A DNA stretch of 64,000 nucleotides from Thalassotalea sp. (GTDB lineage: Bacteria; Pseudomonadota; Gammaproteobacteria; Enterobacterales; Alteromonadaceae). The notes below the pieces were generated by a model. That model worked only from the letters and a program-made list of their open reading frames with translations, was not told the DNA's origin and ran no database searches. The stretch covers positions 1 through 64,000 of the forward strand of contig JAKVCY010000051.1 of the NCBI GenBank assembly GCA_022448425.1. The letters run 5' to 3'. Positions 1 to 64,000 of the stretch are shown here, one piece after another; the stretch's first letter is position 1; each line of letters opens with the position of its first letter. The translations under genes and the position numbers were made by a program.

Positions 1-87
1 CAAATAGATCATACAAGGCATCGTAGCTGTATCTCATTTATGGTTAATTTAATAGCTGGGTTAATTGCCTACACTTTTCAGACTAAA

Positions 88-115
88 AAGCCGAGTATAA
101 AAGTGACTCGGCTTT
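88..115 (-). terminator. Rho-independent terminator of the histidine kinase operon
   Basis: A perfect 10-bp inverted repeat (AAAGCCGAGT / ACTCGGCTTT) with a 8-base loop lies just beyond the stop of the minus-strand kinase gene. Read on the minus strand the stem runs into a short T-run. It could also work on the plus strand for whatever lies left of the window. Confidence 0.75.
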
Positions 116-136
116 AATTCTTATACAGATCTGAGG

Positions 137-2524
137 TTAAGTAGTTAAATCGTTTTGTAAATTCTTAATAGGTAGGTATTTCGCTAACGTAGATTGAATT
201 TGATCTTTTTCATAGGGTTTAGATAAATGTTCGTTCATCCCTATACTCAAGTAATTTTCTATCTCTTGTGTGGTTACATTTGCAGTAAGTGCAATAATAA
301 TCAACTCTTCTTTAGAGTGTGTTTCTCGAATAGCCTTTGTAGCTTCCATACCGTCCATCTTAGGCATTTGGATATCCATTAGTACCAACGGGTACGTATT
401 GCGTTCTACCATACTCACTGCTTGTATACCGTTTTCCGCTATATCTACGGCTAGCCCCAAGTCTTTCAAAATCACAGAAGCAATGGTTTGATTTATTTTG
501 TTGTCTTCAACAAGCAGTATTTTAGGTTTAACGTTTAATACAGTGTCAGCGTTCTCGTTTGCTTGGCCTGTATCAACAGGTTTGCTAATCTCAATTCGCT
601 CGATGTTCTTTGAACTGTCAGAACTGTTATTATCAATGCGGTCACTGGGCTCCAATAGTGCTCGCGTAAATGTGTGTATAGTTAGCGGTTTACTGACATA
701 GCGATAACTTAAGCTATGCTTTGATTGCTTGACTATATGCTCAGCACTAAATGCACTACAGATAATGATTTCGCCCACTTGATACTGATCTTTTTCGACT
801 TCAGAAATAAAAACGCCTCCGTTTTCTTCAGGCATGTGCCAGTCGAGTAGGACGAAGTCATAGTATCGATTAGCTACTTTCTCCAGCCCACTCCTTCCAT
901 TGTCACAAACTGTTATGGTGATCCCTAAATGCTCTGCCATTTTGGAGATTATTTGCTGCGTAATAGGGTTGTCTTCGATTAAAAGCAACGTCTTATTTTG
1001 CAACTGTTTGACCTTTGGTTGGTTTTGTGTGGTTTGTTCAGCTATTAGGAAAGGTAAAGAGAGTGTGAAGCAGGTGCCTATGTTTATAGTACTTGTAACT
1101 GTAATATCACCGCCCATTAAATTGGCTAACTTTTTGCTTATTACTAAGCCTAAACCTGTGCCTCCATATTTCCGTGATGTCGAGTCATCAGCTTGGCTAA
1201 ATCGTTGAAATAATCGGCCTCGTTGCTCCTCTGTAAGTCCTATTCCTGTATCAATTACCTTAAACTCAATGACATGTTTACCGTCACTTTGATTTTGCCT
1301 TAATACGCAAGACAGTATGACGTGACCTGATTCTGTAAATTTAATGGCATTGGATACTAGGTTTAATAAAATCTGACTTAATCTAACAGGATCACCAACG
1401 AGAGAACTTTCCAAGGCTGGATTTAGGTCAAAAATTAACTCTATACCTTTGTCCTCCGCCGGCTTACCAACAAGTACTGATAGGTTTTCAAAGACATCTG
1501 TAAGTTCAAAGTTAACGTGTTCAATATTGAACTTACCCGCCTCAATCTTAGAGAAGTCTAAAATATCATTGATAATGGTCAATAGTGAAGTCGCGGAAAA
1601 TTGCAGCTTATTTAGAAAGTCCCTTTGCTCCGTATTTAATTCAGTTTTTAAGCACAACTCAGTTAAGCCAATTATACCCGTCATAGGTGTTCTTATTTCA
1701 TGAGACATATTGGCAAGAAAACGACTCTTAACTTCGGCTGTATCACGATAAAGTTTGTTTTTTTCCTTGAGACGTAACTGCAGTTTCATCAAAACGACAA
1801 GCATTAGCGTTAGCAAGCTAACCAACATGACGAAGTAGCAAAATATCAGCTGTTTTTCATTGTGGTAAACGACACGACTAACTTCTTCTTTGGACAGGTT
1901 AACCTGTTCGTTAATGGGCAAATCCTTAAACGTTCTCTTGAGCTCTTCTGCTCGAATGCTGTTGTTTAAGATGAAATTGATATTTTGTTGATATAAGAGC
2001 CAATCGACATTTCTTAGATGTGCATTTTCTACTTCGTCGCTAATGGATTGAATAAGTCTTTCTATTTCAGCCTTTAGTTGCGGTTCTGGTCGATGAACAA
2101 ATTGAAATACCGCGTTGGAAAGTGTCAAAAAGTCTAATGCTAAATCTGAATGAATATCGGGTAAGTTGCTAAATGCAACCAGTCGTTGCGATGTTTGCAT
2201 CATAGTAGATAGCTGCATATAGTTGCTGGATACATCGTTGTACTCGGCAATTAATGGTCTAAGACTGCTATTTTCTGAAAGGGCTAAGGTATGATGGTCG
2301 ATCTCCAATTGCAGTTGTGCGTAAATGTCATAGTGTTCGTTAATATTACTACTACTATTCACCACCTCTGCCATATGTTTTGGGATGGTGTTTGCTAGTT
2401 TTGTAAAATTAGCTAACTGCTTAGATTTTTCATTTAAGTCAAAATGAAATTCTACAGCTAGGCAACTAACCAATATAAAGGTTATAAAACACGCTGCTTC
2501 CGGTAGAAACTTATTGATTCGCAT
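137..2524 (-). CDS. Hybrid sensor histidine kinase with two receiver domains
   Basis: This 795-residue inner-membrane protein has a transmembrane helix at about residues 8-27, a roughly 195-residue periplasmic helical sensor region, and a second helix at about 226-247. A HisKA domain follows, with phospho-acceptor H275 in MSHEIRTP. The HATPase domain shows the N-box near 384-400, DTGIGL at 425-430 and GGTGLGL at 454-460. Two receiver domains follow: REC1 around 511-623 (aspartate D561) and REC2 around 668-785 (D717 in [11 protein letters not shown]). No Hpt domain is seen, so the phosphorelay probably needs a separate Hpt protein. The gene overlaps the upstream cytochrome gene by 14 bases, so the two are translationally linked, and the sensor may follow a redox or periplasmic signal handled by that enzyme. 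The signal is an inference; the kinase assignment is firm. Confidence 0.93.
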
Positions 2525-3539
2525 GTTTCAGTAAATCCAAGGTTGGAGCTGAAAACCCTTGCAACAAGGCGACAAGGTCCGTTACGTCATCTTGACTTAG
2601 CTTTCTACCTAATTGCACTTCAGCCATAATCATAACGGCCTCTTCTAGCGAATTCACACTACCATTGTGAAAATACGGCGCAGTGTCGGCTATGTTTCTC
2701 AAGCTGGGGACTTTGAAAACAAATTTATCGTATTCTTGTTTAGTTACTATATATCGACCAAGATCGTCTTGAAGTGTGATTGGCGTTTCGTCGATTCTGC
2801 CCAATCTTTGGAAGATATTTCCACCGATGTTTCTACCTTGGTGGCACGTCACGCAGCCAAAACTAACAAATTTATCTAAACCTCTTATTTGTCGAGCATT
2901 GAGAGCCGTTTCATTGCCCAAAAGATATCTATCAATCGGGGCATTGGGCGTTATTAAGGATTCTTCGTATACCGTGATCGCTTTGACGATATCATTTGCA
3001 TTAATATCTGTTATCCCTAATTGCAAAAACGCCTCACTAAAGTAACTATCGGCGTTTATTTTAATTAACACTTGCGACCAGTTGGTACCCATCTCTACAG
3101 GGTTGTGTATTGGGCCATTAACTTGTTCCGCTAATGTTGACACGCTGCCGTCCCAAAACTGTCTAAAGTTGAAAACTGCATTGAGAACTGTGGGGGAATT
3201 TCTGAGCCCTTGGTGACTGTCGACTCCTGTAGACACGCTAAAGCCGTCATCACCACCATAATCAACTTGGTGGCAGGAAGCACAAGACACTGAGTTGTCT
3301 TTTGATAATAAAGGACTGTGAAAAAGAGCCTTACCTACAATAACCCAATCCTTGTCTATTTCTAGTTGAGTCGGTATAGGCTGGATAGGGTGATTGACCG
3401 TGATGAATTGGTAGCGGGTGTCAGTAAAAACACTTTCTTCTTGAGTAGTTTGCTGTGACAAATATAGAAAATAGCTTGCCGGTACTATGAGACATGCAAA
3501 AAAAGCAACGATTAACAACTGATAATAATGCTTAGGCAT
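2511..3539 (-). CDS. Di-haem cytochrome c peroxidase / MauG-family protein
   Basis: This 342-residue periplasmic protein has an N-terminal signal or anchor helix at about residues 8-28. Two CxxCH haem-binding motifs, CASCH at 86-90 and CVTCH at 229-233, have the spacing expected of the bacterial di-haem cytochrome c peroxidase/MauG family. The C-terminal [15 protein letters not shown] stretch is also typical. Classical members reduce hydrogen peroxide with electrons from c-type cytochromes; MauG-like members oxidise proteins. The sequence alone does not separate these. It is the first gene of a two-gene unit with the hybrid histidine kinase, an unusual partner, so it may generate or sense the kinase's signal. 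The N-terminal helix may anchor it in the membrane rather than be cleaved. Confidence 0.9.
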
Positions 3540-3670
3540 TCTATTCCTACTAATGCACCCTAACTAGTCTGAGTATAGACTAATTTTGTTATTATGAATA
3601 ATGCTAATAGCTTGATCTCATAATTGAATGACCGTATAAACATTACTCTGAAATTAAAAAGTGACTATGC

Positions 3671-4570
3671 ATGTCTTCTCGTAACCCTATTATTGCCGTA
3701 ACCGGTTCTTCAGGTGCAGGAACCTCAACCACGACTGAGTCATTTGAGCATATCTTTAGAACATTGGGTATCACCTCTGCAAAAGTCGAAGGTGATAGCT
3801 TTCACCGCTATTCCCGCCAAGAGATGGATTTGGAAAAGCGTAAGGCGAGCGAAGAGGGGAGAAACATCAGTTATTTTGGTGACCAAGCTAACGACTTCGA
3901 TGCTTTAGAAAAGCTCTTCAAGGACTATTCAGAGACAGGTAAGGGCAAGATGCGCAAGTATCTCCATACGTTCGATGAGGCTGTTCCTTACAATCAAATG
4001 CCGGGAACATTTACTCCTTGGGAAGATATCGGTGAAGGCACCGATTTACTCTTCTATGAAGGTCTTCATGGTGGTGTTAAAACTGAGAAAAACAACGTCT
4101 CTCAGCATGTAGATTTGCTGATAGGCATGGTACCCATTGTTAACCTCGAGTGGATTCAGAAGATAATCCGCGATACCAACCAGCGCGGCCATAGCCGTGA
4201 GGCTGTCACCCATAACATTGTCCGCTCTATGGATGACTACATTAACTTCATAACACCCCAGTTCTCTCGCACTCATGTTAACTTTCAACGCGTACCGACT
4301 GTTGACACGTCTAACCCGTTTAGTGCGAAAGCGATACCGACATTAGATGAAAGTTTCGTCGTTATTCGTTTTAGAGATTCGACACATGTTGATTTCCCGT
4401 ACTACCTTTCGATGATCGACGGTGCTTTTATGTCTCGTGTTAATACACTCGTCGTCCCAGGTGGGAAAATGGGCCTAGCAATGGAGCTCATACTAACGCC
4501 GTTAATTCGCGACTTAATGGATAAAAAAGCTGAGGCGAACAAGCAGCTTGATTGGATGTCTGATCTATAG
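3671..4570 (+). CDS. prkB: Phosphoribulokinase-like protein PrkB
   Basis: This 299-residue cytosolic kinase belongs to the P-loop uridine kinase/phosphoribulokinase family, with Walker A GSSGAGTS at residues 12-19. It closely resembles the E. coli PrkB type (about 289 residues) found in heterotrophs. Phosphoribulokinase phosphorylates ribulose 5-phosphate in the Calvin cycle, but no RuBisCO or other Calvin gene is visible here and the physiological substrate of heterotroph PrkB is not established. As in E. coli, a yhfA-like OsmC gene lies close by, which supports orthology. The metalloprotein gene that follows starts 11 bases downstream, suggesting co-transcription. Confidence 0.88.
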   Translation: MSSRNPIIAVTGSSGAGTSTTTESFEHIFRTLGITSAKVEGDSFHRYSRQEMDLEKRKASEEGRNISYFGDQANDFDALEKLFKDYSETGKGKMRKYLHTFDEAVPYNQMPGTFTPWEDIGEGTDLLFYEGLHGGVKTEKNNVSQHVDLLIGMVPIVNLEWIQKIIRDTNQRGHSREAVTHNIVRSMDDYINFITPQFSRTHVNFQRVPTVDTSNPFSAKAIPTLDESFVVIRFRDSTHVDFPYYLSMIDGAFMSRVNTLVVPGGKMGLAMELILTPLIRDLMDKKAEANKQLDWMSDL

Positions 4571-4581
4571 ATAGCGGCCTT

Positions 4582-5847
4582 ATGAGGAAGTGTTTACGTG
4601 TTAACTTATTCGTCAATTTTGTTATACCGCTTTGCCTCATAGTATATTCAGGCTTAGGTATCGCGAAAAATATTCTAATTACCGATATTGCTAAATCAGC
4701 TAGCAATGAATGGCAAGTTACTTATAAAAGTAAAGTTCCTATTCAGAGCCTTCAGTTTGCGATTACGCGCGACTTTTCTCGACATAACCGATGGACAATA
4801 GTCGAGCAAGGATTTGAGCTAAGCCAGCTTGCTGGTAAAGATAGCGTTTTTCGAAGAGATGGAACTGCTTTTACTGAGGTAACGTTCCGACTAACACCGA
4901 CCTATACCCATTTACCCAAATACTTCGCCCCTTTCTCCCCATTCTCAGAGGGATCTATGGTATTTCATAGTGCCAGATTTTTTGCTTGCGCCAATCTGTG
5001 TTTAAGTAACGAAAATACCTGGTACATCCGCGTAACTGTCCCCGATAGAGATACGATTCTTTTCTCAGGTAATGTCGTTAAGAATCAAGCGAGTTGGTAC
5101 GACAGTAACGACGGTACAAAAGTGTTCGTCGGGCAGTTAAAGCCGATACATAACAGTCACTTTAGTGCGGTCATAGATCCTGCGCTGCCGAGCGCTATTG
5201 TTGAGAACCTTAGTGTTTTTTTGCCAAAGGCGATGGAAGTACTCGCTAACCAATTAAAGGCGAACAGCAAACACCCAATACTTTTTGCGTCATTTGGGCC
5301 AACGGATGACGAGGAATATGGCCGTCAAGGTGGTGTACTGCCAAATCAAATATTCATGCATTGGTATGGCAAAATAACGCCAATTAACCAGTATGAATTA
5401 TTGTGGTTCTATGCTCATGAAGCAGTGCATGTATATCAAGACATTGCCGCTGCAAATATTGCCGAGAAAGATGCTTGGATTCATGAAGGCCATGCAGAGT
5501 ATTTAGCGAGTAAACTGCTGGAGCAATTCCTGCCAGAAAGTAAGTCTTATATCTTGTCGCGACTCAATCAGGCAGAGGCAGAGTGTCGAAAAATACTGGA
5601 AACTACATCATTGGATGTGCTTGCTGAGAACGGGGAGTATCAAGCCCTGTATTACTGTGGGTTGCAGTTTTATCAACTAGCGGAGCACTACAGTAAAGAT
5701 AAAGAGATAGGCTATAAATTATGGCAACACTTAGCCAGAGATAGGGGTATCGAACGTCAGATAGACGCTAAATCATTGCTTACAGTGTTAAGCAACTATA
5801 TTGATGACGAAGGTCTTGTCCGAATAAAAGCGGAATTGGGCATTTAG
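4582..5847 (+). CDS. Secreted M1-like (gluzincin) zinc metallopeptidase candidate
   Basis: This 421-residue protein has an N-terminal signal peptide (hydrophobic about residues 8-27, ending near GLGIAKN). The key feature is HEAVH at 279-283, followed by W299 and EGH at 302-304. HExxH with the third ligand E302 at 18 intervening residues, with the conserved W and EGH, matches the spacing of the M1 aminopeptidase/peptidase MA clan (for example leukotriene A4 hydrolase). The first 200 residues look like a beta-rich domain, as in M1/M61 proteins. I do not see the GxMEN exopeptidase motif, so an aminopeptidase role is uncertain; an endopeptidase or non-classical role is possible. It follows prkB by 11 bases with no clear Shine-Dalgarno sequence. 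Family placement is inferred from the active-site pattern only. Confidence 0.7.
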   Translation: MRKCLRVNLFVNFVIPLCLIVYSGLGIAKNILITDIAKSASNEWQVTYKSKVPIQSLQFAITRDFSRHNRWTIVEQGFELSQLAGKDSVFRRDGTAFTEVTFRLTPTYTHLPKYFAPFSPFSEGSMVFHSARFFACANLCLSNENTWYIRVTVPDRDTILFSGNVVKNQASWYDSNDGTKVFVGQLKPIHNSHFSAVIDPALPSAIVENLSVFLPKAMEVLANQLKANSKHPILFASFGPTDDEEYGRQGGVLPNQIFMHWYGKITPINQYELLWFYAHEAVHVYQDIAAANIAEKDAWIHEGHAEYLASKLLEQFLPESKSYILSRLNQAEAECRKILETTSLDVLAENGEYQALYYCGLQFYQLAEHYSKDKEIGYKLWQHLARDRGIERQIDAKSLLTVLSNYIDDEGLVRIKAELGI

Positions 5848-5863
5848 AAAAAAAGAAGCTTTG

Positions 5864-5901
5864 AACGTTAGCCAAGGCTTTTTTCAACCTTAGCTAACGT
5901 T
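5864..5901. terminator. Hairpin between convergent genes
   Basis: A 14-bp stem with one mismatch (AACGTTAGCCAAGG / CCTTAGCTAACGTT) and an 8-base loop separates the convergent metalloprotein and OsmC genes. On the minus strand it is followed by a T-rich stretch, so it should mainly terminate the OsmC transcript. Confidence 0.65.
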
Positions 5902-5920
5902 AGTGAAGTAGCGCTGTTAA

Positions 5921-6328
5921 TTACTCAGCTGCTACAACTTCAAAATCATGGGTAATATTAACGGCTTTATCTAACATTAGGGCTACAGAGCAGTACTTAT
6001 CTGCAGAAAGTGCCACTGCGCGCTCAACGTGCTTCTCAGCAACGTCGTAACCCGTAACGACAAAATGTAAATGAATGTCTGAAAAAACGCGTGGTACGCT
6101 GTCTACACGCGTTCCTGAAAGCTCCACACGACAAGCTGTGATCTTTTGTCTCGCTTTTTGCAAAATACTGACGACGTCGACAGAAGAGCAACCACCTAAA
6201 GACATTAAAACATTTTCCATTGGACTCGGGGCAGTCTCGCCACCATTAGCGTCCATCGCGACGCAGTGTCCGCTTTCTGATGTACCAAGGAAAAGTTCGT
6301 TATCTACCCACTTAACTGTTGCTTTCAT
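5921..6328 (-). CDS. yhfA: OsmC family protein, YhfA-like
   Basis: This 135-residue cytosolic protein has the OsmC/Ohr fold signature, with the two conserved cysteines C47 (in LGGCSSVDVV) and C113 (in DKYCSVALM). In Ohr/OsmC enzymes these reduce organic or inorganic hydroperoxides; the physiological role of the YhfA subgroup is unknown. Its length equals that of E. coli YhfA (134 residues). Position also supports orthology: in E. coli yhfA sits between prkB and crp near argD-pabA, and here the same set is found with crp missing. It is transcribed alone, convergent with the upstream metalloprotein. Confidence 0.85.
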   Translation of the reverse strand: MKATVKWVDNELFLGTSESGHCVAMDANGGETAPSPMENVLMSLGGCSSVDVVSILQKARQKITACRVELSGTRVDSVPRVFSDIHLHFVVTGYDVAEKHVERAVALSADKYCSVALMLDKAVNITHDFEVVAAE

Positions 6329-6407
6329 GTAATTACCACTAGTGTTAAATGACTATAGTGGCATGATTCTACAGTGTTATTTATGCCAGAAAAAGTGAGT
6401 TAGTGGT

Positions 6408-6755
6408 TTATTTAGGCAGGTTGTGAATTTCGGTATCGAATAGGTTTTTTATTAAGCCGGCAAACTCAACAATAAAAGTTTTCTGATCAGCGGTGACAGG
6501 GTTATTAACTACCGCAGACAGAATCTCTTCCAAGTCATAAACAATAGCGTCAACTTCACGAATGATCATGTTGCGTTGGTTAAATGTAAGCTCGTCATTT
6601 TGGCTACACACCAGTATGATTTGATCACTTAACTCTTGCTCTATCACTTCCATTACAGAATCGCCGCCCGAGGAAGTACCAGCATTCTCAAAAAGGTTAA
6701 GATGCTGCGTAAGGTATTCAATAATATGAACGTATCCGTCCGTATCTGTGACCAT
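6408..6755 (-). CDS. Conserved hypothetical protein, DUF3802-like
   Basis: This small 115-residue, acidic, probably all-helical cytosolic protein has no signal peptide or membrane segment. Its N-terminus (MVTDTDGYVHIIEYLTQHL) and length recall the DUF3802 family of Shewanella and relatives, which sits in this same neighbourhood near ast genes. The family has no known function. It is separated from the DUF1338 gene upstream by a strong terminator, so it has its own promoter. Family assignment is from memory of the pattern, so moderate. Confidence 0.7.
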   Translation of the reverse strand: MVTDTDGYVHIIEYLTQHLNLFENAGTSSGGDSVMEVIEQELSDQIILVCSQNDELTFNQRNMIIREVDAIVYDLEEILSAVVNNPVTADQKTFIVEFAGLIKNLFDTEIHNLPK

Positions 6756-6843
6756 GTCAATCCGCTATGTCGAGATGAGTTGAAGCATAACTTTACTCTG
6801 ATTATAGTAAATTTATCAAGTAGGTTAAGAAAATGCAGAAAAT

Positions 6844-6872
6844 AAAAAGCTCGCTAAAAAAGCGAGCTTTTT
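6844..6872 (-). terminator. Terminator of the ast operon
   Basis: A perfect 12-bp inverted repeat (AAAAAGCTCGCT / AGCGAGCTTTTT) with a 5-base loop follows the DUF1338 gene. A/T runs on both sides make it a classic factor-independent terminator for the minus-strand ast operon. Confidence 0.85.
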
Positions 6873-6894
6873 CGGATAAGTATGATGGCTTAAA

Positions 6895-7695
6895 TTAAGC
6901 AGCAGCGTTTGTGCTTTCAAAGATTTTGTCTGCTGAAGCAGCAACGAAACCTGTGTAAAGCTCACCATTTGCTAGCGGGTAACGCTTCGCAAACTCGTAG
7001 AAACAGCTTGGGATTTCAACAGTTTTGTCGCTAAATGCTACTGGCGCTTTATCAGCCATTGTTGAAGACTGCTCTAGCTTAACAGCTTTATCGCCTTTGA
7101 TTTCGCCACCAACGCTATTAAGTGCAAAACCACCCGCCTTAACAGCTTCGTTAACAGACTCAATAGTCTCATGGTTTTCAAGGTGGTTAATGCTCACTGT
7201 GAAGTGGTTTGCGCGGTAACCCCAAGCAGCCATCCAAGCGGCATATTCACTTTCTGCTAAAAGTGTTTTGTAGTCTTCAAAACTAACATCCCACTGCTTA
7301 CCAGAGTATAGGAAGTTGTCAGCAGTTACTGCTTCAGTCGGCAGTTGGTCTACTAATTTGTGAATGATCGCTTGTACTTCTGGTGAAAACTCTTCAACTA
7401 AAAGTTCACTAATGAAAACTTTTGGCTGAGTGCTGTCAGCATGCTCGAAATGCTTAGCATAAAGCTTCTTAGCTTCGAAGTGGTATTCACCACACTCTTT
7501 GTATCCAAGCTTAATTAGGTGAGCAGCGAGCTTCTCTAAATTAACTTTCTCGATGTTAAAAGTGCGGTAGGCAACGTGGTCGTTGATTACGTCATTACCT
7601 GAATCTAATAGCTGATGAACTTTGTCAGCAGAAGGTGTTACTTCTAGGTATTGTTGCCAAATGTGATTAAATAATTGTGTTACTTGCGTAGTCAT
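6895..7695 (-). CDS. DUF1338 family (2-oxoadipate dioxygenase/decarboxylase-like) protein
   Basis: This 266-residue cytosolic protein belongs to the DUF1338 family. The founding characterised member HglS is an Fe(II) enzyme that converts 2-oxoadipate to 2-hydroxyglutarate in lysine catabolism. Likely metal ligands are H40 (NDHVAYRTF), H164 (ANHFTVSI) and E234 (CFYEF), spaced like the two His and one Glu of the family. The protein is shorter than HglS, so the substrate may differ. It follows astD with a 248-base gap, and DUF1338 genes accompany ast genes in related bacteria, which suggests a role in amino-acid catabolism. Substrate is not predictable from the sequence. Confidence 0.8.
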   Translation of the reverse strand: MTTQVTQLFNHIWQQYLEVTPSADKVHQLLDSGNDVINDHVAYRTFNIEKVNLEKLAAHLIKLGYKECGEYHFEAKKLYAKHFEHADSTQPKVFISELLVEEFSPEVQAIIHKLVDQLPTEAVTADNFLYSGKQWDVSFEDYKTLLAESEYAAWMAAWGYRANHFTVSINHLENHETIESVNEAVKAGGFALNSVGGEIKGDKAVKLEQSSTMADKAPVAFSDKTVEIPSCFYEFAKRYPLANGELYTGFVAASADKIFESTNAAA

Positions 7696-7943
7696 AATAA
7701 TTCCTATTAATACAAAAAATAGAATTAGTAAGAGTTAACGGACGCTATACGCGGAGTAAATTGTAGACGACAGCATGCGCTAACCAGTCGTCAGAGATTA
7801 GATTTGATCGATGCTTTTGAAAAACGTTGGGCGAATGCCTAGCGTTTGTAGTTGATAATTAAGCTTCATGGGCGATATTTTAACCAATCGTATGCCTGTT
7901 TACTATAACTAAAACAAGCATACAAAAGATTAATCAAGATCAA

Positions 7944-9425
<1,482 letters not shown>

Positions 9426-9431
9426 TTAGCC

Positions 9432-10448
9432 TTAGTTTGCAACGATGCGAACCCAATCGCTTTCGTTGACCAATAGTGCATCTGCCACATCTTGAGTAAG
9501 CACTACCTGTTTTGCTGTTTCTCTGATCGATACGCTAGCTTGCGCTGCGCGGAAGCCTTTAATTTTGGTATTACAAACGATGTAGTTATTGCTTTCACTT
9601 ACATCACCGATAATCACTTGGTATCGTTCACTTTCTACAGCCGTACGAATACTCTTTATATTGGCTTCTACCGTTGGACCCGCATCAAATATGTCTACGT
9701 ATCCTTTGCGAGCAAAGCCTTCTGCTTCTAGCAGGCGCAACGCTGGTACCGTTTTGTCGTGAACTTTATTGATAACCGCTTGCGCATCTTTACTTAGTAA
9801 GTTCACGTAAATCGGGTATTTAGGCATTAGTTCAGCGATAAAAACCTTCTTACCAATACCAGTTAGGTAGTCCGCTGTAGGAAAGTCCATCGAGAAGAAG
9901 TGCTCTTCTAGCCACGCCCAGAACGGTGAGCGGCCATCGCTATCCGACACGCCGCGCATTTCAGCAATAACGGTATCTGAGAATCGCTCAGCATGTTCTG
10001 CAATAAACACAAAACGGAAGCGAGATAAGAAACGGCCGTTATTATTCTTGCGGTGAGATTCACCTAAGAATAAGGTGCAGATTTCCGTCGCACCAGTGTA
10101 GTCGTTACATAAAGATAAGGTTTCTACAGTGTTGTAAATACCTAGCTCGCGAGAGTTATGAACAACTTTACCTAAGTGGTAGTGATAAAACGCATCTTCT
10201 AGTCCAACGGCAGCTTCGATACCACTAGTACCGACAACTTTACCTGTTTCGGTATCTTCCATAACGAAAAGGTAACCTTCATCGCCTGGTTGGCTCACGT
10301 CTTTGTTAAACGAAGCTTCTGAGTGGTTAATGCGCTTTGTTAGTAGCTCCTCATTAACAGGAAGTGATGTAAAACCGTGTCCTGATTCGATAGCAATCTG
10401 GTGCAACGCATCATAATCGCTCGCTTGAATAGGGCGTATAATAATCAT
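9432..10448 (-). CDS. astA: Arginine N-succinyltransferase
   Basis: This 338-residue cytosolic protein resembles AstA/AruF throughout (N-terminal MIIIRPIQASDYDAL, central GESHRKNNNGRFLSR, FSMDFPTADYLTG, EAEGF). It transfers succinyl from succinyl-CoA to the alpha-amino group of arginine, committing arginine to the ammonia-producing AST route. It lies between astC (81-base gap holding a strong hairpin) and astD (18-base gap). Single-subunit architecture matches enterobacterial and Shewanella AstA. Confidence 0.95.
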   Translation of the reverse strand: MIIIRPIQASDYDALHQIAIESGHGFTSLPVNEELLTKRINHSEASFNKDVSQPGDEGYLFVMEDTETGKVVGTSGIEAAVGLEDAFYHYHLGKVVHNSRELGIYNTVETLSLCNDYTGATEICTLFLGESHRKNNNGRFLSRFRFVFIAEHAERFSDTVIAEMRGVSDSDGRSPFWAWLEEHFFSMDFPTADYLTGIGKKVFIAELMPKYPIYVNLLSKDAQAVINKVHDKTVPALRLLEAEGFARKGYVDIFDAGPTVEANIKSIRTAVESERYQVIIGDVSESNNYIVCNTKIKGFRAAQASVSIRETAKQVVLTQDVADALLVNESDWVRIVAN

Positions 10449-10484
10449 AAAACTTTCTCTGTGGATTGGCTTTGAGTGGTAGTC

Positions 10485-10510
10485 ACACTTGCCGCTTTAA
10501 CGGCAAGTGT
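10485..10510 (-). other. Intercistronic hairpin between astC and astA
   Basis: A perfect 10-bp inverted repeat (ACACTTGCCG / CGGCAAGTGT) with a 6-base loop fills most of the 81-base gap between astC and astA. There is no T-run after it on the minus strand, so it is more likely a 3'-end stabiliser or partial attenuator that lets astC be expressed above astA-astD than a full terminator. Confidence 0.6.
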
Positions 10511-10529
10511 TATCAAAATAGGCTAGTGT

Positions 10530-11744
10530 CTATTTTGCTACTTTAGCAACTGCTTTTTCGAAGCGAGCTAAACCTTCTGCAATATCTGCATCAGGGATGA
10601 TTAGAGATGGTGCAAAACGTACAATGCTCGCACCAGCAACTAGTGTCATTACACCTTCTTCCATTGCTGCAACTAAGAATTCTTTCGCTTTACCTTGGTA
10701 CTCGTCAGTTAATACAGCACCGATAAGTAAACCTTTACCACGTACTTCTTTAAATACGTTGTATTTCTCGTTAATTGCTTTTAAGCCATCGAAGTATAGT
10801 TGTTCTTTCGCTTTTACGCCGTCTAACACTGCTTTATCGTTAACTGTGTCAAAAGCGGCTTCAGCAACAGCACACGCTAATGGGTTACCACCGTATGTGC
10901 TGCCGTGAGTACCAATTTTTAGGTGCTTAGCAATGTCAGTTGTCGTGATCATTGCGCCGATAGGGAAACCACCACCTAACGCTTTCGCTGTTGTTAGAAT
11001 ATCTGGAGTAACGTTAAGACCCATGTAAGCGTATAACTCGCCTGTACGGCCAACACCTGTTTGTACTTCATCGAAAATCAATAAAGCGTTATGCTGGTTA
11101 CAAAGCTCGCGTACACCTTCAACAAATTCTTGCGTAGGAGATACGATACCACCTTCACCTTGAAGTGGTTCCATCATTACTGCACACGTGTTGTCAGAGA
11201 TAAGCTCTTTGAAAGAAGCTAAGTCGTTGTACTCAGCGTGAACAACATCACCTGGCTTAGGACCAAAACCATCTGAGTATGCCGTTTGACCACCAACAGT
11301 TACTGTGAAGAAAGTACGACCGTGGAAACCTTGCTTGAATGAGATGATTTGTGATTTGTGCTCACCAAAGTTATCTAATGCCCAACGACGCGCAAGTTTT
11401 AGCGCTGCTTCGTTTGATTCTGCACCAGAGTTTGCGAAGTAAACTTTGTCTGCAAACGTGCTGTCAGTCATTTTCTTTGCTAAACGCAATGCTGGCTCAT
11501 TTGTCATGACATTTGATAAATGCCAAATCTTTTCGCCTTGCTCTTTTAATGCGCTGACTAATGCTGGGTGACAGTGACCTAAACAGTTAACTGCGATACC
11601 ACCAGCGAAATCGATAAATTCTTTGCCTTCTTGATCCCATACTCGAGAGCCTTCACCGCGTACTGGGATAACTTTTGAAGGTGCGTAGTTTGGCACCATA
11701 ACATCATCAAATAACTCGCGGTTTACAGGAAAATGGTTCGACAT
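10530..11744 (-). CDS. astC: Acetylornithine/succinylornithine aminotransferase
   Basis: This 404-residue class-III PLP aminotransferase has the PLP lysine K254 in [12 protein letters not shown], and the [10 protein letters not shown] and [12 protein letters not shown] motifs. It can act on N-acetylornithine (arginine synthesis, ArgD) or N2-succinylornithine (AST catabolism, AstC); this family is often bifunctional. The operon with astA-astD suggests the catabolic use, while the neighbouring pabA recalls E. coli argD-pabA, so a dual role is likely. I start at 11744, not at an in-frame ATG 26 codons upstream, because an excellent AGAGGAG lies 6 bases before it. Candidate ArgR sites lie upstream. 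Confidence 0.93.
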
Positions 11745-11886
11745 TTTTGTCTCCTCTTTATGTGGGCTTGCCATCATTATTTTACAAAAAATAGACGAGC
11801 AGTATGGCAGAAAAGTAAGCAAATGTCTTGTTTGTATTTGATTCTAGCCCAGTAAATTCAAGGCTTGTAGCGTTTTATGCATGAAC

Positions 11887-11904
11887 AGTGAATAACTATT
11901 TTAA
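11887..11904. promoter_or_regulatory. Possible ArgR (ARG box) half-conserved site
   Basis: The sequence contains TGAATAACTATTTTA, which matches the left half and the AT-rich centre of the ARG-box consensus (TGAAT-4-ATTCA) but has a weak right half. It lies upstream of astC in the 294-base gap. ArgR is known to control ast genes in related bacteria. The match is partial. Confidence 0.3.
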
Positions 11905-11968
11905 CGCCACGTTTACAATAGAAGTGTGGACGGGCAAGGGCTGTAGCGGGAGTGGTTAATATCAGGCT

Positions 11969-11987
11969 TTATGAACATTCTTCATAA
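11969..11987. promoter_or_regulatory. Palindrome upstream of astC (possible regulator site)
   Basis: A perfect 7-bp palindrome with a 5-base spacer, TTATGAA-cattc-TTCATAA, lies between the HDOD gene and astC. Its TGAA/TTCA half-sites and size fit an ArgR-like operator, but it could bind another dimeric regulator. Confidence 0.35.
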
Positions 11988-12038
11988 CTAATCAAAAAAA
12001 ATTATGAGATAAGGGCTGAAGGTAAAATGATTAAATTC

Positions 12039-13184
12039 TTAGCTGAAGTTGAGTTTTATGTGGTCAATATCACTTTTTTTCAGTAATGCCGCATCTGCAG
12101 CAGTGATTTTAGCTGAAGAAAGCAATAGCTTAGCTTCATCGTTATTGATGAGCTCTTCTTTTGCTAGGCTGCGAAACACAACATAAGCTCGCGCTTTGGC
12201 AACTAACTGCGCGATATCAGTCATTTTCTTTGGATCGTTAACAAAAGCTAAATCAAATAGTGGCTCGGTTATACGCAAACGATCAAAGTTCATTTGCTCA
12301 ACAAGGTCGGTACCTATTTGATTGCTGCGCGTGCACAATTGCTCGAGAAGTAAGTCTGGCGAGCTTTCTACAAGTAGCAATGCGTCATGTAAACGCTTGT
12401 CACGTTTATCGTAAGCGTCACGTACTTCGCGGTTATACACTTCATTGTGTTTGTTTACGAAGCAGCGGACGACAGCCAATAAACCAATATTTGATAGCAT
12501 GCCTGCGGTAAAAGCGGTGTACCAATCGCTGTCTTGTGCTTGCGCTAATGCTTTAGCCGCAAGCGCAACAGATAAACTATCGTTCCACAGTTTACGCTTC
12601 ATTAATGAGAATGGGGCAGTACTGTGTGGCAACCAATGCTTTAGAATATAGGTTGGCATTACTAGCTTGAGGTTTTCTAAACCAATGTAGTTAATTGCTA
12701 AGCTTGGATCTGACATCTTAACATCTGCACGTTTGCGATACTGTGGTTTATTCACCAGATTAACCACATCATCTGATAGCCATACTAAGCTTTTGACGAG
12801 CGGCGTAATGCGGTTAAGAGATGTCGCGCGTAATGACAATATTTCGAGAATTGCAGGCGCTGTATCTTCAATACTGAGGAAGTGCTGAAAAAAGTGCTCT
12901 TTGTTGTCGAATTCGTTATTTATTTCAATACTGACACGGGCAAAAAACTGATGCATAACTTGCTTTTGAAAGTGCTGCTCACCGTGTTCTTTGATCAATT
13001 TTTCTTGATTAGTTCGCTCTTCTACTGCCAGAAGTTCTCGACGACGATTCGCTTGCTCACTATCTTGCTGCGTAACAAACTTCACAGCACCAGTTTGCTG
13101 TTGTGCAAACTCTTTGCTGATAACTAGGCTGATATAGCTCTGATAGAGAGACCAAGTTGTGTCGTTTTGTTCAAAAAGTAGCAT
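12039..13184 (-). CDS. HDOD domain protein
   Basis: This 381-residue cytosolic protein has a roughly 100-residue N-terminal, charged, coiled-coil-prone region. An HDOD domain occupies about residues 100-320, recognised by the pattern DPSLAINYIGLENLK...AFTAGMLSNIGLLAV. HDOD domains are HD-related but usually lack catalytic metal ligands, and serve in signalling, cell-cycle and c-di-GMP-linked pathways. No output domain is visible. It sits between pabA and astC on the same strand; the link to arginine metabolism is positional only. Confidence 0.8.
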   Translation of the reverse strand: MLLFEQNDTTWSLYQSYISLVISKEFAQQQTGAVKFVTQQDSEQANRRRELLAVEERTNQEKLIKEHGEQHFQKQVMHQFFARVSIEINNEFDNKEHFFQHFLSIEDTAPAILEILSLRATSLNRITPLVKSLVWLSDDVVNLVNKPQYRKRADVKMSDPSLAINYIGLENLKLVMPTYILKHWLPHSTAPFSLMKRKLWNDSLSVALAAKALAQAQDSDWYTAFTAGMLSNIGLLAVVRCFVNKHNEVYNREVRDAYDKRDKRLHDALLLVESSPDLLLEQLCTRSNQIGTDLVEQMNFDRLRITEPLFDLAFVNDPKKMTDIAQLVAKARAYVVFRSLAKEELINNDEAKLLLSSAKITAADAALLKKSDIDHIKLNFS

Positions 13185-13285
13185 GTAGTGGGAAATTCAT
13201 CTTTATATCGATCAAGTATATATCGACATTTTAGTTGAAATCATTAATTTATTGAGCGTTTCAATCTTATTGACAGTGTTAGCTA

Positions 13286-13873
13286 TCAATAACTATAAGC
13301 TGTTAAAAAATTATTGAGAAGTTCATGCCCCTGTTCTGTCAGTATGGATTCAGGGTGAAATTGTACACTGGCAATTGGCAGCGTCTTATGGCGCAACGCC
13401 ATTATCTCATGGACTTCACCTTCATCTGTTTGTGTCCAAGCTGTCACCTCTAAACAATCAGGTAATGAAGCTTTATTGACGATAAGCGAGTGATAGCGAG
13501 TTACCTGCAATGGGTGATTTAGCGCTTCAAACAAGTTCGTTTTGTTATGCACAATATTACTTGTCTTACCGTGCATGGCTTGCTTAGCTTTTTCAACTTT
13601 AGCGCCAAAATGTTGCGCAATACTCTGATGACCCAAACAAACACCTAAAATAGGCACTTTACCAGCGAAGTGTTCAACTGCTGCTAGCGAAATCCCAGCT
13701 TTATCCGGATCGCAAGGCCCCGGTGATATCACAATATAGTTTGGCGCTAGGGCTTCAATATCGCCTAATGTTACTTCATCGTTTCGGACGACTTTTACAT
13801 TTTGACCAAGTGACTGAAAATAGTGCACTAAATTAAATGTAAATGAATCGTAGTTATCGATCATTAGCAGCAT
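13286..13873 (-). CDS. pabA: Aminodeoxychorismate/anthranilate synthase glutamine amidotransferase subunit
   Basis: This 195-residue class-I glutamine amidotransferase has the nucleophile C79 in GVCLGHQSI and the His/Glu pair H173 and E175 in QFHPES. It supplies ammonia from glutamine to a PabB or TrpE partner for folate or tryptophan synthesis. No pabB or trp genes are near. Its position next to argD/astC mirrors E. coli argD-pabA, which favours pabA; it may serve both pathways (PabA/TrpG amphibolic subunits are known). Confidence 0.9.
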
Positions 13874-13955
13874 GAATAGTTCTCTTACTCACAAAACACT
13901 GTCGGCAAAGCTGGTACACAGGAGAGCAATGTATAAAACATGGCGCTGGATAATT

Positions 13956-14219
13956 ATACCAATTGCATTAAATATTTAATCTATTTAGAGCTGCGTCAGG
14001 GAAGTTAGAACAAAGCAAAGTGATGCTGTTGTAGTGATTCTCCAACAAAGAAGTTTGTGAAGTTATCACTTTCCTGACGAGCTCCCAAGGGCGAGTTTAA
14101 AAGACTTATTTGCTGCGTTGCTGATTTTGATATGGGAATAACCATTACCAACAATCAGCGTCTTGCCTCTAAGCCTTTTTATTCTCGCTGAATGGTCAAA
14201 TATTTAATTAAATTGGTAT
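13956..14219. mobile_element. MITE-like non-coding repeat element
   Basis: This 264-bp AT-rich, non-coding element fills most of the 487-base gap between pabA and ybaK. Its ends are imperfect terminal inverted repeats of about 22-25 bp: ATACCAATTGCATTAAATAT at the left and the complement of AAATATTTAATTAAATTGGT at the right. The interior contains further short inverted repeats (GCTGATT / AATCAGC). Such ACCAATT-ended repeats are common in Alteromonadales genomes (from memory, not checked). No target duplication is clear and no transposase is present. Only one copy is seen in this window. Confidence 0.6.
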
Positions 14220-14360
14220 TAAGAGTGTCCGATTGCTAGGGCGAAGTTTTACTCAATAGTTTCTAACGTAGAATTTTATCACAGCTTTTTTCCTAAAAGC
14301 GAAAGAATAAGCTGAAATGTTTTCTTTGTAGTGGGGCGTTTAGTGTATTTATGCTTGTAC

Positions 14361-14843
14361 TTATAAGTTTCTTTGCTGCTGAATTAAAGGGCAAAACTTT
14401 CCGCGCGTTAAGGTGAGCAAATCGTGTGGCGATAAAGCAATCTCTAGCCCTCGATGTCCTGCACTAACATAAATGAGGCCATGTGCTTGTGCACTGCTAT
14501 CGAGAAACGTCTTTAGCTGTTTCTTCTGTCCAAGCGGGCTGACACCACCGAGAACATAGCCAGTGCTGCGCTGAACATCTTCTGTCTTTGCCATTTGTGC
14601 CTTTTTAGCACCCGCCGCTTTGGCGAGCATTTTGAGATTAACTTGATGTTCAACGGGGACAATCGCCACAACTAACTGGCCATTGTCTAGAGATAACACC
14701 AAGGTTTTGAAGACTTGCTCTGCAGCTAAGTTTAGTTTTTCAACCGCCTCTAGCCCATAAGATGCAGCGTTTGCATCATGCTGGTAACTGTGGACCTCAA
14801 ATTTTATTTTGGCTTTTTCTGCTGCCTTGATTGCCGGTGTCAT
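14361..14843 (-). CDS. ybaK: Cys-tRNA(Pro)/(Cys) deacylase YbaK
   Basis: This 160-residue YbaK/EbsC-type editing protein hydrolyses Cys mischarged on tRNA(Pro) in trans, helping prolyl-tRNA synthetase. The essential lysine is K46 (AAEQVFKTLVL), and the GGVSPLGQKK stretch is typical of the family. Length matches E. coli YbaK (159). It lies 20 bases downstream of the DCC thioredoxin-like gene and is probably the last gene of a three-gene unit with that gene and the MOSC fusion. Confidence 0.9.
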   Translation of the reverse strand: MTPAIKAAEKAKIKFEVHSYQHDANAASYGLEAVEKLNLAAEQVFKTLVLSLDNGQLVVAIVPVEHQVNLKMLAKAAGAKKAQMAKTEDVQRSTGYVLGGVSPLGQKKQLKTFLDSSAQAHGLIYVSAGHRGLEIALSPHDLLTLTRGKFCPLIQQQRNL

Positions 14844-14863
14844 ACTGTTGCTAGCCCTTTGAG

Positions 14864-15286
14864 TTATTCATGTCCTAATCGGCCGGTGCGCTTTAATCGT
14901 TTCTGTACGCGGTAATGATAATAACGGCTTAGAAAAGGTTTCACTATGGGTAAGCCTATTAACCCGCCAACCCAACGAAATTTTGGCAGCTGCTTAAATA
15001 GTAAAATGTATGCGTCGAGTTCTTTGACAACTGTTTTACCATCGACAATAAGGTGAAGCTCAGAAATAGCATCTTGCTGCTTGATGTTGAAGCTTTCAAG
15101 TAGCGCAGCAGCCGAGTTAACGTCGAGCCAGTGCACGCTTTCATCGGTTAGCTGTTGAAATGATTGATATCGTCGTCTGTCTTCTACACAAGTAGGGCAG
15201 ATCGCGTCATATAAAACGACGACACCTGATTGCATTTGTGGTGGCAAAAGTTCATTTGCTTCTTTTAGTTCGTTTTCAGACGACAT
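14864..15286 (-). CDS. DCC family (DUF393) thiol-disulfide oxidoreductase-like protein
   Basis: This 140-residue thioredoxin-fold-like protein has a CxxC motif in LYDAICPTCVEDRRR, the family's hallmark, though the usual DGxCxxC has A-I in place of G-x. The C-terminal FLSRYYHYRVQKRLK is also typical. It follows the MOSC fusion gene by about 20 bases. A TTG start 5 codons upstream (15301) is possible, but I prefer the ATG; neither has a good ribosome binding site. Function of the family is unknown beyond presumed redox chemistry. Confidence 0.78.
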   Translation of the reverse strand: MSSENELKEANELLPPQMQSGVVVLYDAICPTCVEDRRRYQSFQQLTDESVHWLDVNSAAALLESFNIKQQDAISELHLIVDGKTVVKELDAYILLFKQLPKFRWVGGLIGLPIVKPFLSRYYHYRVQKRLKRTGRLGHE

Positions 15287-15306
15287 CGGAAATAATAGCA
15301 AGCCAC

Positions 15307-17208
15307 TTAAGGCTTGCTAATGACAACATCAGACTGAGGAATACAGCTACAAGCGAGGATATATCCTTGTTCTTTTTCGCTTGGCATTAAGCCATCGGTT
15401 GCTAACTGTCTTACATCGCCGCTTTCGAGTTTTACTTTGCAGGCACCGCACATGCCGCCGCGACATGAGTAGGGAAGAATGAGTCCTGCCATTTCTCCCT
15501 GATCGAGAATTGTTTCCTTGCTATTACCTTCAACGTGTTTATCCCAACTATCAAAGAGGATACCTACTTTTTCCGGAATAACTTCCTCAGCACTAGTCTT
15601 TTCAGTATTGGCATCAGCTGCCGATGATTTTATTCGCTTACCATAGCTTTCTTGATGGAATTGAGATTCAGGTAAGCCAATATCAAGTAATATCGACTTA
15701 GCCGCTTCTCTAAACCCTTCAGGTCCACAAACCATGACATCGCGTTCACGAACAAAAGGAATATTACGTAACATATCAACAGATAAGTGACCTTGATAAT
15801 CTTGCCATTGAGGTTTGGCGTTTTGGGTTAAGGTATAACTGATACGACAGTTACTATGCTGGCGGGCAAGTGCGGCGACTTCATCGGCAGCGATTAAGTC
15901 CTGCTCGCTGCGTGCACTGTGGAAAAACACGATATCTTTCTCGATGTGATTGTCGGCCATTGCTTTAAGCATAGAAAGCATAGGCGTGATACCAGAGCCT
16001 GCGCTAAGCAGCAGTACTTTATCTTGCGCTATGTTGTCTAGGTGGAATTGGCCGTTCGGTGCTTTCGCAACAATTTCGTCGCCCACTGAAAACTTGTCAT
16101 GAAGGTAATTTGAAACCTTACCACCTTCTACACGTTTTACCGTAATGGTGTAGCTATTAGGACGAGTAGGGCTGGAGCTTAGCGTATAAATCGCGTTAGT
16201 CTTTTTGCCTTCAATTGTGAGTTTGAACGCTAGATGCTGGCCAGCGATATAGGTTGGTAATTTGTTAGATTTGTCGTCTTTTTTTAGCTCAAAAACAAAG
16301 GTTTTAACGTCATGTGTTTCGTCAAAAATGTGCTGACAGGCTAAGGTGAATTGCTCAGCCTTGGTGGTACTGACCTTTTTTCTGTTGGTGACAAAAACTG
16401 GTGGTGTCTGAGTATCCAGCACAGTCACTTGGTCGCCTTGACGAATTTGTCCCTTGTTTAGTGGAATCATGTTTTGGCCAAACATCACATCACCTTTCTC
16501 AACTTGGCGATATTGTTTTAATGTCGCCAATGGTTCTTGATGAAGGTGCTTGTCGGCGCTTTCTGGGTCAACGGTTGTAAAAATACAACGCGAACATGGC
16601 TTGGTTAGCTCAAACTCTACTTCACCTATACGTATGTGTCGCCATGAATCTTCTGCAAAAGGTTCACAGCCTGAAACAACCACATTAGGACGAAATTGCT
16701 TCATCGTGACCGGCTGTGCAAGCTTACTGTTTAAATCGTCCAATGAGCCTTGTGAAATCAGCAATAACGGGTAGCCATCAGCAAAAGCAACAGGGTGGTT
16801 GGTATTGGCTACATGCCGAGTTGATTGCTCTCCAAAGTAAAGTAGGTAACTTGGTTGCCCGAGGTATTGGCTAATCCAAGCATCCACATTTTCAGCACAG
16901 CGTTGTCCGAGTACGGTATCTTTCCATACAATTACGTGCTGGTATTCATCTAGACATTGAGAATATTCGATTTTTAAAAGCGGCATGTCGGGAGCCGTCA
17001 GCATTAACCCTTGCGGTGTTAGTGTCGCTTGAATCAAGCAAATTTGTGGCATTGTACGGGCAGTAATAAAATTGCCGTTGGGATCGCATATAACAAATCT
17101 GCGATCGAAGGGTAGGCCAATATCATCAACCCAACTTGATGATAAATCGATGCCGGCGCTTGATTTAATGGGATAAATACTGATTTGTTGTAATTGGGTA
17201 TAGCTCAC
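15307..17208 (-). CDS. MOSC domain-flavin reductase-ferredoxin fusion (YcbX-like)
   Basis: This 633-residue cytosolic protein has three modules. Residues 1-265 are MOSC_N plus MOSC, with C205 and C208 in KPCSRC as likely molybdenum-cofactor contacts. Residues about 280-525 are a ferredoxin-NADP reductase-type FAD/NAD(P)H module (YTLSSSP, LSAGSGITPMLSM, VCGPEGF). The C-terminus is a plant-type [2Fe-2S] ferredoxin with C582, C587, C590 and C620. E. coli YcbX has MOSC plus ferredoxin and reduces N-hydroxylated compounds; here the reductase is built in, so the enzyme should be self-sufficient with NAD(P)H. The substrate is inferred from YcbX/mARC only. Confidence 0.88.
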   Translation of the reverse strand: MSYTQLQQISIYPIKSSAGIDLSSSWVDDIGLPFDRRFVICDPNGNFITARTMPQICLIQATLTPQGLMLTAPDMPLLKIEYSQCLDEYQHVIVWKDTVLGQRCAENVDAWISQYLGQPSYLLYFGEQSTRHVANTNHPVAFADGYPLLLISQGSLDDLNSKLAQPVTMKQFRPNVVVSGCEPFAEDSWRHIRIGEVEFELTKPCSRCIFTTVDPESADKHLHQEPLATLKQYRQVEKGDVMFGQNMIPLNKGQIRQGDQVTVLDTQTPPVFVTNRKKVSTTKAEQFTLACQHIFDETHDVKTFVFELKKDDKSNKLPTYIAGQHLAFKLTIEGKKTNAIYTLSSSPTRPNSYTITVKRVEGGKVSNYLHDKFSVGDEIVAKAPNGQFHLDNIAQDKVLLLSAGSGITPMLSMLKAMADNHIEKDIVFFHSARSEQDLIAADEVAALARQHSNCRISYTLTQNAKPQWQDYQGHLSVDMLRNIPFVRERDVMVCGPEGFREAAKSILLDIGLPESQFHQESYGKRIKSSAADANTEKTSAEEVIPEKVGILFDSWDKHVEGNSKETILDQGEMAGLILPYSCRGGMCGACKVKLESGDVRQLATDGLMPSEKEQGYILACSCIPQSDVVISKP

Positions 17209-17458
17209 GTTTAACCTCTTGGTTCAGTGGAGTTGTGATTCTTTATTAGAGGAAGGGCATCGCATTCGGATGCACTCTGCTATGCCGTCAGAAGAATTTG
17301 ATATTACTTTAAATATTGGTCAATAGGCAAAATATTTCAATGACAAATCAATGAATAGTCCATGAAAAACCCAACTTTTGTTGGGCTAATTGACTAGAGC
17401 GCCAAGTGCTTTGTGTTATATTGGCGGCAATTAAGCGATAAAGAGAAAGTTATTACCC

Positions 17459-18874
17459 ATGCACGTCCATATTCTCGGTATTTGTGGCACTTTTATGGGG
17501 GGCATTGCCGCAATAGCAAAACAACTCGGTTATCGAGTGTCTGGTTGCGACGCTAATGTCTACCCGCCGATGAGTACTCAACTCGAAGCCCTCGGTATTG
17601 AATTAAAACAAGGTTATGAGATCGCTCATCTCGATGATGAGCCTGATATAGTGATTGTTGGTAATGCCATGGCGCGTGGCAACCCGATGGTAGAGTATGT
17701 GCTAGATCGCAATATTCCCTATACCTCAGGTCCACAGTGGTTGCTTGAACACGTTTTGAAAGACCGTTGGGTATTAGCGGTGTCTGGTACGCATGGCAAA
17801 ACCACTACCAGTAGCATGATTACCTGGATTATCGAGTACGCTAAAATGAAGCCAGGGTATTTAATAGGTGGCGTCCCACAAAACTTTGACGTGTCAGCAC
17901 GACTTGGCGATGCGCCATTTTTTGTCATTGAAGCCGACGAGTATGACACGGCATTTTTTGATAAGCGCTCTAAGTTCGTTCATTACCGACCGCGTACTTT
18001 AGCGATCAACAATATGGAGTTTGATCACGCAGATATCTTTAATGATATCAGTGATATCCAGCGCCAGTTCCACCACTTGGTGCGCATGGTGCCGAGTAAT
18101 GGGTTGATTTTGTCGCCAGCATCAGAGCACTATGTTGAAGAAACATTAGCGCAAGGCTGTTGGACGCCGCAGGAAAAGTCGTATAGGAACATTGCAACCA
18201 ACCAAGAAACGGCGGAAGCATCTGCCATTGAAGGCTGGCAGGCAAAAAAACTCAAAGCAGATGGTAGCGAATTCGAGGTTTACTTCGCAGGTAAGCTTCA
18301 AGGCACCGTAAAATGGTCGCTTATCGGTGATTTCAACATTGATAATGCTATTATGGCGATTGGTGCAGCAAGGCACGCTGGCGTGCCGAGCCAAGTGGCG
18401 ATTGATGCTTTAGCTGAGTATGTGAATACTAAGCGTCGCCTCGAGTTACGTGGCAATATTAATGATATTCGCGTTTATGATGATTTTGCCCATCACCCTA
18501 CTGCAATTGCCAAAACCTTGGATGCAATGCGAAAACATGTGGGGGAGGGACGCGTTATTGCTGTACTCGAGCCGCGTTCTAACACGATGAAAAGTGGCGT
18601 TCACAAAGAAACTTTACCTGCCTCATTAAGCCAAGCGGACCAAGTGTTCGTATTCCAAGGTGAAAATGTGAAGTGGTCTGTTGCCGAGTTAGAAGCCAAG
18701 TGTCAACAGCCGGTTAGTGCGTTGAACGATATCGAGGCACTGGTCGCAGCGGTGGCAGAAACTGCAAGTACTGGCGACTCTATTGTTGTCATGAGCAATG
18801 GTGCCTTTGGCGGTTTCCATGGGAAGTTGTTGGCAGCGCTGTCTACTCGATTTGGTTCGGACACCGGCGAGTAA
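17459..18874 (+). CDS. mpl: UDP-N-acetylmuramate:tripeptide ligase Mpl
   Basis: This 471-residue cytosolic Mur-ligase family enzyme joins recycled L-Ala-gamma-D-Glu-meso-DAP to UDP-MurNAc in peptidoglycan recycling. The N-terminal nucleotide fold begins HVHILGICGTFMGG, the ATP loop GTHGKTTT is at residues 110-117, and DDFAHHPT and EPRSNTMK are typical of Mpl. ubiX follows 76 bases downstream on the same strand, an order common in gammaproteobacteria. The presence of mpl implies a DAP-type cell wall. Confidence 0.95.
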   Translation: MHVHILGICGTFMGGIAAIAKQLGYRVSGCDANVYPPMSTQLEALGIELKQGYEIAHLDDEPDIVIVGNAMARGNPMVEYVLDRNIPYTSGPQWLLEHVLKDRWVLAVSGTHGKTTTSSMITWIIEYAKMKPGYLIGGVPQNFDVSARLGDAPFFVIEADEYDTAFFDKRSKFVHYRPRTLAINNMEFDHADIFNDISDIQRQFHHLVRMVPSNGLILSPASEHYVEETLAQGCWTPQEKSYRNIATNQETAEASAIEGWQAKKLKADGSEFEVYFAGKLQGTVKWSLIGDFNIDNAIMAIGAARHAGVPSQVAIDALAEYVNTKRRLELRGNINDIRVYDDFAHHPTAIAKTLDAMRKHVGEGRVIAVLEPRSNTMKSGVHKETLPASLSQADQVFVFQGENVKWSVAELEAKCQQPVSALNDIEALVAAVAETASTGDSIVVMSNGAFGGFHGKLLAALSTRFGSDTGE

Positions 18875-18950
18875 GTGCGCTACACTCAAAGTGGGCTAGC
18901 CAGTGGCGATAGTATCGTAGAAATTAACAAGAAAAAGCACAAGATAGTCA

Positions 18951-19595
18951 ATGAGCGAATCAATTAAAAAAGCATCTTATCTAGGTTTCGATTCAGCGAT
19001 AACGGTTGCGGTTACTGGTGCATCAGGTGCGCCATACGCATTGCGTCTGATTGAATGCCTTGTCGCGGCAAATAAACAAGTTTATGTATTGATGTCGAGC
19101 GCTGCGCGCGTGGTATTCGACACCGAAGTGAATATCAAAGTACCGGGTAATCCGGATGCGGCCAGCGAGTTTTTTACTGAACATTTCAACGCCAAAGCGC
19201 AACAAATTGTTGTGTTTGGTAAAGAGCAATGGTTTTCTCCAGTTGCATCTGGTTCGGCAGCACCAAAACAAATGGTTGTTTGTCCTTGTTCGACAGGTAC
19301 GCTGGCAGCCATAAGCCAGGGGATGAGTGACAATTTGATTGAACGCGCCGCTGATGTCGTGATCAAAGAAAAAGGGCAGCTTGTGCTTGTGCCCAGAGAA
19401 ACACCTTTTTCCACCATTCACCTGCGTAATATGCTGAGCTTGTCGGAGCTGGGCGCAACAATTTTACCAGCTGCCCCTGGTTTTTATCATGAGCCGCAGT
19501 CAATTGAAGACTTAGTTGATTTCATTGTCGGAAGGATTCTTGACCACCTTGAAATTGGTCAGTCGATTATGCCACGCTGGGGTTATCAAAAGTAA
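18951..19595 (+). CDS. ubiX: Flavin prenyltransferase UbiX
   Basis: This 214-residue flavoprotein attaches dimethylallyl phosphate to FMN to make the prenyl-FMN cofactor of UbiD, needed in ubiquinone synthesis. The N-terminal [13 protein letters not shown] and C-terminal [19 protein letters not shown] patterns are diagnostic. It follows mpl. An inverted repeat (TTTTGTCG / CGACAAAA, 19618-19645) lies after the stop but lacks a T-run. Confidence 0.94.
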
Positions 19596-19696
19596 CTTCA
19601 GCCCTGCTTATTCCAGTTTTTGTCGGTGAACGGTCTTCGACAAAACACCTCTATTTAACGTAAAACACTTACCTCTTCGCAAAAATGTGTTTTATT

Positions 19697-19706
19697 TTGT
19701 ATACAA
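19697..19706. promoter_or_regulatory. Perfect palindrome TTGTATACAA upstream of amidohydrolase gene
   Basis: A perfect 10-bp palindrome lies about 93 bases before the amidohydrolase start, in the ubiX intergenic region. This form resembles operators of FadR-subfamily GntR regulators (TTGTATACAA-type), but no such regulator is encoded nearby, so the assignment is tentative. Confidence 0.35.
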
Positions 19707-19798
19707 TGTCGACTCCTCACTTTTATATATTGGTGAACTCAGTAATCAATACAGAGGTTAGTAGTCAAATAATTATAAGCTTTACATAGGTTTACAAC

Positions 19799-22700
19799 AT
19801 GTCTAAACGTATTTCTACTTTGTCATCATTAGCGTTAGCTTTATCGATGGCGTTATCTAACAGTGCTTTGGCTGATGAGGCAAAAGCGGAAGAAGCAAAG
19901 CCGTGGTCAGTTAATGAGCCGCAGGGTGAATTCATCATGACCAAGATTAATGTTGATCAAGGTACTTGGATGAACATTGACGTTAGCCCAGATAGCAAAA
20001 CTATCGTCTTTGATTTACTAGGCGATATTTACACTTTGCCTATCACCGGCGGTAAAGCGACGCCTTTAATGACGGATATCGCATGGCAAATGCAGCCGCG
20101 CTTTAGTCCTGACGGTAAGCATATAGCGTTTACGTCAGATGAAGCTGGCGGTGATAACCTGTGGCTAATGGATGCCGATGGTGGCAACCAACACGCAATC
20201 ACCAATGAAACATTTCGATTATTGAATAGCCCTGCTTGGTCACCAGATGGCAACTATTTAGTTGGTCGTAAACACTTTACGGGTTCTCGCTCGTTAGGTG
20301 CGGGCGAAGTATGGCTTTACCATAAAACAGGTGGTCAAGGTGTGATGTTGACCAAGCGTCCAAATCAACAAAAAGACTTGGGTGAACCTTCGTTTTCTCA
20401 CGATGGCAAATATGTTTATTTCTCACAAGATGCAACGCCGGGTAAAACTTTCCATTACAGCAAAGACTCTGAAAAGGGCATTTATAAAATTAAGCGCCTT
20501 GAGTTAGAAACCGGCGAAATTGATGTCATCATTTCAGGTAAGGGTGGCGCGATTCGTCCTACGCCTTCTCACGATGGAAAATACCTAGCGTACATTAGCC
20601 GTGACGACTTCCAATCAAAGCTTTACTTATATGATCTTGAAAGCGGTGAAGAGTCGTTAATTTTTGACGATTTAGAGCGTGACATGCAGGAAACGTGGGC
20701 GATTCATGGCGTTTATCCAACCATGGCATGGACACCTGACAACAAAAGTATCGTTTTCTGGGCAAACGGTAAAATTAACAAGCTAGACGTTAAATCAAAA
20801 ACCGTTAGCAACATTCCGTTCAAAGTTGAAACCGAAAAGAAACTGCAAACAGCGGTTAGTTTCCAACAAGATATCGACCAAGACGAATTTGACGTAAAAA
20901 TGCTCCGCGATGTCGAAATTTCACCAGACGGTAAAATGGCGGTGTTTGAAGCAATGGGTCATATTTACACGCGCAATTTACCCAATGGTAAACCGAAGCG
21001 ATTGACGCGTCAGTCTGATCACTTTGAATTTAACCCTAGTTTCTCTCGCGACGGCAAAAAAATTGTGTATGTAAGTTGGGATGATAAAGACCTAGGCACA
21101 ATTCGCATCGCTTCTAGCCGCGGTGGCAAAGGCAAAGTCATCAGTAAACAGCCGGGCAAATATATTGAGCCAAGCTTCTCGCCTGATGGTAAAACTGTTG
21201 TTTATCGTAAAATTTCTGGTGGCTACATTTCTGATCCAGTGTGGGGCTTAAATCCAGGTATTTACGCGGTATCGAGCAAAGGTGGTGAGCCGAAGTTAGT
21301 GACTGAAAACGGCGTTCAGCCGCACTTTGGCGCTCGCAATGACCGCATTTATGTTATTCGTCAGGGAGAGAAAACACAGCTTGCTCGCGTTGATTTAGAT
21401 GGTCAAAACGACAAAACTCTATATCAGGGCAAGTTTGCCACTGAATATCGCGTATCACCAGACGGAGAGCATGTTGCTTTTGCAGAGCGCTTTAAAGTAT
21501 TTGTTACTCCTTACGTAGAGCGTGGCGATGCTATTGATACTGGTCCAAAGGCGAGTAATCTTCCTGTAGAACAACTCTCTGTCCGTGCAGGTGAAGGCAT
21601 GGGCTGGAATGCTCAGGCTGACGAAATTTACTGGAGTTTAGGCCCAGACTTATACCAAGCGTCTGTAGATAACTTATTTGCCATTAAAGCAAAAGATGCT
21701 GAATCAAAAGCAGCTGAGCCGAAGCAAACTTACCTAGGCTTCAAACAAAAAGCCGACAAGCCTTCAGGTACGGTAGCCTTTGTTGGTGGTACGGTCGTGA
21801 CGATGGAAGGCGACAAAGTGGTTGATAACGGCGTTGTCGTTGTTGAAGGAAACAAGATTGTTGCTGTTGGCAAGCAAGGTGACGTCAAGGTACCAAGTGC
21901 AGCTAAAATTATCGATATTACGGGCAAGTCTGTTATGCCGGGCCTAATTGATGCGCACGCTCATGGCCCACAAGCTATATCTGAAATTGTTCCACAGCAA
22001 AACTGGAAGAATTACGCTGGTTTAGCTTTAGGTGTAACGACGGTGCATGATCCTTCAAACGATACCACTGAATTCTTTGCTGCCAGCGAGATGCAAAGAG
22101 CCGGCGATATTGTCGCCTCACGCTTATTCTCAACAGGTACGATTTTGTACGGTGCAACGGTAGCGGGTTACACGTCACATGTTGATAGTTTAGACGATGC
22201 TAAATTCCACGTTGAGCGCCTTAAAAAAGCAGGCGCATTTAGTGTTAAGAGTTACAACCAGCCGCGTCGTAACCAGCGTCAGCAGTTTATTCAAGCTGCT
22301 CGAGAGTTGGAAATGATGGTGATGCCAGAAGGTGGTTCTTTACTTCAGCATAACTTAACCATGGTGATCGACGGTCATACGACGTTAGAACACTCTATCC
22401 CAACTGAAAATATTTATGACGATATCAAGCAATTGTGGTCAGCATCTGACATGGCTTACACGCCAACGATGGGTGTTGCTTACGGCGGTATTTGGGGAGA
22501 AAACTTCCGGTACGACAAAACTCAAGTGTGGAAACACCCACGTTTGAGTAAATATGTTCCAGCTGAATTCTTAGACCCACGTTCAATGCGTCGTCCTACA
22601 GCCCCTCATCATCACTATAACCATTTGAACGTGGCGCGTGTTGCTAAGGAAATGCAAGACTTAGGTGTTGAGGTTAATTCAGGTGGCCACGGTCAGCGTG

Positions 22701-23002
22701 AAGGCTTAGCGATGCACTGGGAAATTTGGATGATGGCACAAGGCGGTATGTCGCCGCTTGAAGCACTTCGTACGGCGACTATGTCACCAGCTAAAACTCT
22801 TGGTTTAGACAAGCAGTTGGGCTCGCTAACACCAGGTAAATTGGCTGACATTATCGTGGTTGATGGCGATATCACAAAAGATATCCGTATTAGCGACCGC
22901 GTTACACATACCATGATTAATGGTCGTTTGTATGATGCTGAAACCATGAATGAAATTGGTAACTACGACAATAAGCGAGAGAAGTTTTACTTCGAAAAAT
23001 AA
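19799..23002 (+). CDS. Periplasmic TolB-like beta-propeller / amidohydrolase fusion
   Basis: This 1067-residue protein has a signal peptide (residues 1 to about 25, ending ALADEA). Residues about 60-620 carry repeated PD40/WD40-like motifs (FSPDGKHIAF, WSPDGNYLV, FSRDGKKIVY), a TolB-type propeller. A C-terminal amidohydrolase domain spans about 660-1050, with metal ligands H720 and H722 (DAHAHGP) and TVHDPSND following. The domain is imidazolonepropionase/prolidase-like. Together they suggest a secreted hydrolase of peptides or cyclic amides gated by a propeller. It is flanked by its own terminator and a possible operator. Substrate unknown. Confidence 0.9.
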   Translation: MSKRISTLSSLALALSMALSNSALADEAKAEEAKPWSVNEPQGEFIMTKINVDQGTWMNIDVSPDSKTIVFDLLGDIYTLPITGGKATPLMTDIAWQMQPRFSPDGKHIAFTSDEAGGDNLWLMDADGGNQHAITNETFRLLNSPAWSPDGNYLVGRKHFTGSRSLGAGEVWLYHKTGGQGVMLTKRPNQQKDLGEPSFSHDGKYVYFSQDATPGKTFHYSKDSEKGIYKIKRLELETGEIDVIISGKGGAIRPTPSHDGKYLAYISRDDFQSKLYLYDLESGEESLIFDDLERDMQETWAIHGVYPTMAWTPDNKSIVFWANGKINKLDVKSKTVSNIPFKVETEKKLQTAVSFQQDIDQDEFDVKMLRDVEISPDGKMAVFEAMGHIYTRNLPNGKPKRLTRQSDHFEFNPSFSRDGKKIVYVSWDDKDLGTIRIASSRGGKGKVISKQPGKYIEPSFSPDGKTVVYRKISGGYISDPVWGLNPGIYAVSSKGGEPKLVTENGVQPHFGARNDRIYVIRQGEKTQLARVDLDGQNDKTLYQGKFATEYRVSPDGEHVAFAERFKVFVTPYVERGDAIDTGPKASNLPVEQLSVRAGEGMGWNAQADEIYWSLGPDLYQASVDNLFAIKAKDAESKAAEPKQTYLGFKQKADKPSGTVAFVGGTVVTMEGDKVVDNGVVVVEGNKIVAVGKQGDVKVPSAAKIIDITGKSVMPGLIDAHAHGPQAISEIVPQQNWKNYAGLALGVTTVHDPSNDTTEFFAASEMQRAGDIVASRLFSTGTILYGATVAGYTSHVDSLDDAKFHVERLKKAGAFSVKSYNQPRRNQRQQFIQAARELEMMVMPEGGSLLQHNLTMVIDGHTTLEHSIPTENIYDDIKQLWSASDMAYTPTMGVAYGGIWGENFRYDKTQVWKHPRLSKYVPAEFLDPRSMRRPTAPHHHYNHLNVARVAKEMQDLGVEVNSGGHGQREGLAMHWEIWMMAQGGMSPLEALRTATMSPAKTLGLDKQLGSLTPGKLADIIVVDGDITKDIRISDRVTHTMINGRLYDAETMNEIGNYDNKREKFYFEK

Positions 23003-23029
23003 GCTGATTGCTTAGTCTCTAAATTGATT

Positions 23030-23070
23030 AAAAGGCCTGCGGTAAGTTTTATTTATTGCGGGCCTTTTTT
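23030..23070 (+). terminator. Terminator of the amidohydrolase gene
   Basis: The inverted repeat AAAAGGCCTGC / GCGGGCCTTTT, with one G-T pairing, is followed by six T on the plus strand, 28 bases after the stop. Confidence 0.85.
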
Positions 23071-23237
23071 ATGTCTTTAGGCTCTCGCTTTAGGGAACTT
23101 CTCTGCCCATCAGTCACATTTTATTTCAAATAGAAAGCTAGACACACTCTTGCCTAAACAAGTAAATTAAGGGGTATTATTAAAAAATAAGTACTTTGGG
23201 TAACGTTATTAATAGTCAGCAATCGACTGCTACGTCA

Positions 23238-25202
23238 ATGAATTCAAAAGCATCTGAACATCCATCAAACGCATTGCCTGCAATTGTCGCAGGGCCAATA
23301 TTGCGTCACTGTGATGCGCACACGATGACCGTTTGGTTGGTTACTAGCGAGCCATTTGCTTATGAATTGAGCTTATTCAATGAGGGGCAAGCCCTCTTCC
23401 AGCAAAAGCTAAGTACCGAGCAAGTAGAGCAAGTGCCTGTTGGCAAGCATGCTTATGTGACCTTAATCACTATTAGGTTTGATGATGCGCTACCGCTGAA
23501 CTCGCTGATTCATTATGACTTGGTATTGCACGGGCTAGACGACTCTTCGTTTGAGCAGCAGTCTTTGCGATTGACTGAGGCAATTCCAGATTTGCTTTAT
23601 GGTGATGAAGAGTTACCTAGTTTTGCCATCAAGCCTAAAATCAATCAGCTATATCATGGCTCATGTCGCAAACCACACTTTCATGGTGAAGACGGCTTAA
23701 CCCGGTTAGATAGTCAGTTGGCGAGCGCTCAGTTTAGCGCAGGTGAACGCCCTTCGTTATTGATGTTGAGCGGAGATCAAGTTTACACCGATGACGTTGC
23801 TGGCCCGATGTTAGCGGCTATTCATCAAGTGATTCAATTGCTTGGCTTGTTCGACGAAAGTTGGCAACCTGATGGCGAAAGTGACCATCCCATTACCAAT
23901 AGTGAGCAGTTGTTTAGCCATCCACTAAACTACTATCATCGCGAACAATTATTACCGCACCACAGTATCAACCCAACCTTGCTTTCGAAAATATTTGGTG
24001 CTGCGAAACAACCTATATTCACGTCAGTGAATGCAAAAAATCACTTAGTCACATTATCCGAAGTGATTGCGATGTATTTACTAACGTGGTCGCCAACCCT
24101 ATGGCGATACGTCGATATTACGCCTGAAACACAGGGGCAAGTGCCTGCCGAATTCGCCGCGCACTACTTAAAAGAGCACAAAGCCATTGTTGAGTTTGTT
24201 GCAGGCCTAACAGCCGTGCAAAGAGCAATGGCTCACGTTCCTGTTTACATGATATTTGATGATCATGACGTTACTGACGATTGGAATTTAACACGGGGTT
24301 GGGAAGAGGCTGCATACGGAAACAGTTTTTCAAAACGTGTGATCGGTAATGCTCTCATTGGTTATTACCTCTGTCAGGGCTGGGGGAATCATCCTGAAAA
24401 GTTCGAGCCATTCACCTCTAAACATCAGCTTTATTTTACTGGCGATGGTGTGCATGAACATGAGCAATTAGTTGATCAAATGCTGGCGTTTGATGATTGG
24501 CACTATGAATTGGCAACTAGCCCGAAAATTCTAGTGTTGGACACCCGCACGCAGCGTTGGCGCAGCGAGAGTAGGTCAGGGAAACCATCTGGGTTAATGG
24601 ATTGGGAGTCTCTGACCGAGCTTCAAACCAAGCTAATAAACGAGCCGTGTGTCATTATGGTATCTGCAGCGCCGATATATGGGGTTAAGCTTATAGAAGC
24701 GGTTCAGCGAGTGTTTACTTTCTTTGGTAAACCGCTAGCAGTAGATGCTGAAAACTGGATGGCGCACAAGGGAACCGCAAATGTAATCTTGAATATTTTC
24801 AGAAATCGCAAAACTCCGCCACAGTTTATTATTCTCTCTGGTGACGTCCATTATTCCTTTGTATATGACGTTTCGCATCGATTTATACGTTCTAGTTCGC
24901 GCATCGTTCAAATTACCTGTAGTGGCATTAAGAATGAGTTTCCAAAAGCCATTATTCATACCCTAGAACGCCTGAATTACTATTTGTATGGTAGCTACTC
25001 GCCGTTGAATTGGTTTACGAAACGCAGACGGATGCGCATAAAAGTGCGAAAGCCCAGCATTAAAACAAATCATACGCTATACAATGGCTGTGGTATTGGT
25101 GTGCTGACGCTAAGTGACGACTTTAAAGATGTTGATGCAACAATCCTAAATGCGCGACATGACGTAGTACATTTTGAGCCACGTGTGGAGTACGATGAGT
25201 AG
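23238..25202 (+). CDS. PhoD-like metallophosphatase (alkaline phosphatase D family)
   Basis: This protein of about 654 residues has the PhoD-family metal motifs SGDQVYTDD, DDHDVTDDWN and LSGDVHYSF, in the order of the metallophosphatase fold. PhoD enzymes are phosphodi/monoesterases needing Ca/Fe. Classical PhoD carries a Tat signal; none is visible here, so this member seems cytosolic and may act on an internal phosphoester. The start is uncertain: a TTG 14 codons upstream (23196) is also open and neither has a good ribosome binding site. A ferredoxin gene follows closely. Confidence 0.82.
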   Translation: MNSKASEHPSNALPAIVAGPILRHCDAHTMTVWLVTSEPFAYELSLFNEGQALFQQKLSTEQVEQVPVGKHAYVTLITIRFDDALPLNSLIHYDLVLHGLDDSSFEQQSLRLTEAIPDLLYGDEELPSFAIKPKINQLYHGSCRKPHFHGEDGLTRLDSQLASAQFSAGERPSLLMLSGDQVYTDDVAGPMLAAIHQVIQLLGLFDESWQPDGESDHPITNSEQLFSHPLNYYHREQLLPHHSINPTLLSKIFGAAKQPIFTSVNAKNHLVTLSEVIAMYLLTWSPTLWRYVDITPETQGQVPAEFAAHYLKEHKAIVEFVAGLTAVQRAMAHVPVYMIFDDHDVTDDWNLTRGWEEAAYGNSFSKRVIGNALIGYYLCQGWGNHPEKFEPFTSKHQLYFTGDGVHEHEQLVDQMLAFDDWHYELATSPKILVLDTRTQRWRSESRSGKPSGLMDWESLTELQTKLINEPCVIMVSAAPIYGVKLIEAVQRVFTFFGKPLAVDAENWMAHKGTANVILNIFRNRKTPPQFIILSGDVHYSFVYDVSHRFIRSSSRIVQITCSGIKNEFPKAIIHTLERLNYYLYGSYSPLNWFTKRRRMRIKVRKPSIKTNHTLYNGCGIGVLTLSDDFKDVDATILNARHDVVHFEPRVEYDE

Positions 25203-25282
25203 AGCGTTTAGTATTACTTCTAATATTGATGTTAAGGGTCTCAACAAATCTATTGAGTACCAAGAACTGAGAGTCATTGACT

Positions 25283-25561
25283 ATGCCTGTTTCAGCAAAA
25301 CTTAACATCCAACAAGGAAAGCGCAGCACCGCAATTTCAATTGATAAGGATGAAACGCTGTTATCAGCAATGTTGAGACAAGGCGTTGATGCCGATTACA
25401 GCTGTGAAGCTGGCGTGTGTGGAAGTTGCCAATGCACGCTGATTAGCGGTGAAGTGTCAATGATCGAAAACCTTTTTCTTACCGATGAAGAACAGGCAAA
25501 AGGCCGAATTCTTGCATGCCAAGCGCAAGCTGAAAGCGCAGACGTGTCGATAAAGCTATAG
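25283..25561 (+). CDS. [2Fe-2S] ferredoxin, plant type
   Basis: This protein of about 92 residues has the CxxxxCxxC...C pattern SCEAGVCGSCQC...LACQA that binds a plant-type [2Fe-2S] cluster. It has no reductase domain, so it relies on a separate partner, perhaps a ferredoxin reductase elsewhere. I start at ATG 25283; a TTG two codons upstream is also possible. It lies 80 bases after the PhoD-like gene. Confidence 0.88.
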   Translation: MPVSAKLNIQQGKRSTAISIDKDETLLSAMLRQGVDADYSCEAGVCGSCQCTLISGEVSMIENLFLTDEEQAKGRILACQAQAESADVSIKL

Positions 25562-25655
25562 CATATTCGCGGTTTAACTAAGTGCTAGCGTGCATTTTTG
25601 CTATCGTATACTCCAAATTTTTTAATCTCAGTCAGTTAGGCACATAGGAAGCTTT

Positions 25656-26465
25656 ATGAATGTTGATCAACTTCTTGCCGCCGCGAAGAATGCCGTAAGT
25701 GTAGCGAGCAGCGCAGAACCTTTAGTATTGTCAAAGGAATGGACGCAAGGGCGCACCGGATTTGGTGGTATTACAGCGGCTATGCTCGTCGCTGCTGCAG
25801 ATACCAAGGTCGAAGATGATAAACAATTACTGTCAGTTTCTACCAACTTCGTTGGTCCATTACTTGCGAATACGCCTTTTAGCATTGAAGTGGAAGTACT
25901 GAGAGAAGGAAAAAATGTCATTCAGTTGATGGCCAGAGCGATTCAAGAACAACAAACTGTGATAGTTCAGCAGCTTTGCTTTGGTTTGCCACGACCTTCT
26001 ACCATTGCAATTGAGAGTACGGTTCAGCATCAACTTTCTGCACCTGAGCACGATACCTTTTTAACAGAACACCCTGAGCTTGCTCCAGCGTTTATTCAAA
26101 ACTTTGATATTGATTTGCGCAGTGGTAGCGAACCATTTGCAGGGAGTGAACACTCACATTTACATGGTTGGATGCGATTTAAACAGGCACCAGAATCATT
26201 TGGTTATCCACATGTCACTTGTTTAGTGGATGCTTGGCCGCCGACGGTGTTGCAACAGTTTTCGCAGTTTACTCCCTGCAGTACCATTAGTTGGTATCTG
26301 GAATTCGTTCAGCCTCAACCAGCGATGAAGCCAGAGCAGTGGTTAGCGTATCAATGCCATACCAACCAAGGTAGCGACGGTTATGTGCATACCCAAGCTG
26401 ATATCTGGAATGAAGCGGGCGAGCTCGTGGCAATTAGTCGACAAACAGTCGCTGTATTTGGTTAA
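25656..26465 (+). CDS. Acyl-CoA thioesterase-like double-hotdog protein
   Basis: This 269-residue cytosolic protein has a double-hotdog layout like TesB: an N-terminal half to about residue 115 with TGFGGITAAML, and a C-terminal half with SWYLEFVQP and DGYVHTQADIWNEAGELVA. Thioesterases of this type hydrolyse acyl-CoAs. The acyl chain cannot be inferred. It is convergent with the following gene, with only 21 bases between stops. Confidence 0.82.
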   Translation: MNVDQLLAAAKNAVSVASSAEPLVLSKEWTQGRTGFGGITAAMLVAAADTKVEDDKQLLSVSTNFVGPLLANTPFSIEVEVLREGKNVIQLMARAIQEQQTVIVQQLCFGLPRPSTIAIESTVQHQLSAPEHDTFLTEHPELAPAFIQNFDIDLRSGSEPFAGSEHSHLHGWMRFKQAPESFGYPHVTCLVDAWPPTVLQQFSQFTPCSTISWYLEFVQPQPAMKPEQWLAYQCHTNQGSDGYVHTQADIWNEAGELVAISRQTVAVFG

Positions 26466-26486
26466 TCATTTTATCGGCTAGCCATT

Positions 26487-27974
26487 TTATTTGCCTTGCA
26501 TATCGATAAATGCTTTTTGCGCTGTAGCTTTAGTGTTTTTGTCGAAGTGCTTGGCATATATCTCTGCTAGCGCTATACGATTGCTCTCGTCTGCCAGTAC
26601 TTGATTGATTTGCTCAATCACAGCTTCACCTTGAGGAGATTTAGAGCAAGCGACGTAACCGACACGAAATGGCGCTAAGCCTTCAATGCTGTAACTCGTT
26701 ATTTGTGCATCACTCTCCAGCTTTGCCAGCTCTTCCTCAACCATATTCGGTAGGTCAATAAAACCAACGATCTCTTGCTGGACCAGTTGATTGATTCGTG
26801 TGTCTTTTCTCCAAGGCTGACTCTTGATAAATTGCGCAGCATGTTCTTCCATTAATTCTGCCAGTGATGTTGGGAAACGGATTAAATATCGACTATCAAT
26901 GGCTATATTTCTGCTCTCATAGGAATAGGCAGCAAGTGCCGCTGCCTGATTTAAGTCTGCGGAATTGTCACTTGTCGAAGCCGCCAGTTTCATACCGAAC
27001 TCTGAATTATCAAGCGCATACAATCGTTCATTTAAGTAAGCAACAGAGGGTTCTGTAAAATGAGCAAATGCAGTTCTCTCTTCGGTTTTAAATATATTAA
27101 GCAGGCATACATTAGGTTGCTTTCGCATGGCGTCAAAACCTTCTGCCACTGTGCCAAAGGCCTGTGCTAAATTGAACTGCGGTAATTTACGTTGGTAGCA
27201 AAGAGTTGCTTCCTTGTCTGCGTCAAGTAAGACAAGTTTATTGAGGTTTTCATCAAAGTACTTAAAAAATAGCTGCCAAATGATAGTGTTGTCAGACGAC
27301 ACTTCTGGTAGCGCCATTTTATTGATATCAACGAAGCTGTTGGTATTGGCAGTAAATATGTTTTTGTTGTAGCGATCTAATAAACGTTTGTCGCGAAAAG
27401 AGACAAACAACGCAGTACTGTTGTTGAGTTCCTTAACCACTAATGATGGCTGATTAGCATACTGATGGGCGTTATTACTGTGTGAGATAATTTTATCAAC
27501 GCGACCTGAGTTTAATAATCGAATAGCAGCCGAAGAATCCTGAATGTCTTGCAGTTGAATATCTGCAATTAATTGATATGGGCCTCGGGTTTGGCCTGTA
27601 ATCCCGACTTGTGGTTTGGGCTGCGCTAAACTTATTTCAAGGAATGTTGGAATATAATCAAGGCTGTAACTGGAATGTGACCAATTAGCTAACTGTTTGT
27701 TCCTAAAAGCGCTTTCGCTAGGAATCCAAATATCATGCTCAATATTGTCTTGATCACTAATTTCGACCGTGGACCCCAACGATTTTGATAATTTACGTTC
27801 ATAGGCGTCAATAAGACCAAGGTTGATTTGAATGTTGCCCAACTCGAGTTTGGCGTAATAAACACGGCCTTCTGCGTTGGATACCGGAGTGTAAGACAAA
27901 CCGCATATAAGGAGGAAAAGCAGAACAGCTAAGCTATATGACAACCTTGAATTCATTACAGACCTCAACAACAT
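26487..27974 (-). CDS. Periplasmic solute-binding-like protein (tandem PBP2-like)
   Basis: This 495-residue protein has a signal peptide (hydrophobic about residues 13-32, ending SNAEGR). Two segments of about 220 residues each look like periplasmic binding protein type 2 modules (GVRVGYVACSKSP-like features in the second half). No ABC permease or ATPase is next to it. It may be a stand-alone sensor or binding protein, as frequent in Alteromonadales. Ligand unknown; the tandem reading is by eye. Confidence 0.55.
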   Translation of the reverse strand: MLLRSVMNSRLSYSLAVLLFLLICGLSYTPVSNAEGRVYYAKLELGNIQINLGLIDAYERKLSKSLGSTVEISDQDNIEHDIWIPSESAFRNKQLANWSHSSYSLDYIPTFLEISLAQPKPQVGITGQTRGPYQLIADIQLQDIQDSSAAIRLLNSGRVDKIISHSNNAHQYANQPSLVVKELNNSTALFVSFRDKRLLDRYNKNIFTANTNSFVDINKMALPEVSSDNTIIWQLFFKYFDENLNKLVLLDADKEATLCYQRKLPQFNLAQAFGTVAEGFDAMRKQPNVCLLNIFKTEERTAFAHFTEPSVAYLNERLYALDNSEFGMKLAASTSDNSADLNQAAALAAYSYESRNIAIDSRYLIRFPTSLAELMEEHAAQFIKSQPWRKDTRINQLVQQEIVGFIDLPNMVEEELAKLESDAQITSYSIEGLAPFRVGYVACSKSPQGEAVIEQINQVLADESNRIALAEIYAKHFDKNTKATAQKAFIDMQGK

Positions 27975-28187
27975 AGACTGGGCTATTATAACGTTTTTTT
28001 AACAATCTTCTATGGGCCCCTTTGGTACCTATAGTTGGTACATATAGGTAAGCGAAAACTCAATTAGCGGTGAACTTTATAATTATTATCTAGCAACACG
28101 CTAGCGATAGCACAATATTAGCCGCGTTAAATTGGCATTGCTTTTTAAGTGGGCAATTTAACGGGAATATTAATGTTAATTTCTTAT

Positions 28188-28216
28188 TTGACAGCACCAA
28201 ATTAATACACTACACC
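28188..28216 (+). promoter_or_regulatory. Candidate sigma-70 promoter
   Basis: TTGACA is followed by a 17-base spacer and TACACC. The -35 is perfect and the -10 weak. It would make a roughly 440-base leader before the peptide ORF, which is long, so a promoter nearer the gene is also likely. Confidence 0.3.
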
Positions 28217-28393
28217 TACACTAATTCAAGGATGAATAGTGAAGTCAGTTTATAAACTCGGCTTCGCGGATTGAAAGGAAGCGTTTCCCTTCAAACGTGC
28301 ACTCCTTAAGCTACTTGTCAAATGACACCCGTTATCGTTTCTGGTGTTAGAAACTTAGCAGCAAGGATACATAACAAATAACACAGACCTCCT

Positions 28394-28428
28394 CGACAAC
28401 TCTTAATGATCATTAAGGGTCGTGTCGT
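28394..28428. other. Palindromic hairpin in peptide-gene leader
   Basis: CTTAATGATCATTAAG is a perfect 16-bp palindrome at 28402-28417, extended on both sides by further pairing (CGAC...GTCG). It is followed by AATAAAAATTTTT. It could be a terminator-like attenuator of the leader or a transcription-factor site. Confidence 0.5.
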
Positions 28429-28613
28429 CACAATAAAAATTTTTAGCAGTCAATCTGTTATCAAGTATTCAATGAAGGAATTTTTCTGGCACGGTAATAG
28501 TTAAAAGCCTTGTTAGGGAATAGCGCTGCTGACTTTAGTCAACTTTAGCGAGGATAAGTAAAGCCAGCCTTATTAACAGCTCATTATCATGTGATATTGA
28601 GCAAATTAACTAC

Positions 28614-28641
28614 CCGACTGACTATAACAAAGAACAGTCGG
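28614..28641 (+). other. Hairpin at the translation start of the peptide gene
   Basis: The arms CCGACTG and CAGTCGG pair perfectly across a 14-base loop that contains AACAAAGAA, the only Shine-Dalgarno-like stretch before the peptide starts (28646 or 28661). It may limit translation of the toxin gene. Confidence 0.4.
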
Positions 28642-28660
28642 ATACATGGTGTATAACATT

Positions 28661-28855
28661 ATGCGTGAATTAAACGTAAATGACATTGAACAAGTACATG
28701 GTGGAATGATAGTAGGAGAAGGGATAGCAGCTGTCGGTGGCGTAATAGGAATTGCTGCCGCTGCTCCGATTATTGGTACAGTGGCAACAATTGCTGGCCT
28801 TGGGGGTATGATCGGTATAGCTGTAATGGATATAGTTGATACGCTAACTAAGTAG
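28661..28855 (+). CDS. Class II bacteriocin/microcin-like peptide precursor with GG leader
   Basis: This 64-residue precursor begins MRELNVNDIEQVHGG, a textbook double-glycine leader: L at -12, D at -8, I at -7, V at -4, GG at -2/-1. Cleavage after GG would release a 49-residue peptide rich in Gly, Ala, Ile and Val, with GxxxG-like spacings and no cysteine. This is typical of membrane-active unmodified class II bacteriocins. An in-frame ATG at 28646 would add five residues ahead of the leader; I prefer 28661 because the leader then has standard length. A small membrane protein with a strong ribosome site follows 19 bases later, as expected of an immunity gene. No C39 peptidase/ABC exporter is in the window. 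Activity is inferred. Confidence 0.72.
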   Translation: MRELNVNDIEQVHGGMIVGEGIAAVGGVIGIAAAAPIIGTVATIAGLGGMIGIAVMDIVDTLTK

Positions 28856-28874
28856 TTAATAAAAGGAATCTCTT

Positions 28875-29033
28875 ATGAATGATTTGACAGTTGTAGGGCT
28901 TATTATTGCTGCTCTCTTCTTCTTTATAGCTAGTGTTATAGATGGGCACTTTAACTTTCAATTTTTTAGTGTTGCTATTTTGCTAACTATAGTAGCGATA
29001 GTTTATTTTTATAAAATAAAAAACACTAAGTGA
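28875..29033 (+). CDS. Small two-helix membrane protein, candidate immunity protein
   Basis: This ORF of 52 codons starts MNDLTVVG and ends YKIKNTK. AAGGAA precedes it at a spacing of 6 bases, a strong ribosome binding site. Two predicted membrane helices lie at about residues 4-22 and 29-46, with a basic tail. It lies 19 bases after the bacteriocin-like gene on the same strand and is more AT-rich than its neighbours. Bacteriocin immunity proteins are often small membrane proteins encoded just after the peptide; no conserved family is recognised. The role is inference from position. Confidence 0.65.
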   Translation: MNDLTVVGLIIAALFFFIASVIDGHFNFQFFSVAILLTIVAIVYFYKIKNTK

Positions 29034-29089
29034 CTCTACTTTAAAATTATGATTAAACCAGTAACAAATTCAATCAAGCGCTGGAAGGG

Positions 29090-31165
29090 TTATTTCAACA
29101 CCGAAAGTAGGTTACTAAAATCGTCGCGCCAAATGACATCTGGTGCAGAAGAATCTGGCCATGGTGAAATGTGCTTCTTCACTGCATAACGCTTGTTAAA
29201 TTCGATGTTATTGGTGATTAAAACCCACTGAGCTTCATTCGGCTCGTCAGCGCTACTTGCGGTGTAAACGTATAACGCTTCTCGGTTTATCGAATTCGCT
29301 AGGTTACGGGTCAAGCTTGTCAGATCTAAATGGCTGTTAGAAATATGTACTGCCAAAATACCATTGGTTTTTAAGTGAGCCTCGTATAGTGCGAACGCTT
29401 CTAGCGTTAGTAAATGCGCGGGAATTGCGTCACCAGAAAAGGCATCAAGTACTAACACATCAAATTGCAGACTGCCCTGATTCTCGAGGGCGCGTTGCAA
29501 CTGTTGGCGGCCATCGCCAATGGTCACTTTTATATTCGCGGGACTGTCAGAAAGATACGTGAAATACTGCTCTGCAAAGTCAGCTACCGCAGGGTTTAAT
29601 TCAAAGAAATGATAGTTATTACCAGGGCGCCCATAAGTGGCAAGTGTACCAGCCCCTAGACCGATTAAACCTACATTTAGTGATTGTTTGGCTGCCATTG
29701 CACTGATGGGTAGATAGCTTTCTAATGCCAGTGCAACACCAGTATCTGCTCTATAGTAGCTTTTTGCTACATGCCCCTGACCTTCAACAAGCGATTGCGT
29801 GCCGTGTGATGTTGTGCCATCAATCAGACGCCTTTCGGCTTTGCCATTCACCTTAGTATCAACAACAGATAGCAATCCATAGAAGTTGCGTTCGCTAGCG
29901 ATTTGATGCTGTGTCAATACTTGGCTTAATTGCCAATTCAGTAATGAAATTAGAAGCGCACAGCCGTATAAACTTGTGCGTACTAATTTGCTCGATGCAA
30001 ACTCACTAGCTGTATTTGCTTTTCTATCTGCTGATAAATTGATAGTGAACACGACTAAGATGGCAATCAGTGTTATCGGGTATTCGCTAAAGTCGTTAAA
30101 TAGCGTTGGAGAGAGCAATGATACAAATGCACTACCAATAACGCCGCCAAGAGCAATCATAAGATAGTAAAGCGTTAAATGTTTGGCATCTGGCGAAAGC
30201 TGATAAAGTTCGCCGTGGCAGATCATACAAGCAGCAAACAAAACAAAGCTATACATTAAGACCTGTGAAACAAAGTCAAATTGGCTACCGACCACTTGCA
30301 TAAAGGTGGCCATAAAGGCGCTGAGTATAAAGAACACAAGCCAGTACCAACGCACATAAAGGTTTGGCTTATGAAACGCGATAATAAATGTCACTAAGTA
30401 AAGTGCTAGAGGTAGTACCCATAAAAATGGCATAGGCGCGACGTTTTGGGTCATTGCGTTTGTTGTAGAAACAAGCGCAGAAACACCTAGTGCTGATAGC
30501 GCCAACCATAAGCCCAATTTGGCCATTGTTGGCTTCGCAACCTCTGTGGCGTCTTGTAAATTGCTAGCATTTTGCTCGCCCCTAACGTCAGGCTGTTGCT
30601 TTAATGTGAGTAAAAGTGCTGCAATCAGCAGGGCAAATGCAATAAAACCTGATGACCACATTAAAGTCTGCTGACCTAGAGATAAAATCGGTTCGAAAAG
30701 GAAGGGATAACTGACTAGTGCCAATAGCGAACCAGTGTTTGAAATGGCATAAAGTTTATAGGGGATTTTATCTTGTCGAGATTGTGCAAACCAATGCTGC
30801 ACAAGAGGCCCTGTGCTAGAAAGTACAAAATAGGGGATGCCAACAGATACCATGAGTGTGGTTAAAATACTTACCGTACTTTGGTTGTCGATAGCGCCTG
30901 CAGAAACTTCAGGCGTGCTAAAAGGCAATGCAACACAGGCAATCGCAAGTAGTAATAAATGCAATTGTTTTTGTCGTGAAAGCGTTAATTTTTGCAGTCC
31001 ATGTGCGTAGGCATAACCCGCGAGTAATACCGATTGAAAAAACAGCATGCAACTGGTCCATACCGCTGCGCTACCACCGTAATAGGGAAGTATAACCTTG
31101 GCGATAAACGGTTGAACTTGAAATAATAAAAAGGCACTGAGAAAAATAGTGACGATGAACAGCAT
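29090..31165 (-). CDS. Fused MFS-like / spermidine synthase-like membrane protein
   Basis: This protein of about 691 residues has many predicted membrane helices over the first 430 or so residues (starting LFIVTIFLSAFLLFQVQPFIAKVILP). A spermidine-synthase-like Rossmann domain follows, with GLIGLGAGTLATYG, FFELNPAVADFAEQY, VTIGDGRQQL and VLDAFSGDAIPAHLLT. Family members are abundant in bacteria but the reaction is unknown; polyamine-related methyl/aminopropyl transfer is only a guess. An ATG at 31165 is preferred over a TTG five codons upstream. It is convergent with the peptide pair. Confidence 0.82.
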   Translation of the reverse strand: MLFIVTIFLSAFLLFQVQPFIAKVILPYYGGSAAVWTSCMLFFQSVLLAGYAYAHGLQKLTLSRQKQLHLLLLAIACVALPFSTPEVSAGAIDNQSTVSILTTLMVSVGIPYFVLSSTGPLVQHWFAQSRQDKIPYKLYAISNTGSLLALVSYPFLFEPILSLGQQTLMWSSGFIAFALLIAALLLTLKQQPDVRGEQNASNLQDATEVAKPTMAKLGLWLALSALGVSALVSTTNAMTQNVAPMPFLWVLPLALYLVTFIIAFHKPNLYVRWYWLVFFILSAFMATFMQVVGSQFDFVSQVLMYSFVLFAACMICHGELYQLSPDAKHLTLYYLMIALGGVIGSAFVSLLSPTLFNDFSEYPITLIAILVVFTINLSADRKANTASEFASSKLVRTSLYGCALLISLLNWQLSQVLTQHQIASERNFYGLLSVVDTKVNGKAERRLIDGTTSHGTQSLVEGQGHVAKSYYRADTGVALALESYLPISAMAAKQSLNVGLIGLGAGTLATYGRPGNNYHFFELNPAVADFAEQYFTYLSDSPANIKVTIGDGRQQLQRALENQGSLQFDVLVLDAFSGDAIPAHLLTLEAFALYEAHLKTNGILAVHISNSHLDLTSLTRNLANSINREALYVYTASSADEPNEAQWVLITNNIEFNKRYAVKKHISPWPDSSAPDVIWRDDFSNLLSVLK

Positions 31166-31324
31166 GGCAAATTCTATCAATTAATGTTGGTCGTGATTAT
31201 CTAGGCATATGCTTCGAATTACTACTCTTGAAGCGAATCATTTTTGCGCTACTGTTGCCAAATTGGAAAAACTCTTTGTCTTTATGTCCATTTATTACTC
31301 AGATTAACGGCTTTTAAAATTGCC

Positions 31325-31357
31325 CCCCAATAAAACTCATTATAAAAATCGTTGGGG
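31325..31357 (+). promoter_or_regulatory. Hairpin masking the porin ribosome binding site
   Basis: CCCCAA (within a run of six C) at 31325-31330 can pair with TTGGGG at 31352-31357, which includes the GGGGA Shine-Dalgarno of the porin gene (7 bases before ATG 31366). Such masking may give temperature- or RNA-mediated control of an outer-membrane protein. Confidence 0.45.
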
Positions 31358-31365
31358 AAATCGAA

Positions 31366-32496
31366 ATGACAAAACTTACTACAACAGTAAAAGCAACAGC
31401 CGTATCTATTGCTCTAGCTTTCGCTAGTGCATCAAGCCAAGCAGTCGAGGTACTTAATCTAGACAATAATGGCGTAAAAACTAAGGTCTCGATCGGCGGT
31501 TATGCCAAAGTCGACATTCGTCATGTTGAAGGGGATATCGCGTATCAAGATTATTGGATTGGTAACTTCCCAGGCAACCAAGCGGTGGAAACCTCTCACA
31601 CTGGATTCAATGTAAAAGAGTCTCGCGTTAACGTGAAAGTGCAGCATGGTGATGTTAGCGCCTTCGTTGAGATGGACTTTTATGGCGGTGGTGGCAACGA
31701 AGTTGTGAGTAACTCGTCGAACCCACGCTTAAGACATTACATTATCAAATACAAAAACTGGACGGCAGGACAAACGTGGACGACGTTTATGCCACTACAC
31801 GCGTTGCCAGAAACGCTAGATTTTGGTGGGCCTCACGTAGGTGAAGTGTTTATCCGCCAAACACAATTGCGTTTTGACTACGGTAACTGGCAGTTTGCAA
31901 TCGAAAACTCAGAAACCAATGGTGATGGCGATATTGGTGCGCCATCTAGTGCTGTTGGTGTAACAGGCACGAATGCCGATAAAGACGAAAATACGCCAGA
32001 CCTAATTGCTCGTTACAACCACAATGCTGATTGGGGACAACTTTCTGTTGGTGCGCTTGTTAGAAAAGTTGATCAAGGCGGTTTAGATGAAACGGCTGCG
32101 GCACTGAACATTGCTGGTAAGATTAATACTTTCGGTAAAGATGACTTTCGCTTCCAAGTCACCTTAGGTGAGGCAGGGCGTTATGTCGCTGCTGGTATGA
32201 CACCGGATATCGTGACAGACCCAAGTGACCAACAAGTGAAAGTAGAGGAAACAACAGCTTATGCCGTGTCATACCGTCATTTTTGGACGGAATCTTTGCG
32301 CTCGACAGTGTTTTATGGTGCCGCGACTACAGACACTCTTGATCGTGAGAGAAGTCACTGGGGCGTGAACTTAATGAGTAACCTAACGCCGCAATTGAGC
32401 ACGGGTGTAGAATTTGGTAACTATGAAATTGCCGATAAAGGCATAGAGTCTATAAATTCTAACTATTTACAACTATCAGCCAAATATAGTTTCTAA
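31366..32496 (+). CDS. DcaP-like outer-membrane porin
   Basis: This 376-residue protein has a signal peptide of about 26 residues (ending ASASSQA). The mature part is rich in alternating aromatic/polar beta strands and ends YSF, the C-terminal aromatic signature for Bam-dependent barrel insertion. The pattern (GGYAKVDIRH, AGQTWTTFMPLHALPETLDFGGP, FIRQTQLRFDY) matches DcaP-family trimeric porins, which carry dicarboxylates and other small anions. It lies between a regulator gene and a divergent unit; substrate may relate to the lactate genes nearby, but that is only proximity. Confidence 0.88.
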   Translation: MTKLTTTVKATAVSIALAFASASSQAVEVLNLDNNGVKTKVSIGGYAKVDIRHVEGDIAYQDYWIGNFPGNQAVETSHTGFNVKESRVNVKVQHGDVSAFVEMDFYGGGGNEVVSNSSNPRLRHYIIKYKNWTAGQTWTTFMPLHALPETLDFGGPHVGEVFIRQTQLRFDYGNWQFAIENSETNGDGDIGAPSSAVGVTGTNADKDENTPDLIARYNHNADWGQLSVGALVRKVDQGGLDETAAALNIAGKINTFGKDDFRFQVTLGEAGRYVAAGMTPDIVTDPSDQQVKVEETTAYAVSYRHFWTESLRSTVFYGAATTDTLDRERSHWGVNLMSNLTPQLSTGVEFGNYEIADKGIESINSNYLQLSAKYSF

Positions 32497-32530
32497 TCAG
32501 CTAGCTTTGTTCCCGAGCATTTGAAAATAG

Positions 32531-32557
32531 AAAAGGCGCTGGTTATGCGCCTTTTTT
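32531..32557. terminator. Terminator of the porin gene
   Basis: AAAAGGCGC / GCGCCTTTT with a 7-base loop is followed by six T on the plus strand. The porin and LysR genes converge here, so it may also serve the LysR transcript. Confidence 0.85.
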
Positions 32558-32586
32558 ATTTTCTGATTAACCCGTTGCTACTGCTA

Positions 32587-33504
32587 TCAACCTTCCGTCA
32601 GGTAAAAGTATTCTTGTTTTTGAATGTAGGCTTCACGACAGTGCTCCACGAGTAAATTGAGCTTTTTGTCGGGCTGGCGTGAACGAGGGTATACGGCATA
32701 AATACCCATTAGTTTCGCGCAATAAGGGGTCACAACATTGATAAGTTTGCCGTTGAGCATATCTTCGTGCACTAGCACTTTAGGCACATAGGCAATGCCT
32801 AGCCCAGATATTGCTGCTTGTCGAAGTGAGTCCAGATTATTTGCTTGATATCGACCGTTAACCGACACAATTATTTCTTTTCCATCTCGTTCAAACGACC
32901 AACGATCTGCGCCAGTCGACTCATATTTATAGACTAAACATTGATGAACAATTAATGCTTCAGGCGATTGTGGCATGCCATTTTGTGCCACATACTTTGG
33001 ACTAGCGCAAGCTACCCAATGCGAATCCATTAAGCGCCTAGCAACCAAAGATGAGTCTGGTAATGGTGCAGTGCGTATCGCTAAATCAAACCCTTCATCA
33101 AGGATATTCACCATACGGTTACTGACAAAAAGCTCCACTTCGATTTCTGGATAGAGTTGGCAAAATTCGGCGATGGCATTGCTTAACACAATGTCAGCAG
33201 ACACTGCGGGTACGGTAACTTTGATCTTTCCTTTTAGTGTTTCTCCATAGCCTGTAACCGCATCTCTAGCGTCTTGCAGTGATTGTTTGGCAATTCTGGC
33301 TTTGCCATAAAGAGCGCTGCCTGCATCGGTTAGGGTGAGCTTGCGAGTTGTTCTGTAGAGCAGTTGCACATTCAGTGCTTTCTCTAGCCGACTTATCCGT
33401 TTACTCACTACGGAATTCGTCAATTCGAATTTTTCGGCTATTTTTGAAAAAGACCCCTCATCTACAACCTCTACGAATAAAAATATGTCATCAGCTTTTA
33501 CCAT
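32587..33504 (-). CDS. LysR-family transcriptional regulator of the lactate operon
   Basis: This 305-residue cytosolic regulator has an N-terminal winged helix-turn-helix (residues about 1-60, SFSKIAEKFELTNSVVSKRISRLEKAL) and a C-terminal LysR substrate-binding domain. It is divergent from the lactate permease-dld-lldD operon with 181 bases between starts, so it most likely controls that operon. E. coli instead uses the GntR-type LldR. The effector is inferred to be lactate or a related acid. Confidence 0.88.
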   Translation of the reverse strand: MVKADDIFLFVEVVDEGSFSKIAEKFELTNSVVSKRISRLEKALNVQLLYRTTRKLTLTDAGSALYGKARIAKQSLQDARDAVTGYGETLKGKIKVTVPAVSADIVLSNAIAEFCQLYPEIEVELFVSNRMVNILDEGFDLAIRTAPLPDSSLVARRLMDSHWVACASPKYVAQNGMPQSPEALIVHQCLVYKYESTGADRWSFERDGKEIIVSVNGRYQANNLDSLRQAAISGLGIAYVPKVLVHEDMLNGKLINVVTPYCAKLMGIYAVYPRSRQPDKKLNLLVEHCREAYIQKQEYFYLTEG

Positions 33505-33608
33505 AGTGAATTACTTATTATGTCAAAAAAGGAAAAAAACATTGTCTTTTATCAATATATATTAATAGATGGCAAAGTTGTACATTCCCGTAACTTTTCT
33601 TGTCGAAA

Positions 33609-33627
33609 CTAGGGCCAAAGGCCTTAG
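33609..33627. promoter_or_regulatory. Palindrome in the LysR-lldP intergenic region
   Basis: CTAGGGCCAAAGGCCTTAG is a near-perfect palindrome (one mismatched pair) midway between the divergent starts. It may be a regulator site or a small leader hairpin. It is not a clear T-N11-A LysR box. Confidence 0.35.
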
Positions 33628-33685
33628 ATAAAAAATAATATTCAAGTTCGGCAGGGGTATTACAACATCATAAGGAGAACAAGAA

Positions 33686-35404
33686 ATGGGGGATTTGACT
33701 CTCGGCTTGTTGGCGTTACTGCCAATTATCATTTCAGCCATCTTATTAGTCGGTTTTAGCTGGCCAGCGAAAAAAGCTATGCCAGTCGTTTTGTTTGCAA
33801 CCAGTTTACTGGCTTTATTCGTTTGGGATATGTCAGCTAACCGCGTTGCTGCGTCAATTCTGCAAGGTTTAGGTATTACCGCCTCTGTGTTGTGGATTGT
33901 TTTCGGTGCGATTTTCTTACTTAATACGTTAAAGCATACACAAGCCATTCAGGTTATTCGTCAAGGCTTTACGCAAGTATCACCAGATCGCCGTATCCAA
34001 GCCATCGTTATCGCTTGGTGTTTCGGTACTTTTATTGAGGGTGCTTCTGGCTTTGGTACTCCAGCAGCCATTGCCGCTCCGTTAATGGTTGCGATTGGTT
34101 TTCCTGCGCTTGCTGCTGTACTTATGGGTATGATGATTCAAAGTACTCCAGTCTCATTCGGCGCAGTCGGCACGCCTATTGTCATTGGTGTTAACAAAAG
34201 TTTAGACACCGCAGCGATTGAAGCTCAGTTAGCGGCGCAAGGCGTGACTTGGGATCAATATCTACAGCTTATTACTTCCCACGTTGCTGTTATCCATGCA
34301 GTTATCGGTACCTTCATGCCATTACTAATGGTCATGATGCTAACGCGCTTTTTTGGTCAAAACAAAAGTTGGAAAGAAGGCTTAGAAGTATTGCCATTTG
34401 CGCTATTTGCAGGTGTCGCTTTTACCATTCCTTATGCTTTAACTGGTATTTTCTTAGGACCAGAATTCCCTTCGCTTATCGGTGGTTTAGTGAGTATGGC
34501 AGTTGTAGTGAGTGCCGCGAAGAAAGGTTTCTTCGTCCCTAAAACTCAGTGGAATTTCAGTGATAAATCACTTTGGCCTGCAAACTGGTTTGGCAAACTT
34601 GACGTTGATGCTGAAGACACCAATACACAGACTTCTACCCAAGCCTCAAGCAAAATCTCGCCTGTTGTGGCTTGGATCCCTTACCTTGTTGTGGCTGCTT
34701 TACTGGTATGTTCACGCGTGTTTGTAGAGTTCAAGTCGTTGTTGTCTGGCGTTAGCGTTGGATTTACTAACATTCTCGGCGAACAAGGTATCAGCACAGC
34801 GTTTAGCCCGTTATACCTGCCAGGTGGTTTATTGTTAATTGGTGCCTTAGTAGCCCTATTTTTACAGAGTAAATCAGGCAAGCGTGCCACTGTATTTAAA
34901 GGCGCTTTGTCAGACTCTACAAAGACGATACTCAATGCCGGCTTTGTTTTGATGTTTACGATTCCAATGGTACGTTTGTTTATTAACTCTGGCGTTAATT
35001 TATCCGACTTGCCAAGTATGCCGATGGCGAGTGCACAGATGTTTGCTAACTGGTTCGGCGATTTCTTCCCTATGGTCAGCCCGACAATTGGTGCGCTAGG
35101 TGCATTTATCGCGGGTTCTAATACGGTGTCGAACATGATGTTCAGCCAGTTCCAATATGAAGCGGCGATGAGTCTATCGATTTCGCCAGCACTTGTTATT
35201 GCAGGGCAAGCGGTTGGTGCAGCAGCCGGTAACATGATAGCCATTCACAATGTAGTTGCAGCGAGTGCGACGGTGGGGCTACTAGGCCAAGAAGGGGCGA
35301 CTTTGCGAAAAACGATTTTACCAACCCTTTATTATATTTTGGCAGCTGGTGCGTTATTAATGCTGGCAGTTTACGGGTTGCAGATAACAGGCCCGCTAGT
35401 TTAG
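33686..35404 (+). CDS. lldP: L-lactate permease (LctP family)
   Basis: This 572-residue inner-membrane transporter has about 12-14 predicted helices spread over the length. The GTFIEGASGFGTPAAIAAPLM and PVSFGAVGTPI loops are diagnostic of the lactate permease family, which carries lactate and glycolate with protons. A strong Shine-Dalgarno (AAGGAG, 8 bases upstream) supports the start. It is the first gene of the permease-dld-lldD unit. Confidence 0.93.
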   Translation: MGDLTLGLLALLPIIISAILLVGFSWPAKKAMPVVLFATSLLALFVWDMSANRVAASILQGLGITASVLWIVFGAIFLLNTLKHTQAIQVIRQGFTQVSPDRRIQAIVIAWCFGTFIEGASGFGTPAAIAAPLMVAIGFPALAAVLMGMMIQSTPVSFGAVGTPIVIGVNKSLDTAAIEAQLAAQGVTWDQYLQLITSHVAVIHAVIGTFMPLLMVMMLTRFFGQNKSWKEGLEVLPFALFAGVAFTIPYALTGIFLGPEFPSLIGGLVSMAVVVSAAKKGFFVPKTQWNFSDKSLWPANWFGKLDVDAEDTNTQTSTQASSKISPVVAWIPYLVVAALLVCSRVFVEFKSLLSGVSVGFTNILGEQGISTAFSPLYLPGGLLLIGALVALFLQSKSGKRATVFKGALSDSTKTILNAGFVLMFTIPMVRLFINSGVNLSDLPSMPMASAQMFANWFGDFFPMVSPTIGALGAFIAGSNTVSNMMFSQFQYEAAMSLSISPALVIAGQAVGAAAGNMIAIHNVVAASATVGLLGQEGATLRKTILPTLYYILAAGALLMLAVYGLQITGPLV

Positions 35405-35433
35405 GCCTGTTCATCAACACAGAGAAGTAGTTT

Positions 35434-37146
35434 ATGACAAACGATCAATTAATCTCACAACTTATTGCCGTGCATGGTGAGGATCATGTTGCTGTTAATG
35501 AACGCAAAGCCGAGCATTATCGCACGGGCTGGCGCTCAGGTGGCGGTAGCGCTTTAGGTGTGGTATTTCCTCAAACCTTGTATGCGTTCTGGCAAACACT
35601 AGAGCTTTGCGTTGAGGCCGATTGCATTATGATCATGCAAGCGGCGAATACGGGGCTTACTGAAGGTTCAACACCGAGCGGTGAAGACTACGATCGCGAT
35701 ATTGTAATCATCAATACTCTTGCAATGGACCAACTCATTGTGCTTGGTGAAGGTGAGAGAAAAGGCGAGCAAGTGGTTAGTTTTGCAGGTGCAACACTGC
35801 ACAAGCTTGAAAAAACACTCAAGCCGTTTAACCGAGCGCCGCACTCTGTGATTGGCTCGTCTTGTCTAGGTGCTTCTATTGTCGGTGGTATAGCGAATAA
35901 TTCTGGTGGCGCACTGGTCAAGCGTGGCCCTGCATACACCGAATTGTCGCTATTCGCGCAGGTTGACTCGAAAGGTAAACTTCACTTGGTTAATCACTTA
36001 GGCATAGAGCTAGGCGACTCACCGAAGGAGATACTGACCAACTTAGAGCACCAAAGGTTTGATGCCAATGAACTTGCCTGTGATAAAAAAGCTAGTGCGT
36101 CCGATTATCAAGACTTGCTAAGAGACATTGATGCAGACACGCCGAGTCGTTTTAACGCTGATACCAACCGCTTATATGAGTCGAGTGGCTGTGCCGGTAA
36201 ACTAGCCGTTTTCGCTGTTAGGTTAGATACCTTTACGGTAGCGAAAAAAGAGCAAACTTATTACATCGGAACAAACGACCCAAGCGTGTTAACGCAACTG
36301 CGTCGAGATGTACTAGGTAACTTTAAGAACCTACCAGAGGTGGGTGAGTACATGCATCGTGAAATATTCGATGTAGCGGCTAAATATGGCAAAGATACGT
36401 TTTTAAGCATCGAAAAATTAGGTACAGATCGATTGCCAAAGCTATTCGCCCTCAAAGGCAGAGTAGATGCAACCTTGAATAAAATTCCATTCTTGCCTAA
36501 GTATTTAACCGACCATGTAATGCAATTTGCCAGTAAGTTCTTCCCTCAGCACTTACCGGAGCGCCTACTACAATACCGTGAAGATTATGAACATCACCTT
36601 ATTTTAAAAATGAGTGATGGCGGTATCGAGGAAGCGAACCAATATCTGGCTGAGTTTTTTAGTCAGCATACCGACTCAAGCGGCTATTTCATCTGTGATG
36701 AACAAGAGGCGAGTAAAGCATATCTTCAACGTTTTGCGGCGGCCGGTGCTGCGATTCGCTATCAAACCCTTCATGCGAAAAAACTCGGTGATATTTTAGC
36801 CCTTGATATCGCGCTTCGACGCAATGACCCGTTGTGGCTTGAAGAGTTACCTGATGCTATCGCCGACAAAATAGATAAGTGTTTATATTACGGTCATTTC
36901 TTCTGTTACGTATTCCATCAAGACTATGTGTTGAAAAAAGGTGTTGATGGTAAGCAATTGAAAAAAGATATGCTGGCGTTACTTGATTCTCGCGGCGCTA
37001 AATACCCCGCAGAACACAATTTCGGTCATTTGTATGAAGCAGAAGAAGCGGTAAAAGCGTTCTATAGAAAGCTTGATCCAACCAATCGCTTTAACCCTGG
37101 TATCGGGCAAATGGAAAAACACAAACGCAACTGTTCATGTGGGTAG
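35434..37146 (+). CDS. dld: Quinone-dependent D-lactate dehydrogenase
   Basis: This 570-residue peripheral membrane flavoenzyme oxidises D-lactate to pyruvate and passes electrons to quinone. It matches E. coli Dld (571) nearly end to end, for example AANTGLTEGSTPSGEDYDRD, VIGSSCLGASIVGGIANNSG, ESSGCAGKLAVFAVRLDTF and the C-terminal HNFGHLY. The FAD-binding PCMH domain covers the first half. It lies 29 bases after the permease and 6 before lldD, so both lactate enantiomers are handled by one operon, unlike E. coli where dld is separate. Confidence 0.95.
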   Translation: MTNDQLISQLIAVHGEDHVAVNERKAEHYRTGWRSGGGSALGVVFPQTLYAFWQTLELCVEADCIMIMQAANTGLTEGSTPSGEDYDRDIVIINTLAMDQLIVLGEGERKGEQVVSFAGATLHKLEKTLKPFNRAPHSVIGSSCLGASIVGGIANNSGGALVKRGPAYTELSLFAQVDSKGKLHLVNHLGIELGDSPKEILTNLEHQRFDANELACDKKASASDYQDLLRDIDADTPSRFNADTNRLYESSGCAGKLAVFAVRLDTFTVAKKEQTYYIGTNDPSVLTQLRRDVLGNFKNLPEVGEYMHREIFDVAAKYGKDTFLSIEKLGTDRLPKLFALKGRVDATLNKIPFLPKYLTDHVMQFASKFFPQHLPERLLQYREDYEHHLILKMSDGGIEEANQYLAEFFSQHTDSSGYFICDEQEASKAYLQRFAAAGAAIRYQTLHAKKLGDILALDIALRRNDPLWLEELPDAIADKIDKCLYYGHFFCYVFHQDYVLKKGVDGKQLKKDMLALLDSRGAKYPAEHNFGHLYEAEEAVKAFYRKLDPTNRFNPGIGQMEKHKRNCSCG

Positions 37147-37152
37147 GAGGTT

Positions 37153-38301
37153 ATGATGCGATTAAACCAATGTTATAACTTTCACGACTTCAGAAAACTT
37201 GCAAAACAACGATTGCCGGGTCCGATTTTCAACTACATTGATGGCGGTGCCGACGACGAAGTGACATACAAGCGCAACAGCCAAGCATTTGACGGGTGCG
37301 ACTTGCTTCCCAGCGTGCTCACAGGCGTTGAAGATGTCGATTTATCTGTCACTGTGATGGGACAAAAATTGGCAATGCCAGTGTATTGTTCACCAACGGC
37401 ATTGCAGAGGCTTTTTCATCATAAAGGTGAACGTGCCGTAGCGGGCGCTGCTGAAAAGTATGGCACCATGTTTGGCGTCTCGTCGTTAGGTACAGTCAGT
37501 CTTGAGGAAATTGCCAAGCAAGTTGATACGCCTCAGGTTTATCAGTTTTATTTCCACAAAGATCGCGGTTTAAATCGCGCTATGATGGAACGCGCAAAAG
37601 CCGCTGGTGTACAAGTAATGATGCTAACGGTTGATTCTATTACTGGCGGTAATCGTGAGCGTGACTTACGTACAGGCTTTTCGATTCCGTTTCGCTTAAC
37701 ACTTGCTGGCATGATGCAATTTGCGCTTAAACCAATGTGGGGCATCAATTATGTCACCCACGAGAAGTTCAGCCTGCCGCAACTTGATGCGCATATTAAG
37801 ATGGGTAGTGGTACCAGCTCGATAGGCGACTATTTCACTAATATGCTCGATCCGTCGATGAATTGGCAGGATGTCGAAGAGATGGTCAAATTCTGGGATG
37901 GTGAGTTTTGTCTTAAAGGCATCATGACGGTTGAAGATGCTAAAAGAGCCGTTGATATCGGCTGTACAGGCATTGTCATTTCAAACCATGGTGGTAGGCA
38001 GCTAGATGGTTCTAGAAGCTCATTTGATCAGCTGGCGGAAATTGTTGATGCCGTTGGCGATAAAATTGATGTGTTGTTCGATAGTGGTGTACAACGCGGC
38101 ACACACGTTTTAAAAGCTCTGTCGCTAGGCGCCAAAGCCGTCGGTATTGGTCGTGGCTACCTTTATCCGTTGGCTGCTGCTGGGCAGGCGGGTGTAGAAC
38201 GTGCACTAGGCTTAATGGAGCAAGAACTCATTCGCGATATGCGATTAATGGGCTGCCAATCAATCGAACAGCTTTCAAAAGCAAATTTACGCTTTCGCTA
38301 A
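37153..38301 (+). CDS. lldD: L-lactate dehydrogenase (FMN, quinone-linked)
   Basis: This 382-residue alpha-hydroxyacid dehydrogenase has the catalytic base H279 and substrate-binding R282 in SNHGGRQLDG. FMN-binding stretches ALQRLFHHKGERAVAGAAE and DSGVQRGTHVLKALSLGAKAVGIGR are typical. It oxidises L-lactate to pyruvate, feeding the respiratory chain. It starts 6 bases after dld with a GGAGG nearby. Confidence 0.95.
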   Translation: MMRLNQCYNFHDFRKLAKQRLPGPIFNYIDGGADDEVTYKRNSQAFDGCDLLPSVLTGVEDVDLSVTVMGQKLAMPVYCSPTALQRLFHHKGERAVAGAAEKYGTMFGVSSLGTVSLEEIAKQVDTPQVYQFYFHKDRGLNRAMMERAKAAGVQVMMLTVDSITGGNRERDLRTGFSIPFRLTLAGMMQFALKPMWGINYVTHEKFSLPQLDAHIKMGSGTSSIGDYFTNMLDPSMNWQDVEEMVKFWDGEFCLKGIMTVEDAKRAVDIGCTGIVISNHGGRQLDGSRSSFDQLAEIVDAVGDKIDVLFDSGVQRGTHVLKALSLGAKAVGIGRGYLYPLAAAGQAGVERALGLMEQELIRDMRLMGCQSIEQLSKANLRFR

Positions 38302-38432
38302 TATTACCACCTAAAACGACTCTCTATTATGAAAGGGGCGCTCAAAGCTTCTCCGCTGAAGGCGTTACCTCCAAAATTCGAAGAACCTGCTAAATTTAAA
38401 GTAGTGACAAATCAGATATAAGTGTCATTGCG

Positions 38433-38978
38433 ATGAATTTAGTAGACTCTTTTTATACTTATTTCGATATCTTCGGTAGCAAGTACAATTACTTGGTGGA
38501 TGTGCATAACTCGGCACTAGTGTCAGAGCATGACTTAATTAACGCCAATAATCAGTTTCTTACCGACTTAATTAATGCCCATGCAAAATCAGGCTTGCTT
38601 AGCCAATATGTGAGCCTAAATAGCGATTTGTTTGAACGGAAGATGTCTTTCTTGTTTGGCAATATTGATTTGATGCGGGAAATCATCAAGGTTGGCTCAA
38701 ATATCTCAGACTACTTCGGTTATTGTGCGTTTTGCTCTGATTCGGTAGATATTTCCGAGGGTTTTGCTTTGGTCATCGATCGAAACAGCTTGGCGTTTCC
38801 TCACAGCGATGTCCAAGCTATGTCAGATCTTATCTCTCGTAACATTCGCTTTAGTAAAGTTGTTTACGTCTCCACAAATTACGACCCATCCTATCAGCTA
38901 CCTACGTATTCCTTGTTCGGCGTGAACTTTAATATCGTGCCAGCAGAAGGGAAAAAGTACCCGTTTGTTGAGTTTTAG
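38433..38978 (+). CDS. Hypothetical protein, unknown family
   Basis: This 181-residue, probably cytosolic protein has no signal peptide or membrane helix. It has two close cysteines (YCAFCSDS) near residues 97-100, a hydrophobic C-terminal third and many aromatic residues. I recognise no domain. It lies 131 bases after lldD, with a spacing that does not exclude read-through. Base composition is like its neighbours. Confidence 0.6.
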   Translation: MNLVDSFYTYFDIFGSKYNYLVDVHNSALVSEHDLINANNQFLTDLINAHAKSGLLSQYVSLNSDLFERKMSFLFGNIDLMREIIKVGSNISDYFGYCAFCSDSVDISEGFALVIDRNSLAFPHSDVQAMSDLISRNIRFSKVVYVSTNYDPSYQLPTYSLFGVNFNIVPAEGKKYPFVEF

Positions 38979-39220
38979 CAAGTCTTATTTAGCAAACGTT
39001 GCCACCTTTTAAAAGCTTCTGAAAGTGCATTAATTCCATAAATAGACCTAATTTAAAATTAGGAAAGTCCCCAAAGTACATTAGTCCTAAAAGTTCTACA
39101 TTTGATCGCTTGTCACTTCTTTACAGTATTAATTGGCTGTAATGTAATCGATGATAAGAAATTGAATTTTTTTGCAATAACAACAATACGTCTAAAGCAC
39201 TAAACGTATTAGTGTTAAAA

Positions 39221-39248
39221 GCATTAGTATCAAGGCATTAGTATCAAG
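39221..39248. repeat. Tandem 14-bp duplication before the gamma-glutamyltransferase gene
   Basis: GCATTAGTATCAAG occurs twice in exact tandem, 13 bases before ATG 39262. A third, degenerate copy (CGTATTAGTGTTAAAA) precedes it. It lies in the likely 5' leader and probably arose by replication slippage. Confidence 0.7.
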
Positions 39249-39261
39249 ACATAGGACTCTT

Positions 39262-41064
39262 ATGAAAATTAAATCGCTTCTATTCATGGTTGGCGCTTTG
39301 TGCATATCACAAGCAGCTGTCGGCCAAGCATCAGATATCATTATTGACGATCAGACTGGTGAAAAAGTTAAGCTTAGAGAAGACGGTCGAGGCGATCGTG
39401 TCGTAGGTGCTCCTTGGGCCACTCGTTCACCTGTGCTTGCCGTTAATGGTATGGCCGCAACTTCTCACCCGCTAGCGACACAAGTGGCTATCGATGTTCT
39501 TCAAAATGGCGGTACTGCAATGGATGCAGCAATCGCAGCCAACGCTGCTATTGGCTTGATGGAGCCAACGGGTAACGGTATTGGCGGCGACCTTTTTGCG
39601 ATTGTTTGGGACCCAAAAACACAAAAGCTTCATGGTTTAAATGGCTCTGGTCGTTCTGCAAAAGGTCAATCGCTGGCGCAATTAAAAGCCAAAATTGGCG
39701 ATGTATCACAAATACCAAATTGGGGAACACCACCCGTAACGGTGCCCGGTACTGTTGACGCGTGGTTTGAGCTTCACGGGAAGTTTGGCAAGTTACCAAT
39801 GGCTGAAAACCTTGCTCCGGCTATCAAGTATGCGCGCCAAGGTTTTCCTGTGACCGAAGTTATTGCCTACTACATGGACATTTATCAAAAACGTTACGAA
39901 CGACTTCACAAGGCGGGTGAAATCGAAGAAATTGCTAACTATCAGGCAACTTTCTTAATTGATGGTAAAGCACCTTTAGAGGGTGAGATTTTTAAGAATC
40001 CAGATCTCGCAAATACCTTAGAGAAGATTGCGAAAGGTGGTCGAGATGCATTCTATAAAGGCGACATTGCAAAAACGATAGACGCTTACTTTAAGCGCAT
40101 TGATGGTCCTATTCGCTATGAAGACTTTGCAAGTCACTCAAGTACTTGGATTGAGCCAGTATCGGTCAACTATCGTGGTTATGACGTTTGGGAATTGCCG
40201 CCGAACGGTCAAGGCATTGCAGCGCTGCAAATGCTGACCGTACTAGAAAACTTCGATTTACAAAGTATGGGACACAACAGCGCTGACTACCTACACGTAA
40301 TGACCGAAGCGAAGAAATTAGCGTTTGAAGACCGCGCTCGCTTTTATGCCGATCCAGCTTATCAAAACATTAATTTAGATTATTTGTTGTCAGAAAAATA
40401 CGGCAAGGCACGCTCGCAGTTGATTGATATGAAAACCGCTGCTACAAAGGTTGAACATGGTGACCCTAAACTGATTGAAGGGGATACCATTTACCTAACC
40501 GTTGCTGATTCAAACGGCATGATGGTGAGCTTGATTCAGAGCAATTACCGCGGTATGGGAACAGGGCTTGTTGCAGACGGATTAGGGTTTATTTTCCAAA
40601 ACCGTGGCGCGCAGTATTCATTAACGGAAGGACATCCGAATGTTTATGCTGCGGGTAAGCGTCCTTTCCACACGATAATTCCAGCTTTTATCACTAAAGA
40701 TGACAAACCTTACATGAGCTTTGGTTTAATGGGCGGCGCGATGCAGCCACAAGGTCATGTGCAAATGGTCACCAATATTGTTGATTTCGTTATGAATGTT
40801 CAGCAAGCGGGCGATGCGGCGCGTTTTCACCACAAAGGTTCTACGTCGCCAACATGGGAAGGACGTATGAAAGACGGTGGTACGTTAGAGTTGGAAAGTG
40901 GTGTGCAAGCAAGTGTGGTGAGAGAGCTACAAAAACGTGGTCATAAAATTCATATCACGAGTGGCCCATTTGGTGGTTATCAAGCGATTTTGAAAGACCT
41001 TAACACTGGTGTGTACCACGGCGCGAGTGAAATGCGTAAAGATGGACAAGCGCAAGGCTATTAG
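39262..41064 (+). CDS. Gamma-glutamyltransferase family protein
   Basis: This 600-residue periplasmic or secreted Ntn hydrolase has a signal peptide (residues about 1-23, ending VGQAS). GGTAMDAAIAANAAIGLMEP and GNGIGGDLFAIV are typical of the family. The likely nucleophile and autocleavage site is T409 in EGDTIYLTVAD, giving a roughly 408-residue large and 192-residue small subunit. Typical members hydrolyse glutathione or transfer its glutamyl group; this subfamily (TIYLTV rather than TTHYSV) may prefer other gamma-glutamyl or cephalosporin-like substrates. It is followed by a bidirectional terminator. Confidence 0.9.
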   Translation: MKIKSLLFMVGALCISQAAVGQASDIIIDDQTGEKVKLREDGRGDRVVGAPWATRSPVLAVNGMAATSHPLATQVAIDVLQNGGTAMDAAIAANAAIGLMEPTGNGIGGDLFAIVWDPKTQKLHGLNGSGRSAKGQSLAQLKAKIGDVSQIPNWGTPPVTVPGTVDAWFELHGKFGKLPMAENLAPAIKYARQGFPVTEVIAYYMDIYQKRYERLHKAGEIEEIANYQATFLIDGKAPLEGEIFKNPDLANTLEKIAKGGRDAFYKGDIAKTIDAYFKRIDGPIRYEDFASHSSTWIEPVSVNYRGYDVWELPPNGQGIAALQMLTVLENFDLQSMGHNSADYLHVMTEAKKLAFEDRARFYADPAYQNINLDYLLSEKYGKARSQLIDMKTAATKVEHGDPKLIEGDTIYLTVADSNGMMVSLIQSNYRGMGTGLVADGLGFIFQNRGAQYSLTEGHPNVYAAGKRPFHTIIPAFITKDDKPYMSFGLMGGAMQPQGHVQMVTNIVDFVMNVQQAGDAARFHHKGSTSPTWEGRMKDGGTLELESGVQASVVRELQKRGHKIHITSGPFGGYQAILKDLNTGVYHGASEMRKDGQAQGY

Positions 41065-41106
41065 ACACTTAGCCATGTATCACTTAGTCATGTAATAGCA
41101 GAGAAT

Positions 41107-41153
41107 AAAGAAACAGATACAACGTTAATTATTGATGTATCTGTTTCTTTTAT
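41107..41153. terminator. Bidirectional terminator between GGT and NfeD genes
   Basis: A perfect 14-bp inverted repeat (AAAGAAACAGATAC / GTATCTGTTTCTTT) separates the two convergent genes, with T-rich ends on both strands. Confidence 0.85.
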
Positions 41154-41171
41154 AAGCTTGTAAATACTAAG

Positions 41172-41627
41172 CTAGTTAGCTGGCTTTACCCACAGAATAC
41201 CAACCTCAGTATCTGTAACTGCCACACTCGCACCCGCGGGTATTGGCTCTTTCGATTTTACCTGCCATTGAATGCCAGACATTTTGTGCGTTGTGGAAGA
41301 ACCTGCCTCGATTCCCTCAGTAATCACAAACTCCATTCCAATAAAGTCGTTTTTTACATTGTGCGTATCTTGGCGGTTTTGGAAGCGTTTAAGCGGTTTC
41401 CATAAGATAAGTGCAAAAACAGTGGTACAAATTGCCATGGTTAGTAATATCGGCATTAATTGCACTGGCATGGTCCCCGCGTAAACTAAAATACCTGTTA
41501 CAACCGCGGCAAGCCCGACAAATGTAAGTATGAAGGTTGAGAAACCTAGCAGCACCACTTCGATAATCAGTAGCACTAGCCCAAGAGTGATGAGGGACTC
41601 TCCAGCATTGTTAGTAATAAATTCCAT
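41172..41627 (-). CDS. NfeD family membrane protein
   Basis: This 151-residue inner-membrane protein has three to four predicted helices in residues about 10-75. A C-terminal OB-like NfeD domain (about 90-150) contains GMEFVITEGIE and VAVTDTEVGILWV. It starts 16 bases after the QmcA gene, a conserved pairing of stomatin/SPFH with NfeD. NfeD proteins help build or stabilise SPFH membrane complexes; the exact role is not clear. Confidence 0.87.
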   Translation of the reverse strand: MEFITNNAGESLITLGLVLLIIEVVLLGFSTFILTFVGLAAVVTGILVYAGTMPVQLMPILLTMAICTTVFALILWKPLKRFQNRQDTHNVKNDFIGMEFVITEGIEAGSSTTHKMSGIQWQVKSKEPIPAGASVAVTDTEVGILWVKPAN

Positions 41628-41643
41628 ATCTACTCCCTATGCC

Positions 41644-42582
41644 TTAAGACTTCTGATTCATCACATTTAAAATGCTGGTCGCTTGTGCAACAAGTGAACC
41701 TGCTTCTGTCGCATTATCTGGCAATAGCACCACAGTCGAGTCTTTCGCGATAGCTTCTTTTGCGCCAATCGCTTTAGTGGCAAGCTCTAATTCAACCGCT
41801 TTTTGACCTTCTTGTGTCGCTGCTTTTTCACCGATTTTTTCAATCGCTTCAGCTTGTGCTGTCGCTACTTTGATAATCGCTTCAGCTTCACCTTCAGCTT
41901 TGAGCACTTGTTCACGTTTATCTGCTTCAGCAGCCAGAATCTTAGCTTGCTTTTCACCTTCAGCTTTGTTTATCTCTGCTTGTTTCAAACCTTCAGACTC
42001 TAATACCGTTGCGCGCTTTTCACGTTCTGCTTTCATTTGCTGCTCCATCGCATTCATTACAGAATTCGGCGGCATAATGTCTTTAATTTCGTAACGCAAT
42101 ACCTGCACACCCCAAGTACTGGCAGCTTCATTAATCGCAGTTACAATCGCAGCGTTGATAGCATCACGTTCTTCGAAGGTTTTATCTAACTCCATTTTAC
42201 CTATTTCTGAACGCATAGTGGTTTGCGCTAATTGAGTTACGGCAAAGTTGTAATCGTCGACGCCATATGTCGCTTTTTGCGGGTCGAGTACTCTGAAATA
42301 CAGCACGCCATCTACCGTCAGCGTAATGTTGTCTTTGGTGATCGCGCTTTGGCTAGGTACGTCAACTGCTTGTTCTTTGAGGGAACGGTCTGCGCTGATT
42401 TGTTCGATAAATGGTACTAAGAAGTTTAATCCTGACTCGAGCGTTCGAGTGTATTTGCCGAAGCGTTCAATCACATAAGCGCGATTTTGAGGTACAAATT
42501 TGATACCGCTTTTTAGTACCACTAGCACGAAAACCAGTAGTGCAAATTGCACGGTAAAAACGTAATTTAAAATAATATCCAT
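41644..42582 (-). CDS. qmcA: SPFH/band 7 protein, QmcA-like
   Basis: This 312-residue protein has an N-terminal membrane helix (residues about 5-22) and an SPFH (stomatin/prohibitin) domain of about 25-200. An alanine/glutamate-rich coiled coil (KAEGEKQAKILAAEADKREQ) follows. QmcA-type proteins form large rings in the membrane that can control FtsH and membrane order. It is the first gene of a two-gene unit with NfeD. Confidence 0.9.
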   Translation of the reverse strand: MDIILNYVFTVQFALLVFVLVVLKSGIKFVPQNRAYVIERFGKYTRTLESGLNFLVPFIEQISADRSLKEQAVDVPSQSAITKDNITLTVDGVLYFRVLDPQKATYGVDDYNFAVTQLAQTTMRSEIGKMELDKTFEERDAINAAIVTAINEAASTWGVQVLRYEIKDIMPPNSVMNAMEQQMKAEREKRATVLESEGLKQAEINKAEGEKQAKILAAEADKREQVLKAEGEAEAIIKVATAQAEAIEKIGEKAATQEGQKAVELELATKAIGAKEAIAKDSTVVLLPDNATEAGSLVAQATSILNVMNQKS

Positions 42583-42817
42583 TAGTTATCCTTGTTTTAC
42601 TATGTAAGTTAAGTTCCGTCTGTGTCGCGTTCAGTCGTTAAAAACTTAGCAACTTCCTAACCTCTAAAATAATCTAATATTGTTGCTATTGAAACTTTTA
42701 CTGGCAGTGGCTTAAAAAAATTTTTACCCCTTTTGCTGATTTCCCTCGTCCTCTCATTGAAAGCTGATTTATTCCAAGCAGATATTCAGCTTTGTATGAC
42801 CAAAAGAGGAGAGCGGA

Positions 42818-43423
42818 ATGAAAAGATTATTGTTAGCTACACCGATTGCTTTGTTAGCCACATTTGGCCTATTTGTATTTATGAGCCTTTTGATCGCCAG
42901 TGAGGACGTAAGAGTAGATATCGTGGAGAAAACGGTTCCGGTTGAAATTAGTCAAACACCGCCCGATCAAAAGGTATTTGAACGTCCGCGAAAATTAGTC
43001 GAACCAGCGCCACCAAAACCAAGACCGGTAGCGCAACGAGTAGCAGCAGATCCCGCTGATACCGAAATAGGTAGCTTTCCTGCGCCGAAAATGGCGATAT
43101 CCAATACCGGATTATCACAACCTGCGTTTGCAATCGGCGGTGATCGTGAATCTCGACCTATCGTGAGAATTCAACCTCAATATCCGGTAACTGCCGCGCG
43201 AGATGGCATTGAAGGTTGGGTGCAATTGGCGTTTGATGTGAATGAATTAGGTGGCGTTATTAACATCCGTATTATAGATTCGTACCCTAAGCGTATTTTT
43301 GACAAAGAAGCGAGAAAAGCGCTGAGAAGATGGAAGTATCAACCTAGAGTGGATGAAGGTAAGGCAATGATTCAAAAGGATATGTTTGTACAGTTAGATT
43401 TCAAAATGGATAACAATATATAG
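42818..43423 (+). CDS. TonB-family energy transducer
   Basis: This 201-residue inner-membrane protein has an N-terminal anchor (residues about 8-28) and a proline/lysine-rich linker (EPAPPKPRPV, about 60-75). The C-terminal TonB domain contains PQYPVTAARDGIEGWVQLAFDV and RKALRRWKYQP. It transmits proton-motive force from ExbB-ExbD to outer-membrane receptors; no exbBD genes are nearby. A strong GAGGAG precedes the start. A sigma-like gene follows 3 bases after its stop. Confidence 0.9.
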   Translation: MKRLLLATPIALLATFGLFVFMSLLIASEDVRVDIVEKTVPVEISQTPPDQKVFERPRKLVEPAPPKPRPVAQRVAADPADTEIGSFPAPKMAISNTGLSQPAFAIGGDRESRPIVRIQPQYPVTAARDGIEGWVQLAFDVNELGGVINIRIIDSYPKRIFDKEARKALRRWKYQPRVDEGKAMIQKDMFVQLDFKMDNNI

Positions 43424-43426
43424 ATT

Positions 43427-43988
43427 ATGCTAGCTGCAATTAGAGGGTGGTATACCGCCACCCCTGAAAACTTGTTAAAGAGTTACGTGAAAACCAGTAA
43501 CCCTAAGCACCTTGACGCCATTGTTAGGCAGTTCAATAGTGATGTTTATCACTACCTTTGCATAATTGTCTGATGCGGAACTGGCAAAGGACTGCCTACA
43601 GAAAACTTGGTTAAAAGTGATGAACTTAACCGACAAGCATGAATTGCCTAAAAATGTGAAAGGGTGGCTGTTCGTGGTTGCTCGTAACGTGCTTATTGAC
43701 GAGTTTAGACGCAATAGCAAGTACCAGAGTGAACCCTTCAATGACTTTTACACCAGCGACGGAACTCTGGAAGAACGTATCTGTGAGCTCGACAAGTTGA
43801 GCCGCTTTAATTTACTGATAGAGACTATGCCATTCGTTCAACGTGAGGCGTTTATACTGCAACGAGAAGATTTTTCCGTTGAACAAATTGCTGACATTAC
43901 AGGAGTCAATTATGAAACTGTGCGCAGCCGACTACGCTACGCTCGTAAGTTTTTAAAGGCACATTTGGAGGCCTCAAATGAGCAATAA
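43427..43988 (+). pseudogene. ECF-type sigma factor, frameshifted at a UGA codon
   Basis: Two frames together encode a full ECF sigma factor of about 186 residues. From ATG 43427 the first 48 codons give the N-terminal half of region 2 (ENLLKSYVKTSNPKHLDAIV, then RQFNSDVYHYL), stopping at UGA 43571-43573. The +1 frame continues at once with DAELAKDCLQKTWLKVM, the rest of region 2, and region 4 with VEQIADITGVNYETVRSRLR. Skipping one base at GUC-UGA joins the two seamlessly. So this is either a one-base insertion in a pseudogene, a sequence error, or (like prfB) a +1 recoding site. I see no upstream Shine-Dalgarno stimulator. A hairpin at 43445-43463 lies in the first codons, so the true start may be nearer 43472. 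The gene overlaps the next by 11 bases. Confidence 0.78.
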
Positions 43989-44687
43989 AAACTTTGACGA
44001 TGAATTAGCAAATTTATATCAGCAGCGCAGGGCTAATATTGATGCACCTGAAGTAGACTTATCACGCATAAAGCAACGTAAACAATACCCGTTTATGAAG
44101 TGGGTTATCGCTTCAATTACAGGCGGCTTGGCTTCCTTTGGTATTTTTGCGTACGTGAATTATCTTGCGTCGAATCATACTAATGTTACCCCAGTAACCT
44201 CTGTTCCTATGCAGACGACAACGGTTATCTTGGCTCCCGCCAAAGAAGACACTAAAGTAGCTATTCCCCTGTGACTCCGGTTCAACCTTTACATGAGTTG
44301 CCTGAAACCAGTCGAGTAGAGGACACAAGTGCAGTAGCACCAGAACAATCACAACTAGCGCTGGAGATCGATACCTTTGAGGTTCAGGCTACGCCACCTT
44401 CAGATATCGCCATTTCGGAGATTGCCAAGCCAAGTGTTGAGTACAAACCGATTCGACGAGTGATGCCGAAATACGACAGAGAGAGTCGCTTAAACAAGAG
44501 CACTGGCACTGTAAGATTAAGCTATCGCGTTGACAATAACGGGAGTGTTTATGATGTTCAGGTGTTGGAAAGAAAAGCGACCAGAGGGTTAGTAGTGTCG
44601 TCTCAAAAAGCCATCAAGCAATGGCAATACGCACCGAACTTAGACATTGCACGCCCACTAGAGGTTGTTTTTGAGTTTCAACTGTAA
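43978..44687 (+). pseudogene. Membrane anti-sigma-like protein with periplasmic TonB C-terminal domain, frameshifted
   Basis: The first frame (43978-44274, 98 residues) has a 40-residue cytosolic N-terminus, a membrane helix (about 45-65) and a Thr/Pro-rich periplasmic stretch, then stops at UGA 44272-44274. The second frame (-1, from GTG 44271 to 44687) lacks a signal or membrane segment and holds a TonB C-terminal domain (EYKPIRRVMPKYDRESRL, VRLSYRVDNNGSVYDVQVLE). The frames join at a CCCC run (44266-44269), where one lost C would explain the break. A single 236-residue protein, TM then TonB domain, is most likely. It starts within the sigma gene with a GGAGG ribosome site, so an anti-sigma role is inferred from position. 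Separate overlapping genes are possible but would leave the TonB domain cytosolic. Confidence 0.65.
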
Positions 44688-44693
44688 ACTCTA

Positions 44694-45378
44694 TTATTGC
44701 TTTGATTTTGCTTCCTTGTAGTTTGATTGGTAAGCAGTAAACCCTCGGTTTGGGCAGAAAGTGTAGTTGTTACCTTGGTTACGCTTTTTGCCTTCACCTA
44801 CAACCCATCCAAAAGTAACGCAGTTGTCGGGGGCCATTTAACTCAATAATTTCAATGCGGGTAGGACGTTTAGAGGGGGAGGTGCGTACTTCGCCTTGCT
44901 TCCAATAACCTAAGGGAAACTTGCTGCCCAATCCATCGTAGAGTCGAGTTCCCCAGCGTTTACGCTTATCAAATATTCTCACCATTCCATCGCGAGAATT
45001 ATTGATAGTGAAGTGTGACTCGACTTTTTCACCGCGAATACTGAACGTTCGAAGATAGTAAGGTATCTGCTCACCAACCCAGTCAGTTTGAGTATTATTG
45101 CTCTCAGTTAGCATCGGCCCAGAGAGCTTAACAGGGTCGCAAGGTCTATCTCTGATTATTACCTTATAACAAGCAGTTGTTTGCGCCTCTTTCATTGTTA
45201 GCTCATGCTTGCCATCCCATTGGGCACCAGTAAACAGCTCGACAGGAATAAAGCGTTGTTTAGTTTCAGCGTTGTTTGCTTTGTTCCAAACGTTTGCTTG
45301 GTCTGCTGCGGCTGAAAAGTTGAAAGTTATGGCACTCGATAAGGTCAGAATTAAGAGTGTTGCGCTTCGTATTTTCAT
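44694..45378 (-). pseudogene. Secreted hypothetical protein with late frameshift
   Basis: From ATG 45378 (MKIRSATLLILTLSS) a signal peptide and a secreted domain run to WMGCR, stopping at 44794. Deleting one base of the GGG run (minus strand; CCC at 44804-44806) lets reading continue for about 37 residues (VVGEGKKRNQGNNYTFCPN...) to a stop at 44694-44696, in typical coding style. So the gene has probably gained one base. Six cysteines suggest disulfides. I recognise no family. An ATG-rich 17-codon extension upstream (to 45429) is not needed. It converges with the TonB-domain gene, the stops lying 6 bases apart. Confidence 0.6.
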
Positions 45379-45498
45379 GGCGTTCAGTTCCATTGCATCA
45401 ATCGTATTTCCCAATGGAGTTTTTATCACTTGCTGCGCTATAAAGCTGTAAACAAACGAAACAAATTGTTTTTAAAAGACTTTACAGCACGACAAACC

Positions 45499-45547
45499 AA
45501 GCTAGCAACTACGCGACCATGCACGCGACCAAGGAGCACGCTAGCTT
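45499..45547. other. Hairpin with internal direct repeat at end of HD pseudogene
   Basis: A perfect 8-bp inverted repeat (AAGCTAGC / GCTAGCTT) encloses a 33-base loop containing ACGCGACCA twice (45511 and 45523). It overlaps the stop of the minus-strand pseudogene and may be its terminator. Confidence 0.4.
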
Positions 45548-46101
45548 TTATAAATATTCTTCACTCGCATCATAGGTACTGGGTTCAAGGGATGACGGCC
45601 TAGTTGTATAAACGTAAATCGCATTAGTGTTTTATGAAAACCCGCATTTGGAATGGCAGATTTTACTGCTTTAACGAATGAACGACTAACCCCGTTCTTA
45701 ACAAGCCCCAGTGAAAAATCGACTAAATCGGCTTTTCTAAATACCTCAGCAAGTTCAGCATATGGGCCTTCGTATTTGCCAGTGCGATAATGCATGTCGA
45801 TGATCACCTGAATTTCATCTTTCCACTCGTCTAAACCATTTGCTGTTAGCCATTGATGGCAGTCTTGGTAAGAGAGAACAAGGTAATTAACTCTGTCATA
45901 TGTTCAAAGCGCAATATCATGAAAAGCCGCGGCAATTTATAGCTTCTTGTTGTCTTCATCGGAAATATCAGGTAGCAAGTAGTGACAGAAATTAAGCATT
46001 CGAGTGACGTGATTTCTATAACCGTCAAAATCACCTTTAATAACTTCTCTAAACTCAGACAAAATCTCATCAGTCAGCGGAAAGCTGTTAATAACCTTCA
46101 T
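45541..46101 (-). pseudogene. HD-domain hydrolase-like gene with two in-frame stops
   Basis: One uninterrupted frame of 187 codons starting ATG 46101 gives MKVINSFPLTDEILSEF, RNHVTRMLNFCHYL, AAAFHDIAL and MHYRTGKYEG. This is an HD-superfamily pattern: H in RNHV, HD in FHDI, a later H in DMHYR and D in RKADLVDF. Two stops interrupt it: TAA at 45937-45939 (before IAAAFHDI) and TGA at 45904-45906 (before TYDRVNYL). Both fit single C-to-T type changes (CAA to TAA, TGG to TGA). HD proteins hydrolyse phosphate esters of nucleotides. This copy should be inactive. Confidence 0.75.
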
Positions 46102-46287
46102 GGTGTACCCTCATCAATTAACTTACAGGCACATTATAGTTGTGTGAAATCTGCCCGAAATGGCTATAATGGCAGATAACAGTACTATTCGGCCAAGGTG
46201 CTATGTTAAGCCCAAATACTCCCTCAACAGAAGTGTTTTTCAGCAAGAAGCCTTTCCTATTAAAAGTACTGTGTTAGGCAAAACAAT

Positions 46288-47238
46288 ATGGTTGAAGTCG
46301 CCGTTATTGCTTTTGAAGGTATTAGCCTCTTTCATTTATCTGTACCCATTGCCATTTTTGAAGACGCAACTCTCAACGATAATAAGCTATTCAAGATAAC
46401 CGTTTGTGCTGAATCCGCTGGGCACTTGCGTTCTGCCAACGGTCTGGCATTCGACAGCCAAAGTGACATTAGCGCAATTGAAACGACCGACGTCATTATT
46501 GTGCCTAGTTGGGATCCAAGTACGCTCCCAAGCCAGAAATTACAGCTGCAGCTTAATGAGGCATCAAAAAACAACAAGATGATTGTAGATTGATGCGTTG
46601 GCGCCTATGCGCTGGCATACAGTGGCCTGCTTAATGGCAAACGAGCGACCACACATTGGAAATATGCTGAGGATTTTGCGACAAGGTTTCCACACGTGAC
46701 CTGTGATACAAACCCACTCTATATCACCGAAGGACATGTGAGCACATCGGCGGGCAGCGCTGCAGCAATTGACTGCTGTTTGCATTTAGTAAAGCACTTT
46801 TACGGCGTGAAAGTAGCTAACAAAACCGCGCGAGTGATGGTGTCATCACCTGAACGAACTGGCGGGCAGAATCAGTATATTGAGACGCCAACGATTGATA
46901 GGCCAAGTGATGAACGAATCGCCTAGCTTATCGATACCATTATTGAGAATATCGCCGAAGATTACACGTTGGAAAGTGCCGCTGAATATTGCATGATGAG
47001 CGTTCGTAGTTTCAGCCGACACTTTAAAGCAGCCGATGGCATAAGCTTCACTGCGTGGTTAATTAACACAAGGCTTAACAACAGTGTGGAGCTCTTAGAA
47101 TCAACAAACTTGTCGATTCTGGAGATAGCTGAAAAGGCGGGGTTTAGCTCCGAGCAAATATTCCGTAAACACTTCAAACAGCGATACGACACTAATCCGA
47201 TGGCGTGGCGAAAGTTGTTTAACGGTGCTGGTGAGTAG
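46288..47238 (+). pseudogene. GlxA-type AraC regulator (DJ-1/PfpI + HTH) with two in-frame stops
   Basis: One frame of 316 codons, the same length as the intact paralogue at 51788-52738, is broken by TGA at 46591-46593 and TAG at 46924-46926. The first segment is a DJ-1/PfpI-like domain (VEVAVIAFEGISLFHLSVP). After the first stop comes CVGAYALAYSGLLNGKRATTHW, the glutamine-amidotransferase-like nucleophile region; after the second, an AraC helix-turn-helix (MMSVRSFSRHFKAADGI...AEKAGFSSEQIFRKHFK). The TAG fits CAG to TAG. Members repress or activate catabolic genes. This copy is a pseudogene unless suppressed. Confidence 0.82.
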
Positions 47239-47406
47239 ATATCTTCAACGATAACAGAATTCCCTGCGTCGATATTCATACTCCGATATTACGGTTAGCT
47301 TATGACCGGAAAGTTCGTTTTTCTGTAGGCCTAGTCTAGACTTATTTAGAGATTGTGTTCCTTTTGCAGTTTTAGATTGTTTTGTTTTTGATCGTGAGGA
47401 GTAACA

Positions 47407-48279
47407 ATGAAGCGGTGGCTTATCGGTTTTCTTTGCCTAAGTTGTCTATTTGATTCGATTGCAGAGATACAAATCCCTATTCGTGACGACGTATTGGCGA
47501 ATTATGCAAAATTCGTAAAGGATAGAGATGTTTATGGTATTCGTGATTTTCGCAGCGAATTCATCCGTCGCGATGTTGTCGATATGGTTATAGCCCAACA
47601 AGCGTTGAAGCTAGGTGGGTTTGATGAAACGTTTAGGTATTGGCCGGATCGTGCAAATTTCCGTAATGCACGGTTATTACAAAAAGGTGAACTGTTACTG
47701 AGCTTTGACTCTTATTGGCTAGAGGATGCAAAAGCGATGGAAGCCGATGTTTATATCTCCTCGCCGATTATCCGAAATGGAGAATACCACGCAGGCATAT
47801 TTGCTAGCCCTGAACACCCTTCAATTTTTTCTTTGAAGTCCCTCTCTGATTTTCAAGACTACACTGGTGTATCAACACCTATATGGCGGACTGATTGGCA
47901 GACTTTGTCTGACTTACCCCTCAAGTCTTTGTTTCGTGAGGATGAATGGGTTAGTCAGGCAAACTTGGTATCGAGAATGTTAGTTGACTTTATGATGATG
48001 CCGTTTTCATCTGACGGTAAAGATACTTATCAACTTGAAACAATTAGACTGCGGAGTGTTCCTAATGTTGCTTTATTACTTAAAGATAGCAGACACTTTG
48101 TTATCAGTAGGCACCATCCTCTTGGCAAGGCCGCTTATGACGCTATTGAAAGCGGATTGAAACAGCTTCGTTCGGAAAAACGCATTGTAAGTGCATATAA
48201 ATATGCCGGTTTTTTGATTGATACTAGTAAATACAACGTTCTGAATAAGTCTTCTACAACAGAGCCTTGCAACCACTAA
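47407..48279 (+). CDS. Periplasmic solute-binding-like protein
   Basis: This 290-residue protein has a signal peptide (residues about 1-20, ending SIAE) and a strong ribosome site (GAGGAG before ATG). The rest looks like a small periplasmic binding protein type 2 fold, with segments such as DVYISSPIIRNGEYHAG and RRHHPLGKAAYDAIESGLKQL-like ends. No transport genes are next to it. It sits just after the decaying genes but is itself intact. Ligand unknown. Confidence 0.6.
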   Translation: MKRWLIGFLCLSCLFDSIAEIQIPIRDDVLANYAKFVKDRDVYGIRDFRSEFIRRDVVDMVIAQQALKLGGFDETFRYWPDRANFRNARLLQKGELLLSFDSYWLEDAKAMEADVYISSPIIRNGEYHAGIFASPEHPSIFSLKSLSDFQDYTGVSTPIWRTDWQTLSDLPLKSLFREDEWVSQANLVSRMLVDFMMMPFSSDGKDTYQLETIRLRSVPNVALLLKDSRHFVISRHHPLGKAAYDAIESGLKQLRSEKRIVSAYKYAGFLIDTSKYNVLNKSSTTEPCNH

Positions 48280-48567
48280 TGTTTGTTATTAAAGGATTTT
48301 CCTGTCCTATGTTGCGCAATTGCAGCGATGCAGTTTAACCAGTGACAAATTCAAAAATTGTGGGGCCTGTACAAATGTATCTTGGATAACCTAAATCTTT
48401 CAAAACTTGCATTCAAATGAAAGTCTTAAACAGCTAAAGTTTTCGTACAAAAGGCAACGCTTTTTATATCTCAATTTATAACTTTTTGTTAACAAATAAA
48501 GGGTTGAAGATTGGTGTAATACACCTATACTGGTTTGAAGTAATAGGAAGTTACGAAGGAACCGCAG

Positions 48568-49563
48568 GTGAAATGGATTTTATGTTTGCTGGTAAGCGCA
48601 GTGCTATTGTCGGCACCACTATATGCTACTCCGCAATATACAGAAGCAGAATGCATTCTTGTCAAACAGCAAGTCGCTGACTACAAGCGCAGACTGGGCA
48701 ATAGTTCAGTTTATACCATTCAGTCAAAGGCAAGTTTTGATAAACACTGCCAAAATCCGATTCAACAAACCGCTCGTTTGTCTGAGCCCCAACCCAGCCA
48801 ATTAACGGATATACAAAACGTTGCTACTGCCAATCATGTCGCCAATGTCTTTTTGCCAACTAAAAGTGTTGGTTTAGCGGCAAAACCTGCAGAACCGCCG
48901 TCAGTCCTCACATCTATGCTGAAGCCTATGCTGCCGATGCTGATTCTGGCTTTTTTAGGATCTCTAGCACTTGCATATTTCAAAAAGAAATTACCTCAAA
49001 TAAAAGGTCGCATGGGTGAAAACCTCGTCATCAAAGCCTTAGAAATGCATCTAGACCAAGACGAGTACAGCATTATCAATGATGTCACTTTACCTCTTGA
49101 AGATGCTGGTAGCACGCAAGTAGATCATATTGTTGTTTCTCGATTTGGCATTTTTGTGATTGAAACAAAGAACATGAGCGGCTGGATCTTTGGTAATGAA
49201 ACCCAAGCCAAGTGGACACAAACCATTCATCGTTCAAGACACTATTTCCAGAACCCGCTACGACAAAACTATAAACACACTAAAACGCTTTCTGATTTGC
49301 TGGATTTGCCACACGAGCTTTTTCATTCCGTTATTGTATTTACTCGCAATGCAGAATTGAAAACTAAACTGCCTGACAACGTCGGTCATTTGGACGAAAT
49401 GGCGAGTTATATCAAAGCGTTTAGTGAAGAAACTGTCACTTATAAGCTTAAGCTGCGAGTGATAAAACATATTGAAGTAGTGAAGTTGAAACAGGGTAGA
49501 AAGACAAATAAACAGCATGTTGATTACTTAAATAAAAAGCAAAGCGACAGAATGCCTTCTTAG
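48568..49563 (+). CDS. NERD-domain membrane protein (nuclease-related)
   Basis: This 331-residue protein has a GTG start with AAGGA 7 bases upstream. An N-terminal signal (residues about 1-20), a cysteine-containing periplasmic region, a membrane helix (about 120-140), then a cytosolic NERD domain follow. The core has D186 (in QVDHIVV) and E199-K201 (in IETK), a PD-(D/E)xK-like set. NERD proteins are thought to be nuclease-related; activity here is unproven. It stands between the accessory genes. Confidence 0.8.
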   Translation: MKWILCLLVSAVLLSAPLYATPQYTEAECILVKQQVADYKRRLGNSSVYTIQSKASFDKHCQNPIQQTARLSEPQPSQLTDIQNVATANHVANVFLPTKSVGLAAKPAEPPSVLTSMLKPMLPMLILAFLGSLALAYFKKKLPQIKGRMGENLVIKALEMHLDQDEYSIINDVTLPLEDAGSTQVDHIVVSRFGIFVIETKNMSGWIFGNETQAKWTQTIHRSRHYFQNPLRQNYKHTKTLSDLLDLPHELFHSVIVFTRNAELKTKLPDNVGHLDEMASYIKAFSEETVTYKLKLRVIKHIEVVKLKQGRKTNKQHVDYLNKKQSDRMPS

Positions 49564-49629
49564 TTTATTTATAAAGTTTATTTATAAAGTATAAGTCTAA
49601 TTTGCTAGACATTAGAAGTTTCTCGAGAG

Positions 49630-49655
49630 ATGAGAATATCGGATAATATTCTCAT
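49630..49655. other. Perfect hairpin downstream of NERD gene
   Basis: ATGAGAATAT / ATATTCTCAT, a 10-bp perfect stem with a 6-base loop, lies 66 bases after the NERD stop. There is no T-run, so termination is uncertain. A second inverted repeat (AAAAGTGAGTA / TACTCACTTTT) follows at 49681-49719. Confidence 0.45.
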
Positions 49656-49702
49656 TCCCGAATAGATTCTCCACAAGCCAAAAGTGAGTACTGTCGTTAG
49701 CC

Positions 49703-49742
49703 TTATCTACTCACTTTTGACATAAAAAATCGTTTTCTTTTC
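49703..49742 (+). repeat. Dispersed 40-bp direct repeat, copy A
   Basis: This 40-base stretch matches 53541-53580 at 35 positions by my alignment (shared core TAAAAAATCGTTTTCT and CACTTTTG). The pair brackets 3.8 kb of accessory genes. Copy A overlaps the right arm of an inverted repeat. Confidence 0.6.
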
Positions 49743-49759
49743 GTCCTTATTTCTGAGGA

Positions 49760-50077
49760 TTACTCAGTCATTTGGTTCTCACTGCCATAATCGCGAATAA
49801 CACTACCAACCCTTATTCTGAAATGCTTAAACAGCGCTTCTTTTCCTTTCTTTTGTGCCGCTTGATGTTCCAAGTTTTTCTTCCATTGCATGATCGCGAT
49901 TTCGTCTTGCCAGAATGACAAAGACAAAAATGTATCTGGATCGGATAGGCTTTGAAAACGCTCTACAGATATGAAACCGTCAATCTTCTCAAGTGTGCTT
50001 TTCAATGTCTGTGCCATTTCAAAATATAGTGCTTTTCCTTCTTCATTAGGTGTTACCTCGAATATCACAGCTATCAT
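49760..50077 (-). CDS. Antibiotic biosynthesis monooxygenase (ABM) domain protein
   Basis: This 105-residue cytosolic protein matches the ABM dimeric alpha/beta barrel: N-terminal [22 protein letters not shown] and the [13 protein letters not shown] pattern. ABM proteins include quinol monooxygenases and heme-degrading enzymes. It overlaps the NIPSNAP gene by 4 bases (ATGA), so the two are translationally coupled, and both face an ArsR-type regulator. Substrate unknown. Confidence 0.83.
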
Positions 50078-50430
50078 ACTTTCTCTCCTTGGGCGTCTCG
50101 TTTGTAGGTTGATGGCACCACTTTTAGGAATGACCTTTTCTCACTCAATATAAATTTCTCCTCTTGGGCAAATTGAAAGTTCTTTTTGCCCAGATCCGAC
50201 TTGCGTAGTCTGCTCCTATAACTTTCATAAGCTGCTAAGGAGTCAAAGCTAATTAGTCCATAAGCGGTATTGTTTGTGCCTTCGTGAGGTAAAAAATAAC
50301 CCAATAGCTCACCACCACATTCGGGGATAATTTTGCTCCAGTTTTCAGCATATTGCTCAAACAGAGCTAATTTAAAAGGGTCGATTTGATATTTTATAAA
50401 ACAGGTGATTTTCAAAGTGATTGTCTCCAT
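50074..50430 (-). CDS. NIPSNAP family protein
   Basis: This 118-residue protein has the NIPSNAP ferredoxin-like fold pattern: [24 protein letters not shown], and [15 protein letters not shown]. The family is related to ABM proteins and its biochemical role is unclear. It is the first gene of a two-gene unit with the ABM protein, 73 bases from the divergent regulator. Confidence 0.8.
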
Positions 50431-50503
50431 TTCAGTTTTTTGGCAGTCTACTTGTCCTAAATTTTGATGCTTCGATGGCGATCGAACTGTTAAGGAGAAT
50501 TGA

Positions 50504-51178
50504 GTGGAACCAAATATTGCTTATATAGGAAACTTAATTGGAGATACCGCTCGGTCCAAAATGCTAATTGCCTTGATGAGTGGTAAAGCTTTGACGGCGA
50601 CAGAGTTATCACTTGAAGCTGATATTACTCCTCAAACCGCAAGCAGCCACTTGATGCAGTTGATTAAAGGTGACTTGTTAGTCGTTAGGAAACAGGGGCG
50701 CCATAAATATTTTCAACTTAAGAATAGCCAAGTTGCCGAACTTATTGAGCAGATGCTTAACATTAGTGCAGCTTTAACAAGCGCAACCATTCCCACTGGC
50801 CCTAAAAACGAGAGACTGAAAAATGCTCGTATTTGCTATGACCATCTAGCCGGTGAGTTAGGAGTTAATTTACTTGATGCTTTGCTGGATAAAGGTTTGC
50901 TAACTGAAAATGTCATTGAGCTTAATTTGACGGAGAAAGGCCAAGACTTTTTTACCGAGATAGGCGTTGATTTTAATACTTTGAACAACCACCGCAGGCC
51001 TATATGTAAGGCATGTTTAGATTGGAGTGAAAGACGAAGCCATCTAGCTGGCAGCTTGGGGAAGTGGATATTAAACGATGCGATAAACCGTGGCTGGGCA
51101 ACGCAAGATTTGGATTCGAGGGCACTTCAGTTTAGTGCACAAGGATTGAGTGCTTTTAAGAAAAGGTACGGCATGTAA
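50504..51178 (+). CDS. ArsR-type winged-helix regulator with extra C-terminal domain
   Basis: This 224-residue regulator has a GTG start with AAGGAG 7 bases upstream. The N-terminal ArsR-like winged helix (residues about 10-90, [39 protein letters not shown]) is followed by a second domain (about 105-224) with a CxxC ([21 protein letters not shown]), typical of a longer ArsR subgroup. It is divergent from the NIPSNAP/ABM pair and probably represses it; the signal is unknown. Confidence 0.85.
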
Positions 51179-51242
51179 AACAACTTGTAGGTACACATTG
51201 TTGATGTATGACCATAATGTTTGTTTTAGTCTATTGCCAAAT

Positions 51243-51274
51243 GGGTTAATTCGATATGAATTTCGAATTAACCC
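51243..51274. terminator. Strong hairpin after the ArsR gene
   Basis: A perfect 11-bp stem (GGGTTAATTCG / CGAATTAACCC) with a 10-base loop lies between convergent genes, with extra partial pairing outside. There is no clear T-run. Confidence 0.5.
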
Positions 51275-51299
51275 AATGGCTTGATATGAAGTGGGACTA

Positions 51300-51544
51300 T
51301 TAATTGTCTTTAGTCTTTGACCTCTTGTTAGGCTGAGCCTTCCCAGATTTTTCTCTCTTCTCAGCGATAAATTCAATGGCTGAACCTTAGGATCAGGTAA
51401 GAACATTTGACAAAATAGACCTGCTGTTAATGCAATCCCTTTTCGCTTCTTAGTTAGTTGATTTAGAACTCGAAAAAGCAAAATTAGGAATAAAAAACCT
51501 AGCCAAATTAGTATTTGCGTGAACGTATAAAAAGAAAGTTCCAT
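51300..51544 (-). pseudogene. Small membrane protein gene with a one-base deletion
   Basis: From ATG 51544, with AAGGA at good spacing, a one-helix membrane protein starts MELSFYTFTQILIWLG and carries a basic LTKKRKG. In this frame the tail turns non-natural and overlaps the ArsR gene. Moving one base at the CC pair near 51380 gives IEFIAEKREKSGKAQPNKRS and a stop at 51300-51302, a much more natural end. So a single lost base is likely. The intact protein would have about 81 residues. No family recognised. Confidence 0.5.
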
Positions 51545-51787
51545 TATTTTCCTTCCAATAAATGTGGCAAGCTATAGCGCTGGAATAAACAATTAATTGA
51601 TAGAGAAAATAGGGCGAAGCGAAGCTATATAGTGTTGATAGGAAATGATTTCAATAAATGTTTTTATCTGACTTTGTAACAAGATACAAGTTTATAAAAA
51701 TGCTACGCGCACTATCGAAGAAAGCATTTGTGCTTCAAACTTTGCCTGCCATATTCACGAAATGAAAATACGTATGAAACGCTCCTA

Positions 51788-52738
51788 TTAGTTAGCAAGA
51801 AATAAAGACTTAAATTGTTGGGGAGACACTTTAAACTGGCGTTCAAAAGCACGCCTGAAACCGTCATAACTTTTAAAGCCTACGTTTAACGCAACACTTT
51901 TTAAATGAGTAGGATTATTCAGTATCAACTCCTTAGCTATATTCATGCGATACTTTTCTACAAAAGCTGCTGGAGCCTCTCCTGTTTCTTGCACAAACAG
52001 ACGGTGTAACTGTCTTTCACTCAAACAAGCCTTATCAGCTAAGGCGTTTACAGATAAATCTTGCTCTAAGTTATTGCTGATATGTTCGATAACGCTAATG
52101 ATCACTGGGTTTTTACTATGCTGAGCAGACAAAATATCCGAAAACTGCAATTGAGAGCCCGAACGCTTTAGATAAACAACCATAGCTTTAGAAACCTGCA
52201 TGGCAACCTCTTTACTAATATCTTGCTCAATTAAATGCAAACTCAAATCAATGCCAGCAGTAACGCCAGCAGAGGACCAATACTTACCGTCTTGAGTATA
52301 CAACTCATGTTCATCAACATTTAATGCGGGGTAAGATTGCTTTAATTTCTCTGCATACGCCCAATGAGTCGTTATATTAAGGGACTTTTTTTCACTGCAC
52401 TGAGCAAGTAAAAATGCGCCGGTACAAATAGATACTACTCTTTTCGCTTGTTGAGCAACTCTCTTTAGCTCTTGACTCTCGTCATTTGTTAACGCTAAAA
52501 GCCGTGCCCCTTTGCCACCGGGAATAACTAAAGTATCGATTTCATCGAGTTCATGAATAGTAATATCGGGGATGATTTGTGTGCCAGCTTCCGATCTGAT
52601 GACTTCTGTTGAAAAACCGCATAATGACAACCCATAAAAGTTATTACTGACGCAATTAGCTTCGTAAAATGCGGTTTGAGGGCCTGACAAATCAAGCAGT
52701 TCTATACCTTCAAACGCTAAAAAAACAACTTTATGCAC
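51788..52738 (-). CDS. GlxA-type AraC regulator (DJ-1/PfpI + HTH)
   Basis: This 316-residue regulator has an N-terminal DJ-1/PfpI domain (KVVFLAFEGIELLDLSGPQ; nucleophile-position C in VVSICTGAFLLAQ) and a C-terminal AraC-type double helix-turn-helix (LSERQLHRLFVQETG, VALNVGFKSYDGFRRAF). It is a paralogue of the broken gene at 46288-47238, with identical codon count. No target operon is adjacent on the same strand; the divergent gene pair is not next to it. Function beyond regulation is unknown. Confidence 0.9.
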   Translation of the reverse strand: MHKVVFLAFEGIELLDLSGPQTAFYEANCVSNNFYGLSLCGFSTEVIRSEAGTQIIPDITIHELDEIDTLVIPGGKGARLLALTNDESQELKRVAQQAKRVVSICTGAFLLAQCSEKKSLNITTHWAYAEKLKQSYPALNVDEHELYTQDGKYWSSAGVTAGIDLSLHLIEQDISKEVAMQVSKAMVVYLKRSGSQLQFSDILSAQHSKNPVIISVIEHISNNLEQDLSVNALADKACLSERQLHRLFVQETGEAPAAFVEKYRMNIAKELILNNPTHLKSVALNVGFKSYDGFRRAFERQFKVSPQQFKSLFLAN

Positions 52739-52843
52739 AGACGACCTCTCTTAAAAAATATGACGAGAAAAATGTAACCATTTCGCCAAAAACATATATG
52801 ACGTACAACAGCCACTAATTTTTACGCCTCTTTTTATTGGCTT

Positions 52844-53389
52844 TTAATTTTCTTCCTTAAGCTTTTTAAGCATTGCTTTAGTCTGCCTAGAAGAGGCAAA
52901 TAAAACCTCAGATGGCTTATTTCTTACCGCTGCATTTACTTGCAAATAAATTGCACCGTAATCAAAAACCATAGTAGGCGCACCGTATGTTTCAGTCATT
53001 GCATTGTTGATGTGTTCTTTTTCAAGTTCAGGAATTAAGATCCAAATCAAATCTAATTGATCATCTTGAAAAACCAATTCAACAGACCTTGGTTTACCTG
53101 CATAGTAGAAGCCTTCACAATCAATTTGTTTTTGGCTTAGTTTCGCAAGGGGACCTGTAATAGGGAAGATGTCTCTTTCTTCTATTGACTTACATACCTT
53201 TAATGCCTCTTTCTTAATATATCCAACGCTTTCACCCAGCACAAAATTTTCAGGTTTTGAAACTGAATAACCTGCGGCATTAATTTGATTATGTGGAACA
53301 TTACCCTGCTTGTTTATCAGTGGTTCAGCATTCAAACCCAAAGACAATGATAGTAAAAATAAAATAAATACGACGTGCTTATATCTCAT
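52844..53389 (-). CDS. Secreted hypothetical protein
   Basis: From ATG 53389 (MRYKHVVFILFLLSLSLGLNA) a clear signal peptide precedes a 160-residue mature domain with two cysteines (VCKSIEE and IDCEGFYY) that may form a disulfide. I recognise no domain. GAGG lies 9 bases upstream of this ATG; the longer GTG frame (to 53434) is less likely. It stands alone between a GlxA-type regulator gene and cysJ. Confidence 0.6.
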   Translation of the reverse strand: MRYKHVVFILFLLSLSLGLNAEPLINKQGNVPHNQINAAGYSVSKPENFVLGESVGYIKKEALKVCKSIEERDIFPITGPLAKLSQKQIDCEGFYYAGKPRSVELVFQDDQLDLIWILIPELEKEHINNAMTETYGAPTMVFDYGAIYLQVNAAVRNKPSEVLFASSRQTKAMLKKLKEEN

Positions 53390-53540
53390 GATTAACAACC
53401 TCATTTTTAAAGTTAACAACCAATTGCTGTACACATGTTCATGAATGAATCACGCAACTCTAGTTTAAAAAAGTATATCCGTGCTCCAAAAGACATATAC
53501 GACACATATGCGACCAAATCAGACATATTGGCTCGCCAGT

Positions 53541-53580
53541 CCTATCTATTCACTTTTGGAATAAAAAATCGTTTTCTATT
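53541..53580 (+). repeat. Dispersed 40-bp direct repeat, copy B
   Basis: Partner of 49703-49742, 35 of 40 identical by eye. It lies 64 bases before cysJ ATG, so it may be part of the cys promoter region, with copy A a displaced relative. Confidence 0.6.
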
Positions 53581-53643
53581 CTTTTTCTTTTTTGCTGCGC
53601 TTGTCTATCCTACGCTCATATTTTCAAATGGGCGAAGTATCTC

Positions 53644-55473
53644 ATGCTTTCTAATCAGCAAAATGTTAATCAAGCCAATGCTGGCACAGCGTTAGACGCG
53701 AGTCAGTTGGCGCAGTTGCAGCAATTAATCCAAGGTTATTCTCCGCTACAGTTAGCGTGGGCGAGTGGTTATTTAGCAGCAAAAAGCGAAATGAACCCTG
53801 TTGCTAGTGCAGTCACCGCGGCTACAGGCACTCAGGTGAGTGCTACGCTCACTATCTTATATGCCTCACAAACAGGTAACGCTAAAGGTGTAGCTTCACA
53901 ATTAGCGGATAGCGCTAAAGCGGCGGGTATTACTGTAAACCTTAAAAACGTTGCTGATTACAGGCCGAAATCACTTAAATCAGAAACGCACGTACTTATT
54001 GTCGCTAGTACCAACGGTGAAGGCGAGCCGCCTGATGATGCAATTGAATTCCACGAATTCTTAAGCAGCAAAAAAGCACCTAAGTTAGATGGTGTGAAAT
54101 ACAGCGTGCTAGCACTAGGCGATAGAAGCTACGAGTTCTTCTGCCAAACTGGTAAAGACTTCGATGAGCGTTTTGCAGCGCTTGGCGCAACGCGCGTTGC
54201 TGAACGTGTTGATTGTGACGTTGATTACGATGCAGAAGCAGGTGCTTGGGTAACGTCAGTCGTTGAATCTCTGAAAGATGAATTAACAGCTGAATCTGCT
54301 GGTTTAGCGCCTGTTGTGCCATTGCCAGTTGGCGGCGACGTTGTTAGCCAATACAACAAGCAGAATCCGTATGCGGCAGAACTTTTAGTAAGTCAAAAAA
54401 TCACGGGTCGTGATTCAGCTAAAGATGTTCGTCATATTGAAATTGATTTAGGTGAGTCAGGACTTACTTACCAAGCGGGTGATGCGTTAGGTGTTTACTT
54501 TGAAAACGACACTGCGCTGGTAGACGAAATTCTAGCGAGCTTATCACTTACAGGTGAAGAAAAAGTTACTATTACTAAAGCTGGCGAAGCACTTCAATTA
54601 GGCCTTAAACAAGCGTTTGTTGAAGAGTTAGAAATTACGCAAACGCCATTGAGCTTTGTTGAATTTTGGGCACAGCATTCAGGCGATAAAAAGTTAACAG
54701 GTTTAACTGAAGACAAGGCGGCCTTACGTGAGTACGCAGCCAATCATCAAGTAGTCGATGTGATTAAGTCTGCTGTTTTAGCCACTGATGCGCAGTTGCT
54801 TGTTGATAACTTACGAAAAATTACGCCACGTCTATACTCAATCGCTTCAAGCCAGAATGAAGTGGAAGAAGAAGTTCACTTAACGGTTGGTGTTGTGAAT
54901 TACCAATTCGACGAAAGTCAGCGTTTTGGTGGTGCATCAGGCTTCTTATCTCACCGTTTAGAGGAAGGTGGTGCGGTTAAAGTCTTTATTGAACACAACG
55001 ATAACTTCCGTTTGCCAGTTAACCCTGAAACACCTGTGATTATGATTGGTCCAGGTACTGGTGTTGCGCCATTTAGAGCATTCATGCAAGAGCGTGAAGC
55101 AACTGATGCAACTGGTGATAACTGGATGTTCTTTGGTGACCAAACCTTCACGCAAGACTTCCTTTACCAAGTTGAATGGCAGAACTACTTAAAATCAGGT
55201 TTGTTAACCAAGATGGATGTTGCTTTCTCTCGTGATCAAGCTGAGAAAGTTTATGTACAGCATCGTTTAAAAGAGAACGCAGCAGACGTGTTTGCTTGGT
55301 TAGAACGCGGCGCGCATTTATACATTTGTGGTGACGCAAATCGCATGGCGAAAGACGTGCACCAAGCCCTAGTTGAAATTATTGCAGAGCAAGGCGGTAA
55401 GAGCGCTGAGCAAGCAGAAGAGTACTTAAAATTGTTACGTAGTGCTAAGCGTTATCAGAAGGATGTTTACTAA
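53644..55473 (+). CDS. cysJ: Sulfite reductase flavoprotein alpha subunit
   Basis: This 609-residue cytosolic diflavin reductase passes electrons from NADPH through FAD and FMN to CysI. The flavodoxin domain starts [11 protein letters not shown] near residue 77; FAD contact RLYSIASS starts at R396; the NADPH loop [11 protein letters not shown] spans 469-479. The C-terminal YQKDVY is typical. It overlaps cysI by 1 base (ATGA-type join). With cysI and cysH it reduces PAPS to sulfide for cysteine synthesis. Likely activated by CysB; no proven site is claimed. Confidence 0.96.
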
Positions 55474-57239
55474 TGAGTGATGTAAAAACATTTGAACCGC
55501 TACCAACACAAGGTCCATTAGAAGGCGAAGGGCCAGTTGTTGTAGAAGGTAAACTAGCTGATAACGAGCGTTTAAAGGGCGAAAGTAGCTTTTTACGCGG
55601 TACGATCGCAAATGATTTACAAGACCGTATTACGGGTGGTTTCACTGCGGATAACTTCCAACTTATCCGTTTCCACGGCATGTATCAGCAAGATGATCGT
55701 GATATTCGTGCAGAGCGTCAAAAGCAAAAGCTTGAGCCGATGCACAATGTAATGCTTCGTGCACGTATGCCGGGTGGTATCATTCAACCTAACCAATGGT
55801 TAGCAATTGATAAGTTCGCAGAAGAGCACACAACATACGGTAGTATCCGTTTAACCACGCGTCAAACATTCCAGTTCCACGGCGTGTTAAAGCCGAATAT
55901 TAAGTTAATGCACCAAACGCTAAATAGCATTGGTATTGACTCTATCGCTACTGCTGGCGACGTAAACCGTAACGTGCTTTGTACTTCTAACCCAGTTGAA
56001 TCAGAGCTACACCAAGACGCTTACGAGTGGGCTAAGAAGATTAGTGAACACTTACTACCAAAAACTAAGGCGTATGCTGAGATTTGGTTAGACGGTGAAA
56101 AAGTAGAAACTACAGAAGAGCCAATCTTAGGTAAAAACTACTTACCACGTAAGTTCAAAACAACGGTTGTTGTTCCGCCACAAAACGATGTTGACGTGCA
56201 CGCGAACGACTTGAACTTTGTAGCGATTAGCGACAACGGCAAGTTAGTTGGTTTCAACGTTTTAGTTGGTGGTGGCTTAGCCATGACTCACGGTGATAAA
56301 GCAACGTACCCACGTCGTGCAGATGACTTTGGTTTTGTGCCATTAGAGAAAACGCTAGACGTTGCAGCGGCAGTTGTTACTACCCAACGTGACTGGGGTA
56401 ACCGTGTTAACCGTAAGAATGCAAAAACTAAGTACACACTAGATCGCGTTGGTGTAGATGTATTTAAAGCAGAAGTAGAAAAGCGTGCAGGTATTGCATT
56501 TGAAGCAAGCCGCCCTTACGAGTTTACTGACCGTGGTGACCGTTTTGGTTGGGTTGAAGGTATTGATGGTAAGCATCACTTAACGCTGTTTATCGAAAAT
56601 GGCCGTTTACTTGATTACCCTGGCAAGCCACTTAAAACAGGTGTTCGTGAGATTGCGAAAGTGCACAAAGGTGACTTCCGCATGACCGCAAACCAAAATC
56701 TAATTATTGCTGGTGTTGCAGCAGCCGACAAAGAGAGCATTGAGCAGCTAGCGATTGAGCACGGCTTTTTAAATGCTTCAACGACTGCACAGCGTCAAAA
56801 TTCGATGGCATGTGTGGCGTTCCCAACTTGTCCGCTTGCAATGGCGGAAGCTGAACGTTACTTACCGGGCTTAGTAGACGATGTAGAAGGTATTCTTGCT
56901 AAGCACAACGTAGCAGATGACCACGTTATTTTACGTGTTACTGGCTGTCCTAACGGATGTGGCCGTGCGATGTTGGCAGAAGTTGGCTTAGTAGGTAAGG
57001 GACCTGGTAAATACCAAATGTACCTTGGCGGTAACATTGGTGGTACCCGTATTCCTAAGCTGTACAAAGACAATATCGATGAGCAAACCGTGTTAGCTGA
57101 ATTAGATGGTTTGATTGGTCGATGGGCGACAGAGCGTACTACAGATGAACAAGGTAATACCGAAAGCTTTGGTGACTTTGTAATTCGCGCTGGCATTGTT
57201 CAAGAAGTTATCATTAGCGTGCGAGATTTTCATGACTAA
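55473..57239 (+). CDS. cysI: Sulfite reductase hemoprotein beta subunit
   Basis: This 588-residue cytosolic siroheme/[4Fe-4S] protein reduces sulfite to sulfide. The four cluster cysteines are C447, C453, C492 and C496, with the same spacing as E. coli CysI (434, 440, 479, 483). The siroheme-binding [12 protein letters not shown] is present. It starts inside the cysJ stop and overlaps cysH by 8 bases. Confidence 0.96.
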
Positions 57240-58011
57240 ACCTCAAGCGGCAGATACTTCATCTGCCATAGTCAATAGATTTCCAGCATCATTGCCTGAG
57301 CAATGGTTGTCGCAGTGGAATGAATTGCTAGAAGAGCAAACACCAATAGAGCGTGTTGCATGGGCAATGGAAAACTTGCCAAGCAATTTCGTATTGTCGT
57401 CTAGCTTTGGTATTCAATCTGCTGTCATGTTGCACATGATGACGCAGATTGACCCGAATATTCCGGTTATTGTCACTGATACTGGTTACTTGTTTCCGGA
57501 AACATATCGTTTTATTGACGAACTAACCGACAAGTTGAATTTGAACTTGCAAGTTTATACGGCTAAGCATAGCCCAGCATGGCAGTTGGCACGTTATGGC
57601 GAGCAGTGGAACCAAGGTGCTGATGAGCTAAAACGCTACAATCAGCTCAACAAAGTTGAGCCGTTAGAGCGTGGGTTATCAGAGCTTGATGCGGGAACAT
57701 GGTTCTCAGGTATTCGCCGTCAGCAGTCTGATCACCGCGCTGGTTTGTCGGTTGTAAGCATCTTACGCGGCCGCTTTAAAGTGCACCCAATTATCGACTG
57801 GACTAATCGTGATGTGCATCAATACCTTACTCAGCATGATCTGCCTTACCATCCGCTTTGGGATGAAGGTTATGTGTCGGTTGGCGATACGCACAGTACG
57901 CGCCCATTAACCTTAGGTATGGATGAGCAGGATACGCGTTTTGGTGGCCAACAGCGTGAATGTGGTTTGCACACCGATACATCGTCGAATATGGACGGTG
58001 ACGGTATCTGA
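57232..58011 (+). CDS. cysH: Phosphoadenosine phosphosulfate reductase
   Basis: This 259-residue cytosolic enzyme reduces PAPS to sulfite with thioredoxin. The catalytic cysteine is C244 in RECGLHTD near the C-terminus. The extra CC...CC pair of iron-sulfur APS reductases is absent, so it is the PAPS type. I start at the ATG overlapping the cysI stop, not 12 codons upstream. It ends the cysJIH operon before a strong terminator. Confidence 0.95.
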
Positions 58012-58092
58012 ACAGGCTGCGGTTAATCGTGGCAATCCGTTGTTTGCAAATGTAAACAAAATGTTAATTTCGGATTGACGAAACTTATGCTT

Positions 58093-58128
58093 AAGGCCAA
58101 ACTATAAGACATATTTTGGCCTTTTTTA
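58093..58128 (+). terminator. Terminator of the cysJIH operon
   Basis: A perfect 9-bp stem (AAGGCCAAA / TTTGGCCTT) with a 13-base loop is followed by a six-T run on the plus strand. Confidence 0.88.
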
Positions 58129-58144
58129 TTTAATTGAAAATAAC

Positions 58145-58594
58145 ATGCTAGTTATTGATCTCGCTAAGGAAGTATCAACGAATCCTCAGACCTTGCTTGA
58201 AACTCTTCTCGAGCACGAGCAGCTTTCGCGCTTTTTTAATGCAAGTTTTACCGTTGAGCGTCAAAGTGATGAAGGTGAAATAGCTGGAGGAAAAGGCTGT
58301 CGCCGTCAGGTTACAACGATGGGACAAACCTTTAGCGAAGAAATCTTAAAGGCAGATCTTTCAGGCATTACATATCGTATCGTTGGCAGCAAACCGATTA
58401 AGCATCACTTAGGTAGGATTGTGTTTGAAACAACTGGCGATACTACGCTCATTTCTTATCACATTAAGGGCATAGCGCCGAATCATTTACCGACTTTTCT
58501 GGTGAAATTCCTCATTCAACGAGACATAAAAAGCGCGTTGAAAAAACTCGCTTTTCATTTTGAGAAAAACAAAGCGCCAGTATTGACAACTTAG
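58145..58594 (+). CDS. SRPBCC-like (DUF2505 type) protein
   Basis: This 149-residue cytosolic protein shows the START/SRPBCC ligand-binding pattern (EVSTNPQTLLETLLEHEQLSRFF; FETTGDTTLISYHIKG; a C-terminal helix). It has no signal or catalytic motif. It probably binds a lipid or small hydrophobic ligand. It lies just after the cysH terminator and converges with the following gene. Subfamily is not certain. Confidence 0.65.
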   Translation: MLVIDLAKEVSTNPQTLLETLLEHEQLSRFFNASFTVERQSDEGEIAGGKGCRRQVTTMGQTFSEEILKADLSGITYRIVGSKPIKHHLGRIVFETTGDTTLISYHIKGIAPNHLPTFLVKFLIQRDIKSALKKLAFHFEKNKAPVLTT

Positions 58595-58635
58595 TTCACC
58601 TAGAGGGTAAAACAGAGTTTATTTATTCTCGTTTA

Positions 58636-59550
58636 TCAGTAACTTAAATGATGCGATAGTTTACTTTTCATATGGCTCAAGAAACTGTCGTCGGGCTTGT
58701 CACCAATTAGCTGTGCTAGCTCTGCACCAATCGGAGTTAGCTTATAAAATTTAATGACAGTGTCGGCTTTCTTGGCTTTAAAAATCAGAGGAATACCATT
58801 GTATTTAAGGGCTAACTCTTCACCTTTTTCCAGTGGAGGCAGTTCTGTCTCTTGTGAAAATAGCAGGTGATGGTCAGCAAGAGTGAGAATTTCACTGTAG
58901 CTTAAACCAAATTTACTTAGGCTGATACTTGCCTCTCTATTCTTACTCAACATATTGAATAAGCTAGGCTTTTGATAAACACCTGAAATTACGCGAATGT
59001 TCTTTTTACTGTTGTCTTTGAACCCTAGGCTGCATACTTTACCGAACAGTCTTGCATCGCTGAGGCTAAGATTCTTAAATGCTTTGAGTGTTTTTAACGA
59101 AAAGGTACCTGGGTGGGTAAGTTCTCCCGCCAATATTTTTGCCCAGAGGTCTTGCATTGTAGGATTGCTAACGCGTTCTGCAAATTCGATAAATTGATCA
59201 AACCAATCTGGGTCTGCTTTATCGCTAATTGCTGAATCAGAGCAATAGTGCAGTGACTTCTCGATAACTTTTTCAATGTTTTGCTGGCGTCTGTTGTGAT
59301 TGAATCGCTCTCGTCGTTCAATGCGATCATCGATGGGGGCTTGCTGTTGGGGTGGGCGTAACGCGCCGTCTAAACAAAAGTACTTTGCGAGCGTAAGTAA
59401 TTGAGTTTGGGTACTTTGGCCGGCCGCTTTACTTTTCTTAGGATCGGCGGTTGTCTCGCCCTCGATTAGCTGACCCTTCTGCGGCTCTGTTGTTGCAACC
59501 GCTTTACTTTGCTGGCCTTGCGACGTCGCTTTTGTCGATTCCTCTGTCAT
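58636..59550 (-). CDS. Conserved hypothetical protein (TIGR03899/DUF2806-like)
   Basis: This 304-residue cytosolic protein has a low-complexity N-terminus of about 55 residues rich in Gln/Thr/Lys. The body (FCLDGALRPPQQQAPIDDRIERRE, NPTMQDLWAKILAGELTHPGTFSLKTLK) resembles a gammaproteobacterial family labelled TIGR03899/DUF2806, of unknown role. No membrane segment. It is a monocistronic gene between convergent and divergent neighbours; the 298 bases upstream to the regulator are AT-rich and hold presumably both promoters. Confidence 0.7.
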   Translation of the reverse strand: MTEESTKATSQGQQSKAVATTEPQKGQLIEGETTADPKKSKAAGQSTQTQLLTLAKYFCLDGALRPPQQQAPIDDRIERRERFNHNRRQQNIEKVIEKSLHYCSDSAISDKADPDWFDQFIEFAERVSNPTMQDLWAKILAGELTHPGTFSLKTLKAFKNLSLSDARLFGKVCSLGFKDNSKKNIRVISGVYQKPSLFNMLSKNREASISLSKFGLSYSEILTLADHHLLFSQETELPPLEKGEELALKYNGIPLIFKAKKADTVIKFYKLTPIGAELAQLIGDKPDDSFLSHMKSKLSHHLSY

Positions 59551-59848
59551 GCTGCGCCTATTCTCATGCTCATTATTTTATTTTGCCTACTTTTAGCAAA
59601 TTTCAACTAATATTTATACAGTTGATTTTGTTGTGGCAGTAAAACCAAAAACCAGTTAAAAAGAATGACTTGGTAATAATTAAAAATGCGTTAAGTTTAT
59701 ACACTGTTTTGTTGAATAATATACAACGGACTTTTATTATGTAGTAGAATCGCATTGATTTTTTCAATCTTTTTTCAATCTTTTTAATAAAAGGTTTACA
59801 CCAATTTTACCTAATCGGTGATGATTGTGCCGGTTAGCTGAGGGCAGT

Positions 59849-62080
59849 ATGCAGGTTTCAGATAATACCAATGATGATTTCCTATTTATTGATGATAGTG
59901 ATGAAGATGAAATCTTAGATGAAGGAAGTGCAGACACATGGAAAATTTTAATTGTAGATGACGATCCAGAGATACACTCTGTCACGCAACTCGCCTTATC
60001 TGATTTGACCGTTCTCGGTCGAAAACTAGAATATCTTCACGCTTACTCAGGCGAGGAAGCGAATACGATTATCGCGCAAGATAACGACATCGTGCTGGTA
60101 TTACTCGATGTTGTCATGGAAACCGATGACGCTGGCCTGAATGTGGTTAAACACATTCGTGAAGAATTGAACAAACAAGATATCCGCATTGTTTTGAGAA
60201 CTGGGCAACCCGGTTACGCGCCTGAAGAGAGCGTGATTAAAGATTACGATATCAACGACTACAAAACGAAAACTGAACTTACACGACGTAAACTCGTTAC
60301 AACCGTGTATGCCGCTATTCGCTCTTACCAACAAATAACTGCCGTTAACGAAAGCAGAAAAGGCTTAGAGAAAATCATCGACGGTTCTGCAAACCTTCTA
60401 GAACTTCACTCGGTACAAGAATTTGGACAAGGTGTACTTGACCAAGTTAAGCCGCTTTTACATGGTTTTGAAAGCGGTGTGTTTTGCGCCCGTGGTCATG
60501 GCATCATTGAAGGCGCCGATGATTTGGGTTTGTACGTACTAGCACAAGAAAATATGCCGCAAGACTTCGTCAATCAGAAACTTGATAGTGTTGCTTCGTC
60601 TGAATGTGCAGAACAGATTAATTTGTGTTTTCAGCAGAAAAAGCACATTACAACAGACGAAAGCTTTACCCTTTATTTGACACGCGGTGGTTATCGCGCA
60701 GTTATTTTCGTCAAACTATCTTCACCAATGTCTGAGCTAGATGAACAGCTCATTGAAGTTTTTTTGTCGAATATTGCAATTGGCTATGAGAATGTTCACC
60801 TGTTCCAAAAGCTTCGAAATGCAGCATATAAAGATTGGTTAACAGAAAAGCCAAACCGTTTAGAATTTTTAAATCAACTAGACAAGTTTGCAAATGGCGA
60901 CGAGCAAAAACTTGTTGCTGCATTGGTCGATATTAATCACTTCAGTGATATCAACGATGGCTTGGGTCAAGAAGTCGGCAACCAATTGCTCCTTGCCGTT
61001 GCTAGCCGATTAAGTGATTTAGGCGATGACGTTGTTGTTGCGCGAGTGGGTGCGGATGTATTTGGCCTTATTGGACCTGAAAGGGTGCTTTCTCCAGAAC
61101 AATTAACGGCGTTATTCTCTCGTCCATTTGAAGCTGGTGAGCAAAGTCTTCCAATTAATGTGTGTACCGGTTTATGCCGAAAAGCAGACTCTGGAAACGG
61201 TGGTGTTAAGGTCTTTAGCCAAATTGGCATCGCATTAAACCTTGCCAAAAAAGACGCGGATGTTCACTACAAATATTTCCGCCCTGAGATGGAAGAAGAG
61301 ACTGCGTGGCGTCTTGGTATGATTCGCCAGTTGCGTACTGACTTTGCCGCAGATCGCTTAGAGCTTTGGTACCAACCACAACTAGACTTAGCCTCAGGCA
61401 AGGTTACTGGTGCTGAAGCCTTGTTAAGGTGGCGTAACGAAGATGGTAAGTTTGTTTCTCCAGCGGTCTTTATTCCGTTGGCGGAGTACTCTGGGCTTAT
61501 CATTGATATTGGCGACTGGGTTGTAGAGCAAGCTTGTAAGTTAATAAAACAGCTTGAATCGCAAGGTTTTGACGATGTCGGTATTTCCGTAAACGTCTCT
61601 ATTCCACAATTCAGAAATAACCTGTTTGTGAAGAAGGTCATTAGTACCACTGAAAACTACCAGGTCGAGCCAAGCAAGCTTGAGTTAGAAATTACTGAAA
61701 ATATTCTAATGGATGACCCTCAAATGGTTATCGATGCGCTTGTTCAGTTAAAAGAGCAGGGCATAAGCATAGCGCTTGATGACTTTGGCACAGGCTATTC
61801 TTCATTAAGTTATTTGCAAAAATTACCAATCGATCGTTTGAAGGTTGATCGCTCGTTTATTAATGAGATTGCACAACCGGGTAAATCACTATTAGCCGAT
61901 GCCATTATTGGCTTAGGTAAACAGCTAAATCTTAACGTGATTGCAGAAGGCATTGAGGATAAAGACCAAGAACAACATTTACGAGATCAATGTTGTGATG
62001 AAGTTCAAGGCTTTTATTACGCTAAGCCAATGCCAGTTGAAGAGTTTTTAGCCTTCTTAAAAAGTAAAACAGAAAGTTAA
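59849..62080 (+). CDS. Response regulator with DUF3369, degenerate GGDEF and EAL domains
   Basis: This 743-residue cytosolic protein starts at ATG 59849 (GAGGG 4 bases before); an in-frame TTG 8 codons upstream is disfavoured. REC domain about residues 31-160 with phospho-Asp D87; DUF3369 about 165-330; a GGDEF-like domain around 330-470 whose motif is GADVF at 401-405, so cyclase activity is unlikely; EAL about 485-740 with EALLRW, ITEN, DDFGTGYSS and AEGIE intact. So it should hydrolyse cyclic di-GMP under phosphorelay control. Partner kinase unknown; several such proteins exist in Alteromonadales. Confidence 0.92.
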   Translation: MQVSDNTNDDFLFIDDSDEDEILDEGSADTWKILIVDDDPEIHSVTQLALSDLTVLGRKLEYLHAYSGEEANTIIAQDNDIVLVLLDVVMETDDAGLNVVKHIREELNKQDIRIVLRTGQPGYAPEESVIKDYDINDYKTKTELTRRKLVTTVYAAIRSYQQITAVNESRKGLEKIIDGSANLLELHSVQEFGQGVLDQVKPLLHGFESGVFCARGHGIIEGADDLGLYVLAQENMPQDFVNQKLDSVASSECAEQINLCFQQKKHITTDESFTLYLTRGGYRAVIFVKLSSPMSELDEQLIEVFLSNIAIGYENVHLFQKLRNAAYKDWLTEKPNRLEFLNQLDKFANGDEQKLVAALVDINHFSDINDGLGQEVGNQLLLAVASRLSDLGDDVVVARVGADVFGLIGPERVLSPEQLTALFSRPFEAGEQSLPINVCTGLCRKADSGNGGVKVFSQIGIALNLAKKDADVHYKYFRPEMEEETAWRLGMIRQLRTDFAADRLELWYQPQLDLASGKVTGAEALLRWRNEDGKFVSPAVFIPLAEYSGLIIDIGDWVVEQACKLIKQLESQGFDDVGISVNVSIPQFRNNLFVKKVISTTENYQVEPSKLELEITENILMDDPQMVIDALVQLKEQGISIALDDFGTGYSSLSYLQKLPIDRLKVDRSFINEIAQPGKSLLADAIIGLGKQLNLNVIAEGIEDKDQEQHLRDQCCDEVQGFYYAKPMPVEEFLAFLKSKTES

Positions 62081-62105
62081 AAAGGTCTGGTTAGTTCTTT
62101 GTGTT

Positions 62106-62135
62106 AAAAAAACGCATCATTACGATGCGTTTTTT
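62106..62135. terminator. Bidirectional terminator
   Basis: AACGCATC / GATGCGTT with a 5-base loop is flanked by A-run and T-run, making it a terminator on both strands for the EAL gene and the convergent MFS gene, whose stop falls in the loop. Confidence 0.88.
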
Positions 62136-63334
62136 ATTGCCGATTGATTATTCTCATCTGCCACTTTAAATTGCCACTCCATCCCTTGAGCAGGAGCGTT
62201 AGGTACTAACCAAGCGAGAATGGGTGAGCAGCTCGCAAAGCCCGCGCCAACAAAGAAAACCCAACTCGGATTCGTCAGCCAAACGACACCTAACAAGGCT
62301 GGAATAACGACGGCAGCGATATGATTAATCGAGAAGCTGACCCCAGCGCTCGCTGCAACGTCTTTGGGCTCAGCAATTTTCTGAAAATAGGTTTTTATTG
62401 CAATTGCGAGTGCGAATAACAGATGATCGACAACGTATAAGATGGCTGCCCACTTGCCACTTTCGACTAGGCCATATGAAACAAAGAGCAAGATTAAGCC
62501 AACGTATTCAAACACTAACGTTCTGCGTTCTCCCACTTTACCAATGATTTTGCCGATAGCTGGTGCAAACAACCAATTAAAGACATAGTTGATGAGAAAC
62601 AGTGCGCTGATATCTGCTACTGAATAACCGAACTTCTCCACCATTAAAAAGCCCGCAAACACAACAAATATTTGCCTACGTGCACCGCTGAAAAATGTGA
62701 GCGCGTAGAAAAGCCAATATTTCTTTTTCAGAATCAATTTTTTGTGTTGCTCAGTTGGCGTTTCAAATTGGCTAATACTCATGGCCAATAACAGAGTTAA
62801 TACCAAAGCCAACACGCCGAACAATAAGTAGGTAGATTGGTAACTCCAGCTGAACTTTTTCATCAATACCCAGACACTAGAGAATGCCAGCAGCGATGCC
62901 GCTGACTTCGCTGACAGCATTTTTCCCATAAAGTGGGCGGTATCATCTTTTTTAATCCATTGCAGTGTTAGCGACTGGTTGACGGTCTCAAAGTAATGAA
63001 AGCCCATAGACATGATAATCGTCGTGATATACAAACCAAAGGCACTAGGGAAAAAGCCGGTAACGGCAACACCAATGGCTGTTACCGCTAATGAAAGCAG
63101 TGCGAGTTTTTGTTCTTTGATAAACAGCAGAAGGTAAACCGCTGTAAAAGCTAAAAAGCCAGGCACTTCCCGAAGACTTTGGAGAATCCCAATTTCCTTA
63201 CCTGTAAATGCAGCTTTCTCTACGACGAAATTGTTGAGCAGTACCATCCAAACGGAAAATACCAATGGCAAAATAAACGCCATAGCAAGTAGCAAGAACT
63301 GGGGAGTGTTCCAGCGGCTGAGAAGCGAGAGCAT
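62120..63334 (-). CDS. MFS transporter
   Basis: This 404-residue inner-membrane protein has about 12 predicted helices. The longer frame (to 63493) adds a poor N-terminus, and AAGGA lies 6 bases before ATG 63334 (MLSLLSRWNTPQ), so I start there. The MFS GKIIGKVGERRT-type loop between helices is present. It is not linked to a metabolic operon; substrate unknown. A membrane sensor gene is divergent upstream. Confidence 0.85.
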   Translation of the reverse strand: MLSLLSRWNTPQFLLLAMAFILPLVFSVWMVLLNNFVVEKAAFTGKEIGILQSLREVPGFLAFTAVYLLLFIKEQKLALLSLAVTAIGVAVTGFFPSAFGLYITTIIMSMGFHYFETVNQSLTLQWIKKDDTAHFMGKMLSAKSAASLLAFSSVWVLMKKFSWSYQSTYLLFGVLALVLTLLLAMSISQFETPTEQHKKLILKKKYWLFYALTFFSGARRQIFVVFAGFLMVEKFGYSVADISALFLINYVFNWLFAPAIGKIIGKVGERRTLVFEYVGLILLFVSYGLVESGKWAAILYVVDHLLFALAIAIKTYFQKIAEPKDVAASAGVSFSINHIAAVVIPALLGVVWLTNPSWVFFVGAGFASCSPILAWLVPNAPAQGMEWQFKVADENNQSAIKNAS

Positions 63335-63578
63335 AGTCATTCCTTCAAAACTTTGTGAGTCGGTTGCTGTTAACGGCGCGTGATCGAAGTCGCGGATATT
63401 GAATACTGAAACAACTCGACAAAAAGGGTAGTAAGTAGTGTATCTTATCAGTAGGCATAGCCCAAACACTGTTTGGGTGAAATATGTTCGCAAATAGATG
63501 AAAAAATAACGTTAAGTGGCGAAAGTAAAAGCTAAGGTCTAAGGTCAAATAAGCGTAAGCTTACAAACTGGGTAATTT

Positions 63579-64000
63579 ATGAATTCAATAACAAAATCAA
63601 TTAGCAGTCTATTAAACCAGTGGCGATTTAAAACGAAATTCACCTTACTAGCTCTGGTGTTTTTTATCCCGTTGATAATGGCATTCCTTTGGATCGTTGA
63701 TAGTCAGCGCAGTAAGATTTCTTTGCTCAGTGATGAACTTCTTGGCCATCAGCTTATTAGTCATTTAATCACGGTTGAAGAGGCTATTTATAAATCAGAT
63801 CAAAATGCCCGTTCAGGTGCACAGCGGTCTTTGAGTGTATTAACTAAGTCTATCAATAGCCATGCGCCTCTTTCGCCTGTAAAAGCCAAGACACAAGAAC
63901 TGAATGAGAAATTTGCTTCATTACAGTTGAGTACAGATGATACTGACCTGACGAATGTCGCTGAGGTTTATGAGCTTACACTTGCGCTACGAGAGAACAT
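63579..64000 (+). CDS. Membrane sensor protein, N-terminal part (probable methyl-accepting chemotaxis protein)
   Basis: The open frame from ATG 63579 runs to the window end. It begins MNSITKSISSLLNQWRFKTK, followed by a membrane helix (FTLLALVFFIPLIMAFLWIV) and a mainly helical periplasmic region. This layout is typical of a chemoreceptor or a similar sensor with an extracytoplasmic helical domain. The signalling domain lies outside the window, so histidine kinase or diguanylate cyclase outputs are also possible. Confidence 0.6.
   Translation, partial: MNSITKSISSLLNQWRFKTKFTLLALVFFIPLIMAFLWIVDSQRSKISLLSDELLGHQLISHLITVEEAIYKSDQNARSGAQRSLSVLTKSINSHAPLSPVKAKTQELNEKFASLQLSTDDTDLTNVAEVYELTLALREN

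Follow-up and report, generated by a model that had tools for sequence, protein, structure and literature searches.

Class II microcins have a five-part definition in those parts of PMC9746304 and PMC10233263 that bear on it; the points drawn from it here are a precursor with a GG/GA signal, an adjacent cognate transmembrane immunity protein of 51 to 216 amino acids, a C39 exporter in the genome, an HlyD adaptor together with TolC, an exporter close to the precursor, and secreted antibacterial activity. According to the same parts of PMC10233263 (2022), the 15 functionally confirmed microcins all stem from Enterobacteriaceae. A marine precedent is the bacteriocin locus on pAWOD920 of Aliivibrio wodanis, for which the relevant part of PMC4462113 gives the leader motif M(R/K)ELX3E(I/L)X2(I/V)XG(G/A), HlyD and C39 genes, and a CAAX-protease gene. 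The megaplasmid of Shewanella oneidensis MR-1 also carries "bacteriocin-like peptide" genes, with GS/GG-type precursors beside C39 and HlyD genes. The portion of PMC11494933 considered here does not mention Alteromonadales, Pseudoalteromonas, or Vibrio.

We analyzed a 64,000-nucleotide stretch of a Thalassotalea sp. contig (the window), in which a double-glycine precursor gene (ORF1) and a gene for a small membrane protein (ORF2) follow a multi-hairpin element at 28473-28660 that ends directly at the ORF1 start codon. The element is absent from an earlier note made from the letters of this DNA alone. That note had proposed the layout of a class II bacteriocin plus immunity gene, which is upheld by conservation of the pair and by exporters encoded in the genome, but the exporter is not adjacent. 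We consider it likely that the locus is a stand-alone unit of class II microcin type under a structured, so far undescribed mRNA leader. Its features are as follows.

28164-28447, + strand: upstream block with 70% identity to another stand-alone GG-peptide locus, in sister genome G002 (L069:8064-8368)
28482-28520, + strand: hairpin P0, TTTTTCTGGC...GTTAGGGAA type, the least constant part of the element
28525-28660, + strand: P1 to P3 plus the ribosome-binding region, a covariance-model match whose last base directly precedes the start codon
28528-28568, + strand: hairpin P1, a covarying helix with arms 28528-28539/28557-28568 and apical loop AACTTTAGCGAG
28579-28602, + strand: hairpin P2, GCTCATTATC...GATATTGAGC, a covarying helix
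28614-28641, + strand: hairpin P3, CCGACTG...CAGTCGG, a covarying helix and inverted repeat just before the ribosome site
28661-28855, + strand: ORF1, double-glycine precursor of class II microcin type, 64 aa, 15-residue leader plus 49-residue core
28875-29033, + strand: ORF2, putative cognate immunity protein, 52 codons, two hydrophobic segments

As far as MccV/CvaC-type class II microcins are described in the sources above, the unit resembles them in its GG leader, its small adjacent membrane protein, its cysteine-free core, and a source genome that also encodes a C39 exporter, an HlyD adaptor, and TolC-like proteins; it differs in its unlinked exporter, its below-cut-off match to the MccV model, and its marine Alteromonadales host. 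Set against these points, ORF1 carries the GG signal, and ORF2, the putative immunity protein, is adjacent, 52 amino acids long with two hydrophobic segments, and co-conserved with ORF1, with one homologue standing alone in Pseudoalteromonas sp. NC201. The source genome encodes C39 exporters, HlyD-type adaptors in both exporter loci, and proteins matching the OEP domain, and an exporter close to the precursor is lacking there but is found beside the homologous pair of genome G007. The leader motif, marine host, and HlyD and C39 genes given for pAWOD920 in that part of PMC4462113 are of the same type, and its CAAX-protease gene has counterparts in G007 and in the exporter cluster on contig C46 of the source genome. 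With the class IIb bacteriocins lactobin A/cerein 7B (TIGR03949), ORF1 has in common a GG leader and weak similarity but, unlike them, no second GG peptide beside it.

Precursor, small membrane protein, and their conservation

The 64-residue GG-leader precursor with a cysteine-free 49-residue core, as first noted, is borne out by the ORF translation and motif positions. The leader, MRELNVNDIEQVHGG, precedes a core that starts with MIVGEG and, by eye, ends in MDIVDTLTK, and L-12, D-8, I-7, V-4, G-2, and G-1 all fit the double-glycine rule. The core has a mass of 4.56 kDa, a pI of 4.05, and a GRAVY of 1.57, and the Gly/Ser-rich C-terminal modification region of class IIb (siderophore) microcins is absent from it by eye. 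The start at 28646 given earlier does correspond to an in-frame ATG (MVYNI-MREL...), but 28661 is the likelier start because GGAG lies at a matching distance in relatives and the upstream ATG is missing in some of them. The Shine-Dalgarno sequence of the window is GGTG (28648-28651), weaker than the GGAG of the relatives.

A strict leader pattern occurred once in the window and never in 20 mononucleotide shuffles, and a looser one occurred twice, against once in all 20 shuffles together. Relative to homologues in other genera, pS/pN was 0.66/0.26 and 0.80/0.21 for ORF1 and 0.60/0.25, 0.92/0.39, and 0.64/0.38 for ORF2. Both ORFs thus go beyond chance, since the leader pattern beats the shuffles and homologues elsewhere show more synonymous than nonsynonymous difference. 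No Pfam or NCBIfam model matched either ORF over its cut-off; the nearest microcin model to ORF1 was MccV (E 0.044, below cut-off), and TIGR03949 reached E 7.3, also below cut-off. Among 196 related genomes, ORF1 had matches at E <= 0.1 in 24, its own genome counted, of which the best foreign one, from G007, reached E 1.1e-15 with 54% identity across residues 1-63 and the remaining foreign ones stood at E 1.5e-4 or weaker. Peptide patterns scanned in genome_contigs matched 595 stretches, none of which was confirmed as an ORF1 relative. Once exported, the hydrophobic, glycine-rich 49-residue core would probably have the inner membrane of related bacteria as its target.

ORF2 begins 19 bases behind the ORF1 stop, and its two computed hydrophobic stretches agree with the two-helix type to which this 52-codon gene had been assigned. 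Lack of conservation had been named as a refuting point; instead, homologous pairs occur in two other genera, in genomes G007 and G837. The order in G007 is HlyD-type adaptor (assigned by sequence and motif), element, precursor, 52-aa ORF2, CAAX protease, and C39 exporter. The ORF1 core aligned with its G007 counterpart at a score of 121 (maximum of 67 when shuffled) and ORF2 with its own at 76 (maximum of 57 in 20,000 shuffles). An ORF2 profile built from three proteins (window, G007, and NC201) was run against 395 genomes of the family; the top three matches (1.5e-28, 1.0e-27, and 1.5e-27) were its own rows, one of them in G709 at the coordinates of NC201, the only clear new match was in G837 (1e-7), and the next stood at 2.6e-4. 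We judge the 62 genomes of the 395 that fell within a loose limit of 0.1 to be mostly chance. The G837 match is an intact 51-aa ORF, with an aligned stretch running past its stop codon, and is preceded by an adaptor end, an element (R2 model, 85.7 bits), and a precursor in which 38 of 64 residues are identical to ORF1; G837 lies outside the 196 genomes searched with ORF1.

The ORF2 homologue of NC201 stands alone. The ORF list for the surrounding 3 kb showed us no GG precursor, R2 recognized no element in the 10 kb fetched, and the DNA of 28473-29033, which had no match to phages, matched plasmids only at this homologue. An orphan immunity gene would be expected to look like this, and the lone gene fits the putative immunity role of ORF2, which would probably protect the producer.

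Sister genome G002 has a right flank 95% identical to that of the window and a solute-binding-type gene in common with it, but at the place of the pair it has a 1226-aa Reg_prop-GGDEF-EAL gene (L066:2945-6625), a neighbor that the solute-binding-type gene lacks in the window, and no GG pair. The ORF2 profile found no convincing ORF2 in the six other genomes of the genus; the match in G003 spans 17 residues at E 0.05. The unit is therefore a species- or strain-specific insertion or replacement, as the G002 site differs and the genus is otherwise without a convincing ORF2. The upstream block at 28164-28447 is present in 2 of 196 genomes, its own counted, and is apparently noncoding; it contains a TTGACA box and, toward its end, a long hairpin, and 28212-28450 folds at z -1.96. 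No promoter on the + strand passed a consensus scan. The block may be a common promoter and transcript start or a small RNA or leader.

Export machinery and other precursors in the genome

The window had been said to hold no C39 exporter, and both C39 matches of the genome indeed lie on other contigs. The genome-wide search for C39 exporters and HlyD partners that had been proposed found two C39-peptidase ABC exporters, on C194 and C46, each with an HlyD-type adaptor nearby and with the C39 motif residues (Cys, His, and Asp) visible by eye. Absence of such an exporter had been the other refuting point named, and it does not apply to this genome. Ten OEP-domain matches mark TolC-like proteins on other contigs. 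Six further GG precursors are encoded on C46; C194 adds two, whose leaders are of the MREL/MKEL type, and a single GA precursor lies on the small contig C149. One C46 precursor has the leader MRELNLNEIEQVNGG, identical to that of the window in 12 of 15 residues, and because the C46 cluster holds this leader, its exporter is the one most likely to serve ORF1. Together with the adaptor and TolC, all encoded elsewhere, a C39 exporter would read and cut the GG leader and export the core, and it is plausible that one exporter handles many leaders, those of distant units included. One C46 precursor matched TIGR03949 at E 0.0029, below cut-off.

The C46 array (L003, G000:C46:20001-40000) spans 1904-12941 and comprises the six GG precursors, interspersed with small proteins, a CAAX protease, a C39 exporter, and an adaptor; it contains repeats at about 1.66-kb spacing with pieces 82 to 95% identical, as after tandem duplication. 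A partial cca-type gene, in which only the RNA-binding domain was found, lies on one side of the exporter genes (L003:6970-7905), and a complete cca-type gene lies on the other side of the cluster, followed by two integrase-type genes (one below the Pfam cut-off) with a 602-aa gene between them (L003:13099-19782). This arrangement may reflect insertion of the exporter cluster as an island at cca. On C194, the C39 exporter is accompanied by a radical SAM/SPASM protein (L004:10034-11740 of G000:C194; nif11-class maturase 3 model, 606.7 bits, cut-off 725) and a 59-aa GG-type peptide with two cysteines, possibly a modified-peptide system.

The structured element and its distribution

The DNA before ORF1 resembles, without recourse to any model, the DNA before other GG genes in its own genome, G004, and G007, the longer matches being 69 to 76% identical. 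The window stretch 28473-28660 has a fold z of -2.40. The P0 stretch reaches a fold z of <= -2 in 12 of 32 loci and only -0.4 in the window, and the window copy of P1 contains two mismatches. The window element scored 131.7 bits with covariance model R1 and 121.7 bits with R2, having itself trained both models. In a sequence-only alignment of 11 sequences (A1), 87.0% of cells were paired (75.5+-1.3 shuffled), 16 of 30 pairs had changed on both sides (9.1+-1.6 shuffled), and the covariation score was 0.398, against 0.199+-0.021 for shuffles and 0.045 to 0.113 for slid controls. A larger alignment has 35 distinct rows, among them a probably false match on the reverse strand; in it both sides change in 27 of 30 pairs, although this alignment leans toward the structure because it was fitted to it. 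Kinship alone can lift values above such shuffles, but double changes across genera in all three helices are hard to account for in another way. Linker and loop sequences are partly conserved as well.

Rfam 15 gave no match over the gathering score in eight loci with the element and nothing at E <= 1 on the window element itself. A CRISPR-DR27 match inside ORF2 (E 0.91) was judged to be chance, and four matches in L069 were all far below threshold.

Of the 196 related genomes, 17 contained R1 matches at E <= 0.01, 36 in all with the window counted, and 11 of these matches had built the model. All but one (35/36) stand directly before a GG/GA-type precursor sequence, L105 being the match without a precursor; the precursor behind the match has an unusually long leader in L104, and its start codon position reads ATA in L085. 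In 28 of the 30 fetched loci, the start of a GG-type precursor lies no more than 3 bases from the match end, and six matches beyond these loci also precede precursors. Eight matches fell at places found by no peptide or DNA search (G081, G041:1335940, G045:C206, G045:C196, G120, G062:6179, and two in G052), and seven of the eight precede a precursor, the exception being G045:C196.

A separate scan of genome_contigs (84,980 species) with an exact P1 DNA pattern, itself taken from these elements, gave 19 matches in 18 loci, partly at the same places as R1. All were in Gammaproteobacteria, mostly named Alteromonadales: Pseudoalteromonas (5 loci), Psychrosphaera (4), Colwellia (3), Thalassotalea (2), an Alteromonadaceae MAG (2), a Gammaproteobacteria MAG (1), and a record labelled Endozoicomonas (1). 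A precursor lies 53 to 103 nt behind the match in all 18 testable cases, the 19th being cut by the locus end. With stricter filters, under which weak matches are lost, R2 matched in 2 of the 369 genomes searched from the class, which both belong to the family, and in 6 of the 394 searched from the order, namely G120 and five members of the family; the element thus appears rare outside the family.

Among known systems, R2 was run on one Shewanella and three Vibrio/Aliivibrio exporter loci and gave two weak matches (21 bits; 10 bits, E 3). The former, the sole match in the MR-1 locus (E 0.019), lies inside the HlyD gene. Strong hairpins do precede two annotated bacteriocin-like genes on the MR-1 megaplasmid (L158:8470-8600, fold z -4.42), where the loop GACUUUAGCC is reminiscent, by eye only, of the P1 loop; this stretch, which R2 does not recognize, may be a diverged relative. 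Another exporter locus on the pAWOD920 plasmid (L159), distinct from the locus of PMC4462113, has no element by R2. The term "untranslated" is absent from PMC10233263 and "promoter" from PMC9746304, so no such leader is discussed there under those words. In the mostly nonsubscription literature covered, we found no description of a structured leader of microcin or bacteriocin genes in Alteromonadales, and the element is apparently so far undescribed.

Possible roles of the element and the unit

If transcribed, 28473-28660 would form a folded 5' mRNA leader that sets precursor expression through processing, stability, translation, or a switch controlled by a ligand, protein, or small RNA. An mRNA leader is favored because the end of the element is fixed at the start codon and structure is kept over sequence. 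Keeping the ribosome site open is a weak candidate for its function: across 30 loci, predicted accessibility averaged 0.53 with the leader, 0.45 with shuffled leaders, and 0.49 with no leader, and in 25 of the 30 the site was predicted to be more accessible than behind shuffled leaders (Wilcoxon p 1e-4; the loci are related), but the window goes the opposite way (0.23 with the leader, 0.31 shuffled). The leader therefore opens the site little if at all, given how close the no-leader mean is. Codon conservation of the leader peptide was set aside as evidence, since AT-rich codon preference could explain it.

The hairpins could instead be generic intercistronic processing or stability structures left over from an exporter operon, with no dedicated regulation. 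An adaptor-end motif does lie within 300 nt upstream of 15 of the 32 elements examined. However, the same helices are kept in the 17 elements, the window's included, near which it was not found (for L083, 287 nt only were available), so that the element goes with precursors rather than with the exporter alone; the partly conserved linkers and loops also speak against generic hairpins. A C39 match is present in all 17 genomes with the element and in 124 of 196 overall. We regard a leftover of this kind as possible but lean against it.

It is improbable that the element acts as DNA, as a recombination site or operator that spreads peptide cassettes. The units are dispersed, the C46 array has 1.66-kb repeats and integrase-type genes beside it, and the balance of G-U to A-C mismatches (58 to 56 in alignment A2, 24 to 13 in A1) favors neither folding strand. 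Against this, the precursor start is fixed to the match end in one orientation in the 28 of 30 fetched loci, the arm sequences change while pairing is kept, unlike in a protein operator, and the window has one match only, so that the 3' side of the unit carries none.

GG leaders and C39 exporters are also used by signaling peptides, and one C46 precursor weakly matched a peptide pheromone model, far below cut-off (15.5 bits, cut-off 85, E 0.015). ORF1 could accordingly specify a signaling peptide and ORF2 an accessory or receptor-like protein rather than an immunity protein. We think this unlikely in view of the many diverse cores on one leader type within a single genome, the hydrophobic, glycine-rich ORF1 core with a small membrane protein behind it, and the lone ORF2 homologue in NC201, close to which we saw no precursor. 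Equally unlikely is a stranded, silent remnant that is no longer expressed, as might be suspected from the distant exporters, the GGTG ribosome site with its low predicted accessibility, and the want of a promoter passing the scan, in that neither the ORFs nor the element are disrupted and conservation of the upstream block extends to a second locus.

We thus retain the structured mRNA leader as the preferred reading. A leader common to dispersed precursor genes means that scattered units may be expressed together, and we are evenly divided on whether the element represents a new structured-leader family that is confined to mRNAs for double-glycine microcin-type precursors in marine Alteromonadales and places many dispersed toxin-immunity units under common posttranscriptional control matched to a shared exporter. 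Were it a regulatory RNA, it would amount to dedicated RNA control of microcin precursors, of which we found no description in the literature covered. The element offers a second handle for finding such units, as shown by the places reached by the RNA model alone, and related peptide genes elsewhere among marine bacteria carry it too. The many cores of this marine set, the small membrane proteins paired with them, and a lone gene of immunity type make predictions of producers and targets testable.
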